A stretch of 64,000 nt of DNA from Actinoplanes sp. KI2 (GTDB taxonomy: Bacteria; Actinomycetota; Actinomycetes; Mycobacteriales; Micromonosporaceae): positions 1 to 64,000 of the forward strand of contig NZ_JAOSZE010000032.1 in the NCBI RefSeq assembly GCF_025630775.1, read 5' to 3'. Shown in pieces: positions 1 through 64,000 of this stretch. The notes beneath the pieces are model-generated. The model saw only the letters and a program-made list of their open reading frames with translations, was not told the origin of the DNA and did not search any database. Positions within the stretch are counted from its first letter, which is position 1; each line of letters starts with the position of its first letter. The position numbers and the translations under genes are program-made.

Positions 1-42
1 TCTAGGACAGCGCTTCCGGCTCCGTTCTGGTGCGGTGGGCTC

Positions 43-1797
43 ATGCCTGAGGTGCGCTTCTTCACCGAGCTCCATCCGCCCGACGAGTCCGTGGTCATCC
101 GGGCCGCCGATGATGCCTGGGCCGAGGATCGTCCCGGGGTCTTCGAGGACGGCGCGTGGCGGTTCGTCCTCGACGACGCCGGCCCCTTCGAGTTCAAGTT
201 CGTGCTGGACGGCACGTGGATGGACGGGCCGAACCTCGGCCTGCCGGCCGGCGACGGGCCCTTCGACTTCGGCGACGACGTCGTGCGCTTCAACCCGATG
301 CCGGCAGTGCTCACCGAGAACTCGCGGGTCCAGTCGCTGATCTTCCGGCCCAATCATGACGAGCAGCACGGGTACGACGTGATCGTGGTCGGTTCGGGGA
401 TGGGCGGCGGGCTCCTCGCCGACCAGCTCAGCGACGCGGGCGCCGACGTGCTCGTGCTGGAGGCGGGGTCGTACCTGTTCCCCACGCACGTGGCCAACCT
501 GCCGCGGCGGCTGCGGATCGGGCGGTTCGACAAGAACGTCTGGGGGCTTTACCCGGACTTCAGCTTCGCCAACTACGTGAACGTGCCGGGGTCGTACTTC
601 GGCGGGGCGCAGGCCTTCAACCTGGGCGGGCGGTCGGTGTTCTGGGGCGGGCTGATCCCGCGGATGGGCGCCTGGGAGCTCTCCGCATGGCCGGCGCCGG
701 TCCGCGACTATCTGCTGAGCACCGGGTACCGGCTGGCCGAGGACGCGCTCAACCGGAACGGTCCGCTCGGGTCCACCTACCAGCAGGACGTCAAGCAGCA
801 CCTGTCGGCCCTGCTGCCGGAGTACGACCATCTCGACGCACCGGTGGCCGTGCAGTATCAGGGATACACCCCGCTCTCCATTCCCGGCGGCATGTTCTCC
901 ACGGCGGATCTGCTCGCCGAGGACCGGCTGGTCGACGATCCGGGCACCAGGCTGCCGACGATCAACCTGAACCACGCCGTTCAGCGGGTGCTGCACGCCG
1001 GCGGGCGGGTCACCGGGGTGGACTGTTACGACCTGCTCGGGCGGCGGCAGCGCCAGTATCGGGCGGACACGGTCGTGCTGAGCGCCGGGACCATCGAGTC
1101 GGCGAAGATCGCGTTGCAGTCGGGGCTGGCCGACCCGGCCGGGCTGATCGGGTGGGGGATCACCGACCACCCGATCCGGTACACGCACTTCTCCCTCCCG
1201 GCCGGATCGCCGTGGGCCGACGCGTCGTCGTCGGCGAAGGTCTGGTCGCGACATCGGGACACGTCGGAGGATCGGCACTCGTACAACGTCGTGCTGGAAC
1301 TGGGTGCGGACTTCAACCAGGGCCGCTACATAGATCCGGACAACCTGCGACGGCATCGCGAGCAGAAGGGCGATGCGACCCTCGGCGAGGTCGTCTTCCT
1401 GTTCCACGCCCCGCTGGTGCCGGCCAACCGGGTGTCGCTGACCGGCCCGCCGCATCTGCCGGTGCAGGTCGACGTCCAGCCGGCCCCGCTGCCGGGCGCT
1501 CTGCAGGACGAGGTGGCGGGCATCGGCAAGCACATCCTGGACGGGTTCGGGGCGCAGGCGATCGTGGGCGAGAACCTCGATCTGGCCACCGCCAAGCTGG
1601 GCGGGGTGGCGCACGAGGTCGGCACGCTGCGGATGGCGGATGCGGGGGCCGGGGTGGTCGACGCCGACCTGCGGTTCCTCGCGTACGACAATCTGTATGC
1701 CTGCGACAACTCGGTCTTTCCCACGTCGCCCGCCGCGAATCCGACGCTGACGCTGGCCGCCCTCGCCCTCCGGCTGGCCCGGCACCTGACCGGCTGA
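43..1797 (+). CDS. GMC-family FAD oxidoreductase with N-terminal glycan-binding-like domain
   Basis: 584 residues. An FAD-binding dinucleotide motif (GSGMGGG, residues 117-123) follows YDVIVV, and VLEAG (138-142) fits the ribose-binding acidic end of the Rossmann fold. The C-terminal part has the GMC_oxred_C pattern: AHEVGTLRM supplies the usual catalytic His and ANPTLTLAALALRLA the closing helix with the paired Asn. Such enzymes oxidise alcohols, often sugars or sterols; the substrate cannot be read here. Residues about 1-90 are not part of the GMC fold. They are rich in Trp, Phe and Asp and resemble an E-set/CBM48-like glycan-binding domain (FVLDDAGPFEFKFVLDG), which is inference. No signal peptide is seen, so it is probably cytoplasmic. 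The gene converges with the MacB-like operon with only 8 nt between stops. ATG chosen as the first start in frame; no clear ribosome binding site. Confidence 0.85.
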   Translation: MPEVRFFTELHPPDESVVIRAADDAWAEDRPGVFEDGAWRFVLDDAGPFEFKFVLDGTWMDGPNLGLPAGDGPFDFGDDVVRFNPMPAVLTENSRVQSLIFRPNHDEQHGYDVIVVGSGMGGGLLADQLSDAGADVLVLEAGSYLFPTHVANLPRRLRIGRFDKNVWGLYPDFSFANYVNVPGSYFGGAQAFNLGGRSVFWGGLIPRMGAWELSAWPAPVRDYLLSTGYRLAEDALNRNGPLGSTYQQDVKQHLSALLPEYDHLDAPVAVQYQGYTPLSIPGGMFSTADLLAEDRLVDDPGTRLPTINLNHAVQRVLHAGGRVTGVDCYDLLGRRQRQYRADTVVLSAGTIESAKIALQSGLADPAGLIGWGITDHPIRYTHFSLPAGSPWADASSSAKVWSRHRDTSEDRHSYNVVLELGADFNQGRYIDPDNLRRHREQKGDATLGEVVFLFHAPLVPANRVSLTGPPHLPVQVDVQPAPLPGALQDEVAGIGKHILDGFGAQAIVGENLDLATAKLGGVAHEVGTLRMADAGAGVVDADLRFLAYDNLYACDNSVFPTSPAANPTLTLAALALRLARHLTG

Positions 1798-1805
1798 CGG
1801 TCGTC

Positions 1806-2990
1806 CTACTCGGTGCGCAGGGCCACGACCGGGTCCAGGCGGCCGGCTCGCTGCGCCGGGATCACGCCGAAGATGATGCCGACCGCCGCGGAGACGCCGA
1901 AGGCCAGGGCAAGGGACCACCAGGTGATCGCGGCGGGGACCGGGGAGAGGCGGTCCACCAGCACAGCGGTGGTGATGCCCAGGGCCATGCCGAGGACGCC
2001 GCCGATCGTGGTGAGCAGCACCGCCTCCAGCAGGAACTGGACGCCGATGTCGCGGGGCCGGGCGCCCACCGCCTTGCGGAGTCCGATCTCCTTGGTGCGT
2101 TCGCGGACCGAGACCAGCATGATGTTGGAGACGCCCACGCCGCCCACCAGCAGGCTGATCCCCGCGATCGCGGCCAGCACCCCGGTCAGCACGCCCAGGA
2201 TGGAGCCGAGCACGCCGAGGATCTGCTCCTGGGTGACCGCGCTGAAGTCGGTGTCGGGGTGGCGTTTGACCAGGGTGGCGACCACCGACGCGCAGAGCTG
2301 GTCGATGGTGTCCCGGTCGGGGGCCCGGATCGCCAGGGCGTCGATGCGGTCGGTGCCGAGCAGGCGCTGAGCGGCGGTGACCGGGACGTGGATCTCGCCG
2401 TCCCGGTCCACGCCCAGGCTCTGGCCCAGCGGCTCGAAGGTGCCGATCACGCGGAACCGGACGCCGCCGACGGTGATCTGGCGGCCGATCGGGTCGCGCT
2501 CGCCGAACAACTGCCGGGCGATGCCGGCGCCGAGCACCGCCACCCGGCGGCCGGTGGTGACGTCGGTACGGGTCAGGTAGGCGCCGCGGTTCAGGTGGCG
2601 GACGAAGACGCCGGGCGTGGTCTCGAGGACGCCCTGCATGCTGGCGTACGCGGCCCGGTCGCCGGCCCGGACGGTCTCGCCGGAGCTGACCGTCACGGCA
2701 ACCCGGGAGCGGTCGCCGACCACGCGGGTGACCGCGTCCACGTCGTCGAGGCTCAGCGGGGACGAGGTGGGGGCGGCGCCCGGGTCGAGGCGGCCCGGCA
2801 CGACGATCAGCAGATTGGAGCCGAGGCCCTCCACCTGGCGCTCGATCAGGTGCTTGGTGCCGGTGCCGATGGAGACCAGGGCCACCACCGCGCCGACTCC
2901 GATGATCACCCCGAGCATGGTGAGGACGCTGCGCAGCCGGTTGGCTCGCAGGGCGTCGATGGCTACCCGCCACGCCTCGGCCAGTCTCAC
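1806..2990 (-). CDS. MacB-like ABC transporter permease (FtsX family)
   Basis: 394 residues. A membrane segment near the N-terminus (LTMLGVIIGVGAVVALVSIG) is followed by a large extracytoplasmic MacB_PCD-type domain (about 45-270) and a C-terminal FtsX domain with three membrane segments and the family signature NIMLVSVRERTKEIGLRKAVGA. MacB-type permeases are mechanotransmission proteins that, with an ATPase and an adaptor, drive extrusion of peptides, lipids or drugs. The GTG start overlaps the stop of the upstream ATPase gene by 4 nt (GTGA), so it is the last gene of a three-gene operon. Substrate unknown. Confidence 0.9.
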   Translation of the reverse strand: MRLAEAWRVAIDALRANRLRSVLTMLGVIIGVGAVVALVSIGTGTKHLIERQVEGLGSNLLIVVPGRLDPGAAPTSSPLSLDDVDAVTRVVGDRSRVAVTVSSGETVRAGDRAAYASMQGVLETTPGVFVRHLNRGAYLTRTDVTTGRRVAVLGAGIARQLFGERDPIGRQITVGGVRFRVIGTFEPLGQSLGVDRDGEIHVPVTAAQRLLGTDRIDALAIRAPDRDTIDQLCASVVATLVKRHPDTDFSAVTQEQILGVLGSILGVLTGVLAAIAGISLLVGGVGVSNIMLVSVRERTKEIGLRKAVGARPRDIGVQFLLEAVLLTTIGGVLGMALGITTAVLVDRLSPVPAAITWWSLALAFGVSAAVGIIFGVIPAQRAGRLDPVVALRTE

Positions 2991-3676
2991 GGGACGATCA
3001 GCCCATCCTTCATGACGATCTGGCGGCGGGCGCGGGCGGCCACGTCCCGGTCGTGGGTGACCAGCACGACCGCGACGCCGTCGGCGTTGAGCGACTCGAG
3101 CAGTTCGAGGACCGAGGCGCCGGTGGCCGAGTCGAGGTTGCCGGTGGGCTCGTCGGCCAGCAGCACCGAGGGGCCGGTGACCAGGGCGCGGGCGATCGCC
3201 ACCCGTTGTTGCTCGCCGCCGGACATCTGGTTGGGACGGTGGTCGAGGCGGTGGCCGAGGCCGACCCGCGCCAGCATCGCGGCGGCGCGTTCCCGGCGTT
3301 CGCGCCGGCCGGTGCCGCGGTAGACCAGTGGGAGCGCCACGTTGTCCCGGGCGGTGGTGCGGGCCAGCAGGTGGAACGACTGGAAGACGAACCCGATCGT
3401 CTCGTTGCGCAGCCGGGCCATCTCGGCGGGCGAGAGGGTGGCGACGTCACGGCCGCCGATCAGCAGCTGTCCGCTGGTCGGGCGGTCGAGGGCGCCGAGC
3501 AGGTGCATCAGCGTCGACTTGCCGGAGCCGGAGGTGCCGACGATCGCGACGTAGTCGCCGGCCGAGACGGTCAGCGACACCCCGCGCAGCGCGGGCACGG
3601 ACACGCCGTCGAGCTCGTACGAGCGGGCGACGCCGGCGGCGACGATCGCGGGCGCCGGACCGGTGATCGTGGTCAT
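2987..3676 (-). CDS. ABC transporter ATP-binding protein (MacB/LolD type)
   Basis: 229 residues. Walker A GTSGSGKST (about 43-51), Q-loop in GFVFQSFHLL, signature MSGGEQQRVAIARAL, Walker B VLLADEPTGNLDS and H-loop VTHDRD are all present, so it should be an active ATPase of the LolD/MacB class that pairs with FtsX-fold permeases. The ATG overlaps the stop of the adaptor gene upstream by 4 nt (ATGA), and its own stop overlaps the permease GTG by 4 nt. The reading frame stays open far upstream, but only as a shadow of the adaptor gene; the MTTITGPAPAIVAAGV start fits the overlap pattern. Confidence 0.93.
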   Translation of the reverse strand: MTTITGPAPAIVAAGVARSYELDGVSVPALRGVSLTVSAGDYVAIVGTSGSGKSTLMHLLGALDRPTSGQLLIGGRDVATLSPAEMARLRNETIGFVFQSFHLLARTTARDNVALPLVYRGTGRRERRERAAAMLARVGLGHRLDHRPNQMSGGEQQRVAIARALVTGPSVLLADEPTGNLDSATGASVLELLESLNADGVAVVLVTHDRDVAARARRQIVMKDGLIVP

Positions 3677-5043
3677 GAGGCCTTGTCGCCCGCGTGGACC
3701 TGATCGGCGCCGGCCACCACGATCCGCTGCCCGGCCGTCACGCCCGAGGTCACCTGCACGACGTCCTCGCCCTGCACGCCCAGCTCGACCGGCACCCGCC
3801 GGTACCGGCCGTCCCGCACCGCCCACACCGTGTCCTGCCCGTCGGCGTTGACGATCGCCGAGGCCGGTACGGTCACCGCGCCGGTCGCCTGCCGCACCTG
3901 CAGGCGCACCACGGCGCTCATGCCGGGCCGCGGGGTCGGCGTGCCGGCGGCCAGGTCGAGCCGGATCCGGTAGGAGACGCCGCCGCGGGCGGAGGTGGTC
4001 GGGAGCAGGTCGATCGCGCGTACGGTCGCCCGGTAGGTCACGCCGGAGGCCGCGTCGAGCTCGACGGTCGCCGTCACGCCCGGCTTGACCAGCAGCACGT
4101 CGGTCTCGTCGACCTCGGCGACCAGGCCCAGCCGGCTCACGTCGACGATGGTGGCGATCGGGGTGCCCGCCGCCACGTAGGCGCCCTGCGGCACCGCCTC
4201 GTCGACGCCGGGCAGGCCGGTGGTCGTGGCGGGGGCGGCCGGAGCGGCGCCGCCCGCGGACGCCGAGGAGATCAGGTCGCTCAGCGAGGTGCCGCCGCCG
4301 GTGGCGGCGCCGCCCAGCTGCACCACGCCGGCGACGGGGGCGCGCAGCGTCAGCGCGTCCACGGCGGCCTGCGCCAGGTCGTACGCCTGCTGGGCCTGCA
4401 GCCGCTGGGCGGTGGCGAGCGCGCCGACCGCCGCGCCGAGCGACGCCACGCCGCGCTGGACCGAGCGCAGGGCCGCGGCGGCGGTCGCCGAGGCCGCCCG
4501 GTATTGCTGCTCGGCCGCATCCACCTGTTTGAGCAGCACGGCCTTGGTCCGCGGGTCGGCGACCTGGCCGGCGGCGGCGCGGGCGTCGTCGAACGCCGAG
4601 GCGGCCTGCTTGTCGGTGCGCTTGCGGACCGCGGTGTAGCCGGCCAGGCTCACCGTGGGCGTGCCACCGCCGCGGGACGCCTGGTCGAGGGCCTTCGCGG
4701 CGGCGTCGCGGCGGGCGACCAGCTCGGGCGAGTCGATGACGGCCACCACGTCGCCCTTGCGGACCTGGTCGCCGGCCTCGACCCGCAGGTCGGTCAGGGT
4801 GCCGGCGGCGGGGGCGCTGAGCGTGGCGGCGGAGCGGGCGGTGACCGAGCCGGGCGCCTCGACGATCTCGCTGACCGTGCCGGTGGTGGCCGCGCCCACC
4901 GTGACGCCCTTGTCCTCGTTGTCGCACGCGGCCGCGGCGAGGGTGATCAGCGTGACGATGCCGAGCGCGAGAACGCCCGGCCGGAGCCGGGCGCGGGCGG
5001 GCCGTGGAGCGCGGTAAGGGGCTTCGCGAAGCACGGACGCCAC
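3673..5043 (-). CDS. HlyD/MacA-like efflux adaptor, putative lipoprotein
   Basis: About 456 residues from a GTG start. Near the N-terminus a hydrophobic stretch ends in TLAAAACDN, a lipobox-like site, so the protein is probably lipid-anchored outside the membrane. It then shows a lipoyl-like half (GTVSEIVEAPGSVTARS, GDQVRKGDVVAVIDSPELV), an Ala/Gln-rich helical hairpin, the second lipoyl half (LRAPVAGVVQLGG) and beta-barrel/membrane-proximal domains (VDVSRLGLVAEVDETD, GMSAVVRL). This is the MacA/YknX-type organisation. It is the first gene of an operon with the ATPase and permease. Start uncertain: an open frame continues upstream to 5232, but the composition there is poor and the signal peptide favours the GTG. 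Confidence 0.85.
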   Translation of the reverse strand: MASVLREAPYRAPRPARARLRPGVLALGIVTLITLAAAACDNEDKGVTVGAATTGTVSEIVEAPGSVTARSAATLSAPAAGTLTDLRVEAGDQVRKGDVVAVIDSPELVARRDAAAKALDQASRGGGTPTVSLAGYTAVRKRTDKQAASAFDDARAAAGQVADPRTKAVLLKQVDAAEQQYRAASATAAAALRSVQRGVASLGAAVGALATAQRLQAQQAYDLAQAAVDALTLRAPVAGVVQLGGAATGGGTSLSDLISSASAGGAAPAAPATTTGLPGVDEAVPQGAYVAAGTPIATIVDVSRLGLVAEVDETDVLLVKPGVTATVELDAASGVTYRATVRAIDLLPTTSARGGVSYRIRLDLAAGTPTPRPGMSAVVRLQVRQATGAVTVPASAIVNADGQDTVWAVRDGRYRRVPVELGVQGEDVVQVTSGVTAGQRIVVAGADQVHAGDKAS

Positions 5044-5231
5044 TCTATGCCGCACGGCTCGGCGGCATCGGCGACGCTCGCTTCGACCGCGTCGGACGTC
5101 CGACATCGCGGGGGACAAACCGGTCGATGCCGCATTTGCCCCTTGACCCGCGGCCGCACCCTGGGTGAACCGTCCCCCGATCCCGGCACGTATCCCCTTG
5201 GCAACGTGAACCGTGAAGGACGTGAAGCGCA

Positions 5232-5405
5232 ATGCAGCGAGCCGACGAACTGACCGTGGTGCACCACGACGACAGCGTGAGCCGGTTCCTCGACGTGACC
5301 TACACCCTCGGGCGGGACGGCCTGCGGCTGATCACCGGGGACGGCGCCGAGCGCCATTTCCCCAGGCACGAGGTGCTGACCACGCACGCACGTCGCCGCG
5401 CGTGA
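5232..5405 (+). CDS. Small protein of unknown function (57 residues)
   Basis: A short gene with strong G/C third-position bias: starts MQRADELTVVHHDDSVSRFL, ends THARRRA. An AAGGA-like ribosome binding sequence lies in the GTGAAGGACGTGAAGCGCA leader. The protein has alternating hydrophobic residues compatible with a small beta-sheet (LDVTYTLGRDGLRLITGDG) and a basic tail. I do not recognise the family. It is divergent from the efflux operon and convergent with the L,D-transpeptidase gene. A perfect hairpin begins 5 nt after its stop, which supports a real transcription unit ending here. Confidence 0.6.
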   Translation: MQRADELTVVHHDDSVSRFLDVTYTLGRDGLRLITGDGAERHFPRHEVLTTHARRRA

Positions 5406-5410
5406 AGCAA

Positions 5411-5437
5411 AACGGCGCCCGGGGTCCGGGCGCCGTT
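5411..5437. terminator. Bidirectional terminator hairpin
   Basis: Perfect 12-bp stem AACGGCGCCCGG / CCGGGCGCCGTT with a GGT loop between two convergent genes (the 57-residue protein and the L,D-transpeptidase). The A-run on one side and TT on the other fit use in both directions. Confidence 0.8.
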
Positions 5438-5453
5438 CAACCCTTGATCACGA

Positions 5454-6215
5454 TCAGGTACCGGGGCGACGCCCGAACACCTTCACCGTCGAGCCGATCT
5501 TCCCGATGCCGTAGTACGCCTTCGCGTCCTGCTGCAGCAGGTTGACGCAGCCGTGCGAACCCCGCCACTTGTCGTGGATGTAGGTGGTGGTCTGGTGGAA
5601 CCCGCGACCGCCGACGAATCGCTGCCAGTACGGCAGCCAGACGTGGTACGGGTTCGACCACTCCTTTGCGGTCCGCTTATTGATCTTGAAGGTGCCGGCC
5701 GGCGTGCGGTAGCCCTTCATGCCGGTCCGGGTGATCGTCGGCTTGAGGTACACCTTGCCGTTCTTCATCACCCACGTGGTCTGGTGGGTGAGGTCGACGC
5801 AGAAGGTGACCCCGGACGACTTCGCCTTGCAGGCCGACGTGTTCGTCGACGCGAGCCGCTGAGCCACGTCGTACGTCGTCGGGCCGGCCAGTCCCTGGGC
5901 CGGCTGGATGCCGAACCGCTTCTGGAACTTCTTGATGGCCGCGCAGTCCGCGGCGGACTGCTTGCCGTCGACGGTGACGGTGCCGTAGCCGCCGAGCTTC
6001 TTGAGGTAGCCCTCGACCTGCTTCTGATACTTACCGGTGGCGCACCCCGAGGCTGCCGCCTTCGTCACCACCGTGGTGGTCACGACCTTGGCCGCCGGGG
6101 CGGTGCGCACCGCGGCGCCGGCGCCCGAGGGCGTCAGCGCCAGGATGCCCGCGCCGCTCACCAGGGTCGCCAACGCGGCCCCGGCGAGACGGGCGGTAAC
6201 CCGACTCACTCGCAA
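5454..6215 (-). CDS. Secreted L,D-transpeptidase (YkuD domain) with peptidoglycan-binding-like region
   Basis: 253 residues from a TTG start, chosen because GGGGAGGA lies 5 nt upstream; an open frame runs 15 codons further but lacks a ribosome binding site. A signal peptide covers about 1-35. Residues about 60-125 resemble a PG_binding_1 helical repeat (KFQKRFGIQPAQGLAGPTTY). The C-terminal YkuD domain has HDKWRGSHGCVNL with the catalytic His221 and Cys223. These enzymes make 3-3 cross-links in peptidoglycan or attach proteins to it, outside the membrane. The gene lies downstream of a CAP-domain secreted protein on the same strand. Confidence 0.93.
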   Translation of the reverse strand: MRVSRVTARLAGAALATLVSGAGILALTPSGAGAAVRTAPAAKVVTTTVVTKAAASGCATGKYQKQVEGYLKKLGGYGTVTVDGKQSAADCAAIKKFQKRFGIQPAQGLAGPTTYDVAQRLASTNTSACKAKSSGVTFCVDLTHQTTWVMKNGKVYLKPTITRTGMKGYRTPAGTFKINKRTAKEWSNPYHVWLPYWQRFVGGRGFHQTTTYIHDKWRGSHGCVNLLQQDAKAYYGIGKIGSTVKVFGRRPGT

Positions 6216-6356
6216 CTTGGTCCTCCCCAGGACTTGTGTGCGCACATAGAAGCACAGCAAGGCTCGCCGTGGCGTTCGGGGGAACGGCCTTTGGCGCGAA
6301 TTCGCGAGGAGAATCGGCCCGGTGCCCTGGGAGTTGAGTCAGGTTATGGGGGCAAA

Positions 6357-6968
6357 TCAGGTCATCGGCGTTGCGAAGTCCTGCACCCAGTAGGCGGTGC
6401 GGCCGCGGCCGATGGCCAGGCCGATGCCCATCTGATGGAGCCGGCAGTCCAGGATGTTCGCCCGGTGCGGTGCGCTGTGCATCCAGCCGTTGACCACGTC
6501 GTACGCGCTGGAGAAGCCGCGGGCGATGTTCTCGCCGTACTGCCGCCAGTGGTAGCCGGCCTTCCGCACCCGGTCGCCGGGGGAGTCGCCGCGCGGGGAG
6601 TTGTGCGCGAAGTAGTGGCGGCGGGCCATGTCGGCGGCGTGCAGGTTGGCCACGGCGATCAGCCGCCGGTCCAGCGACAGGGCGCCGCAGCCGGCGCGCC
6701 GCCGATTCAGGTTGATCAGGTCGAGCACCCGCTGCTGCATCGGCGCCATCGGGTTGTTCGAGATGTCCGAGTGGGTGACGATCCGGCGGGCGGCGGTCCG
6801 CAGGACGGTCGCCGGCGGGCCGGGCGCGGCGCGCTGAGCGGCCTCCGGCAGGGTGGCGCCCGGTAGCTTCGGCGTCACCTGCGCGCCGGCGGTCGTGGCC
6901 GCCATGCCCCCCGCGAGCACCAGCGCCGAGGTCGCCGCGGCGACCACCACCAGACGTTTTCTCCGCAT
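6357..6968 (-). CDS. Secreted CAP/SCP-domain protein
   Basis: 203 residues. A signal peptide (MRRKRLVVVAAATSALVLAG) leads to a short linker and a CAP domain from about residue 75: QQRVLDLINLNRRRAGC, ANLHAADMARRHYF, GENIARGF and HRANILD, the usual order of conserved CAP motifs. Bacterial CAP proteins are extracellular and generally of unknown biochemical role, with some binding lipids or acting in spore or wall biology. The ATG was chosen because it directly precedes the signal peptide; the frame is open 32 codons further upstream without signal-like sequence. Same strand as the L,D-transpeptidase with a 141-nt gap. Confidence 0.9.
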   Translation of the reverse strand: MRRKRLVVVAAATSALVLAGGMAATTAGAQVTPKLPGATLPEAAQRAAPGPPATVLRTAARRIVTHSDISNNPMAPMQQRVLDLINLNRRRAGCGALSLDRRLIAVANLHAADMARRHYFAHNSPRGDSPGDRVRKAGYHWRQYGENIARGFSSAYDVVNGWMHSAPHRANILDCRLHQMGIGLAIGRGRTAYWVQDFATPMT

Positions 6969-7272
6969 GCAGCGATTCCTGTCGATTCGCCGACGCCGGG
7001 CGTGTCCGCGGCGCCTTTCGCCAGAGGTCAACGTCACAAACCGGCCACGGTGACCTCCCTCCAAGGTGGCTGCCGCCGGTCACGCACCGTCGTGCGTCGC
7101 TGTTTTCTGCCGTACGACCTGGGCAGACGTCCCCGATGCAGGGGAGCAGACGAGTCGCACAATCGCACAGACAATTCGGACACTTCATTCGTTCGCGGTA
7201 GGCCTGCGGGGTGTTTCTTGCCGACCGCCAGGACGGTCCCGAAAGACCCTGATCCATCAGTACGGTGCCCCG
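6969..7272. promoter_or_regulatory. Divergent intergenic region, CAP protein / acyltransferase
   Basis: 304 nt without a convincing gene. It must hold the promoters of two divergent genes and a long leader for the CAP gene. Read on the minus strand, a GGAGGGAGGTCACC tract and a small hairpin (TCCCCTGCATCGGGGA, near 7130) can be seen. I looked for a c-di-AMP riboswitch signature, common before wall-hydrolase genes in actinobacteria, and did not recognise one. Confidence 0.4.
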
Positions 7273-8679
7273 GTGCGAAATCGTTACCTGGACCTCCTCC
7301 GGGCCGCGGCGATCGTCCGGGTGATCGTTTACCACCTCTTCGGCTGGCCCTGGCTGTCCATCGTGCTCCCCGCGATGGGCATCATGTTCGCCCTGGCAGG
7401 GTCGCTCACCGCCGCCTCCCTGGAGCGGCGGGCCGGCCGCAGGGTCGTCTACTCCCGGCTGCGCCGGCTGCTGCCGCCACTGTGGCTGCTCGGGCTGATC
7501 GTCGTGCCGGTCATGCTGATCATGGGCTGGCGGCAGGAGGTCGGCGGCGAGCACCCGTTCAGCCTGCCCCGGCTGCTGTTCTGGATCTTCCCGGTCGGCG
7601 ACCCGCCGGGCAGCGACGCGGCGGTCGACGCGTGGGAGCCGCTCTGGTACGTCCGCGCGTACCTCTGGTTCATCCTGCTCTCGCCGTTCCTGTACGCGCT
7701 GTACAAGCGGATCGGCTGGGCCGCGGTCGCCCTGCCGCTCGCGCTGATCGTGGTGCTCGACCGGACCGGGCTGACCCTGCCGGCCACCGCCGACGCGGCG
7801 ATGTGGGACTTCGTGACCTTCGGGGCGTGCTGGATGGCCGGCTTCGCGCACCGCGACGGGCGGCTGCGGCGGCTCCCGGTGTGGGTGGCCTATCCGGTGG
7901 CGATCGCGCTCGGGGCGGCGGCGATGTACTACCTCAGCGGGCACCAGGGCGACGACCCGTGGGACCTCAACGACGTCCCCGAGTCGCAGGCGCTGTGGTC
8001 GATCGCGTTCGTCCTGATCGTGCTGCGCTGGCAGCCGCCGATGGCCTGGCTGGCCCGGGTCCGGCCGCTGGACCGGCTGGTCACGCTGCTGAACGCGCGG
8101 GCGGTCACGGTCTACCTGTGGCACAACATCGCGATCGACGCGGTCTGGCCGATCCTGGCCTTCGTCGCCCTCGACGACCTCGCCGGCCGGCTCGGCGCGG
8201 GGGTAGACCTGGTGATGGCGCTGGTGGTGACGCTGATCGCCGTGCTGCTCTTCGGCTGGGCCGAGGACCTGGCGGCCCGGCGCGCGCCGAAGTTGTGGCC
8301 GACCGGGTCGCGGGCCTTCGAGAAGGAGGAGATCCCGGAGCCGGCGGACGTGCCGGAGCCGCCGGCGATCGCCTCGGGACGTCCGGATGTCCGCGCGTAC
8401 GGCGCCGCGGCGGCGATGAGCCCGCGGCCGGGGGCATGGGTGCCGCGGACCGGGTTCTCCGCGCCGCCGGTGGTACCGGGCACCGGCAGCGGCACAGTCC
8501 CGTCCGACGGGCGGCACACGGCGACCGGCGACGGCGACGACCGGAACGTCACGCTGGGGCTGCCGGTGGCCGGGCGGCGGGCGAGCCGGTCCGAACAGCC
8601 GCTGGTCGGGGAGGTGCTCGACGCGCCCGGCGACCGGCCGGACTGGTTCCGGCCCGGGCTGGGCCGGCCGGGTCAGTGA
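7273..8679 (+). CDS. Acyltransferase-3 family membrane protein
   Basis: About 468 residues from GTG. The first residues RYLDLLRAAAIVRVIVYHLF match the acyltransferase-3 N-terminus, with the conserved Arg and the His of RxxxxxxxxxxH. About ten hydrophobic segments follow (for example LLFWIFPVGD, WYVRAYLWFILLSPFLYALY, MAGFAHRDGRL). The family O-acylates extracytoplasmic sugars, antibiotics or peptidoglycan. A roughly 100-residue Pro/Ala/Gly-rich cytoplasmic tail follows the last segment. No ribosome binding site precedes the GTG, so it may be leaderless or begin elsewhere. Acceptor unknown. Confidence 0.87.
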   Translation: MRNRYLDLLRAAAIVRVIVYHLFGWPWLSIVLPAMGIMFALAGSLTAASLERRAGRRVVYSRLRRLLPPLWLLGLIVVPVMLIMGWRQEVGGEHPFSLPRLLFWIFPVGDPPGSDAAVDAWEPLWYVRAYLWFILLSPFLYALYKRIGWAAVALPLALIVVLDRTGLTLPATADAAMWDFVTFGACWMAGFAHRDGRLRRLPVWVAYPVAIALGAAAMYYLSGHQGDDPWDLNDVPESQALWSIAFVLIVLRWQPPMAWLARVRPLDRLVTLLNARAVTVYLWHNIAIDAVWPILAFVALDDLAGRLGAGVDLVMALVVTLIAVLLFGWAEDLAARRAPKLWPTGSRAFEKEEIPEPADVPEPPAIASGRPDVRAYGAAAAMSPRPGAWVPRTGFSAPPVVPGTGSGTVPSDGRHTATGDGDDRNVTLGLPVAGRRASRSEQPLVGEVLDAPGDRPDWFRPGLGRPGQ

Positions 8680-8713
8680 CTGTCGTACCCCCGGTGTAGG
8701 AAGGGTGAGCGGG

Positions 8714-8731
8714 CGCACCATATCGGGTGCC
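8714..8731. terminator. Short hairpin after the acyltransferase gene
   Basis: GCACC / GGTGC arms around ATATCG, extendable by mismatched G/C pairs, in the 92-nt gap before the EamA gene. Weak; may end the upstream transcript. Confidence 0.35.
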
Positions 8732-8771
8732 CCCGCCCATCGCTCCTTACCGACGTCGGAGACTCGGGGAC

Positions 8772-9638
8772 ATGAGACGGCTCGAGCTGCCCGCACCGCT
8801 GCTGGTGCTGGCGTCGATCACCTCGGTGCAGTTCGGCAGCGCCGTGGCGACGACGCTCTTCGACGATCTCGGCGCGGCCGGCGTCACGCTGCTGCGGCTG
8901 GCCATCGCGGCCGTGGTGATCGCGGTCTTCGCCCGGCCCCGGCTGCGCGACTGGACGGGCGCCGCCTGGCGGGCCGCCGCCGTGCTCGGCGTCGTCATGG
9001 CGGGGATGAACCTGATCTTTTATCTGGCCCTGCGCACCGTCCCGCTCGGCATCGCGGTCACCGTCGAGTTCCTCGGGCCGCTGCTGCTCGCGCTGGTGCA
9101 GACCCGCCGGGTGCTCGACCTGTTCTGGGCGCTGCTGGCCGGGGCCGGGGTGGTGCTGCTCGGCACGGCCGGCGGCGGCTCGGCCCCGCTCGGCGGGCTC
9201 CTGCTGGCGTTCCTGGCCGGCCTCTGCTGGGCGGGCTACATCGTGTTCAGCGCCAAGCTCGGCGGCCTGGTCCCCGGCACCGGCGGGCTCGCCGTGTCGC
9301 TCGCCGTCGCCGCCCTGCTGGTGCTGCCGTTCGGTGCACCCGGCGCCGGTGCGGTGCTGAGCCGGCCGAGCCTGCTGATCGGCGCCACGGCCGTTGCCCT
9401 GCTCTCCTCGGTCTTCTCGTACGGGCTCGAGATCAACGCGCTGCGCCGCATCCCGACCCGGGTCTTCGGCATCCTGATGAGCCTCGAACCGGCCGCCGCC
9501 GCGATCGCCGGGCTGCTCATTCTCGGCCAGCGGCTGGACGCCGTCGAGGTGATCGCGCTGCTGCTGGTGACGCTGGCCAGCGCCGGCGTGACGATGGGCG
9601 GCCAGCGGCGGGAGGAGCCGGTTCCCGAGCACGTCTGA
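8772..9638 (+). CDS. EamA-family (DMT) transporter
   Basis: 288 residues, almost entirely hydrophobic, with two EamA repeats of about five segments each. The first runs from LLVLASITSVQFGSAVATTLF and the second from LLLAFLAGLCWAGYIVFSAK; the second ends in LEPAAAAIAGLLILGQ, the typical EamA signature, as in RhtA/YdcZ-like exporters. The ATG has GGGGA one nt upstream and was preferred to an in-frame ATG 15 codons earlier. Likely exports small metabolites such as amino acids. It ends 18 nt from the convergent giant repeat gene. Confidence 0.88.
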   Translation: MRRLELPAPLLVLASITSVQFGSAVATTLFDDLGAAGVTLLRLAIAAVVIAVFARPRLRDWTGAAWRAAAVLGVVMAGMNLIFYLALRTVPLGIAVTVEFLGPLLLALVQTRRVLDLFWALLAGAGVVLLGTAGGGSAPLGGLLLAFLAGLCWAGYIVFSAKLGGLVPGTGGLAVSLAVAALLVLPFGAPGAGAVLSRPSLLIGATAVALLSSVFSYGLEINALRRIPTRVFGILMSLEPAAAAIAGLLILGQRLDAVEVIALLLVTLASAGVTMGGQRREEPVPEHV

Positions 9639-9656
9639 GCGAAGCCGCCCGGGGTG

Positions 9657-12600
9657 TCAGCGCGGCTTGACGATCCGCCGCTCCGCGGTGATCTCGTCGA
9701 AGGCGTCCGGCGCCTTCCCGCCCTTCTCCGGCGGGATGATCTCCCGCAGCTCGCGGGGGTACGGTCCCCAGCCGTCGCGCAGCACGTGGATGTAGACGGC
9801 CTCGAGGCAGACCCCGATCCGCTCGGCCAACTCCTGGTCGTCCGGCCGCCCGAGGCGTACCGCCTTCGCGAAGTGGTCCAGCGCCTCCATCTGCCGGCCC
9901 TGGTCGAAGCAGCACCGCCCGGCGTTCTCGTGCACCACGCTGCGCAGCGTCTCCGGGACCCGGGCGGCGGCGGCCTTCGCGAACAGCCGGTCCGCCTCGG
10001 TGAAGTCCCCGCGCAGGCGAAGGATGTGAGCCAGCTCCGCCTGGGCGATCACCATCGACTGCACGTCCCGCGCCGACTCCGCGTGGGCGAGCGCCAGCCG
10101 GCTCGCGGCGGCGGCCATGCCCAGCTCCCCGAGCAGCCGGTAGACCTCGGCCCGCACGCTGAGCAGCCCCGCCTTGGCCACGTTGTCGACCTCGTCGGCG
10201 AGCGGCCCGTCGAGCCGTTCGCCCAGCTCGCGCAGCGCGTCCTTGTCGTCGACCACCTCGCGCAGCGTCCCGCCGTCGAGCCGCCACCGGATCGCGTCCA
10301 GATCCGCGGCCGCCAGCGCCGCCGGCGGTTTGCCGGGCTCCGCGGCGTCCTTGTCGAACACCGGCTCCGGCCCCGGGATCAGCGACAGCGCCGCCATCCG
10401 CTCCGCGACCTCGGCCCGCACGGTGGCGGCGTCCGGCGGCCGGTTGCGGTTCTCCCATTCCTTGCCGGTACGCGTCGCGTCGTCCGCGCCGGTCTCCGCC
10501 CGATCCACAGCAGACTCGGCGCCGGCCGGCCCGCCCTGGGCGTCGTCCCCGGCAGTCGGTTCGGTCTCGATCGCCACACCGTTCAGCAGCCCGGCGAGGT
10601 CCAGGTTGAGGACCACCCCGCTCTCGGCCTCGTCCCGGGCCGCGTCCTCGGCGGCGGCCTCGGTCGCCGGCTCGGGAGCGTCCTCCTTGGGCGCCGTGAA
10701 CCACTTCCCGCCGAACTCGGTGTCCGCGGTCCGCTTCGGCTCCGGATCCGGCCCGGACACCTCCAGCCGTGCGATCGGCCGAAGGTTGTGCAGAGTCCCG
10801 TCCGGATCCATGTAGGGAGCCGCGTGCGCCCCCGGCCGAGGATCCGCCGTAGCTTTCGCCTCGCCGGGGGTCGGCTCGCCCTGCTCCGGCGCGCCGTGCC
10901 GCCCATCGGCAGGTGGCTTCCCATCGGTGGGAGTCCACCCGTCGGCGGGCGCCGGCCCGTCGGTGGGTTGCCGCCCCTCGGCCGGTGTCTGCCTCTCGGT
11001 CGGTGTCTGCCTCTCGGTCGGTGTCTGCCTCTCGGTCGGTGTCTGCCTCTCGGTCGGTGTCTGCCCCTCGGCCGGTGGCTGCCCCTCGGCCGGTGGGCGC
11101 GTCATCGGTACGCCGACGCTCCGGTCGGGCCGGGCGCCCGACGGCGCGCTGATCGGTGCGGACGCGAGCGAGGTCGGCCGGGGCGGCGTCGCGGGAGCTT
11201 GGCGGGGCGGTGCACCCTCCGCCGCCGGGTCGGCCCAGCCCGTGGCCGGCTGCGGCGCGGCCTGTGCCGGACCCGTCGGCCACTGACCCGGCACCTGCCC
11301 GGCGGCCGGTGACACCGGCCGCGACTGCCCAGGCCGCGGCTGTCCGGGCTGCGGCTGTCCGGGCTGCGGCTGTCCGGGCTGCGGCTGTCCGGGCTGCGGC
11401 TGTCCGGGCTGCGGCTGGTCGGGACGCGGAGAGTCGGCGGCCGGACGCCGCCCGGCACGTGGCATCTCGGCGGGGACGGTCGGTCGGCCGGCGGCCGGCG
11501 AGACCGGTGTGTCGGCCGACTGTCCGGGCGCTCGGGGCGGGGGAGACGCCACTCCCGGCATTCCCGAGGACGCGGCGGGCCGCACGGTGTCCGGCGCCGC
11601 GGGCCTCGGAGTGGACGGCTGCTCCGCCGCGGCAGGCGGCACCACCGGCGGCGCAACGGGCGCGGACGGCGCTGCCGCGGGTGGCACTGCCGTCGGCGGC
11701 GTAAAGGCGGCGGGCGGAACCGCGGCGGGTGGCACCGCCGTCGGCGGCGCAAAGGCAGCGGGCGGAACCGCGGCGGGCGGAACCGGCGCAGGACGCGTCG
11801 CCGCCGGGGGCACGTTGGCGGGTGGTGTGCCGCCGGGCGCCACCGGGTTGGGGCGTGCCGCGGCCGGGGGCACGGTGGCGGGCGGCACCGTGCCGGCATG
11901 GGTCGCCGCCGGGGGCAGCGTCGCCGGCGGGACGGCGGCGGGCGGGACGGGGTCGAGACCGGTGCGCGGCAGGTTCGGAGACATCGGCCGGGACAGGCCA
12001 CTGACCGGCTCGGCGGCCGGCGGGGCATCGTCCGGAACCATCGACCACGGGCCGTCGCCCTCGGTGAGCATCACGTGCGCGGTGCGCGGGCTGCGCCGGG
12101 GGCGGCCGTCCGGGTGGGTGAGCCGGGTACCGGTGTCCGACACGCCCTGCTCGGGCGAGCCCAGGCGGCTGCCGCTGTCGGCGGGCGAGCCGGGCACGCC
12201 GAGCCGGGTGCCGGTGTCCCCGGGCGGCGGACGCATCAGCCGCGAGCCGGTCTCGCCGGGCTGCTGCGGCCGCGTCAGGCGAGAGCCGGTCTCGCCGGGG
12301 TGCTGTGGCCGCTCCACACGGGAGCCGGTCTCGCCAGGGTGTTGTGGCCGTTCCAGGCGGGAGCCGGTCTCGCCGGGCTGCTGCGGCCGGATCAGGCGGG
12401 AGCCGGTCTCGCCGGGCTGCGGCGGCCGGATCAGGCGGGAGCCGGTCTCCGCCGGGGAACCGTCCTGCGGCGGCATCCCCGCGCCGGACTCCGGCGGGCG
12501 CCGCAAGGCGGCCGGGTCCAGACGGATCGGGCGCTGGCCGGGCGGAGTCTGCGGTCCCGCGGCGGCCGGAGCGATCGGCGGCCGGCCGGGCGGGGACTGC

Positions 12601-14792
12601 GGACCCGCGGCCGGAGCGATCGGCGGCTGGCTCGCCGGCGGCTGGCCGGCCGGGCTCGGGGTAACCGTCGGTGGCGGGATCACCCGCGCGGCGGGGACGG
12701 CCGGGTTGGTGCCGACCACCCGGGGCGCGTCGCCGGGCTCGGCCTTCTTGACCACGCGTGGGGCGGGCGGCGGCTCCTCGCGGCTGATGACCCGGGTCGG
12801 GGTGGGCGGGGGCGCCTTGCTGAGCACGCGCGGGCCGTCGCCGTCCGGGCGCTCTTCGTCGTCCTGGTCCTGGTCGTCGGGCCGGGCACGGTCGGCCGCC
12901 GGGGCTTCCGGCTGCGGGCGGTGGTCGGTGAGGTCGGCCGTCGACCCGGCCGGGGGCTCGTCGTTCCAGGTGGCCTCGCCCTCGATGTCCCAGGAGGTGA
13001 CCCGTTCGCGGTCGTCCTCCCAGCGCGGACTCCCGGCCCATGCGGCCTGATCGTCCGGGCGGGGCTCGGGCCGGCGGCGCGTCTCGTTCTCGGACCAGCC
13101 GGTGCCGCCGACCGGGCCGAAGCCCTGGTCGTAGTCGCCCGGTGCGGTGACCGGCGGCGCGTCCGGGCGCCGGTCGCGACGACGCTCGTCGTACTCGACG
13201 TAGCCGGCGGCGCGTCCGGCCGACAGGTCGTCGGCGTCCGGGTCCCAGAAGGCGGTGCGGCCGGTCGGGCGGGGCGAGTCCGACCAGGCGTCGGGGTCGG
13301 CGCGGCGGGTGCGCGGGTCACCGACCGGACGCTGCTGCCGCGGGTCGGTGCTGTCGAGCTCGTCGCGGGAGCGGCGGCCGCGCGGGTCCGGGCCGCTCGC
13401 CGGGCGCCGCATCCGGGAGTCGGTGATGTCCAGCTCGGCGTCGACCGGCCGGCGTCCGCGGGGACGGCCGTCCCCCCTCGAACCCGGGCGGCCCTGCTCG
13501 GGGCCCGCCTCGTCGGCCCAGCGCCGGCCGTCGTCGGCGCGGCGGGGGTTGCCGGGGGCGTCTGTCCAGCGCTGACCGTCGCCGGCCGGGCGCCGGTCGT
13601 CGGGTCGCCGGTAGAGGTCGCTCGCGGACGGCTCGGGCACCCGGGCGCGCCCGCTCGCGGCGGCCTCGTCCTCGCGCCGGCCGGGCTGCTCGGCCGGGCC
13701 GCCACGCCACGGCCGGCCGTCGCGCTGGTCCGCGCCGCGCTCCATCTGCCCCGCGCGTGCCGCCATGTCCCGCCCGGCCTGCCCGCCTCGCGGATCGATC
13801 CCACCCGGCTGCGGCATCCGCTGGCCCGGCTGCGGTGCCCGCTGACCCGGCTGGGGCGCGCGCTGACCTGGCTGCGGTGCCCGCTGACCCGGCTGGGGCG
13901 CGCGCTGACCTGGCTGCGGCATCCGCTGACCCGGCTGCGGTGCCCGCTGACCTGGCTGCGGTGCCCGCTGACCCGGCTGGGGCGCGTGCTGACCTGGCTG
14001 CGGTGCCCGCTGACCCGGCTGGGGCGCGTGCTGACCTGGCTGCGGTGCCCGCTGACCTGGCTGCGGTGCGTGCTGGCCCGGCTGCGGCGCGCGCCCGGGC
14101 GGGGCGGCCTCGGGCGGGGCAAGCCGCGCATCCGGGCCACTTCGGACATCGCGCGGGCCGGCCTTCGCCTCCGCGCCCCGGCCCTTCTTCCGGTCCGCCT
14201 TGCGCGACTCGGCCTCCGCCGCCTCCTGCGCCTGCTTGCGCCGCAGCCATCCCTTGCGCTGCGGTTTCGGCTCCTCGGGCGGGTCGACCCGGGTGGTGGT
14301 CTGCGGGCCGTGCCCGTACGCCTCGAGGTCGCGGTGGTCGAACGGCTCGTCGATGTCGTCCTTGAAGTTGCCGAACCGGTCGTCGCGCCGGCCGGCGAGG
14401 TCGCCGGTGCTGCTCATCGGGAAGTCCGGCGCGTCGAAGTCGGCGCCCAGCTCCGGCCGGTTCAGGTCGACGTCGGCGAGATCGCCGGCCAGGTTGGGCA
14501 CCGACGTGTCCACCGGCGCGAAGTCGGGGTCGTCCAGCCAGCTCGGCCGCTGCCCGTCGAAGACGGCCTGCGGCCGGGACGGTCCGGGCGGGGTGTTACC
14601 CGCGGCACGTCGCTGCCGGCGGGCGGCCAGCTCGTCGACCGGCTCGTCGGGGTTGCCGGGCCGCCGGGTCGGAATCACCGCGTCCGGCGCGGTCCGCTTC
14701 GTGTATTGGCGTTCTTGAACGACTGCCGTATTCGGCATGATGGAATACTCGGAGTATTCCTCTTCCCAGTATTCGTCGTCCTCGTAGCTCAT
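9657..14792 (-). CDS. Giant low-complexity repeat protein with TPR-like C-terminus
   Basis: About 1711 residues. The start MSYEDDEYWEEEYSEYS was chosen because it opens a distinctive acidic/Tyr-rich N-terminus; the frame continues 50 codons upstream without support. Residues about 40-230 are charged and mostly polar. Next come 14 heptads of A/MPQPGQR/H (about 234-330), an Arg/Asp/Pro-rich segment, a 13-residue TGSRLxRPQxPGE repeat (about 780-885), Ala/Pro-rich VPPAAF/PPT repeats, QPQPG pentapeptides, and QTPTER hexapeptides (about 1240-1270). Only the last 300 or so residues look folded: alpha-helical, TPR-like (LLSVRAEVYRLLGELGMAAAA, AQAELAHILRLRGDFTEADRLF, GRCCFDQGRQMEALDHFAKA). No signal peptide or membrane segment, so probably cytoplasmic with a disordered scaffold and a TPR platform. 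Function unknown. Confidence 0.8.
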   Translation of the reverse strand: MSYEDDEYWEEEYSEYSIMPNTAVVQERQYTKRTAPDAVIPTRRPGNPDEPVDELAARRQRRAAGNTPPGPSRPQAVFDGQRPSWLDDPDFAPVDTSVPNLAGDLADVDLNRPELGADFDAPDFPMSSTGDLAGRRDDRFGNFKDDIDEPFDHRDLEAYGHGPQTTTRVDPPEEPKPQRKGWLRRKQAQEAAEAESRKADRKKGRGAEAKAGPRDVRSGPDARLAPPEAAPPGRAPQPGQHAPQPGQRAPQPGQHAPQPGQRAPQPGQHAPQPGQRAPQPGQRAPQPGQRMPQPGQRAPQPGQRAPQPGQRAPQPGQRAPQPGQRMPQPGGIDPRGGQAGRDMAARAGQMERGADQRDGRPWRGGPAEQPGRREDEAAASGRARVPEPSASDLYRRPDDRRPAGDGQRWTDAPGNPRRADDGRRWADEAGPEQGRPGSRGDGRPRGRRPVDAELDITDSRMRRPASGPDPRGRRSRDELDSTDPRQQRPVGDPRTRRADPDAWSDSPRPTGRTAFWDPDADDLSAGRAAGYVEYDERRRDRRPDAPPVTAPGDYDQGFGPVGGTGWSENETRRRPEPRPDDQAAWAGSPRWEDDRERVTSWDIEGEATWNDEPPAGSTADLTDHRPQPEAPAADRARPDDQDQDDEERPDGDGPRVLSKAPPPTPTRVISREEPPPAPRVVKKAEPGDAPRVVGTNPAVPAARVIPPPTVTPSPAGQPPASQPPIAPAAGPQSPPGRPPIAPAAAGPQTPPGQRPIRLDPAALRRPPESGAGMPPQDGSPAETGSRLIRPPQPGETGSRLIRPQQPGETGSRLERPQHPGETGSRVERPQHPGETGSRLTRPQQPGETGSRLMRPPPGDTGTRLGVPGSPADSGSRLGSPEQGVSDTGTRLTHPDGRPRRSPRTAHVMLTEGDGPWSMVPDDAPPAAEPVSGLSRPMSPNLPRTGLDPVPPAAVPPATLPPAATHAGTVPPATVPPAAARPNPVAPGGTPPANVPPAATRPAPVPPAAVPPAAFAPPTAVPPAAVPPAAFTPPTAVPPAAAPSAPVAPPVVPPAAAEQPSTPRPAAPDTVRPAASSGMPGVASPPPRAPGQSADTPVSPAAGRPTVPAEMPRAGRRPAADSPRPDQPQPGQPQPGQPQPGQPQPGQPQPGQPRPGQSRPVSPAAGQVPGQWPTGPAQAAPQPATGWADPAAEGAPPRQAPATPPRPTSLASAPISAPSGARPDRSVGVPMTRPPAEGQPPAEGQTPTERQTPTERQTPTERQTPTERQTPAEGRQPTDGPAPADGWTPTDGKPPADGRHGAPEQGEPTPGEAKATADPRPGAHAAPYMDPDGTLHNLRPIARLEVSGPDPEPKRTADTEFGGKWFTAPKEDAPEPATEAAAEDAARDEAESGVVLNLDLAGLLNGVAIETEPTAGDDAQGGPAGAESAVDRAETGADDATRTGKEWENRNRPPDAATVRAEVAERMAALSLIPGPEPVFDKDAAEPGKPPAALAAADLDAIRWRLDGGTLREVVDDKDALRELGERLDGPLADEVDNVAKAGLLSVRAEVYRLLGELGMAAAASRLALAHAESARDVQSMVIAQAELAHILRLRGDFTEADRLFAKAAAARVPETLRSVVHENAGRCCFDQGRQMEALDHFAKAVRLGRPDDQELAERIGVCLEAVYIHVLRDGWGPYPRELREIIPPEKGGKAPDAFDEITAERRIVKPR
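10981..11080 (-). repeat. 18-bp tandem repeat coding QTPTER hexapeptides
   Basis: Near-identical GGTGTCTGCCTCTCGGTC units (plus-strand reading), about five copies, inside the giant repeat gene. A multiple of three, so expansion keeps the frame. Near-identical synonymous positions suggest recent duplication. Confidence 0.85.
11335..11425 (-). repeat. 15-bp tandem repeat coding PQPGQ pentapeptides
   Basis: Plus-strand unit CCGGGCTGCGGCTGT repeated about six times almost without change within the giant repeat gene. Confidence 0.85.
12125..12455 (-). repeat. 39-bp tandem repeat coding TGSRLxRPQxPGE units
   Basis: About eight 13-residue units with the invariant core TGSRL/TGTRL; the variable positions (I, E, T, M, G after L) show older divergence than the heptads. 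Within the giant repeat gene. Confidence 0.85.
13803..14092 (-). repeat. 21-bp tandem repeat coding APQPGQR heptads
   Basis: Fourteen consecutive heptads alternating R/H at the last position and A/M at the first. DNA units are nearly identical (plus-strand core CTGCGGTGCCCGCTGACC), so copy number may vary between strains or be miscounted in assembly. Confidence 0.9.
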
Positions 14793-15551
14793 GCGGCGGC
14801 CCCGCGGGCGGGCAGGCGGCGATCGGGGGTGTCTGGTCCGCCCCTGTGCCGCATCGTGCCCCCCGCTCTTCCCAAGATCGAATCTCCGCTCCGGCCCGGT
14901 GGGGTTCCCCCTCCCATCCGGTGGATGTGGAAGGTTAACCACGCTTTTGCGACGTGCGCCAGCACCCTCGTGAGCGCGTCGCCGGGCCGGGTGGCCGCAT
15001 GGTGACCGAGAGTCGGCGCGGCCGTCACGCGGTCCGCGTTCGTTCCTTCACGGCAGAGTACGCACGACCATGCCGAACAGTTCAAACGTTCCCGGGACCG
15101 GTACGGATCGTCGGCATCGATTGACGCCACGTCACGGTGTGCCGAAAATGCCGACTTAAGAAACTCTTAAACTCGTTTTGAGGACCCGCACGAATTGCCG
15201 GCGGACCCGTCCGGGGTACCGAAAGGTTACCGGCGGGTTTCCGGAGGGTGGCGAACGCCACTCCCGCTTCCTGCGGATCAAGGTGCCGGCGGATGTCACG
15301 GTGGATGAGCACTCGGGACACCGAGGTTCCAGCGTTCGAAACGAGGACACTGGACCTTCGATCCCCCGGATGGCGGCCGCCGCCCCCGTACTTCGCGGCC
15401 GCCCCTCGCGCCACACCCCAGAGACGCTCGCACGGCTTGCCCCCCAGGTGCGTGCGAGGTCATGGCGGCGCGAACCGGGAGAGGAACGGCGGCGGGGTGC
15501 ACACCGTCGCCGTTTCGCATCGTCCGGGCGCAACAGCAGCACCCGTTCCCC
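14793..15551. other. Long gap upstream of the giant repeat gene
   Basis: About 760 nt between the giant gene and the next small gene, both on the minus strand. Open frames exist on both strands but none has coding bias, a ribosome binding site or a recognisable product. It contains an unusually A/T-rich patch around 15150-15180 with a palindrome, and GGTACC/GGTTACC-rich hairpin-capable sequence at about 15210-15240. It presumably holds the promoter and leader of the giant gene. I see nothing else I can support. Confidence 0.5.
15156..15170. promoter_or_regulatory. A/T-rich palindrome TTAAGA-AAC-TCTTAA
   Basis: Perfect 6-bp arms with 3-nt spacer in a very G/C-rich genome, about 365 nt upstream of the giant repeat gene. 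Could be a regulator site or part of a promoter; no further evidence. Confidence 0.35.
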
Positions 15552-15992
15552 TCAGCCGAGGCGACCGTCCGATGTGAACGGTCCGACCTTGGTCGGTAAC
15601 ACGAGCCCGGCCGCCGACAGCGCCCTGAGCAGCGACACCAGCTCATCGCGCCGCAGCGCGCCGGGCTTTTCCGGTTCCCGGTGCGGTACGCCGAGGGCGC
15701 GGGCCGCCTCGGTGGCGCGCACCGCGATCGCCGCTTCCACCGCCCACAGTCGATGCGCGCGCATGGCCACCGCCGCCGACGCGGTCAGCGAGCCGTGCAG
15801 GAGCAGGAGCCGGCGCAGGTCGGCGGCCAGTTGCTCGATCGGCGGCCCGTACGGCTGCGGGGGTTTCGGCCGGCGCGTCTCCCAGTAGCCCGCCGCCGCC
15901 TCCCAGCACCGCGGTGCGTAGACGATCGCCGCGCCGACCAGCGTGGGCGTGGCCACTATCAGGACAAGTTTCCCCACATCCAAGACGCTCAC
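15552..15992 (-). CDS. Small membrane-anchored protein of unknown function
   Basis: 146 residues from a GTG preceded by AGGGAG at a spacing of about 6 nt; this was preferred to an ATG 16 codons upstream. One N-terminal membrane segment (VLDVGKLVLIVATPTLVGAAIVYA), then a basic, Pro-rich stretch (ETRRPKPPQPYGPPIEQLA) and Ala/Leu-rich helices (AADLRRLLLLHGSLTASAAVAMRAHRLWAVEAA). I do not recognise the family. It lies between the pirin gene and the giant repeat gene on the same strand. Confidence 0.7.
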   Translation of the reverse strand: MSVLDVGKLVLIVATPTLVGAAIVYAPRCWEAAAGYWETRRPKPPQPYGPPIEQLAADLRRLLLLHGSLTASAAVAMRAHRLWAVEAAIAVRATEAARALGVPHREPEKPGALRRDELVSLLRALSAAGLVLPTKVGPFTSDGRLG

Positions 15993-16072
15993 GAGAGACT
16001 CCCTGCCTACCCCTCGACGATGCGCCCGGCGAAAAGGCACGTCAAGCGGAATGCGCGCGCATCGCTCCCAGC

Positions 16073-16188
16073 GGGGATCAGCACACGCGGCAGCCCCGGG
16101 GCGATCCGCGGGGAACGGCGGGGATCAGCGCACGCGGCGGCCCGGGGCGATCCGCGGGGAACGGCGGGGATCAGCGCACGCGGCCGCG
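16073..16188. repeat. 46-47-bp tandem repeat at the 3' end of the pirin gene
   Basis: Units start at 16073, 16120 and 16166 (the third partial, about 23 nt), each opening GGGGATCAGCGCACGCGGC (with a few changes). The pirin stop codon lies in the third unit, so the terminal codons and stop have been copied twice downstream. The units contain GGGGCGATCCGCGGGGAACGGC, which can pair within and between copies and might act as a terminator. Confidence 0.85.
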
Positions 16189-17127
16189 CGGGACCAGCCG
16201 GGTCAGTGGCATCGGGGGAGCGGGCAGCGGCGGCCCGTCGTAGCCGCGGACCTCCCCGAAGCGGGGCGTCCGCGACTCCCAGTCGGCACGCATCTGGACG
16301 ATCTCGTCGTGCTCGCGGGCCACGAAGTTCCACCACATCACGAGCCGTTCCTCGAACGGCTCGCCCCCCAGCAGCAGGACCCGGGCCGGCGACGATGTGG
16401 CGAGCCGCACCGTGGACCGTCCCGACCCCAGGTAGAGCAGCGGTCCCGGCTTCAGCGTCGCATCGTCCACGTTCGCCGCACCGTCGAGCGCCAGCGCCGC
16501 GTACTCGAAACCGGGATCGAGCGGTACCGCAGCTTGAGCCCCGGCAGCCAGGGTGAGCTCCGCGCCCACCAGGGGGGTGTGGATCCGCGCCGGCGAGGTC
16601 GCGTCGCCGAGCGTGCCCATCAGGACGGTCGCGGTGATGCCGCCGCCGAGGGCGACGACCGGAAGCGCCGCGTGGTGGGCGAAGGCCGGGGGCATGTCGC
16701 GGTCCGCGTGCGGCAGAGCAACCCACAGTTGTACGCCGTGGAGCACGCCCGAGTTCCGCGGCGGCGTCTCCTCGGAGTGGGCGATGCCCCGGCCGGCGGT
16801 CATCAGGTTGAGCTGCCCCGGCCGGATCTCCTGGTGGTTGCCGAGCGTGTCGCGGTGCAGGATCTCGCCCGCCACCAGCCAGGTCACCGTCTGCAGGCCG
16901 GTGTGCGGGTGCGGGCCGACCCGCATGCCGGCCGAGTCGCGGATGTCGTGCGGCCCGTACGCGTCCAGGAAGCACCACGCGCCGACCATGCGCCGCTGCC
17001 GGTTGGGCAGGGTCCGGGTGACGGCGAAGCCGCGCGGCCCGCCGAGCGCGACCGGCGCGCCCTCCAGCAACTCCATGCTGACCGGGCGTTCCGGCCCCAC
17101 CTCGGGATCCGCCTCGAAGCTGCTCAC
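16171..17127 (-). CDS. Pirin family protein
   Basis: 318 residues in two cupin halves. The N-terminal half carries the pirin metal site: His73 and His75 in GPHPHTGLQT, His117 and Glu119 in GIAHSEETP. The C-terminal half ends RYxEVRGYDGPPLPAP-like sequence, usual for pirins of this length. Bacterial pirins are Fe-binding cupins; some have quercetinase activity, others bind partner proteins. It follows the PPOX and DUF2252 genes on the same strand but with a short gap, so it could be co-transcribed. The last codons are part of a tandem duplication. Confidence 0.93.
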   Translation of the reverse strand: MSSFEADPEVGPERPVSMELLEGAPVALGGPRGFAVTRTLPNRQRRMVGAWCFLDAYGPHDIRDSAGMRVGPHPHTGLQTVTWLVAGEILHRDTLGNHQEIRPGQLNLMTAGRGIAHSEETPPRNSGVLHGVQLWVALPHADRDMPPAFAHHAALPVVALGGGITATVLMGTLGDATSPARIHTPLVGAELTLAAGAQAAVPLDPGFEYAALALDGAANVDDATLKPGPLLYLGSGRSTVRLATSSPARVLLLGGEPFEERLVMWWNFVAREHDEIVQMRADWESRTPRFGEVRGYDGPPLPAPPMPLTRLVPRGRVR

Positions 17128-17137
17128 GCCCTCGACG

Positions 17138-17542
17138 CTAACCCCGGAACGCGCTCGAGCCGAGGACCTTCGTCACGCTGATCTCGATGACCACGCGCGC
17201 GGGGTTGGGACGGGGCGTGCGGTAGCGGGCCGCATACCACCGCTCACCGCAGGAAACGGACGCCGGATCGTCGCGGACCTCGGCGAGTCCCTCGATCGTG
17301 GCCCATCGCGGGCCGTCGACCTGGCAGATCGCGACCTGCTCGGCGCCGTTGCGGATGTGCCGGACGTGGGCGGACAGCGACGACGAGATCACCCGGCACA
17401 GGCCGGCGTCGGCGTCCAGGGTGGCGCCGACGGCGACCACGTGCGGCGAGCCGTCCTTGCGCAGCGTGGTGAAGGTGCACAGGTGCCGCTCCCGCCAGAA
17501 CTCCAGCAGCGCGGGATGCGACAGGGCGACGACCCCGCTCAT
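17138..17542 (-). CDS. PPOX-fold protein (pyridoxamine-5'-phosphate-oxidase-like, possibly F420-dependent)
   Basis: 134 residues. A split beta-barrel of the PNPOx type: WRERHLCTFTTLRKDGSPHVVAVGATLD, VRHIRNGAEQVAICQVDGPRWATIEG, and VVIEISVTKVLG. Actinobacterial members of this size bind F420, FMN or haem and often reduce small molecules; the cofactor cannot be decided here. The ATG overlaps the stop of the upstream DUF2252 gene by 4 nt (ATGA), so the two are translationally coupled. A similar PPOX protein is encoded near 57 kb. Confidence 0.88.
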   Translation of the reverse strand: MSGVVALSHPALLEFWRERHLCTFTTLRKDGSPHVVAVGATLDADAGLCRVISSSLSAHVRHIRNGAEQVAICQVDGPRWATIEGLAEVRDDPASVSCGERWYAARYRTPRPNPARVVIEISVTKVLGSSAFRG

Positions 17543-18954
17543 GTGACCGTCTCCGCGGGCAGCAGGCCCCGGCGGACCGCCGCCACCAGCGCCGCGTGGT
17601 CGCGCTCCACCTGGTCGGCGTAGGCGCGGGCGAACCGGCACAGCGAGTCGGCCAGCTTGTCGCTGCCGCCGACGTACCCGGCGATCATCGACGCGCCGCT
17701 CGTCCGGGCGTGCGACTTGGCGAGGAGGAACCCGCAGATCCCGGCGTAGTCGGCGAGCGCGCCCGCGTCGATGTCCTCGACCAGGATCGCGCCCTTCATG
17801 TCGCGGAACTGCCGCACGTAGAACTGGACGTCGCCGACCGTGGTCCAGCCCAGCAGCGGGTCGCTGACCGTCTGCAGCGCCTGCTGGTATTCGACCACCC
17901 GCTGGCCCTGGTGGCGGTGCCACGCCGACTCGCCGTGCTGGTGCACCGCGACGACCGAGCGGCGGGCCTGCTTGAGCTGCAGGAACACCACGTCGTCCGG
18001 GCTGCTGCCCTCGCACAGCGCCACGTACGCCCGCAGACCCACCGAACCGACGCCGACCACCTTGTGGGCGATGTCGACGATCCGGTACCCGGCGAGGATC
18101 CGCGCCCAGTGCGGTGGCAGCGAGTTCAGGTAGCCGTCGAGCGCCTCGGCGAGCGCCTCCCACTCGCCCTCGGACGGCCGAGTGATCAACGGCGGCTCCT
18201 GGACCAGCTTGAGCGTGCCGTCCCGCCGCTCGGTGAAGCGGGGCAGCGCGCGGTCGCTGGTGCGCCGCCGGGCCCGCCGGGCGGCCCGCTCGATCTCGTC
18301 CCGGAAGCTGTCCCGGGTCGCCGCCGACCGCAGCTGGTCGACGTCGAGCCGGTCGAACGAGCGGCCCAGCAGCGGCCGCTCGGCGAGGTGGGCCAGCTGC
18401 TCCTTGTACTCGTCGACGCAGTGCCGCACGGCGTCGGCGCAGGCCGTCTCGCGGAACCCGTTCTGCCGGCCGGCCACGTAGACGCTGACCGTGAGCCGGC
18501 GCAGGTCCCACTCCCAGGCGCCCGGGTGCGCCTCGTCGAAGTCGTTGAGGTCGAAGACCAGCTCCCGCTCGGGGGAGGCGTAGAAGCCGAAGTTGCCCAG
18601 GTGGGCGTCGCCGCAGATGACCGGGGTGATGCCGGTGGACGGCAGGGCCGCGAAGTCGTCGGCCATGATGTTCGCCGAGCCGCGCAGGAACGCGTACGGC
18701 GAGGAGATCATCCGGCCGATCCGGACCGGGATCAGCCACGGCCGGCGGCCGACGTTCTGGTCGATCACCTGCTGGACCGGGTCGGCGCGGCCGGCCGGCG
18801 GCGTCCAGAACGCCATGTCCGAGCGGTGCGCGCGCTCGCGGAGGGACCGGCCGAGCTCGTAGCGGTCCGCGCGCGGCCGCGCCGGTCGCCGGAGCGACGT
18901 GAACCCGTCGTCCGCACCCGTGTCGAGCACGACGTGCCCGGTACCTGACTCCAT
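17539..18954 (-). CDS. DUF2252 domain protein (kinase-like fold)
   Basis: 471 residues. The DUF2252 hallmarks are present: RIGRMISSPYAFLRGSANIM, GDAHLGNFGFY, FDLNDFDEAHPGAWEWDLRRL, and the later VGSVGLRAYVALCEG and FLQLKQARRSV. The GDxHxGNF and D-x-ND-F-D-E segments resemble the catalytic and metal-binding loops of aminoglycoside-phosphotransferase-type kinases, so a kinase-like activity is likely, with unknown substrate. The start is the ATG opening MESGTGHVVLDTG; the frame is open 43 codons upstream, overlapping the divergent ROK promoter, so the shorter form is preferred. Coupled to the PPOX gene. Confidence 0.88.
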   Translation of the reverse strand: MESGTGHVVLDTGADDGFTSLRRPARPRADRYELGRSLRERAHRSDMAFWTPPAGRADPVQQVIDQNVGRRPWLIPVRIGRMISSPYAFLRGSANIMADDFAALPSTGITPVICGDAHLGNFGFYASPERELVFDLNDFDEAHPGAWEWDLRRLTVSVYVAGRQNGFRETACADAVRHCVDEYKEQLAHLAERPLLGRSFDRLDVDQLRSAATRDSFRDEIERAARRARRRTSDRALPRFTERRDGTLKLVQEPPLITRPSEGEWEALAEALDGYLNSLPPHWARILAGYRIVDIAHKVVGVGSVGLRAYVALCEGSSPDDVVFLQLKQARRSVVAVHQHGESAWHRHQGQRVVEYQQALQTVSDPLLGWTTVGDVQFYVRQFRDMKGAILVEDIDAGALADYAGICGFLLAKSHARTSGASMIAGYVGGSDKLADSLCRFARAYADQVERDHAALVAAVRRGLLPAETVT

Positions 18955-19087
18955 CTCACTGGCCAGCCTAAACACCCTTCGTGAACGGCAGGTGGCCGGC
19001 CGGGAAGCGAACGGGCGGAGACGGACCGGCCCGCAATCCTCGCGCACCCGTACCACCGGCGGCCGAAACGGACGTACGCTCACCCTC

Positions 19088-20140
19088 GTGGATCAGGCAG
19101 AACCCGTGCGCACCCCCGCCAGCTGGGTCGTCGTCGGCCTCGACAACGGCGGCACCTGCAACAACGCCACCGTGCTCGACGCCACCGGGCAATTCCTGGT
19201 CGATCATCTGGTGGAGATACCGAGCCTCGTGCAGGAGGGCCCCGAGGCCGCGGTCACCGCGCTCGCCGACGCCTTCCGGAACATCCTCGAGCTGACCAGT
19301 ACCCCGCTGACCCTGGTGCGCGCGGTCGGCCTGGACACGCCCGGCCCGGCCAGCGCCAACGGCGTGATCTCCTCGAAGGGCTCGACGAACTTCAACCAGG
19401 TGTCCTGGCACGGGTTCGACATCCGCGGCGCGCTCGAGACCGAGCTGGGCCTGCCGGTGATCTACAACAACGACGCCAACGCGGCCGCCCTCTACGCCCA
19501 CCACCGCCACTTCGGCGACAACGCGATGCGGCGCTCCTCGGTCGCCGCGATCGTCGGCACCGGCCTGGGCGGCGGCGTGGTGGAGAACGGCAGGGTGGTC
19601 AGCGGCGCCGCCGGGATGGCCGGCGAGCTGGGTCACGTGCAGATCCCGCTGCACGGCGTGCTGGAGGCCGACCAGCCGATCCCGGCCTGCAACTGCGGCT
19701 TCGAGGGCGACGTGGAGAGCATCGCCTCGCTCACCGGCATCAAGAACAACCTGCTGCCGTACTGGCTGAGCCGCTTCCCCGACCACCCCCTGGCCAGCGA
19801 GCCGATCGGCAAGGCCGCCAAGCTGCTGCGCGGCTACGGCGAGAAGGAGGACCCTCTCGCCCTCGCGGTCTTCGGGCAGCAGGCCCGGGCGATCGGCAAG
19901 CTCTTCACGATCGCGGCCAACTTCACCGACCCGCACGCCTACCTGCTCGGCGGCGGCGTGGTCGAGGCCCACCCGCATTTCCGGCAGTGGTTCCTCAACA
20001 CCGTCCGGGAGACCACCGAGCTGCGCCGCGAGCAGCTGGCCGTGGCCTCCTTCGCGCTGGTGGCCGACCTCGACATGGCCGGCGCCCGGGGCGCCGCCGT
20101 CGCCGCCCTGGAGCGGATTCAGACCGGTCCCGCCCGATAG
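19088..20140 (+). CDS. ROK-family sugar kinase or regulator-like protein
   Basis: 350 residues from GTG. The ROK ATP-binding motif LDNGGTCNNATVLD (about 19-32), a catalytic-type Asp129 in YNNDANAAALY, and the phosphate loop IVGTGLGGGVVENG are present; there is no N-terminal helix-turn-helix, so it is a kinase-type rather than repressor-type ROK. The usual zinc motif CxCGxxGCxE is altered to CNCGFEGDVE (Cys201, Cys203, Asp208), so one of the expected cysteines is missing. Likely phosphorylates a hexose or amino sugar in the cytoplasm. Divergent from the DUF2252 gene. Confidence 0.85.
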   Translation: MDQAEPVRTPASWVVVGLDNGGTCNNATVLDATGQFLVDHLVEIPSLVQEGPEAAVTALADAFRNILELTSTPLTLVRAVGLDTPGPASANGVISSKGSTNFNQVSWHGFDIRGALETELGLPVIYNNDANAAALYAHHRHFGDNAMRRSSVAAIVGTGLGGGVVENGRVVSGAAGMAGELGHVQIPLHGVLEADQPIPACNCGFEGDVESIASLTGIKNNLLPYWLSRFPDHPLASEPIGKAAKLLRGYGEKEDPLALAVFGQQARAIGKLFTIAANFTDPHAYLLGGGVVEAHPHFRQWFLNTVRETTELRREQLAVASFALVADLDMAGARGAAVAALERIQTGPAR

Positions 20141-20152
20141 CGCCAGGACCCC

Positions 20153-20187
20153 GCGGGCCGACTCCGATGTGGAGCGGGTCGGCCGCG
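20153..20187. terminator. Imperfect hairpin after the ROK gene
   Basis: Arms GGCCGAC (20156-20162) and GTCGGCC (20178-20184) with further partial pairing, 16 nt after the ROK stop; no T-run. Confidence 0.4.
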
Positions 20188-20229
20188 CCTTCCGGGTGAG
20201 CGTCCAAAGACAGCACCCCGGAGCCGATC

Positions 20230-20260
20230 AGAGCTGTTGTTACGGTGTATCGACAGCTCT
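20230..20260. promoter_or_regulatory. Inverted repeat upstream of the secreted protease gene
   Basis: AGAGCTGT (20230-20237) and ACAGCTCT (20253-20260), perfect 8-bp arms with a 15-nt spacer containing TTACGGTGTATCG, 80 nt before the protease start. An operator or leader hairpin is possible. Confidence 0.45.
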
Positions 20261-20339
20261 AGATATCGACGTCCGTCCTCGGTAACGTCGCCCCTGCCAT
20301 CCGTGACCGGGGGGTTCGGATGAACCGAAGGGGGACACG

Positions 20340-22313
20340 ATGCGACGCAGCATCGCCACCATCTCCGCGGCCGTGCTCGGCCTGGCGTTGATCACGCCGG
20401 GTGCGGCACACGCCGCCACTCCCACCAAGGCCGGCGGACTGAGCCCGGCCGAGAAGGCCTCGCTCGACGCCGGGATCGGCGTGGTGCCGAAGGCGCCGTA
20501 CGGTGCCAAGCCGGCGGGACCCAACCCGCTGCTCGCCGACGTGCCGGATCGCTCGAAGGTGGACTACTCGGGCTGGGCCAACTACATGAAGGCACAGGCC
20601 AAGGCCAAGGACGCCGCCCGGGCCAAGGCGCTCGCCGCGAACGCGGCGACCAAGGCGGCCGCGACCACGCCGGCCGTGGTCGTCGACGAGGACGAGATCC
20701 ACGGCACGCTCGGCGGCAACGACACGCCGGCCACCGGGCAGCGGGTGACCGGCTTCGGCACCGGCGCGAGCCAATATTCCAAGATCAGGGTGCTCGGCAG
20801 CCTCGACAACCAGCCCGTGAGCACGCCCAGCGTGCCCGCCCCGGCCGAGGACAACGGCTCGATCCCGCTCGCCGGCGACATCGGGATCGGCGACTTCCGC
20901 ACCGGCGCGGTCGTCGACTCGCAGATCGGCGACGGGCCGCACGGCCGGCAGACCGGCGACGGCAGCAACGACTTCGACTTCTACAAACTGTCGGCCACGG
21001 CGGGGCAGGTGCTCACGCTCAAGACCGCCACCCCGACCGGCCCGCTCGACACGGTGCTGCTGCTGTTCGCCCCGGACGGCACGCTGCTCGCCGCGAACGA
21101 CGACTTCAGCGGGCTGGACAGCCAGATCACCTACACCGTGGCCGCGGCCGGCGACTTCTACCTGTGCGTCGCCGCGTACAGCGGGCTGCCCGGCGACCCG
21201 TTCGACTCCGGCTCCGGGGACGGGATCGGCGACACCAACCCGCCGAGCGAGGGCCCGTACACGCTGACCATGACGGCCGGCGGCGTCGACCGGGACTTCT
21301 TCGCGGTCAAGCTGAAGCCCGGCGACGTGCTCGGCGCGTCGGTCACCGGCTCGGCGAGCTACCTGACCGTGTACGACACCGTGCCGCGCGAGGTGCACGG
21401 CTCCTTCCAGGACGCGTCGTTCATCTACCCGATGGCGTCGCCGCTGCCCGGCGGCGGGAACGCGGTCACCGACTACGTGGCGACCAAGGCCGGCTGGCAC
21501 TACGTGGGCGTCGCCTCCGGCTCCGGGGCGTACGACATCTCGGTCGAGGCCTACCGGCCGGCGTTGCAGGGCGCGACCCCGAACCAGACGCTGTTCCTCG
21601 ACTTCGACGGCGCCCGGGTCAACACCGGGGTGTTCGGCGGGTCCGGGCAGCGGGACCTCAGCCCGCTCGCGGCCTTCCTGGCCAACTGGGGCCTGACCCG
21701 CGCCGACGAGGACGCCCTGGAGGACGCCATCGTCGCCGGGGTCACCGAGAACATCAAGAAGGACCTGGTGGCCAGCGGCCTCAACAGCAAGTTCAAGCTG
21801 AAGATCAAGAACAGCAAGGACGACGCGGACCCGTGGGGCCAGGCCAACGTCAGCCGGATCGTGGTCGGCGGCACGATCGAGGAGTCCGGAGTGGACACCA
21901 TCGGGATCGCGCAGAGCATCGACCCGGGCAACTTCGAGACCAAGGAGACCGCGCTGGTGCTGCTGGACGTGCTCAGTGCGCCGGCCGGTGACTCGGAGGC
22001 GTCGCTGAACACGTACCTGACCCCGCAGAGCAACCGGATCGCGTTCCTCGGCCAGGCATTGAGCAACGTGATCTCGCACGAGGCCGGGCACTTCTTCGGC
22101 GACTTCCACACCGACAACCAGGACGCGCTGCCCAACCTGATGGACGCGGGCGGCACCGGCTTCGGCACGCTGTTCGGGGTCGGGCCGGACGGCGTCGGTG
22201 GCACCGCCGACGACGTGGACGTCGACTTCGGCGACAGCGCCTTCCTGCCCTCCGAGGGCTTCGTGGGCGTCGAGGACACGCTGGGCCGGATCGTCTTCGG
22301 AGTGACCAGCTGA
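20340..22313 (+). CDS. Secreted metzincin-like metalloprotease with PPC-type domain
   Basis: 657 residues. Signal peptide MRRSIATISAAVLGLALITP with AxA cleavage near residue 25. A charged, Ala/Lys-rich stretch is followed by a PPC (bacterial pre-peptidase C-terminal) beta-domain at about 215-320 (DFDFYKLSATAGQVLTLKTA, LDTVLLLFAPDGTLLAANDD, YTVAAAGDFYLCVAA). The C-terminal catalytic part has HEAGHFFGDFH (580-590), matching HExxHxxGxxH zinc binding, and a Met-turn candidate at NLMDAGG (Met601). It has an Asp/Gly-rich stretch near the end (PDGVGGTADDVDVDFGD) that may bind calcium. No close named family recognised; an extracellular zinc protease is the best reading. It starts 80 nt after an inverted repeat. 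Confidence 0.85.
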   Translation: MRRSIATISAAVLGLALITPGAAHAATPTKAGGLSPAEKASLDAGIGVVPKAPYGAKPAGPNPLLADVPDRSKVDYSGWANYMKAQAKAKDAARAKALAANAATKAAATTPAVVVDEDEIHGTLGGNDTPATGQRVTGFGTGASQYSKIRVLGSLDNQPVSTPSVPAPAEDNGSIPLAGDIGIGDFRTGAVVDSQIGDGPHGRQTGDGSNDFDFYKLSATAGQVLTLKTATPTGPLDTVLLLFAPDGTLLAANDDFSGLDSQITYTVAAAGDFYLCVAAYSGLPGDPFDSGSGDGIGDTNPPSEGPYTLTMTAGGVDRDFFAVKLKPGDVLGASVTGSASYLTVYDTVPREVHGSFQDASFIYPMASPLPGGGNAVTDYVATKAGWHYVGVASGSGAYDISVEAYRPALQGATPNQTLFLDFDGARVNTGVFGGSGQRDLSPLAAFLANWGLTRADEDALEDAIVAGVTENIKKDLVASGLNSKFKLKIKNSKDDADPWGQANVSRIVVGGTIEESGVDTIGIAQSIDPGNFETKETALVLLDVLSAPAGDSEASLNTYLTPQSNRIAFLGQALSNVISHEAGHFFGDFHTDNQDALPNLMDAGGTGFGTLFGVGPDGVGGTADDVDVDFGDSAFLPSEGFVGVEDTLGRIVFGVTS

Positions 22314-22319
22314 CGGTAC

Positions 22320-22350
22320 GCGGCCGCCCTCACTCCTTGAGGGCGGCCGC
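22320..22350. terminator. Bidirectional terminator hairpin overlapping the STAS gene end
   Basis: Perfect 13-bp stem GCGGCCGCCCTCA / TGAGGGCGGCCGC with loop CTCCT between convergent genes. The left arm contains the STAS stop codon, so the last STAS codons form part of the stem. Confidence 0.8.
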
Positions 22351-22662
22351 CACGTCCGGGAACAGCGCCAGGTAGTCGGTGAGCCCGAGCGTGTCGAACA
22401 GCCGGCGCAGGAAGCCCGACGGCGCGGCCAGCCGCACCCAGCCGCCCCGCTCGGTCGCCCGGCCGCTCGCGGTGACCAGCACGCCGACCCCCATCGAATC
22501 GCAGAAGTCCAACCCGGACACATCCACCACGACCCGCGGGCTGGGGCGTTCGACGAGCCGGTTCAGGTTCGCCTTGAGGGCGGGCGCCGTGTCGATGTCG
22601 AGGGAACCACGCAGCACCAGGACGGCCGTGTTCGGCGGATGGTGCGCGACCGAGACCTGCAT
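22330..22662 (-). CDS. STAS-domain anti-sigma factor antagonist-like protein
   Basis: 110 residues, one STAS domain. LVLRGSLDIDTAPALKANL and VVDVSGLDFCDSMGVGVLV match SpoIIAA/RsbV-type proteins, with the Ser of DSMG at the normal phosphorylation position. Such proteins bind an anti-sigma kinase when dephosphorylated and release a sigma factor. No partner kinase or sigma-B-type factor lies nearby, so the partner is elsewhere. It follows the HtrA-like gene with a 79-nt gap and may be separately transcribed. Confidence 0.9.
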   Translation of the reverse strand: MQVSVAHHPPNTAVLVLRGSLDIDTAPALKANLNRLVERPSPRVVVDVSGLDFCDSMGVGVLVTASGRATERGGWVRLAAPSGFLRRLFDTLGLTDYLALFPDVAAALKE

Positions 22663-22741
22663 GGCGGTGTCGCTTTCGGTGGAGAAGCGGGGGTGACGAC
22701 CAGCCTATCGATCCTCCCCCCGGATCGCCCCCGGTGGATCT

Positions 22742-23827
22742 TCAGGCGAGCGTGACCGTCGCCGTCCCGGCCGTCCCACCCCGGCTGTACTGCACCTTGA
22801 CCTGGTCGCCCGGCTTCTTGCCGACGGCCGCCAGGAACAGGCTCTCCGGGCTGTTCATCGGCCGGCCGTCGATCCCGGTGACGATGTCGCCCTCCTCGAG
22901 ACCCGCCCGGCCGGCCGGCCCGCCCGGCGTGACCACCCGCAGGTACATCCCGGTCGGCACGCCGAACTGCTCGGCCACCGCCGGCGACACCGGCACCGCC
23001 TCGACGCCCATCGACGGCGGCGTGTACGAGCCGTGCGCGATCAGCTCGTCGGCCACCACCATGGCCACGTCGACCGGGATCGCGAAGCCGATGCCCACGC
23101 TGCCGCCGCCGGCCTGGCCGGCGGCGTTCGGCACGGTGGCGATCGCGGTGTTCACCCCGATCAGGTCGCCGGCGCAGTTCACCAGCGGGCCGCCGGAATT
23201 GCCCGGGTTGATCGAGGCGTCGGTCTGCACCGCGCCCGGCAGGATCGCGGTCACCCCGTTGTCGGCGGGCACCGGGACGTCGCGGCCGAGCGCGCTGACG
23301 ATGCCGGCGGTGACCGTGCCGGTGAGGCCGAGCGGGGCGCCGAGCGCGACCACCGGCTGGCCGACCCGCAACGTCGCCGACTTGCCGATGGCGATCAGCG
23401 GGGTGCCGCCCGGCGGGTCCACCTTGAGCACGGCGAGATCGACCCGCGGGGCCCGGCCGACCACGGTGGCCGGGACGGTCTGGCCGCCGCTGAACTGCGC
23501 CTTGATCGTCCCGGCCGGGCCGGCGGGGGAGATGACGTGGTCGTTGGTGAGCACGTAACCGCCGTCCCGGACCACCTCGCCGCTCCCGTTCCCGCCGGTC
23601 GACCCGTTCGAGGTGAGCACGGTGACCACCGAGGGCAGGACGTGGTCGGCGACCTCCGTGGCGGTGCAGGTGGCCTCGGCCGACTGGTCGCCCGAGGCGG
23701 AGGCGCGGCCGATGAGCCCGCCCACGACCCCGACGACGAGCAGCAGCACGACGCCGCCCGCGATCAGCAGCCCGGCCGACGGCCGCCGCGATTCCGCCGG
23801 GCCAGGGGGTGTGGCCGGCTCGCTCAT
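22742..23827 (-). CDS. HtrA/DegP-like membrane-anchored serine protease with PDZ domain
   Basis: 361 residues. A short cytoplasmic tail and one membrane segment (about 18-40) anchor a trypsin-like domain outside the cell. The catalytic triad is visible: His97 in TNDHVIS, Asp130 in RVDLAVLKV, Ser211 in NPGNSGGPL. A C-terminal PDZ domain covers about 265-355 (MYLRVVTPGGPAGRAGLEEGDIVTGIDG). It degrades or refolds damaged envelope proteins in the usual family role. Last member of a closely packed run arcD-arcA-marC-htrA with 4 nt after marC. The ATG MSEPATPPGP is preferred over an upstream in-frame start. Confidence 0.93.
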   Translation of the reverse strand: MSEPATPPGPAESRRPSAGLLIAGGVVLLLVVGVVGGLIGRASASGDQSAEATCTATEVADHVLPSVVTVLTSNGSTGGNGSGEVVRDGGYVLTNDHVISPAGPAGTIKAQFSGGQTVPATVVGRAPRVDLAVLKVDPPGGTPLIAIGKSATLRVGQPVVALGAPLGLTGTVTAGIVSALGRDVPVPADNGVTAILPGAVQTDASINPGNSGGPLVNCAGDLIGVNTAIATVPNAAGQAGGGSVGIGFAIPVDVAMVVADELIAHGSYTPPSMGVEAVPVSPAVAEQFGVPTGMYLRVVTPGGPAGRAGLEEGDIVTGIDGRPMNSPESLFLAAVGKKPGDQVKVQYSRGGTAGTATVTLA

Positions 23828-23831
23828 CAGG

Positions 23832-24533
23832 TCAGCTCCTTCCGATGCGTGCCATGACCAGGTCGGTGAAGCCATTGGTCAGCAGGATCACGGCGATGCA
23901 GGTCAGCAGGATGCCCGCGATCTTGTCGAGGAACTTGCTCGCCTGCGGCGAGATCCGCTTCTCCACGTGCCCGGACGCGTAGAGGGTCACCCCGGTGACC
24001 AGCCCGTAGGCGACGGCGGTGATCGACAGCAGCACCCGTCCGTGGGTGGAGCCGACGTCGGCGGAGGTCGCGGCGGAGATGGCGAACGTCGCCCCGCCGA
24101 CGGTCAGTGGGAACGTGATCGGCGAGAACAGCGTGCTCCGCCAGTTGCGCGCCGGGCTCTCCTCCTCGGAGCGCGAGTCCTCCGGAGCGGCGGCCGGCAC
24201 GGAGGCGCCGGGCGGTGCGGCGTTGGCCGGGCCCGGCTCCATCTCCGTGGCCGTGCCGCGCATCATCGGCACCGAGGCGAAGATCAGCGCAATACCACCC
24301 GTGGCGGTCAGCGCCGCCGGGCTGATCCCCAGCAGCTCCAGCAGGGGATCGCCGACCCAGATCGCGGCCAGCACGAACACCGCCACGTTGACGACCAGCC
24401 CGACCGCCAGCCGAACCTGCCGCCCGTGGTCGAACGGCCGGACCACGGGCAGGTACGACGACAGCGCCGCGATCGGGCTGTACAGCCCCACGAGGGCCAG
24501 GAACAGGGCCAGCGCCTCGTACGTGATCGACAT
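23832..24533 (-). CDS. MarC-family integral membrane protein
   Basis: 233 residues with about six hydrophobic segments (LALFLALVGLYSPIAALSSYL, LVVNVAVFVLAAIWVG, LLELLGISPAALTATGGIALIFASVPMM, and three in the second half). LGISPAALTATGGIALI and the spacing of segments match MarC/YhgN proteins, whose function is not settled despite the old antibiotic-resistance name. A polar, Glu/Ala-rich loop of about 40 residues separates the halves, longer than usual. It begins 2 nt after the arginine deiminase stop and is 4 nt before the HtrA-like gene, so all are probably one transcript. Confidence 0.85.
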   Translation of the reverse strand: MSITYEALALFLALVGLYSPIAALSSYLPVVRPFDHGRQVRLAVGLVVNVAVFVLAAIWVGDPLLELLGISPAALTATGGIALIFASVPMMRGTATEMEPGPANAAPPGASVPAAAPEDSRSEEESPARNWRSTLFSPITFPLTVGGATFAISAATSADVGSTHGRVLLSITAVAYGLVTGVTLYASGHVEKRISPQASKFLDKIAGILLTCIAVILLTNGFTDLVMARIGRS

Positions 24534-24535
24534 GG

Positions 24536-25771
24536 TCAGAATTTCACGGCGTCCCGGATGAGCGGGCACGTCATGCAGTGGCCGCCGCCGCGCCCGCGCC
24601 CGAGCTCCGCCCCGACGATCGTGATGACCTCGATACCCGCCTTGCGCAGCAGTGTGTTGGTGAGCGTGTTGCGGTCGTACGTGAAGACCACGCCGGGGGA
24701 GAGGGCGACCGCGTTGTTGCCGCTGTCCCACTGCTGCCGCTCCGACGCGTACACGTCTCCGCCGGTCTCGATCACCCGGAGCGAGGGAAGCCCGAGAGCG
24801 GAAGCCACCACGTCCACGAACGGTGTCGACCCGTGGTCGGTCACGTCGACGGCCTCGCCGGTGCCCGGCCGCAGCGAGAACGTGTGGATCGCGTCCACGA
24901 TCGTCGGGTAGAGCGTCACCACGTCGAGGTCGGCGAAGGTGAAGACCGTGTCCAGGTGCATGGCCGACCGCAGCTTCGGCATGCCGGCCACCACCACGTG
25001 CTCGGCCGCGCCCGCCTCGAACAGCGCCGCCGCGACCTGGGTGATCGCCTGCCGGGAGGTGCGCTCGCTCATCCCGACCAGCACCACGCCGTTGCCGACC
25101 GGCATCACGTCGCCGCCCTCGAAGGTGGCCTGCCCCCAGTCCTTCTCCGGGTCGCCCCACCACACCGTGTTGCCGGCGAAGTCCTGGTGGAACCGGTAGA
25201 TCGCCTTCATCAGCAGCGTCTCGTCGTGCCGGGCCGGCCAGTAGAGCGGGTTGAGCGTGACCCCGCCGTACAGCCAGCACGTGGTGTCCCGGGTGTAGAG
25301 CGTGTTCGGCAGCGGCGGCATCAGATACTCGCGGACGCCGGTCGACTCCCGGGCCAGCGCCACGTAGCCGGAGCGGAAGTCGTCCGGCACGTCGAAGGTG
25401 GCCAGCCCGCCGATCAGGTACTCGGCCAGCTGCCGCGGCTCGAGCGTCTCCAGGAAGCCCCGGGTCGCGTCGACCAGCCCGATCCCCACCTCGTTCGGCG
25501 TGATCTTGCGGTCCAGCAGCCACGAGCGGGCGTCCGGGATCGCCATCGTCTGGGCCAGCAGCTCGTGCAGCTCGAGCACCTCGACGCCGCGCTGGCGCAG
25601 CTTGTTGACGAAGTCGGCGTGGTCTCGCTGGGCGTTCTCCACCCACATGACGTCGTCGAAGAGCAGGTCGTCGGCGTTGGTGGGGGTGAGCCGGCGGTGC
25701 GCCAGGCCCGGCGCGCAGACCAGGACCTTGCGCAGGGTGCCGACCTCGGAGTAGACGCCGTGGCTGTTCAT
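24536..25771 (-). CDS. arcA: Arginine deiminase
   Basis: 411 residues, the usual family length. Converts L-arginine to citrulline and ammonia. All catalytic motifs are intact: TRD (Asp162), FEGGD (Glu218), HLD (His272, Asp274) and the nucleophile Cys399 in [10 protein letters not shown]. The [21 protein letters not shown] matches the family N-terminus, with a stop-free extension upstream that is only the 3' end of the transporter frame. It follows the antiporter gene by 16 nt and precedes marC by 2 nt. Neither ornithine carbamoyltransferase nor carbamate kinase is in this window, so the energy-yielding part of the pathway is not encoded here. Confidence 0.95.
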
Positions 25772-25787
25772 GCTTTTCCCTTCCAGG

Positions 25788-27203
25788 TCAGATGCGGATC
25801 CAGCCGGCCGCCAGCGCCACGATCCCGACGATCGCGCCGGCCACGGAGACCGCGAGGATGAGGAGCTCACGCGGGGAGAACACCCGGCGGCCCTGCTCGC
25901 GGCGGGCCATCACGAACAGCACCGTCGCGGGGGCGTACACGATGAACGAGACGAGCACGAACTTCAGGCCCGCGGCGAAGAGCAGGAAGAGGGTGTACAC
26001 CGTGGCCAGCCCCGCGATCGCGATGTACTTGCCCTTGGCCAGCCGCAGCGCGTACGCGGCGGCGAGCAGGAACGGGATCAGGGTCAGCGCGCTGGTCAGA
26101 TCGAGCGCGAAGTTGAAGGCGTCCTCGGAGAAGTAGGTGACGATCAGGACGACCTGGATCAGGATCGTGCTCAGCAGCAGCGAGTTCCAGGGCACGTCGC
26201 CGTGCCGGGTGACGGCGAGGAACCTCGGCATGTCCTTGTCCTTGGCCGCCACGTACAGCACCTCGGCCGCCATCAGCGACCAGGCCAGGTACGCCCCGAG
26301 CACCGAGATGATCAGCCCGACGCTGACGAAGACGTTCCCCCAGGTCCCGTACGCGGCCTCCAGGACACCGCCCATCGACGGCTGCCGCAGCTGGGCGATC
26401 TGCGCGTACGGCAGGATCCCGTACGACACGATCGTCACCGACGCGAAGATCGCGAAGACGCTGAGGAAGCCCAGCACGGTGGCCCGGCCGACGTCCTCCC
26501 GCCGCTCGGCGTGCCGCGAGTACACGCTGGCGCCCTCGACGCCGAGGAAGACGAAGACGGTGACCAGCATCGTCCCGCGCACCTGCTCGAAGAGCGAGCC
26601 GACGTCGGCGTTGCCGGTGAAGTTGTCGGCGAACACCTTCGGGTCGAGCGCGAACAGGGCGAGGATGACGAACACGATGATCGGGACGAGCTTCGCGATC
26701 GTGACGATCCGGTTCACCACCGCCGCGTCCTTGACGCCGCGCTGCACCAGGTAGAAGAAGATCCAGACGCAGATCGAGGAGAGCGCCACCGCCAGGATCG
26801 TGTCGCCCTCGCCGAGCGCCGGGGCGATCGCCCCGACCGTGCTCATGATCAGTACCCAGTAGGTCACGTTCCCCACGCAGGCGCTGGCCCAGTAGCCGAA
26901 GGCCGAGAAGAAACCGAGATATTCACCAAAACCGGCTTTCGCGTACGCGTAGACGCCGGCGTCGAGATCCGGCCGCCGTACCGCCAGGTACTGGAAGACG
27001 AACGCCAGCATCAGCATCCCGGCGCCCGCGATCACCCACGCGATCAGCGCCCCGGCCACGCCGGTCTCCTGCGCGAACCGCCTGGGCAGCGAGAACACGC
27101 CGGCACCCACCATTGAGCCGACCACCATCGCGGTCATCGTCATGAAGGTGAGCTTCTGCGGGGCACCCACTTCTTCAGTGGTGGTCGTGCCGGACTCTGC
27201 CAT
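25788..27203 (-). CDS. APC-family arginine antiporter, ArcD-like
   Basis: 471 residues, about twelve hydrophobic segments. The first segment has the APC signature [18 protein letters not shown], followed by [22 protein letters not shown] and [14 protein letters not shown], as in basic amino-acid antiporters (ArcD/LysI/YdgI group). The start ATG has GGGAGGGGAC upstream at good spacing; the frame is open 29 codons further. Its place directly before arcA supports exchange of arginine for a deiminase-pathway product. With no ornithine-forming enzyme adjacent, arginine/citrulline exchange is as plausible as arginine/ornithine; this is inference. Confidence 0.88.
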
Positions 27204-27256
27204 CGCCGTCCCCTCCCGGACGCAGAGATCCGAATCAGCCTTTCGGACAACGGCGG

Positions 27257-27275
27257 ATGCCGGATCATCCGGCAT
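27257..27275. promoter_or_regulatory. 19-bp perfect palindrome, candidate operator
   Basis: ATGCCGGAT-C-ATCCGGCAT, in the divergent region between the arcD-like and peroxiredoxin genes, 54 nt upstream of the arcD-like start. The size and symmetry fit a dimeric repressor site; the regulator is unknown. Confidence 0.6.
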
Positions 27276-27292
27276 GGATGACCGGGCCATCT

Positions 27293-27318
27293 GTTACTCG
27301 CCGGTAAGACCGAGTAAC
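27293..27318. promoter_or_regulatory. Inverted repeat before the peroxiredoxin gene
   Basis: GTTACTC (27293-27299) and GAGTAAC (27312-27318), 12-nt spacer, ending 9 nt before the peroxiredoxin ATG. It could be an operator at a leaderless or short-leader promoter, or a leader hairpin. Confidence 0.5.
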
Positions 27319-27327
27319 TTGCTTGCC

Positions 27328-27795
27328 ATGGCAAACAAAGGCGACGTGATCGATGACTTCCAGCTGCCCGACCAGGACGGCGTGCCGCGGTCGCTGAGCG
27401 GGTTCCTGACCGACGGGCCGGTCGTGCTGTTCTTCTACCCGGCCGCGATGACCAGCGGCTGCACCGCCGAGGCGTGCACGTTCCGCGACCTGGCCGCCGA
27501 GTTCCGCGAGGCCGGCGCCCAGCGGGTCGGTATCAGCCGCGACCTGCCGGACAAGCAGAAGAAGTGGGCCGACCAGCACAGCTTCGACTACCCGCTGCTC
27601 AGCGACCCGGACAGCACCGTCGCCGGCCGGCTGGGCGTCAAGCGGCGGCTCCCGCTCGGCCCGCTGAGCACCCGCCGGATCACCCTGGTGATCGACACCG
27701 ACCGGACCGTGCTCGAGGTGATCCACTCCGAGACCAACATGCAGGAGCACGCCGCCCGGGCCCTGGAGGTGCTGTCCGCGCGCAAACAGGCCTGA
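27328..27795 (+). CDS. Thiol peroxidase, BCP/PrxQ-type peroxiredoxin
   Basis: 155 residues, AhpC/TSA thioredoxin fold. The peroxidatic Cys45 and a resolving Cys50 sit in SGCTAEACTF, the C-x4-C arrangement typical of BCP/PrxQ, and FFYPAAMTSGCT matches the active-site loop (Met replacing the usual Pro-x-Asp-xx sequence partly). It reduces hydroperoxides using thioredoxin in the cytoplasm. The ATG is the start of MANKGDVIDDFQLPDQDG; no ribosome binding site is apparent. It is divergent from the arcD-like operon and 29 nt upstream of the sigma factor gene. Confidence 0.92.
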   Translation: MANKGDVIDDFQLPDQDGVPRSLSGFLTDGPVVLFFYPAAMTSGCTAEACTFRDLAAEFREAGAQRVGISRDLPDKQKKWADQHSFDYPLLSDPDSTVAGRLGVKRRLPLGPLSTRRITLVIDTDRTVLEVIHSETNMQEHAARALEVLSARKQA

Positions 27796-27824
27796 GTTTG
27801 CGACCCCCTGCAAAAGTTTCCGGC

Positions 27825-28379
27825 ATGCGACTGCACAAACGGGATCCGGCGACCGTCGTAGAGAGCGTGACCTTCGAGGAATTCGCGATGGCCCGGCTGC
27901 AATCCCTTCTGCGTTACGCGGTCGTCCTCACCGGCGACCGCGATCTGGCGCAGGATGTCGTCCAGGAAGTGCTCGCGCGGGCACACTCCCGGTGGCGGCG
28001 GATCAGCGGGTCGGACTCGCCCGAGGCGTACGTGCGGCGCATGGTGCTCAACGAATACCTGTCGTGGCGGCGCAGCTGGCAGTTCCGGCACGTGCACGCG
28101 GTGGGTGAACGTCTCGTCGATCTCGATGACGCCCGGGGCGGAGTGGTCGACCACGCCGAGGGAGTCGTCGAAGCGGACGCGTTGTGGGCCCGGCTGTCGA
28201 CGCTGGGCCGCAAGCAGCGTGCCGTGCTCGTGCTGCGGTACTACGAGCAGCTCGACGACGAGCAGATCGCGGATCTGATCGGCTGTGCGCCGGCCACGGT
28301 GCGCAGCCATGCCTCGAGGGCTCTCAGGACGCTCCGTCTCTCGGAGCGGGAACGTATCAATGCCGAGGAGAAGTCGTGA
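27825..28379 (+). CDS. SigE-family ECF sigma factor
   Basis: 184 residues. Sigma region 2 at about 15-80 (EEFAMARLQSLLRYAVVLTGDRDLAQDVVQEVLARAHSRW is the classic region 2.1-2.3 layout; RRISGSDSPEAYVRRMVLNEYLSWRR covers 2.4) and region 4 at about 125-175 (LGRKQRAVLVLRYYEQLDDEQIADLIGCAPATVRSHASRAL, helix-turn-helix). Directs RNA polymerase to a small regulon. The stop overlaps the GTG of the next gene by 4 nt, the usual arrangement for a sigma factor and its membrane anti-sigma partner. Confidence 0.93.
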   Translation: MRLHKRDPATVVESVTFEEFAMARLQSLLRYAVVLTGDRDLAQDVVQEVLARAHSRWRRISGSDSPEAYVRRMVLNEYLSWRRSWQFRHVHAVGERLVDLDDARGGVVDHAEGVVEADALWARLSTLGRKQRAVLVLRYYEQLDDEQIADLIGCAPATVRSHASRALRTLRLSERERINAEEKS

Positions 28380-29218
28380 CCGACCACGCAGATCAGCTGC
28401 GCGAGGCCTTCGAGACACACGAGAACCAGACTCCCGACCCGGCCGCCGTCTTCGCCCGGGTGCAGCAACTGTCGACCAAGTACCAGCGCCGTCGCCGGGG
28501 CCTGCAGGTGGCAGGCGGCTCCGTGCTGGCCGCCGTCGCGGTGGCCGGGGTGGTGTCGCTGCCCAACCTGCTTCCGGGCAACGCCCGCAACACGTCGACC
28601 GTCAGCTTTCCCGCCGGGGCCGTCCCCACGTCCGCCGCGCCGTCGACCATCCCGTCGATGAGCCAGGCCGACCTGGAGCGGTACTGGCAGGCCTACTTCG
28701 ACGCGGGCTACGACTACGAGGACGCCGTCCGGCTGTCCGTGCTGTGGCACGTCAAGGCCGAGATCGGCAACATCAAGGCCGAGGCCGGTCGCCGGCTGCT
28801 GGCCGGCGAGACGCTGCCGTTCGCGGCCACGCCGAACTCACCCGACCCGACGGCGGACCCGAACGATCCCGCGACCAAGGCCGAGCAGGCCCAGCTGGCC
28901 GCGTTCTTCAACGCCGGCTACACCTGGGAGGAGGCCGTGCGGCTCGCCCAGATCTGGCACCTCTCCGACCCGAGCGACGCCAAGACCATGGCCGGCAAGA
29001 AGCTGCTGGCGGGCCAGACACTGCCGGTCAAGCCGAAGCCGGCGAACGTCAAGGAGGCCAAGGAGGCGAAGCAGGTCGCGGCCTTCTTCAACAAGGGCTA
29101 CAGCGTCGACGACGCGGCCAGGCTGGCCAAGCTCTGGCACCTGAAGACCGCGTACGACGCCAAGGTCGAGGGTGGGAAGCGCATTCTCGCCGGTCAGACG
29201 CTGCCGATCCAGCCGTGA
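28376..29218 (+). CDS. Membrane protein with three extracytoplasmic repeats, probable anti-sigma factor
   Basis: 280 residues from GTG. A cytoplasmic N-terminus of about 43 residues (DHADQLREAFETHENQTPDP, then basic KYQRRRRG) precedes one membrane segment (about 43-65). The outside part has three copies of a roughly 43-residue unit at about 106-148, 175-217 and 235-277, each with AFFNAGYTWEEAVRLAQIWHL-like and GKKLLAGQTLP-like sequence. The position and topology fit an anti-sigma factor for the upstream SigE, but the N-terminus lacks an obvious zinc motif (HxxxCxxC). The repeats are probably ligand- or partner-binding. The repeat family is not recognised. Confidence 0.75.
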   Translation: MTDHADQLREAFETHENQTPDPAAVFARVQQLSTKYQRRRRGLQVAGGSVLAAVAVAGVVSLPNLLPGNARNTSTVSFPAGAVPTSAAPSTIPSMSQADLERYWQAYFDAGYDYEDAVRLSVLWHVKAEIGNIKAEAGRRLLAGETLPFAATPNSPDPTADPNDPATKAEQAQLAAFFNAGYTWEEAVRLAQIWHLSDPSDAKTMAGKKLLAGQTLPVKPKPANVKEAKEAKQVAAFFNKGYSVDDAARLAKLWHLKTAYDAKVEGGKRILAGQTLPIQP

Positions 29219-30273
29219 CCCCCCGACTGCGCCGGCGTACCGGCTTCGAGATCGAGCTCATGGCCCCACCGGGCCGCAGCCGGCGCAGCCTCGCGTACGA
29301 CCTGGCCGGACGCCTCGGCGGCCGGATCCGGCCGGTCTGGCACTCCGACAGCGAACCGTCCCTGGTCCCGGGCCTGGGGCGGTTCCTGCACCTGACCCAG
29401 GGTTTCGAGGTGCTGCGGGCCGACGGCACGCCACTGTGCACCCTGGTCGACGACATCACGCTGCTGGACGACCTCCAGCCGCGCACCCCCGCCCAGCCCG
29501 GCTGGTACCGGGTGCTGAGCGACGACCCGCGGGTGATCGCCCTGCTGGCCAAGCACTGCGACCCCGGCGCGCCGCTGGACCGGGTGCTCGACCCGGTCGC
29601 CGCGCTGTGGGGCGTGGAAACGGAGACGGTCGGCGACGTGATCCGCCTCGACGACCCGTCCGGCGCCACCATCGCCCTCGCCGCGCCGCAGGGTGCCGAG
29701 CGCGAGCGCCCCTGCGAGATCGTCACGCCGCCGATCGCCGCCGGCCACCTCGAGGCCCTCGACGAGCTGCTCGGCCCGGCCCGCGAGCTCGGCTTCACGG
29801 TCCCGCGGGAGGCCGCGGTGCACCTGCACGTCGACGGCGCCCCGTTCCGCGCGCCGCGCGCCCTGGCCAACGTGGTGCTGCTGGCCGCGCACTACCGCGA
29901 GGCGCTGCGCGAGCTGCTGCAGACCAACCCCGCGTGCCGCCGGCTGGCCCCGCTCCCGCCGGAGCTGGTGGCCGCCGCCGACCGGGCGACGCCGTCGGCG
30001 GACGAGCTGCGCAAGGCCGCCCGCGAGGGCGGCCTGACCAAGTACTTCGACGTCAACCTCACGCAGCTGCTCACCGACCGCCCGAAGCGCGACACCCTGG
30101 AGATCCGCATCCTGCCCGGCGCGATCGACGCCGCCGAGATCGTGCACCGCGCCGCCCTCTTCGAGCTGCTGCTGGACCGCTGCGAAGACCCGGAGCCGTT
30201 CCCGGTCGCCCCCGCCGGGGACGTCTCCGCCCTCCTGGAGATCATGGCCGAGGCACTGGCGAACCAGACCTAG
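29215..30273 (+). CDS. Amidoligase-like enzyme (COOH-NH2 ligase fold)
   Basis: 352 residues from GTG, overlapping the previous stop by 4 nt (GTGA). Begins with basic residues and TGFEIELMAPPG, the GFEIE strand of amidoligase_2-type glutamine-synthetase-fold ligases; later segments VHLHVDGAPF and EIRILPGAI match its metal- and ATP-binding strands, with KYFDVNLTQL before the latter. Family members use ATP to form an amide bond, often modifying peptides or proteins. In this operon it is co-expressed with a sigma factor and its partner. Substrate unknown. Confidence 0.75.
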   Translation: MTPRLRRRTGFEIELMAPPGRSRRSLAYDLAGRLGGRIRPVWHSDSEPSLVPGLGRFLHLTQGFEVLRADGTPLCTLVDDITLLDDLQPRTPAQPGWYRVLSDDPRVIALLAKHCDPGAPLDRVLDPVAALWGVETETVGDVIRLDDPSGATIALAAPQGAERERPCEIVTPPIAAGHLEALDELLGPARELGFTVPREAAVHLHVDGAPFRAPRALANVVLLAAHYREALRELLQTNPACRRLAPLPPELVAAADRATPSADELRKAAREGGLTKYFDVNLTQLLTDRPKRDTLEIRILPGAIDAAEIVHRAALFELLLDRCEDPEPFPVAPAGDVSALLEIMAEALANQT

Positions 30274-30334
30274 GCGGCCGACTTCCGCGCCTTTTCGGTA
30301 CGGGATCGACCCCCGGCACCCCGCTGAACCGCCG

Positions 30335-30922
30335 TCAGGTGTCGTATTCGCCGAGGTCCCAGGGCGGGGCGAAGGCCATGTAGTCGCCGGGCTCGGCGGT
30401 GACCCACCAGGTGTCGTCGGCGGTCTCCGGCGCCCGGGCGACCAGCCCGAAGGTCAGGCCGAACCGTTGCACGGAGAACGGCTCGACGACGATGTCGTCG
30501 AACCGCACCTTGCCCAGTTCCCGCAGCCTCTGTTGATACATCTTCTGCTCGGCGCTCGAGTGACCTGGGTCGCTCTCCGGGAAGGCATCGATCTCAGCCT
30601 TGCGGAAGCGGCCCTGCGCGTCGAAGAGGTACAGGGCGACGAAGTCCCGGGTGTCGTTCCCGCCCGCGGTGCCCAGTTCGAACGGCCTGGTCAGAAAGAA
30701 CTGGCCGCCGTCGGCCGTGTACCCGACATGCTTGGCCTCGAAGATGTCGTGGTGGATCGCGATTCGCGTCGGCCGGCCCTCGGTCGGATACGACGGAGGT
30801 GCACCCGCGGGCCGGCTGTGGTCGTCGACCGGCACGGGTAAGCCGCAAGCGGCGGTGAGCCCGCCCGCCAGGAGCAGCGTCGCGACGGCCGGCGCGAGAC
30901 GAGTCCGGGCCCGGTATTTCAT
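30335..30922 (-). CDS. Lipoprotein of unknown function
   Basis: 195 residues. Signal peptide MKYRARTRLAPAVATLLLAG ending in lipobox LTAAC, so acylated at Cys and displayed outside the membrane. The mature part is compact with strands (RIAIHHDIFEAKHVGYTADG, FFLTRPFELGTAGG, RDFVALYLFDAQGRFRKAEID) and ends PGDYMAFAPPWDLGEYDT. I do not recognise the family. It lies downstream of zwf on the same strand, separated by a strong hairpin. Confidence 0.75.
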   Translation of the reverse strand: MKYRARTRLAPAVATLLLAGGLTAACGLPVPVDDHSRPAGAPPSYPTEGRPTRIAIHHDIFEAKHVGYTADGGQFFLTRPFELGTAGGNDTRDFVALYLFDAQGRFRKAEIDAFPESDPGHSSAEQKMYQQRLRELGKVRFDDIVVEPFSVQRFGLTFGLVARAPETADDTWWVTAEPGDYMAFAPPWDLGEYDT

Positions 30923-30996
30923 GATCCATAACGGTAGGCGGCAGGACCGGCGGGTGCCTCGATCGATCAGCCCGGAACCGGCCACCGATAGGCCCA

Positions 30997-31034
30997 CGCA
31001 CGGCGGTCGATCGGGGCCGATCGACCGCCGTGCG
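30997..31034 (-). terminator. Strong hairpin downstream of zwf
   Basis: 18-bp arms CGCACGGCGGTCGATCGG / CCGATCGACCGCCGTGCG with a GG centre, 11 nt after the zwf stop. Extremely stable; no T-run, as is common in actinobacteria. Confidence 0.75.
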
Positions 31035-31044
31035 AGCGGGCCGG

Positions 31045-32541
31045 CTAGTCGACGGTGTTGCGCCACTTGCGGCCGGAGCGGCCGATGAGGCGGTCGGCGT
31101 CGGTGGGACCCCAGGAGGCGGCCTCGTAGGTCGGGATCGGCGACGGGTCGTTCGCCCAGTGCTCGATGATCGGGTCGACGATGCGCCAGCACTGCTCGAC
31201 CTCGTCGGTGCGGATGAACAGCGTCGGGTCGCCCAGCAGGGCGTCCAGCAGCAGCCGCTCGTACGCCTCGGGGGACTCCTCGGCGAACGTCTGCTCGTAC
31301 GAGAAATCCATGCTCGCGGTCCGCACCCGGAACGAGTGGCCCGGCACCTTGGCGCCGAAGCGCAGCGAGATGCCCTCGTTCGGCTGGATCCGCAGGATCA
31401 GCGCGTCCGCCTCGAGGCCGGTGAGCTGGTCGCTCGGGATCGGCAGGTGCGGCGGGCGCTGGAACTGCAGCGCCACCTCGGTGACCCGGGCCGGCAGCCG
31501 CTTGCCGGTGCGGACGTAGAACGGCACGCCCGCCCAGCGCCAGTTGTCGACGTTGAGCCGCATCGCCGCGTACGTCTCGGTGCGCGACAGCGGGTCGACG
31601 CCGGCCTCCTCGCGGTAGCCGGCCATCAGGTCCTCGCGGGTGCCGCCGCGGGTGTACTGGCCGCGTACCGACAGGTCGGCGATGTCCCGGTGGGTGGGCA
31701 GCCGGATCGCCTGCAGCAGCTTCACCTTCTCGTTGCGCAGGCCCTCGGCGTCGAACGAGGCCGGCGGCTCCATCAGCGCGAGCGCGAGGACCTGCAGCAC
31801 GTGGTTCTGCACGATGTCGCGCATCGCGCCGGCGTGCTCGTAGAAGCCGCCGCGGGTGCCGACGCCGAGCGTCTCGGCCACGGTGATCTGCACATGGTCG
31901 ACCCAGGAGCGGTCCCAGATCGGCTGGAAGATCGAGTTGGCGAAGCGCAGGGCCAGGACGTTCTGCACGGTGTCCTTGCCCAGGTAGTGGTCGATCCGGA
32001 AGACGTTCGGCTCGTCGAAGGCGGCGTGCACGATGCCGTCCAGCTCGCGGGCGCTGGGCAGGTCGCGGCCGTACGGCTTCTCGATGACCAGGCGGGAGAA
32101 GGAGCCCTCGCGGGCGTGGTTGAGGCCGGCCCCGGCCAGCCCGTTGATCACCGGCTCGAAGGCCTCGGCCGGGGTGGACAGGTAGAACAGGCGGTTGCCG
32201 CTGGTGCCCCGGGCCGCGTCGAGCTCGTCGAGGACCTCGCCGAGGCGCTTGTACGTCTCCGGGTCGTCGTAGCCGCCGGAGACGTACCGGATCCCGCCCT
32301 GCAGCTGGCGCTTGTCGGCGAGGCTGCGGCCGCCCAGGGCGCTGGCGGCGAACTGGTCGTCGCCCATCGGGGTGCGGGCCACGCCGACGAGCGCGAACTC
32401 GCCGGGGAGGCGGTTGTGCCGGGCGAGGCTCTCCACCGCCGGCAGCAGCTTGCGGCGGGTCAGGTCACCCGAGGCGCCGAAGATCACCAGTGTGGCGGGT
32501 GGGGCGCTGCGTTCCTGGATGAGCTGCGGAACGTTGTCCAT
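31045..32541 (-). CDS. zwf: Glucose-6-phosphate 1-dehydrogenase
   Basis: 498 residues, normal length. NADP-binding motif GASGDLTRRKL (22-32) and the substrate/catalytic motif RIDHYLGK (182-189, with His and Lys) are intact. Oxidises glucose-6-phosphate to 6-phosphogluconolactone, the entry to the oxidative pentose phosphate pathway, in the cytoplasm. In many actinobacteria zwf sits between tal and opcA; neither is adjacent here, so this could be a second copy or a relocated gene. Transcribed away from the DHH phosphoesterase gene and followed by a strong hairpin. Confidence 0.95.
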   Translation of the reverse strand: MDNVPQLIQERSAPPATLVIFGASGDLTRRKLLPAVESLARHNRLPGEFALVGVARTPMGDDQFAASALGGRSLADKRQLQGGIRYVSGGYDDPETYKRLGEVLDELDAARGTSGNRLFYLSTPAEAFEPVINGLAGAGLNHAREGSFSRLVIEKPYGRDLPSARELDGIVHAAFDEPNVFRIDHYLGKDTVQNVLALRFANSIFQPIWDRSWVDHVQITVAETLGVGTRGGFYEHAGAMRDIVQNHVLQVLALALMEPPASFDAEGLRNEKVKLLQAIRLPTHRDIADLSVRGQYTRGGTREDLMAGYREEAGVDPLSRTETYAAMRLNVDNWRWAGVPFYVRTGKRLPARVTEVALQFQRPPHLPIPSDQLTGLEADALILRIQPNEGISLRFGAKVPGHSFRVRTASMDFSYEQTFAEESPEAYERLLLDALLGDPTLFIRTDEVEQCWRIVDPIIEHWANDPSPIPTYEAASWGPTDADRLIGRSGRKWRNTVD

Positions 32542-32690
32542 CGTCTGCCAGTCCTCCGACCGTTGTGACTATCCGTCGAAACACTACGCAGCTCACGTGT
32601 CACACGTTCAGTTCATCCCTCGATGCGAGCAGGGCCACGACGACAAAGGTGGCAAACTGCAAGTATTCGGCTCACACCCCAGGGGGACTC

Positions 32691-33629
32691 GTGAAGTACC
32701 GGCTCGTGACCCGGAGCGACTTCGACGGCTTGGTCTGCGCCGTACTCCTGCGGCACCTGGACATGATCGACGAGATCAAGTTCGTCCACCCCAAGGATGT
32801 GCAGGACGGCGAGGTCGAGGTCACCGGCAACGACATCCTGACCAATCTCCCGTACGCGCCCGGCGCGCACCTGGTCTTCGACCACCACCACTCGGAGACG
32901 CTGCGCAACGAGGGGAACCTCGACAACCACATCATCGACGCCGAGGCGCCCTCGGCGGCCCGGGTGATCTACGAGCACTTCGGCGGCCGGGCACGCTTCC
33001 CGAAGGTCTCCGACGAGCTGATGCGCGCCGTCGACCAGGCCGACGCGGCGCAGTACGACCTGGACGACATCCTGGGGCCGGAGGGCTGGACGCTGCTGAA
33101 CTTCCTGATGGACAGCCGCACCGGGCTGGGCCGCTTCCGGGAGTTCCGGATCTCCAACTACCAGCTGATGATGCAGCTGATCGACGCGTGCCTGGAGATC
33201 CAGGACGTGCAGGAGATCCTCCGGTTGCCGGACGTGGCCGAGCGCGCCGAGCTGTTCCACGCCCAGCACGACCTGTTCGTCGACCAGCTCCGGCGGGTCA
33301 GCACGCTGCACGGCGACGTCGTGGTGGTCGACCTGCGCGACGAGGAAGTGATCCACGCCGGGAACCGCTTCATGGTCTACGCGCTGTACCCCGAGTCCCG
33401 GGTGTCGGTGCACGTGCTCTGGGGCCGGCAGAAGCTGAACACGGTCTTCGCCTGCGGCAAGTCGATCCTCGACCGCACCTCGCCGGTCGACGTGGGCGAG
33501 GTGATGCTGCGCTACGGCGGCGGCGGGCACGTCGCGGCCGGCACCTGCCAGGTCCCGCACGAGGACGCCGAGCGGGTCCAGGAGGAGATCATCGAGGCGC
33601 TGCGGTCACCGCGTACGGTGTCCGTCTGA
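32691..33629 (+). CDS. DHH-family phosphoesterase
   Basis: 312 residues from GTG with AGGGGGAC upstream. The DHH domain has RSDFDGLVCAVLLRH (metal site), VFDHHHSETL (the DHH motif) and QADAAQYD; the C-terminal part ends with RYGGGGHVAAGTCQVP, the DHHA1-type GGGH substrate loop. This resembles exopolyphosphatase/NanoRNase-type and GdpP-like phosphoesterases without extra domains. Substrate uncertain: short oligoribonucleotides, pAp or cyclic dinucleotide products are all possible. A long hairpin ends the transcript. Confidence 0.85.
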   Translation: MKYRLVTRSDFDGLVCAVLLRHLDMIDEIKFVHPKDVQDGEVEVTGNDILTNLPYAPGAHLVFDHHHSETLRNEGNLDNHIIDAEAPSAARVIYEHFGGRARFPKVSDELMRAVDQADAAQYDLDDILGPEGWTLLNFLMDSRTGLGRFREFRISNYQLMMQLIDACLEIQDVQEILRLPDVAERAELFHAQHDLFVDQLRRVSTLHGDVVVVDLRDEEVIHAGNRFMVYALYPESRVSVHVLWGRQKLNTVFACGKSILDRTSPVDVGEVMLRYGGGGHVAAGTCQVPHEDAERVQEEIIEALRSPRTVSV

Positions 33630-33645
33630 CCTTTTGCTCTCAGCG

Positions 33646-33683
33646 CGACGGGGTGGAAGGGCCGAACCCCTTCCACCCCGTCG
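33646..33683. terminator. Terminator hairpin between DHH and YcnI-like genes
   Basis: Perfect 16-bp stem CGACGGGGTGGAAGGG / CCCTTCCACCCCGTCG with loop CCGAAC, between convergent genes; probably bidirectional. Confidence 0.8.
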
Positions 33684-33790
33684 TCCGCGAGTCGCGGGCC
33701 ATGCCCAATGGACCCCACTCGCCGGTCGTGTTCCGCGCCCCACGCGCATCAGCACGACACTTTCCCACGTCCACCAGCGCGGGAGTCTCT

Positions 33791-34603
33791 CTACTTCAGG
33801 CTCCACTTCCCGGCCGTCACCGGCTCCTTCTCGTCCTTCTGCGGCTCGGCGGCGGCCTCGGGCTGCTCGTCCTCGGGCTCGTCGTCCTCGTCGGTCGCCC
33901 GGTGCCGGCCGCGCAGGAAGTAGACGGCGCCGGCCAGCAGGGCCAGCCCGGCGATCGCCCAGCCGCCGATCGACAGGATCGACGGGCCGCGGGTCGCGTC
34001 GTCCACGGCCTTCTTGAACTCCGCGTCCTCCGCCGCCGAGTCCGGGTCGGTGGCCGCCGCGCCGCCGTGATCGTGGCCGGTCACGGCCTGACCGGGTGCG
34101 GCCGGCGTGAGCGTCAGGGACACCGGCGGCATCGCGGGAGCGGGCGTGCCGTTCGCGTACGTCGCGCTGACGGTGAACTGCATCGAGCTCAGCGTCGGCA
34201 GCGGTCCGAGCGCGATCGGGAGATCGGCGGACTGCCCCGGCGCGAGCTGGTGCCCGCCGACCGCGAGCCAGGTGATCGACGACGTGGTCTGGGTCGCCTG
34301 CAGGCCGTGCTCGGTCGTCAACGGCGTGGACAGCGTCTTCATCTGGATCTTCGGGGCCCAGTCGTCCACCGACAGCGGATAGGCCTCCGCCACCGGGGTG
34401 TCGTCCGGAATTTTCAGGGTGACCGTCGCCAGCGGCGCGGTCCCGGTGTTGGTGACGTGGAACGTCAGGTTGTCGCCGCTGCCCTGGACGGAGGTCGTGG
34501 GGGAGACCGTCGCGTCGGCGAGCGCCGGGCCGGCGATCAGGGCGCCGACCGCCGCGGCAAGTGCGGGTACGCCCGCTCGGCGGGCCAGGTGGAAGTGCCT
34601 CAC
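33791..34603 (-). CDS. YcnI-like (DUF1775) membrane-anchored protein
   Basis: About 270 residues from GTG. A signal peptide (LARRAGVPALAAAVGALIAG) precedes a beta-sandwich (LTFHVTNTGTAPLATVTLKIPDDTPVAEAYPLSVDDWAPKI), then a linker, one C-terminal membrane segment (SIGGWAIAGLALLAGAVYFL) and a charged tail (DEDDEPEDEQPEAAAEPQKD). Length and layout fit YcnI copper-binding proteins. The usual mature N-terminus starts with His, which ligates copper; here cleavage after ALA would give DATVSP, so the ligand appears missing, and no CopC or CopD gene is adjacent. The assignment is therefore moderate. Confidence 0.65.
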   Translation of the reverse strand: MRHFHLARRAGVPALAAAVGALIAGPALADATVSPTTSVQGSGDNLTFHVTNTGTAPLATVTLKIPDDTPVAEAYPLSVDDWAPKIQMKTLSTPLTTEHGLQATQTTSSITWLAVGGHQLAPGQSADLPIALGPLPTLSSMQFTVSATYANGTPAPAMPPVSLTLTPAAPGQAVTGHDHGGAAATDPDSAAEDAEFKKAVDDATRGPSILSIGGWAIAGLALLAGAVYFLRGRHRATDEDDEPEDEQPEAAAEPQKDEKEPVTAGKWSLK

Positions 34604-34705
34604 GAGGGGTAGTTCGTAATCGGCGTGCGAATGGTTCAACACCCCGCACAGATTTCTCGCTTCGCGGGTTTCGGCTTTTCTCAGGTCGTCCGCGATGATG
34701 ACCGG

Positions 34706-34915
34706 ATGCGTGACGTGGCGATCGACGGCGACATGATCAGACTCGGACAGTTCCTCAAGCTGGCGGATCTCATCGACACCGGCGGCGAGGGCAAGATCCT
34801 GATTGCGTCCGGCGACGTGACCGTCAACGGGGAGGTGGACACCCGCCGTGGCCGCCAGTTGCACCCCGGCGATGTGGTGGAGGTGCAGGGCCGGTCCGCT
34901 CGGGTGGTGTCGTAG
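34706..34915 (+). CDS. Small S4-domain RNA-binding protein
   Basis: 69 residues, one S4 domain: MIRLGQFLKLADLIDTGGEGK, then VTVNGEVDTRRGRQLHPGDVVEVQG, matching the YbcJ/YaaA type. Such proteins bind structured RNA, probably ribosomal. The ATG with RDVAIDGDM was chosen; an upstream in-frame ATG adds 27 residues without conserved sequence. Confidence 0.88.
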   Translation: MRDVAIDGDMIRLGQFLKLADLIDTGGEGKILIASGDVTVNGEVDTRRGRQLHPGDVVEVQGRSARVVS

Positions 34916-34948
34916 TAGGACGTTCGGCCAGCCGAATGTGACGAACGG

Positions 34949-34977
34949 TTGACATTGCGTGATCTCAGGCATCTACT
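34949..34977 (+). promoter_or_regulatory. Sigma-70-type promoter of the sugar ABC operon
   Basis: TTGACA (34949-34954), 17-nt spacer, TCTACT (34972-34977). -35 is perfect, -10 is 4/6. The predicted start near 34984 leaves about 40 nt of leader before the binding-protein ATG, which has GGGGAGG upstream. Confidence 0.65.
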
Positions 34978-35022
34978 GGGGCCGTTGTGTTACCCGCGTC
35001 ACAGCCTCGATGGGGAGGCCCG

Positions 35023-36393
35023 ATGTCCCGCGTACATCACCGGTCCGCGCTGGCCGTTCTCACCACCGCCGCGCTGGCCGTGACCGCAGCCGGATGTGCA
35101 GGCTGGGGCGGCGGCCCGGGCGGGGGCGGGCCCGACACCATCAACGTGCTGATGGTCAACAACCCGCAGATGATCGACCTCCAGCGGCTCACCGAGGCCA
35201 ACTTCACCAAGACCACCGGCATCCACGTGAACTTCACCGTGCTGCCGGAGAACGACGTCCGCGACAAGATCAGCCAGGAGTTCTCCAGCCAGGCCGGTCA
35301 GTACGACGTGGCCTCGCTGAGCAACTTCGAGATCCCGATCTACGCGAAGTCGAAGTGGATCGCCCCGCTCGACGACTACACGAAGGCGGACAGCCAGTTC
35401 GACCAGGCCGACATCCTGCCGCCGATGACCCAGTCGCTGACCGCCGACGACGGCAAGCTCTACGGCGAGCCGTTCTACGGCGAGTCGTCGTTCCTGATGT
35501 ACCGCAAGGACGTCCTGCAGCAGGCCGGCCTCACCATGCCGGAGAACCCGACCTGGCAGCAGGTCGCCGACATCGCCGCCCGGATCGACAACAAGCAGCC
35601 CGGCATGCGCGGCATCTGCCTGCGTGGTCAGCCCGGCTGGGGCCAGGTCTTCGCCCCGCTCACCACCGTGGTCAACACGTTCGGCGGCACCTGGTTCGAG
35701 AAGGACTGGACGCCCAAGGTGGACGCGCCCGAGTTCACCGCCGCCACCAACTTCTACGTCGACCTGGTCCGCGCGCACGGCGAGAACGGCGCACCGCAGG
35801 CCGGCTTCACCGAGTGCCTCAACAACATGGTCCAGGGCAACACCGCGATGTGGTACGACGCGACCAGCGCGGCCGGCTCCCTCGAGGCCGACAAGTCCCC
35901 GGTGAAGGGCAAGATCGGCTACGTCGCGGCGCCGGTCGACAAGACCAAGAGCTCCGGCTGGCTGTACGCGTGGTCGTGGAGCATCCAGCAGGCCAGCCAG
36001 AAGAAGGACAACGCCTGGAAGTTCATCTCCTGGGCGTCCAGCCGGCAGTACGAGGAGCTCGTCGGCAAGCAGATCGGCTGGTCCAGCGTCCCGGCCGGCA
36101 AGCGGGCCTCGACCTACAAGAACCCCGACTACCTGGCCGTGGCCCAGTCGTTCGCGGCGCCCACCGAGGCGGCCATCTCCAGCGCCGACCCGCGCAACCC
36201 CGGCGTGCAGCCGCGGCCCGCGATCGGCATCCAGTTCGTCGACATCCCCGAGTTCACCGACCTCGGCACCCAGGTCTCGCAGTACGTGAGCTCGGCGATC
36301 GCCGGTCAGATGTCGGTCGAGGAGGCCCTCAAACGCGGTCAGCGGCTGGCGGAGGACGTCGCCGAGCGGTACCAGTCCCGGGAACAGGGGTGA
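35023..36393 (+). CDS. Sugar ABC transporter substrate-binding lipoprotein
   Basis: 456 residues. Signal peptide with lipobox TAAGC and a Gly-rich linker; then a family-1 (MalE-like) extracellular binding protein: TINVLMVNNPQMIDLQRLTEANFTKTTGIHVNF, LYGEPFYGESSFLMYRKD, AMWYDATSAAG. Start chosen for the GGGGAGG site 6 nt upstream. It delivers a carbohydrate to the two permeases that follow by 5 nt and 4-nt overlap. The sequence style recalls polyol or disaccharide importers, but the ligand is not determinable here. Confidence 0.92.
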   Translation: MSRVHHRSALAVLTTAALAVTAAGCAGWGGGPGGGGPDTINVLMVNNPQMIDLQRLTEANFTKTTGIHVNFTVLPENDVRDKISQEFSSQAGQYDVASLSNFEIPIYAKSKWIAPLDDYTKADSQFDQADILPPMTQSLTADDGKLYGEPFYGESSFLMYRKDVLQQAGLTMPENPTWQQVADIAARIDNKQPGMRGICLRGQPGWGQVFAPLTTVVNTFGGTWFEKDWTPKVDAPEFTAATNFYVDLVRAHGENGAPQAGFTECLNNMVQGNTAMWYDATSAAGSLEADKSPVKGKIGYVAAPVDKTKSSGWLYAWSWSIQQASQKKDNAWKFISWASSRQYEELVGKQIGWSSVPAGKRASTYKNPDYLAVAQSFAAPTEAAISSADPRNPGVQPRPAIGIQFVDIPEFTDLGTQVSQYVSSAIAGQMSVEEALKRGQRLAEDVAERYQSREQG

Positions 36394-36398
36394 GACCA

Positions 36399-37355
36399 AT
36401 GACTTCCGTCGCCGAGCAGACCACCTCGCAGACCGAGGTCCAACCGCAGCCGTCGCGCAGCTCCCGCAGCATCGCGTGGGCCCGCCGCGCGCCGCTGATG
36501 CCCGCCCTCGTCTTCATGATCGTCGTGACCCAGCTGCCGTTCGTGGCCACCCTGGTCATCTCGTTCATGAACTGGAACGCCTACTACCCCGACGAGGTCG
36601 GCTTCGCCGGCTTCGACAACTTCAAGCGGGTCTTCACCGACATCAACATGCGGGACGCGGTGCTCACCACGATCTGGCTCACCGCCGGCGTGGTGATCCT
36701 CAGCCTGCTCCTCGGGCTCGGCATCGCGCTGCTGCTCGACCGCAAGTTCCGCGGCCGCGGCGCGGTGCGCACCATGATGATCGCGCCGTTCCTGGTCGTC
36801 CCGGTCGCCGCCGCCCTGCTCTGGAAGCACGCTCTCTACAACCCGGAGTACGGGCTGTTCAACGGCGCGATCACCTGGGTGTGGCACCTGTTCGGCTCGA
36901 ACAATCCGCCGCAGCCCGACTGGATCAGCAACATGCCGCTGTGGGCGGTCATCTTCGCCCTGGTCTGGCAGTGGACCCCGTTCATGATGCTGATCCTCCT
37001 CGCCGGCCTGCAGGGGCGCCCGCTGGACGTGGTCGAGGCGGCCCGGATCGACGGCGCCGGCAGCTGGCAGATCTTCTACAGCATGACGCTCCCGCACCTG
37101 CGCCAGTACCTGGAGCTGGGCGCGCTGCTCGGGTCGATCTACATCGTGCAGAACTTCGACGCGGTCTTCACGATCACGTCCGGCGGCCTGGGCACGGCCA
37201 ACCTCCCGTACACGATCTACCAGATCTTCTACCAGGCTCACGACTACGGGCGGGCCTCGGCGGCCGCCGTGATCGTGGTCCTCGGCACGATCATCATCGC
37301 GACGTTCGCGCTGCGGACCGTCTCGTCGCTGTTCAAGCAGGAGGCCGGCCGATGA
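36399..37355 (+). CDS. Sugar ABC transporter permease (MalF type)
   Basis: 318 residues, six membrane segments. N-terminal basic extension, then LMPALVFMIVVTQLPFVATLVISF. The coupling-helix EAA motif is EAARIDGAGSWQIFYSMTLPHL, the standard interface for the ATPase. Five nucleotides separate it from the binding protein stop; its stop overlaps the next permease by 4 nt. No ATPase gene is in this operon. Confidence 0.92.
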   Translation: MTSVAEQTTSQTEVQPQPSRSSRSIAWARRAPLMPALVFMIVVTQLPFVATLVISFMNWNAYYPDEVGFAGFDNFKRVFTDINMRDAVLTTIWLTAGVVILSLLLGLGIALLLDRKFRGRGAVRTMMIAPFLVVPVAAALLWKHALYNPEYGLFNGAITWVWHLFGSNNPPQPDWISNMPLWAVIFALVWQWTPFMMLILLAGLQGRPLDVVEAARIDGAGSWQIFYSMTLPHLRQYLELGALLGSIYIVQNFDAVFTITSGGLGTANLPYTIYQIFYQAHDYGRASAAAVIVVLGTIIIATFALRTVSSLFKQEAGR

Positions 37356-38227
37356 CCGCCGTCGCTGCACCCACCACGCCCCCTTCGACCGCCCCCTCGA
37401 CGCCCAAGAAGAAGGACCGCGGCGGGCCGTGGCTGTCCTTGCTGGCGTGGGTGGTCGGGATCCTGTTCGTGCTGCCCGTGCTGTGGATGGTCCTCACCTC
37501 CTTCCACTCGGAGGCGGACGCGGCCACCAACCCGCCCTCGGTCTTCGCCCCGCTCACCCTCGACGGGTACCGCGAGTTCTTCTCCGGCGGCGCGTCGCCG
37601 TGGCCGCCGCTGCTCAACAGCCTGACCGCGAGCCTCGTATCGACGGCCCTCGTGCTCGTGCTGTGCTTCCCGGCGGCGTACGCGCTGAGCATCAAGCCCG
37701 TGCGCAAGTGGACCGACGTGATGTTCTTCTTCCTCAGCACCAAGATGTTGCCGATCGTGGCCGGCCTGCTGCCGCTGTATCTGTTCGCGCAGCAGACCGG
37801 GCTGCTCGACAACATCTGGCTGCTGATCGTCTTCTACACCTCGATGAACCTGCCGATCGCGGTGTGGATGATGCGTTCCTTCCTCTCCGAGGTGCCGGTG
37901 GAGATGCTCGAGGCCGCCTCGGTCGACGGCGCCGGCCTGAGCAAGACGCTGCGCTCGGTGATCGCCCCGGTGGTCATGCCCGGAATCGCCGCCACCGCCC
38001 TGATCTGCTTCATCTTCAGCTGGAACGAGCTGCTGTTCGCCCGGGTGCTGACCGCCACCGTCGCCGAGACCGCGCCGGTGTTCCTGACCAGCTTCGTCAC
38101 CAGCCAGGGGCTGTTCCTCGCCCAGCTGTGCGCGGCCGCGTTCGTGGTCTCGCTGCCGGTGCTGATGGCCGGCTTCGCCGCGCAGGACAAGCTGGTGCAG
38201 GGCCTGTCCCTCGGCTCGGTCAAATAG
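37352..38227 (+). CDS. Sugar ABC transporter permease (MalG type)
   Basis: 291 residues, six membrane segments after a Thr/Pro-rich N-terminus. EAA motif EAASVDGAGLSKTLRSVIAPVV. ATG overlaps the stop of the MalF-type permease (ATGA). Forms the heterodimeric channel with that permease. A terminator with T-run follows 23 nt after the stop, so the operon ends here and lacks an ATPase; in actinobacteria a shared MsiK/UgpC-type ATPase encoded elsewhere commonly serves such importers. Confidence 0.92.
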   Translation: MTAVAAPTTPPSTAPSTPKKKDRGGPWLSLLAWVVGILFVLPVLWMVLTSFHSEADAATNPPSVFAPLTLDGYREFFSGGASPWPPLLNSLTASLVSTALVLVLCFPAAYALSIKPVRKWTDVMFFFLSTKMLPIVAGLLPLYLFAQQTGLLDNIWLLIVFYTSMNLPIAVWMMRSFLSEVPVEMLEAASVDGAGLSKTLRSVIAPVVMPGIAATALICFIFSWNELLFARVLTATVAETAPVFLTSFVTSQGLFLAQLCAAAFVVSLPVLMAGFAAQDKLVQGLSLGSVK

Positions 38228-38250
38228 CTTTTCGCCCCGCCCCCGATGAG

Positions 38251-38286
38251 GGTGGCCGGTCCCGTCCCCGGGGCCGGCCACCTTTT
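38251..38286 (+). terminator. Rho-independent terminator of the sugar ABC operon
   Basis: 9-bp stem GGTGGCCGG / CCGGCCACC around a 14-nt C/G-rich loop, followed by TTTT. One of few hairpins here with a T-run. Confidence 0.8.
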
Positions 38287-38368
38287 GCTCCGTCACCTCC
38301 GGCCGCCTTTTCTGACGAAATCCGCGGACAAGCCGGAACCTTTCGTACGCCCGCCTCGTCCAACCGGC

Positions 38369-39229
38369 ATGACTCGTCTCCGCGGCACCCTGTTTGCCGC
38401 AGCCGTTCCCCTGTTCCTGATCAGCGCCTGCGCCGGGAACCAGCCGGCGGGCGCGACGGACACCCAGCCCACCGAGAGCGCCTCCGTCCCCGCGGACGCG
38501 CTGGTGATACGCGTCGAGTCGTTCGGCGGTTTCGTCCCCGCCGAGCACAACCTCGGCCGCATCCCCGAGGTCAGCGTCTACGGCGACGGCCGGCTGATCA
38601 CCGAGGGACCACACACCATGATCTATCCGGCCCGCTCGCTGCCCAACATCCAGGAGCAGATGCTGACGCCGGAGTACGTGCAGGAGCTCGTCCGCGAGGG
38701 CCAGGCGGCGGGCGTGCGCAACGGCGCCGACTTCGGCAGCCCGAACATCGCCGACGCGCCGTCCACCCGGGTGACGGTCGGCGACCAGTCGGTCAGCGTG
38801 GTGGCGTTGAGCGAGGCCCGCCCCACCGACCCGCGGCTGACCGAGGCGCAGCGCACCGCGCGGACCAAGCTGGCCGCGTACGTGAAGAAGGTCGAAGGTC
38901 TGACCGCGGCCGACGGCGTGTCCGCGCCGGTCGCCTACCAGCCCACCACGGTCGCCGTGCTGGCCCGTCCCTACGTGCCGCCGCAGGCCGCCGAGCCCAC
39001 CGGGCCGCAGGCGTGGCCCGGCCCGGCGCTGCCCGGCGACATGCTGAGCGCGAACCTGGGCATCGGCTGCGTGACCGCGACCGGCGCGGAGAAGGACAAG
39101 GTGCTGGCCGCGGCCCAGAACTCCACGGTGATCACCCCGTGGACCAGCGGCGGCAAACAGTGGTCGATCACGTTCCGGCCGCTGCTGCCGGACGAGCCGG
39201 GCTGCGTCGCGCTCAAGGGGGTGCGGTGA
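38369..39229 (+). CDS. Lipoprotein of unknown function
   Basis: 286 residues. Signal peptide MTRLRGTLFAAAVPLFLISA ends in LISAC, a lipobox. The mature part includes LVIRVESFGGFVPAEHNLGRIPEVSVYGDGR, suggesting a beta-rich domain; later PLLPDEPGC. I recall similar actinobacterial lipoproteins annotated only as hypothetical. The frame is open upstream for 41 codons, overlapping the terminator, so the ATG before the signal is chosen. Not obviously linked to the ABC operon. Confidence 0.75.
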   Translation: MTRLRGTLFAAAVPLFLISACAGNQPAGATDTQPTESASVPADALVIRVESFGGFVPAEHNLGRIPEVSVYGDGRLITEGPHTMIYPARSLPNIQEQMLTPEYVQELVREGQAAGVRNGADFGSPNIADAPSTRVTVGDQSVSVVALSEARPTDPRLTEAQRTARTKLAAYVKKVEGLTAADGVSAPVAYQPTTVAVLARPYVPPQAAEPTGPQAWPGPALPGDMLSANLGIGCVTATGAEKDKVLAAAQNSTVITPWTSGGKQWSITFRPLLPDEPGCVALKGVR

Positions 39230-39370
39230 CGCCGATCGGGGAACCGCTGGAGCCGGAGCCCGGGGGAGAGGGAAACGGGCCGGAACAGGGTAGTGCCCCT
39301 GTTCCGGCCCGAACCCCGTGCCGCCCGCCCGTCAGTCGCCCACGCCGTTAGTCACGCCCCCGCCCTGGGT

Positions 39371-39489
39371 CAGGCCCGCGCCGTGGTCACGCCCGCGCCG
39401 TGGTCAGGCCCGCGCCGTGGTCGGGCCCGCGCCGTGGTCGGGCCCGCGCCGTGGTCGGGCCCGCGCCGTGGTCAGGCCCGCGCCGTGGT
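39371..39489. repeat. 17-bp tandem repeat at the 3' end of the Nudix-like gene
   Basis: Seven units of consensus C[AG/AC/GG]GCCCGCGCCGTGGT, with a degenerate 18-nt copy before. The Nudix-like stop (complement of 39472-39474) falls at the junction of the last two units. Seventeen is not a multiple of three, so changes in copy number shift which unit supplies the stop. Confidence 0.9.
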
Positions 39490-40446
39490 CGCGCCCTCGG
39501 CGTTTGTCGCGCCCTCCAGCAGGGCGACAGCGCCGGCCGCCGCGGGCGTCAGCACCGACGGGGGATGGGCGGTCCAGAACCGTTCGATGCCGCCGGCCGA
39601 GAGCTCGACCTGCTGAACATCGGCGAACTCGCCGTCGCCGGCGGTCACTGCCCGCGCTTCCGCCGGGGTGAGGTCGAGCCGGAACACCAGATCCGGACGC
39701 AGGCGCAGCAGGTCGTGCGCGATGCCGAGCACGGTGGCGCGCCGGGCGACCTCCGCCGGGCCGACCTCGACGCCGAGCTCCTCCGCCAGCTCCCGCGACA
39801 CGGTCGTCTCCCAGTGCCGCCCTTGGGCGTCCGGCTCGAGCATGCCGGACGGGGCGACGTGCCACATTCCCGGATCGGTCGCCACGCTCCGGCTCCGCCG
39901 GCCGATCACGAACCGGCGTGGTCGCCCGTCATCCCGGCCGGCCATCGTGAGCCCGTCATCCTGGCCGGCCACCGTGAGCGCGTCATCCCGGTCAGCCACC
40001 GTGAGCCCGTCATCCTGGCCGGCGACCGTGAGCAGCACGGAGACGCCGATGCCGGCCGCTCGCCCGGCACCGGACACGAGCGGGTCCCCGGCCACCGCGT
40101 GCGCCCTGCTCCGCAGCGGCTGATCGCCGCCCGCCGCCAGGTGCTCGGCACGGATGGCGTCGCAGGTGGCGAGCATGTCGAAGTAGCCGCCGGGCGCGGC
40201 CAGCACACCGTTCTCGTCGGTGCGAACCCAGCAGAGGAGGCCGCCGTCGTGGAGGGCGGGCCGCGCGGCCCGGAGTCGCTCGAGGTGCGGCAGCCCCAGG
40301 GCGAGCAGGGCGGCATCGCACGAGACCGGCTTGTCGGCGACGCGCAGCCGGCCGTGCGGGAGCGGTTGGACGGCGACCGGGTAGGCGTTTCCGGCCCGCT
40401 CGACGGAGCCGCCGTAGAGCCGGGTCAGGCTGGAGTAGTCGATCAC
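39472..40446 (-). CDS. Nudix-like protein with internal repeat
   Basis: 324 residues from GTG (no clear ribosome binding site). The C-terminal half has WHVAPSGMLEP and RELAEELGVEV; the latter is the core REUxEExGU of the Nudix box, but the spacing to the expected upstream Gly and Glu is not standard, so catalysis is uncertain. The N-terminal half (YSSLTRLYGGSVERAGNAYP, KPVSCDAALLALGLPHLERL) is unrecognised. Between them lie four 9-residue copies of LTVAGQDDG (39927-40034). The tail (EGATTARA) is coded by the 17-bp repeat. Might hydrolyse a nucleotide derivative. Confidence 0.65.
   Translation of the reverse strand: MIDYSSLTRLYGGSVERAGNAYPVAVQPLPHGRLRVADKPVSCDAALLALGLPHLERLRAARPALHDGGLLCWVRTDENGVLAAPGGYFDMLATCDAIRAEHLAAGGDQPLRSRAHAVAGDPLVSGAGRAAGIGVSVLLTVAGQDDGLTVADRDDALTVAGQDDGLTMAGRDDGRPRRFVIGRRSRSVATDPGMWHVAPSGMLEPDAQGRHWETTVSRELAEELGVEVGPAEVARRATVLGIAHDLLRLRPDLVFRLDLTPAEARAVTAGDGEFADVQQVELSAGGIERFWTAHPPSVLTPAAAGAVALLEGATNAEGATTARA
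39927..40034 (-). repeat. 27-bp tandem repeat inside the Nudix-like gene
   Basis: Four exact-length 27-bp units coding LTVAGQDDG / LTVADRDDA / LTVAGQDDG / LTMAGRDDG. Inserted between the N-terminal part and the Nudix domain; in frame. Confidence 0.88.
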
Positions 40447-40528
40447 AGATCACTTTCTCATCTCGCCGGTGTGCGAGGGCCGAGGCGTGGGGTTGTGTTG
40501 TCGAAGCGGTTCGACGACGATCGATGGC

Positions 40529-41734
40529 ATGCCCAAGACATCGAGAATCGTAAATTCCATCCTGGTCGGCATGCTCGCGGCCGTGGCGGGACTGGTCCTG
40601 CCGGGGGAGGCGTCGGCCGCCGCTGGGTGGGCCGGGGCCTGGTCGACGAGCCCGCAGCGGGAGGCCGGGCCGACGTTCGCGGCGCAGACGGTGCGGATGC
40701 TGGTTCATCCCACGATCGGGGGATCGGCGCTGCGGGTGCGGCTGTCCAACACGTTCGGGGCGGCGGACGTCGCCTTCGGGGCCGTGGGGGTGGCCCGGGC
40801 GGTGGCCTCGGGCGCGGCCGATCTGGTGGCCGGGACCCAGCGGCGGGTCACCTTTCACGGCCGCGGAGCGGTGACCGTCAGGAAAGGTGAGTCGGTCGTC
40901 AGCGATCCGGTTCCGCTGGCCGTGGCGTACGGGCAGGACCTGGCCGTCGACGTGTACGTGACCTCGGGCGGCGACGCGGCCGCGATCACCGGGCACGACG
41001 CGGCGCAGGGGACGCAGTTCGTGGCGGCCGGAAACCAGGCGGGAGCGGGCAGCGCGGCGTTCACCGGGTACGTGGGCTCGTGGTTCTGGCTGGACGGCGT
41101 CGACGTGCGGCCGGGCCCGGGTGCCCGCGGGAGCATCGTGGCGCTGGGCGACTCGATCACCGATGGGGCGTACACGACGTGGAACGGCAACGACCGGTGG
41201 ACCGACGTGCTCGGCGCCCGGCTCGGCGGCCGGTACGGCGTGCTCAACCAGGGGATCGGCGGCAACCAGGTGCTCACCGACCGGACCGACTGCTGCGGGG
41301 CGGGCACCAGCATCTCGGGGCTGAAGCGCGAGAAGGCGGACGTGCGCGAACAGACCGGCGCGCGCTACCTGATCCTCGCCGACGGGATCAACGACATCGG
41401 CTACCACGCGACGGCGCCGGATCTGATCGCCGGGCTGCGGACGATCGCGGAGCGGGCGCACCGGGCCGGGATCCGGGTGATCGGGGCGACGATCACGCCG
41501 TACGGGTGTGACTCGGGGTGCTTCACCGCCGAGCAGGAGGCCACCCGGCAGGCCGTGAACGCCTGGGTGCGCAGTACCCCGGTGTTCGACGGGGTCGCCG
41601 ACTTCGACGCGGCGATCCGCGACCCGCAGCTGCCCAGTCAGGTGCTGCCCGCCTACCAGGCCGACCACCTGCACCCGAACATCGCCGGCCAGCGCGCCAT
41701 GGCCGAGTCGATCGACCTGTCACTGTTCTGCTGA
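40529..41734 (+). CDS. Secreted SGNH/GDSL hydrolase
   Basis: 401 residues. Signal peptide (RIVNSILVGMLAAVAGLVLP) with ASA cleavage. An N-terminal beta-domain (about 40-200) precedes the SGNH catalytic part: GDSITDG with the nucleophile Ser, GGNQV (block II-like), DGINDIGYH (block III with Asn), and DHLHPN supplying Asp and His. Extracellular esterase of the GDSL family, possibly deacetylating a plant or surface polysaccharide. The ATG MPKTSRIV was chosen at the signal peptide. Confidence 0.92.
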   Translation: MPKTSRIVNSILVGMLAAVAGLVLPGEASAAAGWAGAWSTSPQREAGPTFAAQTVRMLVHPTIGGSALRVRLSNTFGAADVAFGAVGVARAVASGAADLVAGTQRRVTFHGRGAVTVRKGESVVSDPVPLAVAYGQDLAVDVYVTSGGDAAAITGHDAAQGTQFVAAGNQAGAGSAAFTGYVGSWFWLDGVDVRPGPGARGSIVALGDSITDGAYTTWNGNDRWTDVLGARLGGRYGVLNQGIGGNQVLTDRTDCCGAGTSISGLKREKADVREQTGARYLILADGINDIGYHATAPDLIAGLRTIAERAHRAGIRVIGATITPYGCDSGCFTAEQEATRQAVNAWVRSTPVFDGVADFDAAIRDPQLPSQVLPAYQADHLHPNIAGQRAMAESIDLSLFC

Positions 41735-41740
41735 TCGGAA

Positions 41741-41763
41741 CTGCCGGGAGCCCGGCCCGGCAG
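41741..41763 (+). terminator. Terminator hairpin after the SGNH hydrolase
   Basis: 8-bp stem CTGCCGGG / CCCGGCAG with loop AGCCCGG, 6 nt after the stop. Confidence 0.65.
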
Positions 41764-41933
41764 CTCAGCCCGGCGGTCGCCGCGCGGGCGCAACCCCACG
41801 CCCGGCTCGCGGGAAACGCGGGTTCGGCCGCCGCTGCGGTCGAGGACGGTGCCGACTCGTACCGTATGCGTCTGGTTTTGCTGGAAGGCGGACCGCAACT
41901 TCTCGGAAAGCCTGCGGCCCGCCTCACCTTCTA

Positions 41934-42302
41934 TTACTGAACGCCCAGCAGGTCCACGACGAAGATCAGCGTCTCGTTGGGCTTGATGACGCCGCCGGCG
42001 CCGCGGGAGCCGTAGCCCAGGTGCGGCGGGATGGTCAGCTTGCGGCGGCCGCCCACGCGCATGCCCTGGACGCCCTGATCCCAGCCGGCGATGACCTGGC
42101 CGCCGCCCAGCGGGAAGGCGAACGCGTCGCCGCGGTCCCAGGAGGCGTCGAACTGCACGCCGGTGGAGTGCGAGACGCCCACGTAGTGCACGGTGACGTA
42201 TTGGCCGGGGGCGGCCTCGGGTCCGTCGCCGACGGTGATGTCCTCCACCACCAGGTCGGCCGGCGGGTCGCCCTGGATCGGGCCGATCTCGGGCTTGTCC
42301 AT
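41934..42302 (-). CDS. FKBP-type peptidyl-prolyl isomerase
   Basis: 122 residues, one FKBP domain: VTVHYVGVSHSTGVQFDASWDRGDAFAFPLGGGQVIAGWDQGVQGMRVGGRRKLTIPPHLGYGSRG, with the conserved Tyr, Asp, Phe, Val-Ile and Trp of the active site. No signal peptide, so cytoplasmic. Catalyses prolyl cis-trans isomerisation. The ATG MDKPEIGPIQ is preferred over one 12 codons upstream. Divergent from the LPMO gene. Confidence 0.95.
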   Translation of the reverse strand: MDKPEIGPIQGDPPADLVVEDITVGDGPEAAPGQYVTVHYVGVSHSTGVQFDASWDRGDAFAFPLGGGQVIAGWDQGVQGMRVGGRRKLTIPPHLGYGSRGAGGVIKPNETLIFVVDLLGVQ

Positions 42303-42426
42303 GTTTGTCCTCCGGTTCGTTCGATCCCCGCCATGCAATCACACCGGCCGCAAAGGTGAACGGTCGACCACGGATCTGCGTATCTCTGGCTGCGGAGCTT
42401 GCCCTGCAGATCTTGGAGACGTCGTG

Positions 42427-43329
42427 ATGATTCGCCGTTTGGCCGCCGCCGCAGCCGCGGGGCTGCTGCCGCCGTTGCTTCTGGCCGTGCCCACCTTCGC
42501 GCACGGAGCGCCCACCACGCCGATCAGCCGGAGCGCCGCGTGCGCGGCGGGCGGCGGGACCGCGACCGGGACGGCGGCGTGCAAGGCGGCGCGGGCGGCC
42601 AACGGCGGGCCGTTCGGCACGTTCGACAACCTGCGGGTGCCGAACGTGAACGGGGACGACCGCAAGTTCGTGCCGGACGGGAAGTTGTGCAGCGGGGGCC
42701 TGGCCGCGTTCAAGGGGCTCGATCTCGCGCGGGACGACTTCCCGTCGACCACGGTGTCCGCCGGGAAGACGCTGCCGATCAAGTACCGGGCCACGCTGCC
42801 GCACGAGGGAAGCTTCCGGATCTATCTCACCAAGCAGGGGTTCGACCCGTCGAAGAAGCTGACGTGGGGCGACCTCGGCGGCAAGCTCGCGGAGATCAAG
42901 GACCCGCCGCTGTCGAACGGGTCCTATCAGATGAGCGTGAAGCTGCCGTCGGACCGGACCGGGCGGCACATCCTCTACATCGTGTGGCAGACGTCCAGCA
43001 CGGCAGACACCTATTACTCGTGCTCGGATCTGGTCTTCAAGCCGGCGACGGCGGCCGGCGCCGCGCCGGTGGCCACCAAGAAGGCGGCCGCGTCGAAGTC
43101 GCCGGCGGCCCGGGCGACGACGGCCGCGGCGCCCGCCGCCTCGCCGGAGCAGGCGGACACCACGCCGGCTGCCGCCGAGCAGACCCAGCAGGCGATCACT
43201 CCGGTGGGTGACCAGAGCAAGGTGACGCTCGGTCACGGACTCGTCGCGGGTGCGCTGCTCGTGGCGGCCGGTTTCCTTGCGTACGCCTTAATTGGTGGGT
43301 TTCTCCGGCGGAGACGCGAAAACCGTTGA
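42427..43329 (+). CDS. Membrane-anchored lytic polysaccharide monooxygenase (AA10)
   Basis: 300 residues. Signal peptide MIRRLAAAAAAGLLPPLLLA ends at TFA, so the mature protein starts with His26 (HGAPTTP), the copper ligand that every LPMO needs at its N-terminus. The second ligand is His126 in ATLPHEGSFRIYLTK, and HILYIVWQTSSTADTYYSCSDLVF is the usual C-terminal strand. The domain ends near residue 205, followed by an Ala/Thr/Pro-rich linker, a membrane segment (about 270-291) and RRRRENR. So it is a cell-surface rather than released enzyme, oxidatively cleaving chitin or cellulose-like chains. GGAG 8 nt before the ATG. First of a same-strand run with the next three genes. Confidence 0.92.
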   Translation: MIRRLAAAAAAGLLPPLLLAVPTFAHGAPTTPISRSAACAAGGGTATGTAACKAARAANGGPFGTFDNLRVPNVNGDDRKFVPDGKLCSGGLAAFKGLDLARDDFPSTTVSAGKTLPIKYRATLPHEGSFRIYLTKQGFDPSKKLTWGDLGGKLAEIKDPPLSNGSYQMSVKLPSDRTGRHILYIVWQTSSTADTYYSCSDLVFKPATAAGAAPVATKKAAASKSPAARATTAAAPAASPEQADTTPAAAEQTQQAITPVGDQSKVTLGHGLVAGALLVAAGFLAYALIGGFLRRRRENR

Positions 43330-43416
43330 ACCGCAAGGGTTCGACCCTCGTACTGATGGGCGTCGACGCTGCAAGCCCCCCAAGACCTTCCGCAAGAAAA
43401 TGACGAAAGGCCGAGC

Positions 43417-43692
43417 ATGAGTCGCGTTCGTTACGGCAGTCGGGCGGTCAGTCGCCTGTCCCGCCGCCGGGTCCTCGCCATCGCCGCTACGGCGGGTGTC
43501 GGAGCGTCCGTCGCCGGTGTCACCGGGCTGAGCCTGGCCGGCGAGACCGCCGCGAAGGACGACGGTCAGCCGCTGGTGATCTCGCTGCGGGATGCCTCGA
43601 AAGGCACCTTCGACATCTTCTCCGGTGGGTCGAAGACGACTCTGACCGACAAGAAGCTCGCCGCCCGCCTGCTCAAAGCCGTCAAGCGCTGA
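43417..43692 (+). CDS. Small Tat-signal protein of unknown function
   Basis: 91 residues. A twin-arginine-type signal (RLSRRRVLAIAATAGVGASV) ends near TGLSLAG; the mature part is only about 40 residues with PLVISLRDASKGTFDIFSGG, a strand-turn pattern, and a basic tail. Tat export usually means folding or cofactor loading before secretion. I do not recognise a function. It lies between the LPMO and DUF4331 genes, 13 nt before the latter, and is likely co-transcribed with it. Confidence 0.8.
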   Translation: MSRVRYGSRAVSRLSRRRVLAIAATAGVGASVAGVTGLSLAGETAAKDDGQPLVISLRDASKGTFDIFSGGSKTTLTDKKLAARLLKAVKR

Positions 43693-43705
43693 AAGGGGTT
43701 TCCCA

Positions 43706-45097
43706 ATGTCCTCGCATCGTGAAGCTCCCGAGATCAGCAAGGATCCGGTGGCGGACTCCTCCGACCTGTACGCGTTCGTCAGCCCGGACGACCCGGACAC
43801 CGTGACGATCATCGCGAACTACGTCCCGCTGCAGCTGCCGGCCAGCGGACCGAACTTCTTCGAGTTCGGCGACGACGTCCTCTACGAGATCCACATCGAC
43901 TCGAACGGTGACGCGCGACCGGACCTGACCTACCAGTTCCGGTTCCGCACCGAGCTGCGTAACAACAACACGTTCCTGTACAACACCGGCCAGATCAAGT
44001 CGCTGGACGACCCCAACTGGAACCGGCGGCAGTTCTACTCGGTCACCAAGGTCGACGCGCACGGCAAGAGCACGGTGCTGCACTCGAAGCTGCCCTGCCC
44101 GCCGTGCAACGTCGGCAAGATCTCCATCCCGGATTACGACAAGCTCGCCGCGGACGCGGTCAAGAAGCTGAAGACCGGCGAGAAGGTGTTCGCCGGCCAG
44201 CGCGCCGACGCGTTCTTCGTCGACCTGGGCGCCATCTTCGACCTGGGCACGCTGCGCCCGTTCCAGGACAAGCACCTGGTCGGCAAGACGCTGTTCAACT
44301 ACGCCGGCAAGGCGGTCAACGCCACCGACAAGCTGAACGTGCACTCGATCGCGATCCAGGTGCCGCTCGCGACGGTCCGCCGGGGCGGCAAGAAGTCGGT
44401 GCGCGGGCGCGACCCGGGCGCGGTGATCGGCATCTGGACGTCGGCGTCACGCCGCCAGGTGCAGGTGCGCCAGGGCGACAAGAAGAACGCGGACGTCGAG
44501 GTCGGACCGCAGGTGCAGGTCTCCCGGCTGGGCAACCCGCTGTTCAACGAGGTCATCGTGCCGATGGCGCAGAAGGACCTGTGGAACTCGCTGCCGCCCT
44601 CGGAGGACAAGCGGTTCTCCGGCTTCGTCGAGAAGCCCGAGCTGGGCTCGCTGCTGCCGGTGCTCTACCCGGGGCTGTTCGACAACCTGGCCAAGCTGAA
44701 CAAGGCCGGCACGCCCCGCGCCGACCTGGTCGCGATCCTGCTCACCGGCATCCCGGACGGGCTGATCGACAACTTCCAGAACGCCACCGGCGACACCAAG
44801 GCGGACATGCTGCGGCTCAACACCGCGGTCCCGCCGGCCAAGGACCCGAAGGCGTTCGGCCTGCTCGCCGGGGACCTGGCCGGCTTCCCGAACGGCCGGC
44901 GGATCGAGGACGACGTGGTGTCCATCTCGATCCGGGCCATCGCCGGCGTCACCTTCGCGCTGGTCGACGAGACGTTCAAGCCGGACGCCGCGGCCGGGCT
45001 GGTCGAGCAGGGGCTGTCCATCAAGAACGCCAGCTCCGGCCTGCTCAAGAAGTTCCCCTTCCTCGGTACGCCGTTCGACGGGTTCGACAACCCGTGA
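43706..45097 (+). CDS. DUF4331 domain protein
   Basis: 463 residues. Begins SSHREAPEISKDPVADSSDLYAFVSPDDP, the DUF4331 hallmark, followed by beta-rich ANYVPLQLPASGPNFFEFGDDVLYEIHIDSNGDARPDLTYQF. No signal peptide is seen; family members often lie in operons with a separately exported small protein. Function unknown; DUF4331 occurs in many actinobacteria and others. The stop overlaps the GTG of the next gene by 4 nt. Preceded at 13 nt by the Tat small protein gene, with AAAGGGG before the ATG. Confidence 0.92.
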   Translation: MSSHREAPEISKDPVADSSDLYAFVSPDDPDTVTIIANYVPLQLPASGPNFFEFGDDVLYEIHIDSNGDARPDLTYQFRFRTELRNNNTFLYNTGQIKSLDDPNWNRRQFYSVTKVDAHGKSTVLHSKLPCPPCNVGKISIPDYDKLAADAVKKLKTGEKVFAGQRADAFFVDLGAIFDLGTLRPFQDKHLVGKTLFNYAGKAVNATDKLNVHSIAIQVPLATVRRGGKKSVRGRDPGAVIGIWTSASRRQVQVRQGDKKNADVEVGPQVQVSRLGNPLFNEVIVPMAQKDLWNSLPPSEDKRFSGFVEKPELGSLLPVLYPGLFDNLAKLNKAGTPRADLVAILLTGIPDGLIDNFQNATGDTKADMLRLNTAVPPAKDPKAFGLLAGDLAGFPNGRRIEDDVVSISIRAIAGVTFALVDETFKPDAAAGLVEQGLSIKNASSGLLKKFPFLGTPFDGFDNP

Positions 45098-45441
45098 GCC
45101 ACGACCATCAGCACCACCACCACACGCTGGCGCCGTCCGGCCAGGGCACGGTCATGCTCAACATCGGGGCCGGCATCGGGGCACTGGTCATCCACACCCC
45201 GGGCCGGTTGCACGGGCACGAGATCGAGGTCAGCCCGGTCACCGACCCCACACACCGTACGCACGCTGCGGTCCGCGCCCGCTACGTGAGCGGCGGTGCG
45301 TCGTTCGCGGTGGTGATCGACAGCCTGCCGGCCGGTCCGTACACGGTCTGGCGGGACCCGGTGACCCCGATGGCGCAGATCGATGTCCCCGACGGCGGGG
45401 TGGCCGAGTTCTCCTGGCCGGTCGAGGCGGTCGCGGCCTGA
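45094..45441 (+). CDS. His-rich protein of unknown function
   Basis: 115 residues from GTG, overlapping the DUF4331 stop (GTGA). The N-terminus SHDHQHHHHTLAPSGQG is strongly His-rich, a likely metal-binding tail; the rest looks like a small beta-domain (GTVMLNIGAGIGALVIHTPGRLHGHEIEVSPV, SLPAGPYTVWRD). No export signal. Translationally coupled to DUF4331, so probably works with it. Family not recognised. Confidence 0.8.
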   Translation: MSHDHQHHHHTLAPSGQGTVMLNIGAGIGALVIHTPGRLHGHEIEVSPVTDPTHRTHAAVRARYVSGGASFAVVIDSLPAGPYTVWRDPVTPMAQIDVPDGGVAEFSWPVEAVAA

Positions 45442-45477
45442 TGTCCCGGGCCTAGGTTCCGGTCTAGGGTGGACGGC

Positions 45478-46470
45478 ATGGTTGCCGCCCACCCGGGGGA
45501 CATCCCGGTCCACGTCGCTCTGCGGACGAGCGACGTGGACGAGGCCCGGGCGTTCTGCCGCAAGCTCTTCTACGGGCCGTTGCAGGTCAACCCGGTCGGC
45601 GACACGAGCGGGTTCGCCTTCGCCGGGGACGTGGTGATGCTCGGCCCGATCACGCTCGGCGAGATCAGCTACGGGGCGGACATCCACCTGGCGATCGCCG
45701 ACCTGGAGACGTCCTACCACGTGCTGGTCCCGTTGACCGGGACGCTGCGCTCCCGGCACCGCGGCACGACGATGCGGGCCGGGCCGGGCCGCGCGGCGGT
45801 CTACCGCCCGGTCGGCGACATCGACCTCGAGTGGCCCGCCGACTGCCGGCTGATGAGCGTGAAGGTCGAGCGGGCCGCCCTCGAGCGTGAGCTGGACGCG
45901 GCCCTCGACCAGCAGATCATGTCGCCGCTGCTGCTCGGTGCGAGCTTCGACGTGGCCGGCGGCCCGGGGCGCACCTGGGTGACGCTGGCCAGGTTGCTGC
46001 ACTCGGAGCTGTGCGCGGAGGGCGGACTGGTGGCCCAGCCGCGGATGGCGGCCCGCTGGCGGGACATGGTCATCAGCGGGCTCGCGCTGACCGTCGAGCA
46101 TCCGTACGGCGACGAGCCGAAAGGAATGCAGGGGCCGCGGCGGCCGCGGACGGTGAAGCGCGCGCTGGACGCGATGCACGCCGAGCCGTGGCGGCCGTAC
46201 ACGGCGGCCGACCTGGCGTCGATCGCCGGGGTCGGGGTGCGCGTGTTGCAGGAGTCGTTCCGGCAACACGTCGGCGTGCCCCCGCTGACCTATCTGCGGC
46301 GATTACGGCTGGACGGGGTGCACGGCGAGCTGTCCCGGTCGGACCCCTGGCAGGTGAACGTGTCCGAGGTGGCCTATCGGTGGGGGTTCACCCACCTGGG
46401 GCGCTTCGCCGGCGCCTACCGGGCGCGGTTCGGCGAGTCGCCCTCGCGAACGCTGCGCGAGCGGCGCTGA
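45478..46470 (+). CDS. AraC-family transcriptional regulator
   Basis: 330 residues. The N-terminal cupin-like ligand domain (residues about 10-170) is followed by an AraC double helix-turn-helix from about 225: AADLASIAGVGVRVLQESFRQHVGVPPLTYLRRLRL and VSEVAYRWGFTHLGRFAGAYRARFGESPSRTL. Binds DNA as a dimer and responds to an unknown ligand. The chosen ATG has an AGGGTGG site; one 3 codons earlier is possible. CTAGG half-sites in direct repeat (about 45450-45468) lie just before the start and could be autoregulatory. It follows the His-rich gene by 36 nt. Confidence 0.92.
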   Translation: MVAAHPGDIPVHVALRTSDVDEARAFCRKLFYGPLQVNPVGDTSGFAFAGDVVMLGPITLGEISYGADIHLAIADLETSYHVLVPLTGTLRSRHRGTTMRAGPGRAAVYRPVGDIDLEWPADCRLMSVKVERAALERELDAALDQQIMSPLLLGASFDVAGGPGRTWVTLARLLHSELCAEGGLVAQPRMAARWRDMVISGLALTVEHPYGDEPKGMQGPRRPRTVKRALDAMHAEPWRPYTAADLASIAGVGVRVLQESFRQHVGVPPLTYLRRLRLDGVHGELSRSDPWQVNVSEVAYRWGFTHLGRFAGAYRARFGESPSRTLRERR

Positions 46471-46577
46471 ACCGGCCCCGCGTGCGCCGTGCACCGGGCG
46501 GCAATGTCCGTAGCGACCGGAAGCAATCATCCGGTCACCGGATGCGAAGTTCGGATCGTCACGGCAGACTGCCGGGG

Positions 46578-48074
46578 ATGGATATCGATCTCACCGCGGT
46601 CGTGCGCGCGGGTCTGCTGCTCGGCGGCCGGTACCGCCTGGCGGAGCCGGTCGGCAACGGCGGGACGGCGGTGGTCTGGCGCGCCCAGGACACCGTGCTC
46701 GGCCGGGCGGTCGCGGTGAAGATGCTGGCGGCGCACATGCGGGACCGGGAGTCGCTGGCGCTGATCCGGCGCGAGGCCCGTGCCGCGGCGGTGCTGTCGC
46801 ATCCGAACGTCGCGCAGGTCCACGACTACGGCGAATCGGTCGTCCCGTACGTCGTCTTCGAGCTAGTGAAGGGGCCCACCCTGCTGGAGCGGCTGCGCGC
46901 CGGCGCGGTGCCGCCGCTGTTCGCGCTGCGGATCGGGGCCGAGGTCGGTGCGGCGCTGGCCGCCGCGCACGCCGCCGGGCTGGTGCACCGGGACATCAAG
47001 CCGGCCAACGTGATGCTGTCGCCGACCGGTGCCAAGGTCGTCGACTTCGGTATCGCGGCGGGGCGGGTGCTGCCCCGCCGGCCCGGCGAGACGGTGTTCG
47101 GCACGCCGAACTACGTCGCGCCGGAGCGGCTCACCCACGATGTCGTGACGCCGGCCTCCGATGTGTACGCGCTGGGCGTACTGCTGTACCGCATGCTCTC
47201 CGGGCACACGCCGTGGGCCGACGAGTCGCCGGAGCGGCTGCTCGACAACCATGTGCACGCCGTGCCGCCGAAGCTCGTCCCGCTGGCGCCGGTGCCGCCC
47301 GAGGTGATCGGGCTGTGCATGAGCTGCCTCGGCAAGGACCCGGCCGAGCGGCCCACCGCGCGGGAGGTCGCCCGGCGGCTGGCCCGGGCGGCCGGGCTCG
47401 AGGCGGTCGAGGACACGCCGGTTCCCGGCGTCGCCGGTGCCCCGGTGCCGGCCGAGCCGTCGATCGTCATCCGGCAGCGGTCCCCCCGATGGGCGCAGGC
47501 CGCCATGCGGCTGACCGGTGGCGCGATCGCCGCCGGCATCGTGGCCACGGCCGGGTGGCTGATCTGGCGGGGCGAGCCGGGCACGCCGAGCGTCGCCTCC
47601 CCGCATGCCGCGCCGCCCGCCTCGGCGCACGTGAGCGCGCCGGCCGGTCCGCAGGGGTCGCAAGCCGGCGTCGCGCCGAGCGCGACCGCCCAGGAGCCCG
47701 GCCCGACCGGCGCACCCACCGCGGCGGGCGCCGTCCTCACCGCCCCGCCGGGCGCGGCGGCCGCGCCGTCCTCGCCGGGCGTGCGGCCCACGACGGCCTC
47801 GCCGACGCCCGCCGCCCCGGCCACCACGGCCACCACCGCCTCGCCGCCGGCGGCCTCGCGGGTGCTGACCTCGCCGGGCGGCACGGTCACCGCCGACTGC
47901 ACGACCGCGACCACGGCGCGGATCCTGTCCTGGTCGCCGGCGCACGGCTATCACACCGAGTCGGTGGACGCCGGGCCCGGTCCCGCGCCGTCGGTCACCT
48001 TCCGGCACGGCAACGAGCCGGTGACGGTGACGGTCACCTGCTCCGGAGGGGAACCGACCGAGCAGATCGACTGA
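46578..48074 (+). CDS. Membrane Ser/Thr protein kinase
   Basis: 498 residues. A kinase domain (about 15-270) with glycine loop VGNGGTAVV, Lys48 in VAVKML, catalytic HRDIKPAN (136-143), DFG (155-157) and PNYVAPER. One membrane segment (about 311-329, GGAIAAGIVATAGWLIW) leads to an Ala/Pro/Thr-rich stalk and a small outside domain (GTVTADCTTATTARILSWSP, two Cys). It lacks PASTA repeats, so it is not PknB-type; the outside domain may sense a ligand. GGGG directly before the ATG. Substrates unknown. Confidence 0.93.
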   Translation: MDIDLTAVVRAGLLLGGRYRLAEPVGNGGTAVVWRAQDTVLGRAVAVKMLAAHMRDRESLALIRREARAAAVLSHPNVAQVHDYGESVVPYVVFELVKGPTLLERLRAGAVPPLFALRIGAEVGAALAAAHAAGLVHRDIKPANVMLSPTGAKVVDFGIAAGRVLPRRPGETVFGTPNYVAPERLTHDVVTPASDVYALGVLLYRMLSGHTPWADESPERLLDNHVHAVPPKLVPLAPVPPEVIGLCMSCLGKDPAERPTAREVARRLARAAGLEAVEDTPVPGVAGAPVPAEPSIVIRQRSPRWAQAAMRLTGGAIAAGIVATAGWLIWRGEPGTPSVASPHAAPPASAHVSAPAGPQGSQAGVAPSATAQEPGPTGAPTAAGAVLTAPPGAAAAPSSPGVRPTTASPTPAAPATTATTASPPAASRVLTSPGGTVTADCTTATTARILSWSPAHGYHTESVDAGPGPAPSVTFRHGNEPVTVTVTCSGGEPTEQID

Positions 48075-48191
48075 CGGCCCGGACCGGCCGTCCGGAGCTG
48101 AGCTCCTGGTCGGCGCCGGCCGGCGCACGACTGGGGTCACCGGTCCGCACAGCGGCCGGGTCACCGCTGCGCGAATCCGATTCCGCGCAGG

Positions 48192-49091
48192 TCACCGCTC
48201 GCGCCGGAGGCGGCCGCATTCGTTGCCCGCGCTGTCGAGGAGTACCAGCACGGTCCCGTCGAGTCCCACGCGCCGCGCGCTGTCCAGCCAGCCGCCCACG
48301 GGCACGTTGTTGCAGCCGACAGCCGTGCTGGGGCCGTTCGTGGCGACGAACGAGCCGGCCGGCCCGACGGCCCATCGGCCGCCCTCGCCGTTGCAGCCGT
48401 CGCTGCCGGTCCATCGCGTGCCGTTGCGGAACTCGACGTAGGCGTCCGGCTGGGGGGCCGGTGCGGTCACCGGTCGCCACTGTCCGAGCAGCGCCGCCGG
48501 GGTGGCCGGGGTCAGACTCGCCGGCAGGGGCCGGGCCGGTGCGAACGCCCGGCGCACCTTGGCGGTGACCGTCGGTACCCCGGTCTGCTCGGGCGGCAGT
48601 CCCGGCCGGTCGACCGGGCCTGTTCGCGGTTGCAGACGAATGACGACCCGGCCCCGCCCGTCCAGCAGGAGGCGATCGGACCCCTCCGCCCGGAACGCGG
48701 TGACCCGCGCCAACCACTCCGGCGGCAAGTCGTCAACGGTGCGCGGGGGTGCCTCGGACGGGCAGCCTCGCCGGTCCGGGGCCAGGTCGTCACCATACGG
48801 AGCACCGACGAACAGGCCCGCCTCGTTCGCGTCCCACATTCCTTCCGCAATGGTGCACCGGCGGAACAGCTGGAACGACTCCGCGCTGATCCGCATCACC
48901 ACCTCGGGCTCCTCATCGGCTCCGGTCGGCTTCCACAGGCCGATCAGGCCGGTCGGGTCCGCCCGTTGCTCCGCGGCGGGCGGCGCCGTCGGTGAGCTTG
49001 TCGGGCTGGGCGATTCGGGATTCGACTGGCCCCCGCAACCGGTCAGCAGCGTTCCGGCCAGGACTACGCTGGTCATGCGTATTCGTCGCAT
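48192..49091 (-). CDS. Lipoprotein with META-like C-terminus
   Basis: 299 residues. Signal MRRIRMTSVVLAGTLLTG ends in lipobox LLTGC; the mature protein starts GGQSNPESPSPTSSPT. The C-terminal part (YVEFRNGTRWTGSDGCNGEGGRWAV, TNGPSTAVGCNN) resembles the META/HslJ fold with conserved GCN motifs. The middle has a second strand-rich half. Surface lipoprotein of unknown role. GGAG 6 nt before the ATG. Convergent with the kinase gene. Confidence 0.8.
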   Translation of the reverse strand: MRRIRMTSVVLAGTLLTGCGGQSNPESPSPTSSPTAPPAAEQRADPTGLIGLWKPTGADEEPEVVMRISAESFQLFRRCTIAEGMWDANEAGLFVGAPYGDDLAPDRRGCPSEAPPRTVDDLPPEWLARVTAFRAEGSDRLLLDGRGRVVIRLQPRTGPVDRPGLPPEQTGVPTVTAKVRRAFAPARPLPASLTPATPAALLGQWRPVTAPAPQPDAYVEFRNGTRWTGSDGCNGEGGRWAVGPAGSFVATNGPSTAVGCNNVPVGGWLDSARRVGLDGTVLVLLDSAGNECGRLRRER

Positions 49092-49256
49092 CTGATTCTC
49101 CGGTCGCCGGCGCCTGGTCTCTTCGAGATGGTGCGCTCATAGGACGACCTTCGGCGCGTCGGCGTTCCGTACCTCTCGTCCCGGCCAGGAGCCGGCGTCG
49201 GCTACAACCCGACCCGACCGAACTGCAATCGCCGACCCGGTCGGGCGAGGCGTGGC

Positions 49257-50489
49257 TCAGAGCTCGACCCGCTGGCCCTTGCCGATGACCACGATGCCGT
49301 TGTCCGAGACCGTGTAGAGCTTGCGGTCCCGATCCAGGTCGACGCCGATCTGGGCGCCCTCCGGGATCACCACGTTCTTGTCGATGATGGCGTTGCGGAC
49401 GATCGAGCGCCGGCCGACCGACACGCCCTCCATCAGCACCGCGCCCTCCACGTGCGACCAGGAGTTGACCCGGACGTTGGGGGAGATCACCGAACGCTCG
49501 ACGAGGGCGCCGGAGACCACCACGCCGGGGGAGATCATCGACTCGATGGCCCGGCCCTGGCGGTCGTCGTACCCGTGCACGAACTTCGCCGGTGGCCACG
49601 AGCCGTAGTTCGTGAAGATCGGCCAGTCGTGGTTGTACAGGTTGAAGATGGGCAGCGTGGCGATCAGGTCCATGTGCGCCTCGTAGAACGAGTCCAGCGT
49701 CCCCACGTCGCGCCAGTAGCCGCGGTCTCGATCCGTCGAGCCGGGCACGTCGTTGTCGCGGAAGTCGTAGACGTTCGCCTCGCCCCGCTCGACCAGCATC
49801 GGGATGATGTTGCCGCCCATGTCGTGCTTGCTGTCCGGGTCCTGGGCGTCCTTGGTGACCGCCTCGCAGAGGGCCCGCGTGGTGAAGACGTAGTTGCCCA
49901 TCGAGGCGTACACCTCGTCGGGGGAGTCGGGCAGGCCCTCCGCGTCGCGCGGCTTCTCCCGGAAAGCCTTGATGCGGCGGCCGTCCTCGGCCACGTCGAT
50001 CACGCCGAACTGGTCGGCGAGCGACCTGGGCTGCCGGATGCCGGCGACGGTGACCGCGGCGCCCGAGGCGATGTGCTGGTCGACCATCTGCTTCGGATCC
50101 ATCCGGTAGATGTGGTCGGCGCCGAACACGATGACGTAGTCGGGGGACTCGTCGTTGATCAGGTTGAGGCTCTGGTAGATGGCGTCGGCCGAGCCGGCGA
50201 ACCAGCGCGGGCCGAGCCGCTGCTGTGCCGGAACCGGGGTCACGTAGTTGCCCAGCAGCGTGGACATCCGCCAGGTCTTGGTGATGTGCCGGTCGAGCGA
50301 GTGCGACTTGTACTGGGTCAGCACGACGATCTTGAGGAAGCCGCCGTTCGCCAGGTTGGAGAGGACAAAGTCGATCATGCGATAGATGCCGCCGAACGGC
50401 ACGCCGGGCTTGGCCCGGTCGGCGGTCAGGGGCATCAGGCGCTTACCTTCGCCACCGGCCAGAACGATCGCGAGCACCTTGACAGCCAT
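49257..50489 (-). CDS. glgC: Glucose-1-phosphate adenylyltransferase
   Basis: 410 residues, normal length. Nucleotidyltransferase motif [30 protein letters not shown], then [19 protein letters not shown] and a C-terminal left-handed beta-helix ([19 protein letters not shown]-like repeats). Makes ADP-glucose for glycogen synthesis. Divergently transcribed from glgA with a 132-nt gap that holds both promoters, the usual actinobacterial arrangement. Confidence 0.97.
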
Positions 50490-50621
50490 GAAAGGACGCT
50501 AACTTTCCGCCGACGTGAGCGCCAGCCGAAGATGTGTGCCGGCCAAGAAGAAGCGAGGACAGGTTACCCGATCTTGCACGCCGATGGGTCCGGAAGTCCG
50601 GAAGGCACTAGGCTCGCAGGC

Positions 50622-51809
50622 GTGCGTGTCGATCTGATCTCGCGGGAGTATCCGCCGGAGGTGTACGGCGGAGCCGGCGTCCACCTGGAGTACCTGTCCC
50701 GCGATCTGCGCCGCCTGGCCGACGTCCGGGTGCACTGCTTCGGGCAGCCGCGCGACGAGCCCGGCGTGACCGCCTATCCGGAGCCCGCGGAACTCGCGGG
50801 CGCCAACGCGGCGCTGCGCACGATGGGGGTCGACCTCGCGATCGCCGGCGGCTGCGCGGGTACCGACCTCGTGCACAGCCACACCTGGTACGCGAACTTC
50901 GCCGGCCACACCGCGAAGCTGCTGCACGGCGTCCCGCACGTGGTCACCACGCACAGCCTCGAGCCGCTGCGCCCGTGGAAGGCCGAGCAGCTCGGCGGCG
51001 GGTACGCGCTGTCCAGCTTCTGCGAGCGGGTCGCGATCGAGAACGCGGACGCCGTCATCGCCGTCTCCGGCGGGATGAAGCGGGACGTGCTCACGGCGTA
51101 CCCGTCGGTCGATCCGGACCGGATCCGGGTGGTCTACAACGGCATCGACACCGGGCAGTACCAGCCCGACCACGGCACCGACGTGGTCGACCGGCTCGGC
51201 ATCGACCTGAGCCGGCCGAGCGTGGTTTTCGTCGGCCGGATCACCCGGCAGAAGGGCCTGCCCTACCTGATGCGGGCGTGCCGCGACCTGCCGCCGCAGA
51301 CGCAGATCATCCTGCTGGCCGGCGCACCCGACACCAAGGAGATCGCCGCCGAGGTCGAGGCCCTCGCGGTCGAGCTGCGCGAGGCGCGCGACGAGCACGG
51401 CGTGATCTGGGTGCAGGAGATGCTGCCCAAGACCGAGGTCATCCAGGTGCTCACGCACGCCACCGTGTTCGTCTGCCCGTCCATCTACGAGCCGATGGGC
51501 ATCGTCAACCTGGAGGCGATGGCCTGCGAGACCGCGGTGGTGGCGACCGCGACCGGCGGCATCCCCGAGGTGGTGGCGGACGGCGAGACCGGCGTCCTGG
51601 TGCCGATCGAGCAGGTCGCCGACGGTACCGGCACGCCGGTGCACCCCGAGCAGTTCGTGGCCGACTTCGCCGCCGCGATGACCGAGCTGATCGAGGACCC
51701 GCAGCGCGCCGAGCGGATGGGCAAGGCCGGCCGGCGGCGCGCGGTCGAGCGGTTCAGCTGGTCGCGCATCGCCGAGGACACGATGGCGGTCTACCGGTCT
51801 GTGCTCTGA
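50622..51809 (+). CDS. glgA: Glycogen synthase, actinobacterial GT4 type
   Basis: 395 residues from GTG. The N-terminus VDLISREYPPEVYGGAGVHLEYLSRDL, the middle VVYNGIDTGQYQP and VGRITRQKGLPYLMRAC, and the C-terminal SIYEPMGIVNLEAMACETAVVATATGGIPEVV match the short glycogen synthase common in corynebacteria and relatives (GT4 fold). Uses ADP-glucose, or the maltose-1-phosphate route in related enzymes, to extend alpha-1,4-glucan. Its 3' end overlaps the convergent FAD gene by 19 nt. Start without a clear ribosome binding site. Confidence 0.93.
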   Translation: MRVDLISREYPPEVYGGAGVHLEYLSRDLRRLADVRVHCFGQPRDEPGVTAYPEPAELAGANAALRTMGVDLAIAGGCAGTDLVHSHTWYANFAGHTAKLLHGVPHVVTTHSLEPLRPWKAEQLGGGYALSSFCERVAIENADAVIAVSGGMKRDVLTAYPSVDPDRIRVVYNGIDTGQYQPDHGTDVVDRLGIDLSRPSVVFVGRITRQKGLPYLMRACRDLPPQTQIILLAGAPDTKEIAAEVEALAVELREARDEHGVIWVQEMLPKTEVIQVLTHATVFVCPSIYEPMGIVNLEAMACETAVVATATGGIPEVVADGETGVLVPIEQVADGTGTPVHPEQFVADFAAAMTELIEDPQRAERMGKAGRRRAVERFSWSRIAEDTMAVYRSVL

Positions 51810-52651
51810 ATGATCGCCCGGGCCACGGCCCGGCCGCTCAGCCAGGCGGTCTGCACGCGCGGCCGCCCGAAGGCGTCGCCGCACAGGTAGACGTGGCCGT
51901 GCCGGGCGTACCAGCCGTCGCCGGGGCTGGGCGACGCGTACGGCCAGTGTCGGGTCTGCACCGACACCGGGTCACCGATGCCGAGCAGCTCGCCGACCGC
52001 GCCGGCCATCCGCGGGCCCGGGTCGGCGCACTCGGCCATCGCCGCCGTGGAGTGCGCCACCAGCACCGGCGCCCGGTCCCCGCGCCGATCGCCGTCGTCG
52101 CAGACCGTCGACAGGACCGGGTGGTCGTTCACGAAGGCACCGGCGAAATCCGTCCAGGACCTTCGCGCGTACGTGATGATCGCCGTCACCACGGGCGACC
52201 AGGTCTGCTCGCGGGCGGCCGGCAGGTCGGCGATCGCCAGCGCCTGCGGGCCCGGCATGGCGAGCACGACCGCCCCCGCCGCCGGCACCTCGGTGACCGG
52301 GACGCCGAGGGTCACCTCCAGCCCGCGCGCCAGGTCCTCGGCGAGGCTGCGCAGACCGCCCGGCGCTGCCCAGCGCATCGCCGGCGGCCCCGCCTGGCCG
52401 CGCAGCGTGTCGGTCCACGGCCGGACCAGCCCGTCGATCCGCCAGCTCTGCAGCCGCCCCTGGAAGGCCGGGTCGTCGGCGGTCAGGTAGGCCGCCCCGG
52501 TGTCCACCCAGCGCCCGCCGAGCCACTCGCTGGCCAGCCGGCCGCCCACCCTGGTGTCGCGCTCCACCACCCGGGCCGGCACCCCGGCATCCACCAGCTC
52601 ACGGGCGCACGCCAGCCCCGCGATCCCGGCACCCACCACGACGACGGCCAT
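51791..52651 (-). CDS. FAD-dependent amine-oxidase-like oxidoreductase
   Basis: 286 residues, short for the family. FAD-binding MAVVVVGAGIAGLACARELV, then VVERDTRVGGRLAS, and a C-terminal AWLSGRAVARAI; the second FAD contact is YLCGDAFGR. Resembles NAD(P)/FAD-dependent oxidoreductases in the renalase-like group. Substrate unknown. The ATG is preferred over a start 16 codons upstream. Overlaps glgA tail to tail and is divergent from the GHL10 gene with a 56-nt gap. Confidence 0.88.
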   Translation of the reverse strand: MAVVVVGAGIAGLACARELVDAGVPARVVERDTRVGGRLASEWLGGRWVDTGAAYLTADDPAFQGRLQSWRIDGLVRPWTDTLRGQAGPPAMRWAAPGGLRSLAEDLARGLEVTLGVPVTEVPAAGAVVLAMPGPQALAIADLPAAREQTWSPVVTAIITYARRSWTDFAGAFVNDHPVLSTVCDDGDRRGDRAPVLVAHSTAAMAECADPGPRMAGAVGELLGIGDPVSVQTRHWPYASPSPGDGWYARHGHVYLCGDAFGRPRVQTAWLSGRAVARAIIQSTDR

Positions 52652-52707
52652 GCCGCAAGACTTTACGGCCGGTGGCGCACGCCGGACGGCAAGGCACACT
52701 TGTCGGC

Positions 52708-54321
52708 ATGCTCCGCCGCCGTCCGCCCCTCCGGCTCGTCCTTCCGCTCGCGTCTCTGCTGTTCGCGCTCGCTGTCCTCGGCCTCGGTCTGGTGCGTGCG
52801 GCCGTGTACAAGCCGCCGGCCGTCGCCGCAGCCGATCCGGTGTCCCCCGCGGCCGGCACGGTCGGGAGGTGCGGGGCGGTGCCGGTCACCGCGACCCGGC
52901 AGCTGCGCGGGATGTGGCTGACGACGGTGCTGAACATCGACTTCCCGAGCCGGCCGGGGCTGCCCGAGGCGCAGGTCAAGGCCGAGTACGCGAGGTGGCT
53001 CGACCTGGCCGTGGCCCAGCACCACAACGCGATCTTCGTGCACGTGCGGCCGAGCGGGGACGCGTTCTGGCCCTCCGCCTACGCGCCGTGGTCGGAGTGG
53101 CTCACCGGCAGGCGGGACGGCCGGTCGCCGGGGTGGGACCCGATGGCCTTCCTGGTGAGCGAGGCGCACGCCCGCAACCTGGAGTTCCACGCGTGGTTCA
53201 ACCCGTACCGGGGAAGCCAGCCGGCCCCGGACGGCGCCGGCGCCGATTTCACCAAGCTCGCGCCCGGCCATCCGCTGCTCGCCCACCGCGACTGGGCGAT
53301 CGCCTATCCCACCGGCAAGACCGCCCGCCTCTACTTCGACCCGGGCATCCCGGCCGCCCGCAAGTTCGTCGAGGACGCGATGCTGGAGGCGGTGCAGAAG
53401 TACGACGTCGACGGCGTCCATTTCGACGACTTCTTCTACCCGTACCCGCAGAACGGCGAGGACTTCCCGGACGGCGCCAGCTACGCCAGGTACGGGCACG
53501 GCGTGGCCCGCGCGCAATGGCGGCGGGACAACGTGGACACCCTGGTCCGCGAGATGGACGAGCGGATCAAGCAGGTCAAGCCGTGGGTGAAGTTCGGGAT
53601 CAGCCCGTTCGGGATCTGGCGCAACGCCGCCACCGACCCGGCTGGCTCCGACTCGCGCGGCCTGGAGGCGTACGACGACATCTACGCCGACACCCGCAAG
53701 TGGGTGCAAAACGGCTGGGTCGACTACATCGTGCCGCAGCTGTACTGGAACATCGGCTTCGCCAAGGCCGACTACGCCAAGATGCTGCCGTGGTGGGTCG
53801 CGCTGGTGAAGGGCACCGGCGTCCAGCTGTACATCGGCCAGGCCGACTACCGGGTCGGTGAGAAGGGCGCGTGGAGCAACCCGGCCGAGCTCGACCGGCA
53901 CCTGGCCCTGGACGAGAAGGCCGGCGTGCAGGGCGAGGTGCACTTCAGCGCGAAATCGGTGCGGTCCAACCGGCTCGGCTCGGTCGCGCTCTACGACCAG
54001 CACCACTACGCGGCGCCCGCGCTGCCGCCGGTCATGAAGCAGCTGCCGGCCGCCCCGCCCGGCGCTCCCGCCCTGACCCGCGCGTGGCAGGCCGGGTCCG
54101 AGCGGCATTTCGACATCCAGCCGGGTGGCGGTCCGGAGCTGGTCAGCTGGGCGCTCTACCGGGTGAACGGGGCGAGCGCGGCGCTGGTCGCCACGGGCCG
54201 CAGCGGGCAGCAGGTGGCCGACCCGGCGCCGCCGGCCGGCGCGGCGACCTACTGCCTGGCCGGGCTGGACCGGTCGGGAAACCAGGGGCCGGTCGGTCAG
54301 CCCCTCACCGCGACCCGGTGA
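52708..54321 (+). CDS. Secreted glycosyl-hydrolase-like protein (GHL10/DUF187)
   Basis: 537 residues. An uncleaved or cleaved hydrophobic segment (LVLPLASLLFALAVLGLGLV) targets the protein to the membrane exterior. The catalytic-like barrel starts with RGMWLTTVLNIDFPSRPG and has FVHVRPSGDAFWPSAYAPWSEWLTG, FHAWFNPYRGS, YDVDGVHFDDFFYPYP, and IVPQLYWNIGF, all typical of GHL10 (YngK-like) proteins. A C-terminal beta-domain (about 455-535) ends the protein. Probably cleaves a wall or extracellular glycan. Its end overlaps the convergent ABC-F gene by 17 nt. Confidence 0.9.
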   Translation: MLRRRPPLRLVLPLASLLFALAVLGLGLVRAAVYKPPAVAAADPVSPAAGTVGRCGAVPVTATRQLRGMWLTTVLNIDFPSRPGLPEAQVKAEYARWLDLAVAQHHNAIFVHVRPSGDAFWPSAYAPWSEWLTGRRDGRSPGWDPMAFLVSEAHARNLEFHAWFNPYRGSQPAPDGAGADFTKLAPGHPLLAHRDWAIAYPTGKTARLYFDPGIPAARKFVEDAMLEAVQKYDVDGVHFDDFFYPYPQNGEDFPDGASYARYGHGVARAQWRRDNVDTLVREMDERIKQVKPWVKFGISPFGIWRNAATDPAGSDSRGLEAYDDIYADTRKWVQNGWVDYIVPQLYWNIGFAKADYAKMLPWWVALVKGTGVQLYIGQADYRVGEKGAWSNPAELDRHLALDEKAGVQGEVHFSAKSVRSNRLGSVALYDQHHYAAPALPPVMKQLPAAPPGAPALTRAWQAGSERHFDIQPGGGPELVSWALYRVNGASAALVATGRSGQQVADPAPPAGAATYCLAGLDRSGNQGPVGQPLTATR

Positions 54322-55945
54322 CCTTCCCGCCGGCCACCTCGAGCCGGCGGGTGGTGTGCACCGCCTCGAGCATCCGGCGGTCGTGGGTGACCAGCAGCAG
54401 GGTGCCCGCGTAGCCGGACAGCGCCGATTCGAGCTGCTCGATGGCGGCCAGGTCGAGGTGGTTGGTCGGCTCGTCCAGCACCAGCAGGTTGACGCCCCTG
54501 GCCTGGAGCAGCGCCAGGGCCGCCCGGGTGCGCTCGCCGGGGGACAGGGTTGCGGCCGGCCGGAGGACGTGGGTCGCCTTCAGGCCGAACTTGGCCAGCA
54601 GCGTGCGCACGTCCGCGTCGGGCATCTCGGGCACGGCGGCGCCGAAGGCAGCCATCAGCGGAACCTCGCCGAGGAACAGTCCGCGCGCCTGATCGATCTC
54701 GCCGACCACGACGCCGGGCCCCAGGTGGGCGCTGCCCGCATCCAACGGGATTTGTCCCAGGATGGCGGCGAGCAGCGTGGACTTGCCGGAGCCGTTCGCC
54801 CCGGTGATCGCCACCCGGTCGGCCCAGTCGATCTGCAGCGTGACCGGCCCGAGCGTGAAATCCCCGCGCCGCACCACCGCGTCGCGCAGCGTGGCCACCA
54901 CCGCGCCAGCCCGGGGCGCCGCGGCGATCTCCATCCGCAGCTCCCACTCCTTGCGCGGCTCCTCGACCACCTCCAGGCGCTCGATCAGCCGCTCGGTCTG
55001 CCGCGCCTTGGCCGCCTGCTTCTCCGTCGACTCGGTCCGGAACGCCTTGCCGAACTTGTCGTTGTCCGGCTGCTTCCGGCGCGCGTTGCGCACCCCCTTC
55101 TCCATCCAGGCGCGCTGCATGCGGGCCCGGTCGAGCAGCTCGGACTTCTTGTCGGCGTACTCCTCGTACTGCTCGCGGGCATGGCGGCGGCCCCGCTCGC
55201 GCTCCTCGAGGTAGGCGGCGTACCCGCCCCCGTACAGGTTCACCCTCTGCTGCGGCAGATCAAGTTCCAAGACCTTGCCGACCGTACGGGCGAGGAACTC
55301 CCGGTCGTGACTGACCAGCACGGTCCCCGCCCGCAGGCCCCGCACGAACTCCTCCAGGCGCCCCAGCCCGTCCAGGTCCAGGTCGTTGGTCGGCTCGTCG
55401 AGCAGGACGATGTCGTACCGGCTGAGCAGCAGCGAGGCCATCCCGGCGCGCGCCGCCTGCCCACCGGAGAGCGCCACCATCGCGTGGTCGAGCGCGACGG
55501 TCAGCCCCAGCTCGGCGGCGATCTGCTCGGCCCGCTCGTCCAGGTCGGCGCCGCCGAGATCCAGCCACCGTTCCAGCGCGGCGGCGTACTCGTCGTCGGC
55601 GCCCGGCTTCCCGTCGGCCAGGTCGGCCGCGGCGGCGTCCATCTTCGCGTGGGCGGGCCCGACGCCGGTGCGCCGGGCGAGAAAGTCACGGACCGTCTCG
55701 CCGGCCCGGCGCTCCCGCTCCTGCGGCAGATAGCCGACGTTCGCGGTGGGCGGGCTGAGCGCGACGGTTCCGCTCTCCACCGGCAGCAGCCCGGCGAGCG
55801 TACGCAGGAGCGTGGTCTTGCCCGCCCCGTTCACCCCGACCAGCCCGATCACATCGCCGGGCGCCACCACCAGGTCCAGCTCCGAGAACAGAACGCGTTC
55901 CCCGTGCCCGGCCGCCAGCCCGCGCGCAATCATCGTCCCGCTCAT
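54305..55945 (-). CDS. ABC-F family ATPase
   Basis: 546 residues, two ABC domains in one chain without membrane segments. Walker A GVNGAGKTT and GANGSGKST; signatures LSGGQAARAG and LSPGERTRAA; Walker B LLDEPTNDLDLD and LVLDEPTNHLDLAA. The interdomain linker is long and charged (RERGRRHAREQYEEYADKKS). ABC-F proteins act on the ribosome, either in translation control or antibiotic protection; the linker determines which and cannot be judged here. The ATG MSGTMIARGL was chosen. Confidence 0.93.
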   Translation of the reverse strand: MSGTMIARGLAAGHGERVLFSELDLVVAPGDVIGLVGVNGAGKTTLLRTLAGLLPVESGTVALSPPTANVGYLPQERERRAGETVRDFLARRTGVGPAHAKMDAAAADLADGKPGADDEYAAALERWLDLGGADLDERAEQIAAELGLTVALDHAMVALSGGQAARAGMASLLLSRYDIVLLDEPTNDLDLDGLGRLEEFVRGLRAGTVLVSHDREFLARTVGKVLELDLPQQRVNLYGGGYAAYLEERERGRRHAREQYEEYADKKSELLDRARMQRAWMEKGVRNARRKQPDNDKFGKAFRTESTEKQAAKARQTERLIERLEVVEEPRKEWELRMEIAAAPRAGAVVATLRDAVVRRGDFTLGPVTLQIDWADRVAITGANGSGKSTLLAAILGQIPLDAGSAHLGPGVVVGEIDQARGLFLGEVPLMAAFGAAVPEMPDADVRTLLAKFGLKATHVLRPAATLSPGERTRAALALLQARGVNLLVLDEPTNHLDLAAIEQLESALSGYAGTLLLVTHDRRMLEAVHTTRRLEVAGGKVTGSR

Positions 55946-56034
55946 CGCGGCTAATCCTAGGGAGTCGGCTCCCCAGACCGGCGACCGGCTCGCGCCCGTC
56001 ACCTCCCGGCACCCACGCGATGCGGAGGGGGCCC

Positions 56035-56340
56035 CTACGCCGCGTTCGTGACTATCTGGTCGATCGCCTCGTGCAGCTTGCTCCGGCTGATCGTCACCAC
56101 GTCGCCCGCGGTCTCGCGTTCCAATCCCGCGATGACCAGCAGCTGCATGAGCCTGGACGGGCTGATCCCCCGCTTGGCTGCCTCCGCTTCGAGCGCCTCG
56201 CTGTACTCGGCAGGCAGCCTGGTCGAGTGCACGACCGAGACCTTACGGTTCGGTTCCGGGGCGACGACCTCGCCGCCGGTCCAATCCGTGTCGTTCAACG
56301 CCCTTTCGGCCTCCTGCCGAACGTTCTCTCGGCCGGTCAT
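56035..56340 (-). CDS. Ribbon-helix-helix protein, probable antitoxin-like regulator
   Basis: 101 residues. A central region VSVVHSTRLPAEYSEALEAEAAKRGISPSRLMQLLVIAGLE has the strand-helix-helix pattern of MetJ/Arc-type proteins (one strand with alternating residues, then two helices with a turn at GISPS). ATG overlaps the stop of the 48-residue upstream gene (ATGA). Such proteins usually repress their own operon by binding a palindrome; a perfect one lies just upstream of the pair. The role as antitoxin or plain regulator is inference. Confidence 0.8.
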   Translation of the reverse strand: MTGRENVRQEAERALNDTDWTGGEVVAPEPNRKVSVVHSTRLPAEYSEALEAEAAKRGISPSRLMQLLVIAGLERETAGDVVTISRSKLHEAIDQIVTNAA

Positions 56341-56483
56341 CGCAGTCCCCCTAGCATTTTTGTGACGGTGGCGACCTCGTCCGAGTCCAGGTAGCGCGCG
56401 CCGGCGACGAGGTAGTCGTTGTCGTCGCGTTCGATCAGCGCTACCGCCAGCCAATTACCCTGTAGGTTTCGTCCACCAGCCAA
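56337..56483 (-). CDS. Tiny upstream partner of the RHH protein (48 residues)
   Basis: A 48-residue frame from TTG: starts LAGGRNLQGNWLAVALIERD, continues DNDYLVAGARYLDSDEV and ends VTKMLGGLR. An in-frame stop lies just before, so TTG is the only standard start that gives this length. It ends in ATGA, overlapping the RHH gene. Hydrophobic and acidic strands suggest a folded beta-type fragment. I do not recognise it. Below common size cut-offs, so easily missed. Confidence 0.5.
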   Translation of the reverse strand: MAGGRNLQGNWLAVALIERDDNDYLVAGARYLDSDEVATVTKMLGGLR

Positions 56484-56485
56484 GC

Positions 56486-56502
56486 GTAGACAAAATGTCT
56501 AC
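56486..56502. promoter_or_regulatory. Palindrome upstream of the RHH operon
   Basis: GTAGACA-AAA-TGTCTAC, perfect 7-bp arms, ending 2 nt before the TTG start of the tiny gene (leaderless or very short leader). A/T-rich for this genome. The natural candidate operator for the RHH protein. Confidence 0.7.
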
Positions 56503-56586
56503 ACCCTGCGAGCGTCGGCGCGGAGCGGGTTGCCGGGTCGCCGATTTCGGCGGCATTCTGGGCGGGGAGACGGTAGGGAGGCGACT

Positions 56587-56754
56587 ATGGCTGAGCCCGC
56601 GGTCCGTCCATCGGGTCGTCGGACTCGATGGGGATGGTGGCCGGCGGGGGTCGCGGTCCTCGCGACGGTCGCCGCCCTGATCGGCTATCAGATCGTTCCG
56701 CCGTTCAGCGACTGGGTCAACGACCTGCTCGGATCGCTGAACATCGGCGAGTGA
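56587..56754 (+). CDS. Small single-span membrane protein (55 residues)
   Basis: Starts MAEPAVRPSGRRTRWGWWPA; one membrane segment (GVAVLATVAALIGYQIV) and a short outside tail (PPFSDWVNDLLGSLNIGE). GGGAGG 5 nt before the ATG. Family not recognised. Followed by the PPOX gene after 41 nt. Confidence 0.75.
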   Translation: MAEPAVRPSGRRTRWGWWPAGVAVLATVAALIGYQIVPPFSDWVNDLLGSLNIGE

Positions 56755-56795
56755 CCCGCCGTCCTGCTCGGGCCGCGGATCGCTACCATCGCGCC

Positions 56796-57221
56796 ATGCG
56801 TCGCATGTCCATCGATGAGTTGCGCACCTTCCTCACCGCCGGCACCCGCACCGCGAAGATCGCTACGGTGTCGGCCGACGGCCACCCGCACGTCGTACCG
56901 GTGTGGTTCGTGCTGGACGGCGACGACCTGGTCATCACCACCGCGAGCGGCAGCGCGAAGGCCCGCCATCTGGCCGCCGACCCGCGGGTGTCGATCGCCG
57001 TCGACGACGAGCGGGCGCCGTTCGCGTTCGTCCACCTGCGCGCCACCGCGACGCTGCATCCGAGGCCGGCCGATCTGCTGGTCTGGACCACCCGGGTGGC
57101 CCGGCGCTACGCGGGCGACGACGCGGCGGACGAGCTGGGCCGCCGCTACGCCGAGTTCGACGATCTGATCATCCGGGTGCCGATCGCCGGCGCGGTCGGC
57201 TATGCCGAGGTCGTCGGCTGA
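56796..57221 (+). CDS. PPOX-fold, probably F420-dependent oxidoreductase
   Basis: 141 residues. TRTAKIATVSADGHPHVVPVWFVLDGDDLVI and SGSAKARHLAADPRVSIAVDDERAPFAFVHLRATATL match the F420-binding PPOX group (Rv1155-like). The Lys/Arg-containing STASGSAK segment fits cofactor-phosphate binding. Cytoplasmic reductase of unknown substrate. ATG MRRMSIDELRTFL; a second ATG 3 codons later is possible. Convergent with the PhzF gene. Confidence 0.88.
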   Translation: MRRMSIDELRTFLTAGTRTAKIATVSADGHPHVVPVWFVLDGDDLVITTASGSAKARHLAADPRVSIAVDDERAPFAFVHLRATATLHPRPADLLVWTTRVARRYAGDDAADELGRRYAEFDDLIIRVPIAGAVGYAEVVG

Positions 57222-57244
57222 TCTTCCAGAGGCGCGAGAAAGAG

Positions 57245-58063
57245 TCAGACCTCGATCGGGACGGCTCGGCCGCTCACCCGGACGCCCGCTTCGCCCGGGA
57301 TCAGCCGGACCGTGAGGCGGCTGGGCCGGCCCAGGTCGTCGCCCTGGCGCAGGTGCAGGGTGGCGTCGTCGGGGACGAGGCGCAGCTCGCGCAGGTAGCC
57401 GCCGAACGCCGCGGCGGCCGCGCCGGTGGCCGGGTCCTCGTAGACGCCGCCGACCGGGAACGGGTCGCGGACGTCGAACGTGTCGCCGGTGGCCCGGAAG
57501 ACCAGCTGCACCGTGGTCCAGCCGCGCGACTGCATCAGCGCCTTCAGGGCGGGCACGTCGTAGTCCAGGCCGGCGAGCCGGCGGCGGCTCTGCACGGCCA
57601 GGATCGGGTGGTACGCGCCGGCGTAGGCGACCCTCGGCGGCAGCGTCTCGTCCAGCTCGGCGGCGGTCCAGCGCAGGGCGGACAGCAGCGCGGTCAGGTC
57701 GGCGCCGGGCAGCTCGCCGACGACCGGGTCGACGCTGGTCAGGGTGGCGACCCGGTCGTCGCCGACGCTGACCGGGACCTCGCCGGCATTGGTGCGGAAG
57801 ACGTGCTCACCGGGGCCCAGGGCCACCGCGGTGGCGATCGTGGCGTGGCCGCAGAACGGGACCTCGGCCAGCGGGCTGAAGTAGCGCACCCGGTAGCGGT
57901 CGCCGGCCCTGGACAGCACGAACGCGGTCTCCGAGTAGCCCACCTCGGCCGCGATCTCCTGCATCCGCCGGTCGTCGAGGGCGGCCGCGTCCAGCACCAC
58001 GCCGGCCGGGTTGCCGCCCTTCGGGTCGTCGCTGAAGGCCGCCAAGCGCAGAATCTCCGTCAT
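57245..58063 (-). CDS. PhzF-family isomerase
   Basis: 272 residues, the normal length. Two-lobed PhzF fold: LAAFSDDPKGGNPAGVVLDA, EVGYSETAFVL with the catalytic Glu, FCGHATIATA, and in the second lobe GVYEDPATGAAAAAFGGYL. PhzF proteins catalyse proton shifts in small molecules; only one member is involved in phenazine synthesis, and no phenazine genes are here. The ATG MTEILRLAAF was chosen over one 31 codons upstream. Confidence 0.93.
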   Translation of the reverse strand: MTEILRLAAFSDDPKGGNPAGVVLDAAALDDRRMQEIAAEVGYSETAFVLSRAGDRYRVRYFSPLAEVPFCGHATIATAVALGPGEHVFRTNAGEVPVSVGDDRVATLTSVDPVVGELPGADLTALLSALRWTAAELDETLPPRVAYAGAYHPILAVQSRRRLAGLDYDVPALKALMQSRGWTTVQLVFRATGDTFDVRDPFPVGGVYEDPATGAAAAAFGGYLRELRLVPDDATLHLRQGDDLGRPSRLTVRLIPGEAGVRVSGRAVPIEV

Positions 58064-58227
58064 TCCGCCAGCCTGCACCCGGCGCCGCGCGGCTGACAGG
58101 GGCAATCCGCGGCAAGTGGCCTGCGCGTACCGGGATTCCGTATTCCCGAAATCCATGCCGTTACGGTCACACTTCCTTCTCGAACACGATCACACCCTGG
58201 TCACAGGGGCGGAGTAGCTTTCTTCCC

Positions 58228-59652
58228 GTGACAGACGCACCGATCGCGATCACGCCCACGCCGCCTGCCGATCTCCCGCGCACCGTCGGTGAGCTGCGCG
58301 CCTCCGGCCACGAGTTCCGCACGGTCAAGGAGGAGCTGCGCGACAACCTGCTCGATCGGCTGCGCAGCGGCGCGCCGCGGTTCCCGGGCATCGTGGGGTA
58401 TGACGACACCGTCCTGCCCGAAGTGGAGCGGGCGCTGCTCGCCGGGCACGACATGGTGCTGCTGGGCGAGCGCGGTCAGGGCAAGACGCGGCTGATCCGG
58501 GGGCTGGTCGGGCTGCTCGACGAGTGGACTCCGATGATCAGCGGCTCCGAGCTGCACGAGCATCCCTACCTGCCGCTGACGCCGGCGTCGCGCCGGCTGG
58601 CGGCCGAGACCGGTGACCTGCTGCCGATCTCGTGGCGGCACCGGTCCGAGCGGTACGGGGAGAAGCTGGCCACGCCCGACACCAGCGTGGGCGACCTGAT
58701 CGGCGACGTGGATCCGATCAAGGTGGCGCAGGGGCGGGCGCTCGGCGACCCCGAGACGATCCACTTCGGCCTGGTGCCGCGGACCAACCGGGGCATCTTC
58801 GCGGTCAACGAGCTGCCCGACCTGGCCGAGCGCATTCAGGTGTCGCTGCTCAACGTGCTGGAGGAGCGCGACATCCAGGTCCGCGGCTACCAGCTGCGGT
58901 TGCCGCTCGACCTGCTGCTGGTCGTGTCGGCCAACCCGGAGGACTACACGAACCGGGGCCGGATCATCACGCCGCTCAAGGACCGGTTCGGCGCCGAGAT
59001 CCGCACCCACTACCCGGTCGATCTCGAGCTGGAGACCGCGCTGGTCCGGCAGGAGGCGGCGCTGGTCGCCACGGTGCCCGACCACCTGATCGACGTGATC
59101 GCGCGCTACACCCGAGCGGTCCGCGAGTCGCCGGCGGTGGACGCCCGGTCGGGCATCTCGGCCCGGTTCGCGATCGCCGCCGCCGAGACCGTCGCCGCCT
59201 CGGCGCTGCGCCGGGCCGGGCTGCGCGGCGAGCGGGAGGCGGTGGCCCGGGTCGGCGACACGATCTCGGTGACCTCCACGCTGCGCGGCAAGGTCGAGTT
59301 CGAGAGCGGCGAGGAGGGGCGCGAGACCGAGGTTCTCGCCCACCTGCTGCGGGTCGCCACGGCCGAGACGTTCCGCGACCGGCTCGCCGGCCTCGACCTG
59401 TCCGGCTTCACCGACCTGGTCGCCGAGGGCGCGATCATCGAGACCGGCGAGCTGGTCTCGGCCGAGGAGCTGCTCGGGCAGATCGGCACCGTGCCGGGAC
59501 TGGCCAAGGTGCTCGACCGGCTCGGGCTGGGCGACGCGCCGTCGCCGGGGCAGGCCGCATCGGCGGTCGAGTTCGTGCTCGAGGGGCTGCACCTGACCCG
59601 CCGGCTGGCCAAGGAGCTGACCGGCGACGGACGCACGCTGTACGGGAGCTGA
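58228..59652 (+). CDS. AAA ATPase, MoxR/Mg-chelatase-I-like
   Basis: 474 residues from GTG, no ribosome binding site, so possibly leaderless. Walker A LGERGQGKT, then GIFAVNELPDLAERIQVSLLNVLEERDIQVRGY with a Walker B-type NELPDL, and sensor LLVVSANPEDYTNRGRIITPLKDRFGAEI. This is the RavA/ChlI class that partners a VWA protein, and the VWA gene follows 6 nt later. Works as a chaperone-like remodeler, target unknown. Confidence 0.9.
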   Translation: MTDAPIAITPTPPADLPRTVGELRASGHEFRTVKEELRDNLLDRLRSGAPRFPGIVGYDDTVLPEVERALLAGHDMVLLGERGQGKTRLIRGLVGLLDEWTPMISGSELHEHPYLPLTPASRRLAAETGDLLPISWRHRSERYGEKLATPDTSVGDLIGDVDPIKVAQGRALGDPETIHFGLVPRTNRGIFAVNELPDLAERIQVSLLNVLEERDIQVRGYQLRLPLDLLLVVSANPEDYTNRGRIITPLKDRFGAEIRTHYPVDLELETALVRQEAALVATVPDHLIDVIARYTRAVRESPAVDARSGISARFAIAAAETVAASALRRAGLRGEREAVARVGDTISVTSTLRGKVEFESGEEGRETEVLAHLLRVATAETFRDRLAGLDLSGFTDLVAEGAIIETGELVSAEELLGQIGTVPGLAKVLDRLGLGDAPSPGQAASAVEFVLEGLHLTRRLAKELTGDGRTLYGS

Positions 59653-59658
59653 GGGAGC

Positions 59659-61617
59659 ATGTCGGGCAACCGGTTCCGATACGGGGCCTGGCGGGACGGG
59701 CCGGACCCGCTCGCGCCGCCCTACGACGTGCGCGCGGCGGTGGACGAGGTGGGCGAGCGCGTCCTGGCCGGCGACTCGCTCCGGGACGTGCTGCGTGACC
59801 TGCTGCGGCGCGGGCCGCGGGAGGGGCGCGGGCTGGACGAGATGCGAGCCCGGGCGCGCCGGCTGCGGCGGGAGGCGCTGCGCCGGGGCAACCTCGACGG
59901 CGCGGTCACCCGGGCGCAGCAGCTGCTGGACCAGGCCGTGGCGACCGAGCGGGACGAGCTGCGGGGGCGGGATGACCCCGATGCCCGGTTCGCGGAGGCC
60001 GTCCTCGACAATCTGCCCAGGTCCACCTCGCGGGCGGTGGAGGAGCTGGCGAGCTACGACTGGGCGTCCGACGAGGCGCGGGGGCTGTATCAGCAGATCC
60101 TCGACGGCCTGCGGCGGGAAGTTGTCGAGCAGCGCTTCGCCGGGATGAAACAGGCCCTGGAAAACGGTGACTTTTCTGGAGTGTCGGAAATGGTCGCCGA
60201 CCTCAACCAGCTCCTGCAGAAGCACGCCCGGGGCGAGGACACCGACGACGCGTTCCAGCGGTTCATGGCCAAGCACGGCCAGTTCTTCCCGGAGAACCCG
60301 CAGAACATCGAGGAGCTGATCGACTCCCTGGCCCGGCGCGCCGCGGCGGCCGAGCGGCTGATGCGGTCGCTCACCCCGCAGCAGCAGGAGGAGCTGTCCC
60401 GGCTGATGGACCAGGCGCTCGGCGACGGCCCGCTGCGCGGCCGGCTCGGCGAGCTCACCGACAACCTGCGCGCCCTGCGCCCGCAGCTCAACTGGGGACG
60501 CGGCGAGCGGATGCGCGGGCCCGACGACCTCGGCTACGGCGACGCCGCCGCCGCGCTCGGCGAGATCGGCGAGCTGGACGAGCTGCTCGACCAGCTGGGC
60601 CAGGAACACCCGGGCGCGACGCTCGACGACATCGACGTGGAGATGGTGGAGCGGCAGCTCGGCCGGTCCGCCGCCGACGACGTGCGCCGCCTGCGCGACC
60701 TGGAGCGCGAGCTGTCCCGGCAGGGCTGGGTGACCCGCGACGAGGAAGGCCTGACGCTGTCGCCCAAGGCGCTGCGCCGGCTCGGCCGCACCGCCCTCGC
60801 GCAGGTCTTCGACGAGCTGAAGAGCAAACGCCAGGGTCAGCACGACCTGCGGGACGCGGGCGCGGCCGGCGACCTGATCGGCTCGTCCCGGCGCTGGGAG
60901 TTCGGCGACGAGCAGCCCCTGGACGTGGTGCGGACCATCGGCAACGCGGTCCGGCGCCGGGCCGGCGGTGGTGTGGAGACCCTCCCGGTACGGCTCGAGC
61001 CCGAGGACTTCGAGGTCGCCGAGACCGAGCGGCGCGCCTCGGCCGCGGTGGCGCTCTGCGTCGACCTGTCCTACTCCATGTACGCCGATGGCCGCTGGGG
61101 CCCGATGAAACAGACCGCGCTCGCCCTGTCGCATCTGGTCGCCACCCAGTTCCCGCAGGATTCGCTGCAGATCATCGGATTCGGCAAGCACGCCTCGGCG
61201 CTGTCGCAGGGGCAGCTCGCCGCGATCGAACCGACCGCCGAGAAGGGCACCAACCTGCAGCACGCCCTCAACCTGGCGGGCCGGCACCTGCGCCGGCACC
61301 CGGGCGCCGAGCCGGTCGTCATGATCGTGACCGACGGCGAGCCGACCGCGCACCTCGAGGACGGCGAGGCGTTCTTCTGGTGGCCGCCGACCGCCGAGAC
61401 GATCCGGGCCACCGTTCGCGAGGTCGACCACCTCACCCGGTACGGCGCCACGCTGAACTTCTTCATGCTCGGCGAGGACCCCGGGCTGCAGCGGTTCGTC
61501 GGCGCGGTCGCCGAGCGCAACGGCGGGCGCGTCTTCCGTCCGGACGCCGATGAGCTGGGCAGATACGTCGTCGACGACTACGTTCGAGCCCGCCGGGGCC
61601 GTCGCCGACAGTCCTAG
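59659..61617 (+). CDS. VWA-domain partner of the AAA ATPase
   Basis: 652 residues, mostly helical and charged N-terminal half (RARARRLRREALRRGN, EELASYDWASDEARGLYQQ). The C-terminal VWA domain has the MIDAS DLSYS in LCVDLSYSMYADGRWG and VMIVTDGEPT. Metal-dependent adhesion site for binding a client. With the ATPase it makes the typical MoxR-VWA pair. GGGAG 4 nt before the ATG. Confidence 0.92.
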   Translation: MSGNRFRYGAWRDGPDPLAPPYDVRAAVDEVGERVLAGDSLRDVLRDLLRRGPREGRGLDEMRARARRLRREALRRGNLDGAVTRAQQLLDQAVATERDELRGRDDPDARFAEAVLDNLPRSTSRAVEELASYDWASDEARGLYQQILDGLRREVVEQRFAGMKQALENGDFSGVSEMVADLNQLLQKHARGEDTDDAFQRFMAKHGQFFPENPQNIEELIDSLARRAAAAERLMRSLTPQQQEELSRLMDQALGDGPLRGRLGELTDNLRALRPQLNWGRGERMRGPDDLGYGDAAAALGEIGELDELLDQLGQEHPGATLDDIDVEMVERQLGRSAADDVRRLRDLERELSRQGWVTRDEEGLTLSPKALRRLGRTALAQVFDELKSKRQGQHDLRDAGAAGDLIGSSRRWEFGDEQPLDVVRTIGNAVRRRAGGGVETLPVRLEPEDFEVAETERRASAAVALCVDLSYSMYADGRWGPMKQTALALSHLVATQFPQDSLQIIGFGKHASALSQGQLAAIEPTAEKGTNLQHALNLAGRHLRRHPGAEPVVMIVTDGEPTAHLEDGEAFFWWPPTAETIRATVREVDHLTRYGATLNFFMLGEDPGLQRFVGAVAERNGGRVFRPDADELGRYVVDDYVRARRGRRRQS

Positions 61618-61691
61618 GACGGCGCACACGGTGTGCGTCGGGCGACTGGTCACCGGAACGAACCTCGGAGCTGGCTATAGTTGCTCGGCGA

Positions 61692-61703
61692 GTGACCGGT
61701 CAC
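61692..61703. promoter_or_regulatory. Palindrome GTGACCGGTCAC upstream of the pgsA-like gene
   Basis: 12-bp perfect palindrome, with a further GGTCACC 38 nt upstream (61648-61654) and TATAGT (61676-61681) between them, a possible -10 box. The layout suggests promoter control of the envelope operon; weak evidence. Confidence 0.4.
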
Positions 61704-61752
61704 GCCTGGCCGGGGGGACCGGGCCGCCGCCGGAGGGGGAGAGGAAGTCGCG

Positions 61753-62352
61753 ATGTCGCAGCAGCCTGCGCCGTCCGTCGTCGCCTCCGACCGGATCTGG
61801 ACGATTCCGAACGTCATCAGCTTCGTCCGGCTGCTCGGCGTGCCGCTCTTCCTCTACCTGCTGCTCGGGCCGGAGAAGGACGTGGCCGCGGTGATCGTGC
61901 TGGCGGTCGGCGGCACCACCGACTGGGTGGACGGCTTCGTCGCCCGCCGGATGAACTCGGTGAGCCGCCTCGGCGAGCTGCTCGACCCGTTCGCCGACCG
62001 GCTCTACATCCTGGCCACGCTGATCGGGTTCACCCTGCGCGGCGTGGTGCCGTGGTGGCTGACCGGCGCCCTGCTGCTGCGTGAGCTGGTCCTCGGCATC
62101 GCCCTGCTGGTGCTGCGCCGGCACGGCTACGGTCCGCCGCCGGTGCACTACGTCGGCAAGACCGGCACGTTCGTGCTGCTCGCCGCGTTCCCGGTGATCC
62201 TGCTGGCCCAGGCGGTCGACTCGGCGTCGTCCTGGCTCACCCCGATCGGCTGGGGCCTGGCCTGGTGGGCGCTCGGCCTGTACTGGGCCGCGGCCGCCCT
62301 CTACCTGATGCAGACCCGCCGCCTGTTGAGAGCGGAAGCCCGAGCCGGATGA
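61753..62352 (+). CDS. CDP-alcohol phosphatidyltransferase, PgsA-like
   Basis: 199 residues. The CDP-alcohol motif DxxDGxxARx8GxxxDxxxD is intact: DWVDGFVARRMNSVSRLGELLDPFAD. About six membrane segments. Condenses CDP-diacylglycerol with an alcohol such as glycerol-3-phosphate. In mycobacteria the same gene order (pgsA2, DUF881, sbp, DUF881) precedes gcvH and garA. Overlaps the next ATG by 4 nt. Confidence 0.92.
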   Translation: MSQQPAPSVVASDRIWTIPNVISFVRLLGVPLFLYLLLGPEKDVAAVIVLAVGGTTDWVDGFVARRMNSVSRLGELLDPFADRLYILATLIGFTLRGVVPWWLTGALLLRELVLGIALLVLRRHGYGPPPVHYVGKTGTFVLLAAFPVILLAQAVDSASSWLTPIGWGLAWWALGLYWAAAALYLMQTRRLLRAEARAG

Positions 62353-63248
62353 CGGACGAGCAACCCAAGCGGGTCTTCGCCCCGGACTTCCTCACGGAGC
62401 TGTTCCGCAATCCGCTCGACCCCGGCTACGCCGACGCGGCCGCCCGCAAGGCCGTCGAGGGCGGCCCGACCGGCCCGAAACGCTGGGTGAGCAGCGGGAT
62501 CTCGCTGGTCACCCTGGTCGCGCTGGGCTTTCTGTTCGTGGTGGCGTACCAGCAGACGATCGCCGACGAGCCGGGCCGCACCAAGGCCCGCGCCGCCCTG
62601 CTGCAGCAGGTGCAGAGCCGCCGCGACCTGACCACCCAGCTGCAGGACCAGGCCGACAAGCTCGGCGACGAGGTGTCCCGGCTGCGGGAGCGGGAGCTCG
62701 GCGGGGCCGCGGTCGCCCAGCTGCGCGACATGGAGGCGGCGACCGGGCTGGCCCCGGTCAAGGGCGACGGTGCCAAGATCAAGATCGGCGACGGCCCGAC
62801 CCCGATCAACCCGGTGACCGGCGAGCGCAACACGGTGGCCCGGGTCAAGGACACCGACCTGCAGCTGGCCACGAACGCGCTCTGGTCGCTCGGCGCCGAG
62901 GCGATCACGATCAACGGGCAGCGGCTGACCGCGACCTCGACGATCCGGCAGGCCGGCGAGGCGATCCTGGTCGACTTCCAGCCGGTCACCACGCCGTACG
63001 AGGTGATCGCGATCGGGCCGCAGGACATGGCCGAGAAGTTCCGCGACGGCTACGCGGGCACCTTCTTCAAGGAGCTGTCGACCAAGTACGGCATGTCGTT
63101 CGACGCCACCGGCGTGCGCAACGTGACACTGCCGGCCGCCACGGAGCTGAAGCTCCGGGTGGCCGAGCCGATCCCGACCCCCTCGGCCAGCGCCTCGACC
63201 AGCGGCTCTGGCTCGGTAAGCAGCTCTCCCTCGGAAGGCGGCCGATGA
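62349..63248 (+). CDS. DUF881 membrane protein
   Basis: 299 residues. A cytoplasmic N-terminus of about 45 residues, a membrane segment (WVSSGISLVTLVALGFLFVVAY), a helical region (ALLQQVQSRRDLTTQLQDQADKLGDEVSRLRERE) that looks like a coiled coil, then the DUF881 domain (VKIKIGDGPTPINPVT, LATNALWSLGAEAITING), ending in a Ser-rich tail. Function unknown, probably division- or wall-linked. Overlaps its neighbours by 4 nt on both sides. Confidence 0.92.
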   Translation: MTDEQPKRVFAPDFLTELFRNPLDPGYADAAARKAVEGGPTGPKRWVSSGISLVTLVALGFLFVVAYQQTIADEPGRTKARAALLQQVQSRRDLTTQLQDQADKLGDEVSRLRERELGGAAVAQLRDMEAATGLAPVKGDGAKIKIGDGPTPINPVTGERNTVARVKDTDLQLATNALWSLGAEAITINGQRLTATSTIRQAGEAILVDFQPVTTPYEVIAIGPQDMAEKFRDGYAGTFFKELSTKYGMSFDATGVRNVTLPAATELKLRVAEPIPTPSASASTSGSGSVSSSPSEGGR

Positions 63249-63577
63249 TCGCCGTACTCGCCCTCGCCGCCGGCATCGTGCTGGGCATCGTGTTCCACCC
63301 GACCGTGCCGGCCGGTCTCCAGCCGTACCTGCCGATCGCCGTCATCGCGGCCCTCGACGCGGTGTTCGGCGGCGTCCGAGCGAAGCTCGACGGAATCTTC
63401 GACGACAAGCAGTTCGTCGTCTCGTTCATCTCGAACGTCCTGGTCGCCGCCTTGATCGTCTACCTCGGCGACCAGCTCGGCGTCGGCAGCCAGCTCTCCA
63501 CCGGCGTCGTGGTGGTCCTCGGCGTGCGGATCTTCGGCAACGTCGCGGCGATCCGCCGCCACCTCTTCCGGGCGTGA
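63245..63577 (+). CDS. sbp: Small basic protein (DUF1290)
   Basis: 110 residues. Three hydrophobic segments; PYLPIAVIAALDAVFGGVRAKLDG with IFDDKQFVVSFISNVLVAALIVYLGDQLGVG is the Sbp/DUF1290 signature. Membrane protein of unknown role, always near DUF881 genes in actinobacteria. Overlaps both neighbours by 4 nt. Confidence 0.93.
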   Translation: MIAVLALAAGIVLGIVFHPTVPAGLQPYLPIAVIAALDAVFGGVRAKLDGIFDDKQFVVSFISNVLVAALIVYLGDQLGVGSQLSTGVVVVLGVRIFGNVAAIRRHLFRA

Positions 63578-64000
63578 CCGTGACCGACCGAGACCTCCCC
63601 ACCGCCGGCCGCCGGCCGCCGTTGCCGGACGAAGAACCGATTTCCGGTACGCCCGGAGCCGGGCAGTATGTGCGGCCCGCGCCCGGCGCCGCCCTGACCC
63701 CCGAGCCGGCGCCCCCGCCGCCCGCCGCCGACGACCTCGACGGGCCCACGCAGCCCCTGGACCGGCCCTCGGCTGACGACGATCTTGACGGACCCACCCG
63801 GCCCCTCGACCGGCCGCCGGCCGCTGACGACGATCTTGACGGGCCTACCCGGCCTCTCGACCGGCCGCCCGGCTCGCCTGAACGGGTGACTTCGGCGAGG
63901 GAGGCTTCCGGCGTACCGGCAAACGCGGAGGAACCACCCACCAAGCCGGCGCCGTGGCGACGGCTCTCCTCGGCCGGCGCGCTGATCTGCGTGCTGCTCG
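63574..64000 (+). CDS. Second DUF881 gene, N-terminal part
   Basis: GTG start overlapping the sbp stop (GTGA) and open to the window end, so at least 142 residues. The N-terminus is disordered and carries three copies of a DDLDGPTxPLDRP unit (about residues 52-98), then a tail to a beginning membrane segment (SAGALICVLL). The DUF881 domain itself lies beyond the window; I assign it from gene order and topology. Incomplete. Confidence 0.7.
   Translation, partial: MTVTDRDLPTAGRRPPLPDEEPISGTPGAGQYVRPAPGAALTPEPAPPPPAADDLDGPTQPLDRPSADDDLDGPTRPLDRPPAADDDLDGPTRPLDRPPGSPERVTSAREASGVPANAEEPPTKPAPWRRLSSAGALICVLL

Follow-up and report, generated by a model that had tools for sequence, protein, structure and literature searches.

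A WG-less paralogue in Actinoplanes of a Micromonosporaceae gene for a repeat-rich disordered arm and a TPR domain

The gene and its tandem repeats

The window, the whole stretch of 64,000 nucleotides of Actinoplanes sp. KI2 that was analysed, carries on the minus strand a gene (here B) that runs as a single 1,711-amino-acid frame from an ATG at 14792 to a TGA at 9657, as a first-pass annotation had described. GC content at the three codon positions (0.81/0.63/0.89) follows the coding pattern of a high-GC actinomycete. An alternative in-frame GTG at 14942 is possible; of the 33 distinct B genes, however, 30, including that of the window, open with MS[FY]EDDEYW, and the ATG at 14792 was therefore taken as the conserved start. 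These 33 genes were drawn from 36 rows by removing L084 and L088, duplicates of L032 and L033, as well as L067, a misfiled A gene (see below) that was cut by a length rule and whose frame is lost past the start of the TPR. Whole-length comparisons used 30 B proteins (1,373 to 2,556 aa), with L032 (frame break), L049 (different N terminus), and L103 (N terminus outside that frame) also set aside.

The N terminus of the protein is acidic and rich in Tyr, as annotated, and also in Trp. The annotated lack of an export signal agrees with hydropathy: averaged over 19 residues, the Kyte-Doolittle value peaks at 1.25 (aa 1392), and there is no membrane stretch. A sortase-anchored surface protein of the SspA type was considered and rejected on this ground and on the C-terminal end, ...AERRIVKPR. 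Searches of Pfam and NCBIfam with the B protein returned no model spanning its full length, in line with the earlier remark that no named family is known to have this combination. The features are as follows, in the order of the protein.

9657..14792, minus strand: whole gene, paralogue B, 1,711 aa (frame and coding pattern; conserved start in 30 of 33 B genes)
14658..14792, minus strand: island aa 1-45, acidic and aromatic (MSYEDDEYWEEEYSEYS...), identity 0.66 to 29 others
14415..14561, minus strand: island aa 78-126 (RPSWLDDPDF...FNRPELG...), identity 0.68
13803..14094, minus strand: heptad array, 21 bp (42-bp double unit), APQPGQR, TRF score 430
12663..12833, minus strand: island aa 654-710, repeated [PTA]RV[VIL] motif, identity 0.60
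12205..12456, minus strand: 39-bp array, PGETGSRLIRPQQ, TRF score 306, common to L032
12012..12101, minus strand: island aa 898-927 (RSPRTAHVMLTEGDGPWSMVPD), identity 0.62
11646..11785, minus strand: 48-bp array, VPPAAVPPAAFAPPTA (TRF)
11317..11417, minus strand: pentad array, 15 bp, QPQPG (TRF)
10955..11095, minus strand: hexad array, 18 bp (TRF unit 54 bp), QTPTER, four identical units (TRF and unit identity)
10692..10820, minus strand: island aa 1325-1367 (YMDPDGTLHNLRPIARLEVSGPD), identity 0.66
9729..10316, minus strand: TPR domain aa 1493-1688, C-terminal GWGPYPR, identity 0.83 (profile and AF2)
9915..9917, minus strand: Arg 1626 (alignment residue 142), basic in all armed rows (TPR alignment, 79 rows)

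TRF recovered all four of the in-frame repeats that had been read from the letters, with periods of 21 (42), 39, 15, and 18 (54) bp, and added arrays of 48 and 60 bp. Eight non-overlapping in-frame arrays were found, with a top score of 430, while 100 codon shuffles of the gene gave a mean of 0.27 arrays, a maximum of 3, and a top score of 107. Mean pairwise DNA identity among units was 86% for the heptads (n = 13), 88% for the pentads (n = 6), 82% for the 39-bp units (n = 5), and 100% for the 18-bp units (n = 4). Only the 18-bp array is therefore perfect, and the near identity first described for the heptads does not hold; the age order proposed for the arrays stood, as set out below. Elsewhere in the window, a 17-bp unit, whose period is indivisible by three, is present in 8.9 copies (90%) at 39338-39490, and a 46-bp unit in 2.6 copies (93%) at 16071-16192, next to the pirin gene at its low-coordinate end.

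The TPR domain and paralogues A and B

The TPR-like helical C terminus of the first reading was borne out. A profile of 79 TPR domains matched designed TPRs in the PDB at an E value of 2.3e-26, with OGT, kinesin light chain, Pins, and others among further sequence matches, and AF2 modelled the window domain as helix pairs (pLDDT 91, pTM 0.85). The window protein alone fell just short of the Pfam TPR_12 cut-off (29.2 versus 30.1 bits). The top Foldseek match was the KLC2 TPR (E 6.9e-4), in a list that includes KLC2 with a tryptophan-acidic peptide (3zfw). VIA-align placed many structures almost level; a Deinococcus protein that is uncharacterised reached Z 17.2 (rmsd 2.3 over 167 aligned) and LGN Z 16.9 (rmsd 3.4 over 173), but helical repeats readily give high Z-scores and likeness of fold to peptide-binding TPRs shows no function.

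The C-terminal 311 aa of B match 96 of 101 Micromonosporaceae genomes, the five misses being assemblies of at least 630 contigs. The window genome itself holds a second copy, A (L043), on another contig; for A, too, there is no named family that spans the whole protein. Within the genus, all 67 genomes list both B (E 1e-90 or better) and A (E 1.1e-26 to 1.1e-50), and five extra weak matches in that search are TPR noise. In the family sample, B was found in the window's genus and in one genome of another genus (G028), and the nearest named relatives are in Actinoplanes and Paractinoplanes; the first 128 aa of B match five of the 101 genomes, all in the window's genus.

Both proteins have a repeat-rich disordered arm and a TPR domain closing with GxGPxPR, and the two TPR domains are homologous (E 1e-26 to 1e-50 from the B query to A copies) at about 40% identity. 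In A, the TPR is followed by about 230 residues with WG repeats; the WG domain PF14903 was found in all three A proteins scanned (E 1.2e-25, 1.4e-16, and 2.1e-18), and AF2 modelled the TPR-WG part with a pLDDT of 92.9 and a pTM of 0.84. In contrast, Pfam found no WG repeats in the window B protein at E 0.1. The N-terminal motif of A (W..E.T.EW..PGQRYPGD) is likewise its own, and among other proteins of the window genome the N-terminal motif of B had, apart from the B gene, a best E value of 0.178. A quick tree was built from 84 TPR domains; long branches were flagged among its short proteins, and the 33 B rows formed one clade with a support of 100. Taken together, the sequences identify the window gene as the Actinoplanes-type paralogue B of a family-wide gene for an arm, a TPR domain, and WG repeats.

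Seventeen TPR columns separate the paralogues: in each, one residue is found in over 85% of B rows and another in over 85% of A rows. Over 153 pairs among the 18 genus genomes with both copies, mean TPR identity was 0.808 in B against 0.671 in A, and B was the higher in 151. Since these columns differ from A and B is the better conserved, the TPR of B appears to have changed and then held still.

The two genes lie at unlike loci. Around A, aldo-keto reductase clusters recur in 30 loci and CobU in 27 (Pfam names from L052); both are absent beside the window B gene, whose neighbours by Pfam are EamA, acyltransferase, pirin, MacB/FtsX permease, HlyD-type, L,D-transpeptidase, PNPOx, ROK, and PPC. 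Beside B in other genomes, a pirin cluster recurs in seven loci and an EamA cluster in three. Neither the window neighbours nor these recurring clusters gave a functional lead. A 162-aa open reading frame (15552-16040, minus strand) lies between B and pirin; Pfam gave no match to it, a single hydrophobic stretch is visible by eye, and it has a relative near the B gene of G028 (L049).

Across the phylum, the TPR-WG alignment matched 25 of 296 genomes, the whole model in two, the window's own and another of the same family (G003), and the TPR or WG part alone in the others. In the order, 56 of 249 genomes matched, 41 of them in Micromonosporaceae, while the 15 from other families matched in the TPR part alone. 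Because these searches scored the best five to seven candidates per genome, they do not firmly establish that the gene is absent from other families. Some of the matches outside are small TPR proteins; those of related families (L139 to L146) have the same TPR domain by profile (best eight E 1e-16 to 1e-25, one 5e-15), and no long arm or WG domain was seen in them. One such protein is encoded in a genome from a different family of the order (L139:9089-11881), where its gene is flanked by ruvC and ruvA and ruvB comes next (Pfam), and by eye ruvC or ruvB adjoins the small TPR gene in L142 and L145; a link of such a TPR with Holliday-junction genes is possible. Ten short family members (frames of 365 to 575 aa) are armless or, in L065 and L066, carry 139 and 211 residues on the N-terminal side of the TPR; L074 was scored armless by judgement despite 103 codons ahead of the TPR in open frame.

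Disorder, islands, and repeat turnover in the arm

The proposed intrinsic disorder agrees with composition, as 87% of residues in aa 131-1492 are disorder promoting and the segment falls on the disordered side of the charge-hydropathy boundary. Between species, B arms are about 30% identical. Against the other 29 whole B proteins, the identity of the window protein is 0.24 to 0.31 in the spacers, while the five islands reach 0.60 to 0.68 and the TPR 0.83. A role as an FtsZ-tail mimic that binds the divisome was considered and dropped: the island FDDVDFNRPEL / DFDxPDFP resembles the FtsZ tail of the same genome (FDDVDVPDFLK), but against shuffles 2 of 30 proteins gave p < 0.05, with a median p of 0.315.

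Repeat arrays were found in every related gene examined. Each of the 33 B genes has 5 to 16 TRF arrays, of which 339 of 342 have a period divisible by three, as do 269 of the 275 arrays in 36 long A genes. Several unrelated arrays per gene are thus normal across the family, and the units vary between species. The nearest relative, A. subtropicus (L032; TPR 96% identical to the window's), shares the 39-bp ETGSR array and has PGQHA-type pentads at the site of the window's heptads; the window's APQPGQ, GQPQP, and QTPTE units are absent from both frames that hold its gene. This pattern of one shared array and otherwise differing units bears out the age order, with the note that the L032 array row is partly an out-of-frame reading. 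The low spacer identity, the in-frame arrays, and the species-specific units together point to spacer turnover under constraint on frame and composition.

An assembly artefact, or a non-coding open frame, was considered as a rival explanation. The window genome is a draft of 201 contigs with 7.05% contamination, and the L032 copy (L032:3097-8975) is spread over two frames that part close to a perfect array of 15-bp units, either a draft error or real slippage. However, single-contig genomes such as G516, G540, and G549 show the same B architecture, which answers this worry; the frame has a coding GC pattern, islands of the protein are conserved between species, and the related genes carry in-frame arrays of their own. 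The B protein does not look like an artefact, and we regard that explanation as extremely improbable.

A proposed tether or scaffold and its relation to known systems

We favour, with modest confidence, the view that the B protein is a cytoplasmic tether or scaffold. Its C-terminal TPR would grip a short peptide of a partner, and the disordered arm of about 1,490 residues would present five fixed short islands on which further partners may dock. The spacer between them, rich in P/A/G/Q/R and without Cys, would be held for composition rather than sequence and rebuilt species by species through in-frame tandem duplication. B itself probably arose by duplication of the family-wide protein with arm, TPR, and WG repeats; the copy would then have lost its WG domain, and its TPR surface would have been altered and afterwards nearly frozen. 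The earlier suggestion of a disordered scaffold with a protein-binding C terminus thus holds in part: the long disordered arm and a TPR end whose fold is of a peptide-binding kind are supported, and the scaffold is inferred. That suggestion had not foreseen the family-wide gene, its usual WG-bearing member, the conserved islands, or that many arrays per gene are the norm.

Alternatively, the acidic aromatic N terminus (EDDEYWEEEY) and other Trp-acidic spots in the arm could bind the TPR groove of the protein itself, in cis as autoinhibition or in trans to give chains or condensates. Tryptophan-acidic peptides bind kinesin light chain, and KLC2 heads the Foldseek list that also contains its complex with such a peptide. 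Acidic residues make up 25% of the neighbours within three residues of Trp in the 30 B arms, versus a background of 13%, and 22% when the first 130 aa are omitted. In A arms (32 of 46, with the start motif found and an arm above 400 aa) the enrichment is gone without the first 130 aa (14.5% versus 13.5%). TPR position 142, which we take to be concave from the TPR register rather than from coordinates, is basic in the 71 armed rows of 79 and in none of the eight armless ones. This column was, however, chosen after inspection of all columns, the link reflects two changes on the tree only (one or two independent pairs; sign test p 1), and an armless outgroup protein in L143 has Lys at 142 by eye. 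Support for self-binding is mixed, and it seems unlikely. An extension, in which the TPR of one molecule grips acidic-aromatic arm motifs of the next to form chains or condensates whose material each species tunes by in-frame repeat turnover, is more doubtful still; if true, the copy without WG repeats would be dedicated to organising something that is specific to Actinoplanes and its close relatives.

The arm might instead be largely neutral filler that lengthens as replication slips on GC-rich DNA and is tolerated while in frame, so that only the TPR, and perhaps the N terminus, matters. Low spacer identity, units that vary between species, the range of lengths among whole B proteins, and eight armless family members are all consistent with this, but five islands of the arm are conserved and the long arm has been retained in all 33 B genes and in 36 A genes. 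We consider neutral filler improbable and return to the tether or scaffold as the preferred reading.

The gene is uncharacterised, is present in nearly all sampled Micromonosporaceae genomes, and has its B paralogue kept throughout the genus. Together, its copies constitute a natural experiment in which the TPR is nearly fixed while the arm, about 1,500 residues long, is remade in each species except for five short islands. Selection on a bacterial disordered arm is directly testable through exchange of arms between species.

In the open-licence PMC literature on arm and TPR architecture, no paper was recognised as treating the B gene, and a weak search with A. missouriensis locus tags inferred from map position likewise led to none. 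The likeness to kinesin light chain and LGN is one of fold; these are eukaryotic proteins at about 15 to 21% identity. SspA of Actinoplanes missouriensis is a disordered protein of the same genus; as described in PMC13293333, it has 191 aa, a signal peptide, and a sortase signal, whereas the window protein has 1,711 aa and a TPR and is without a membrane stretch. The Streptomyces TPR orphans of PMC13118837 lie near rpsA/coaE, a neighbourhood unlike that of B. TPR combined with disorder is already a known kind (PMC7279152); what is new here is a very long, fast-rewritten arm, fixed islands within it, and a lost WG domain.
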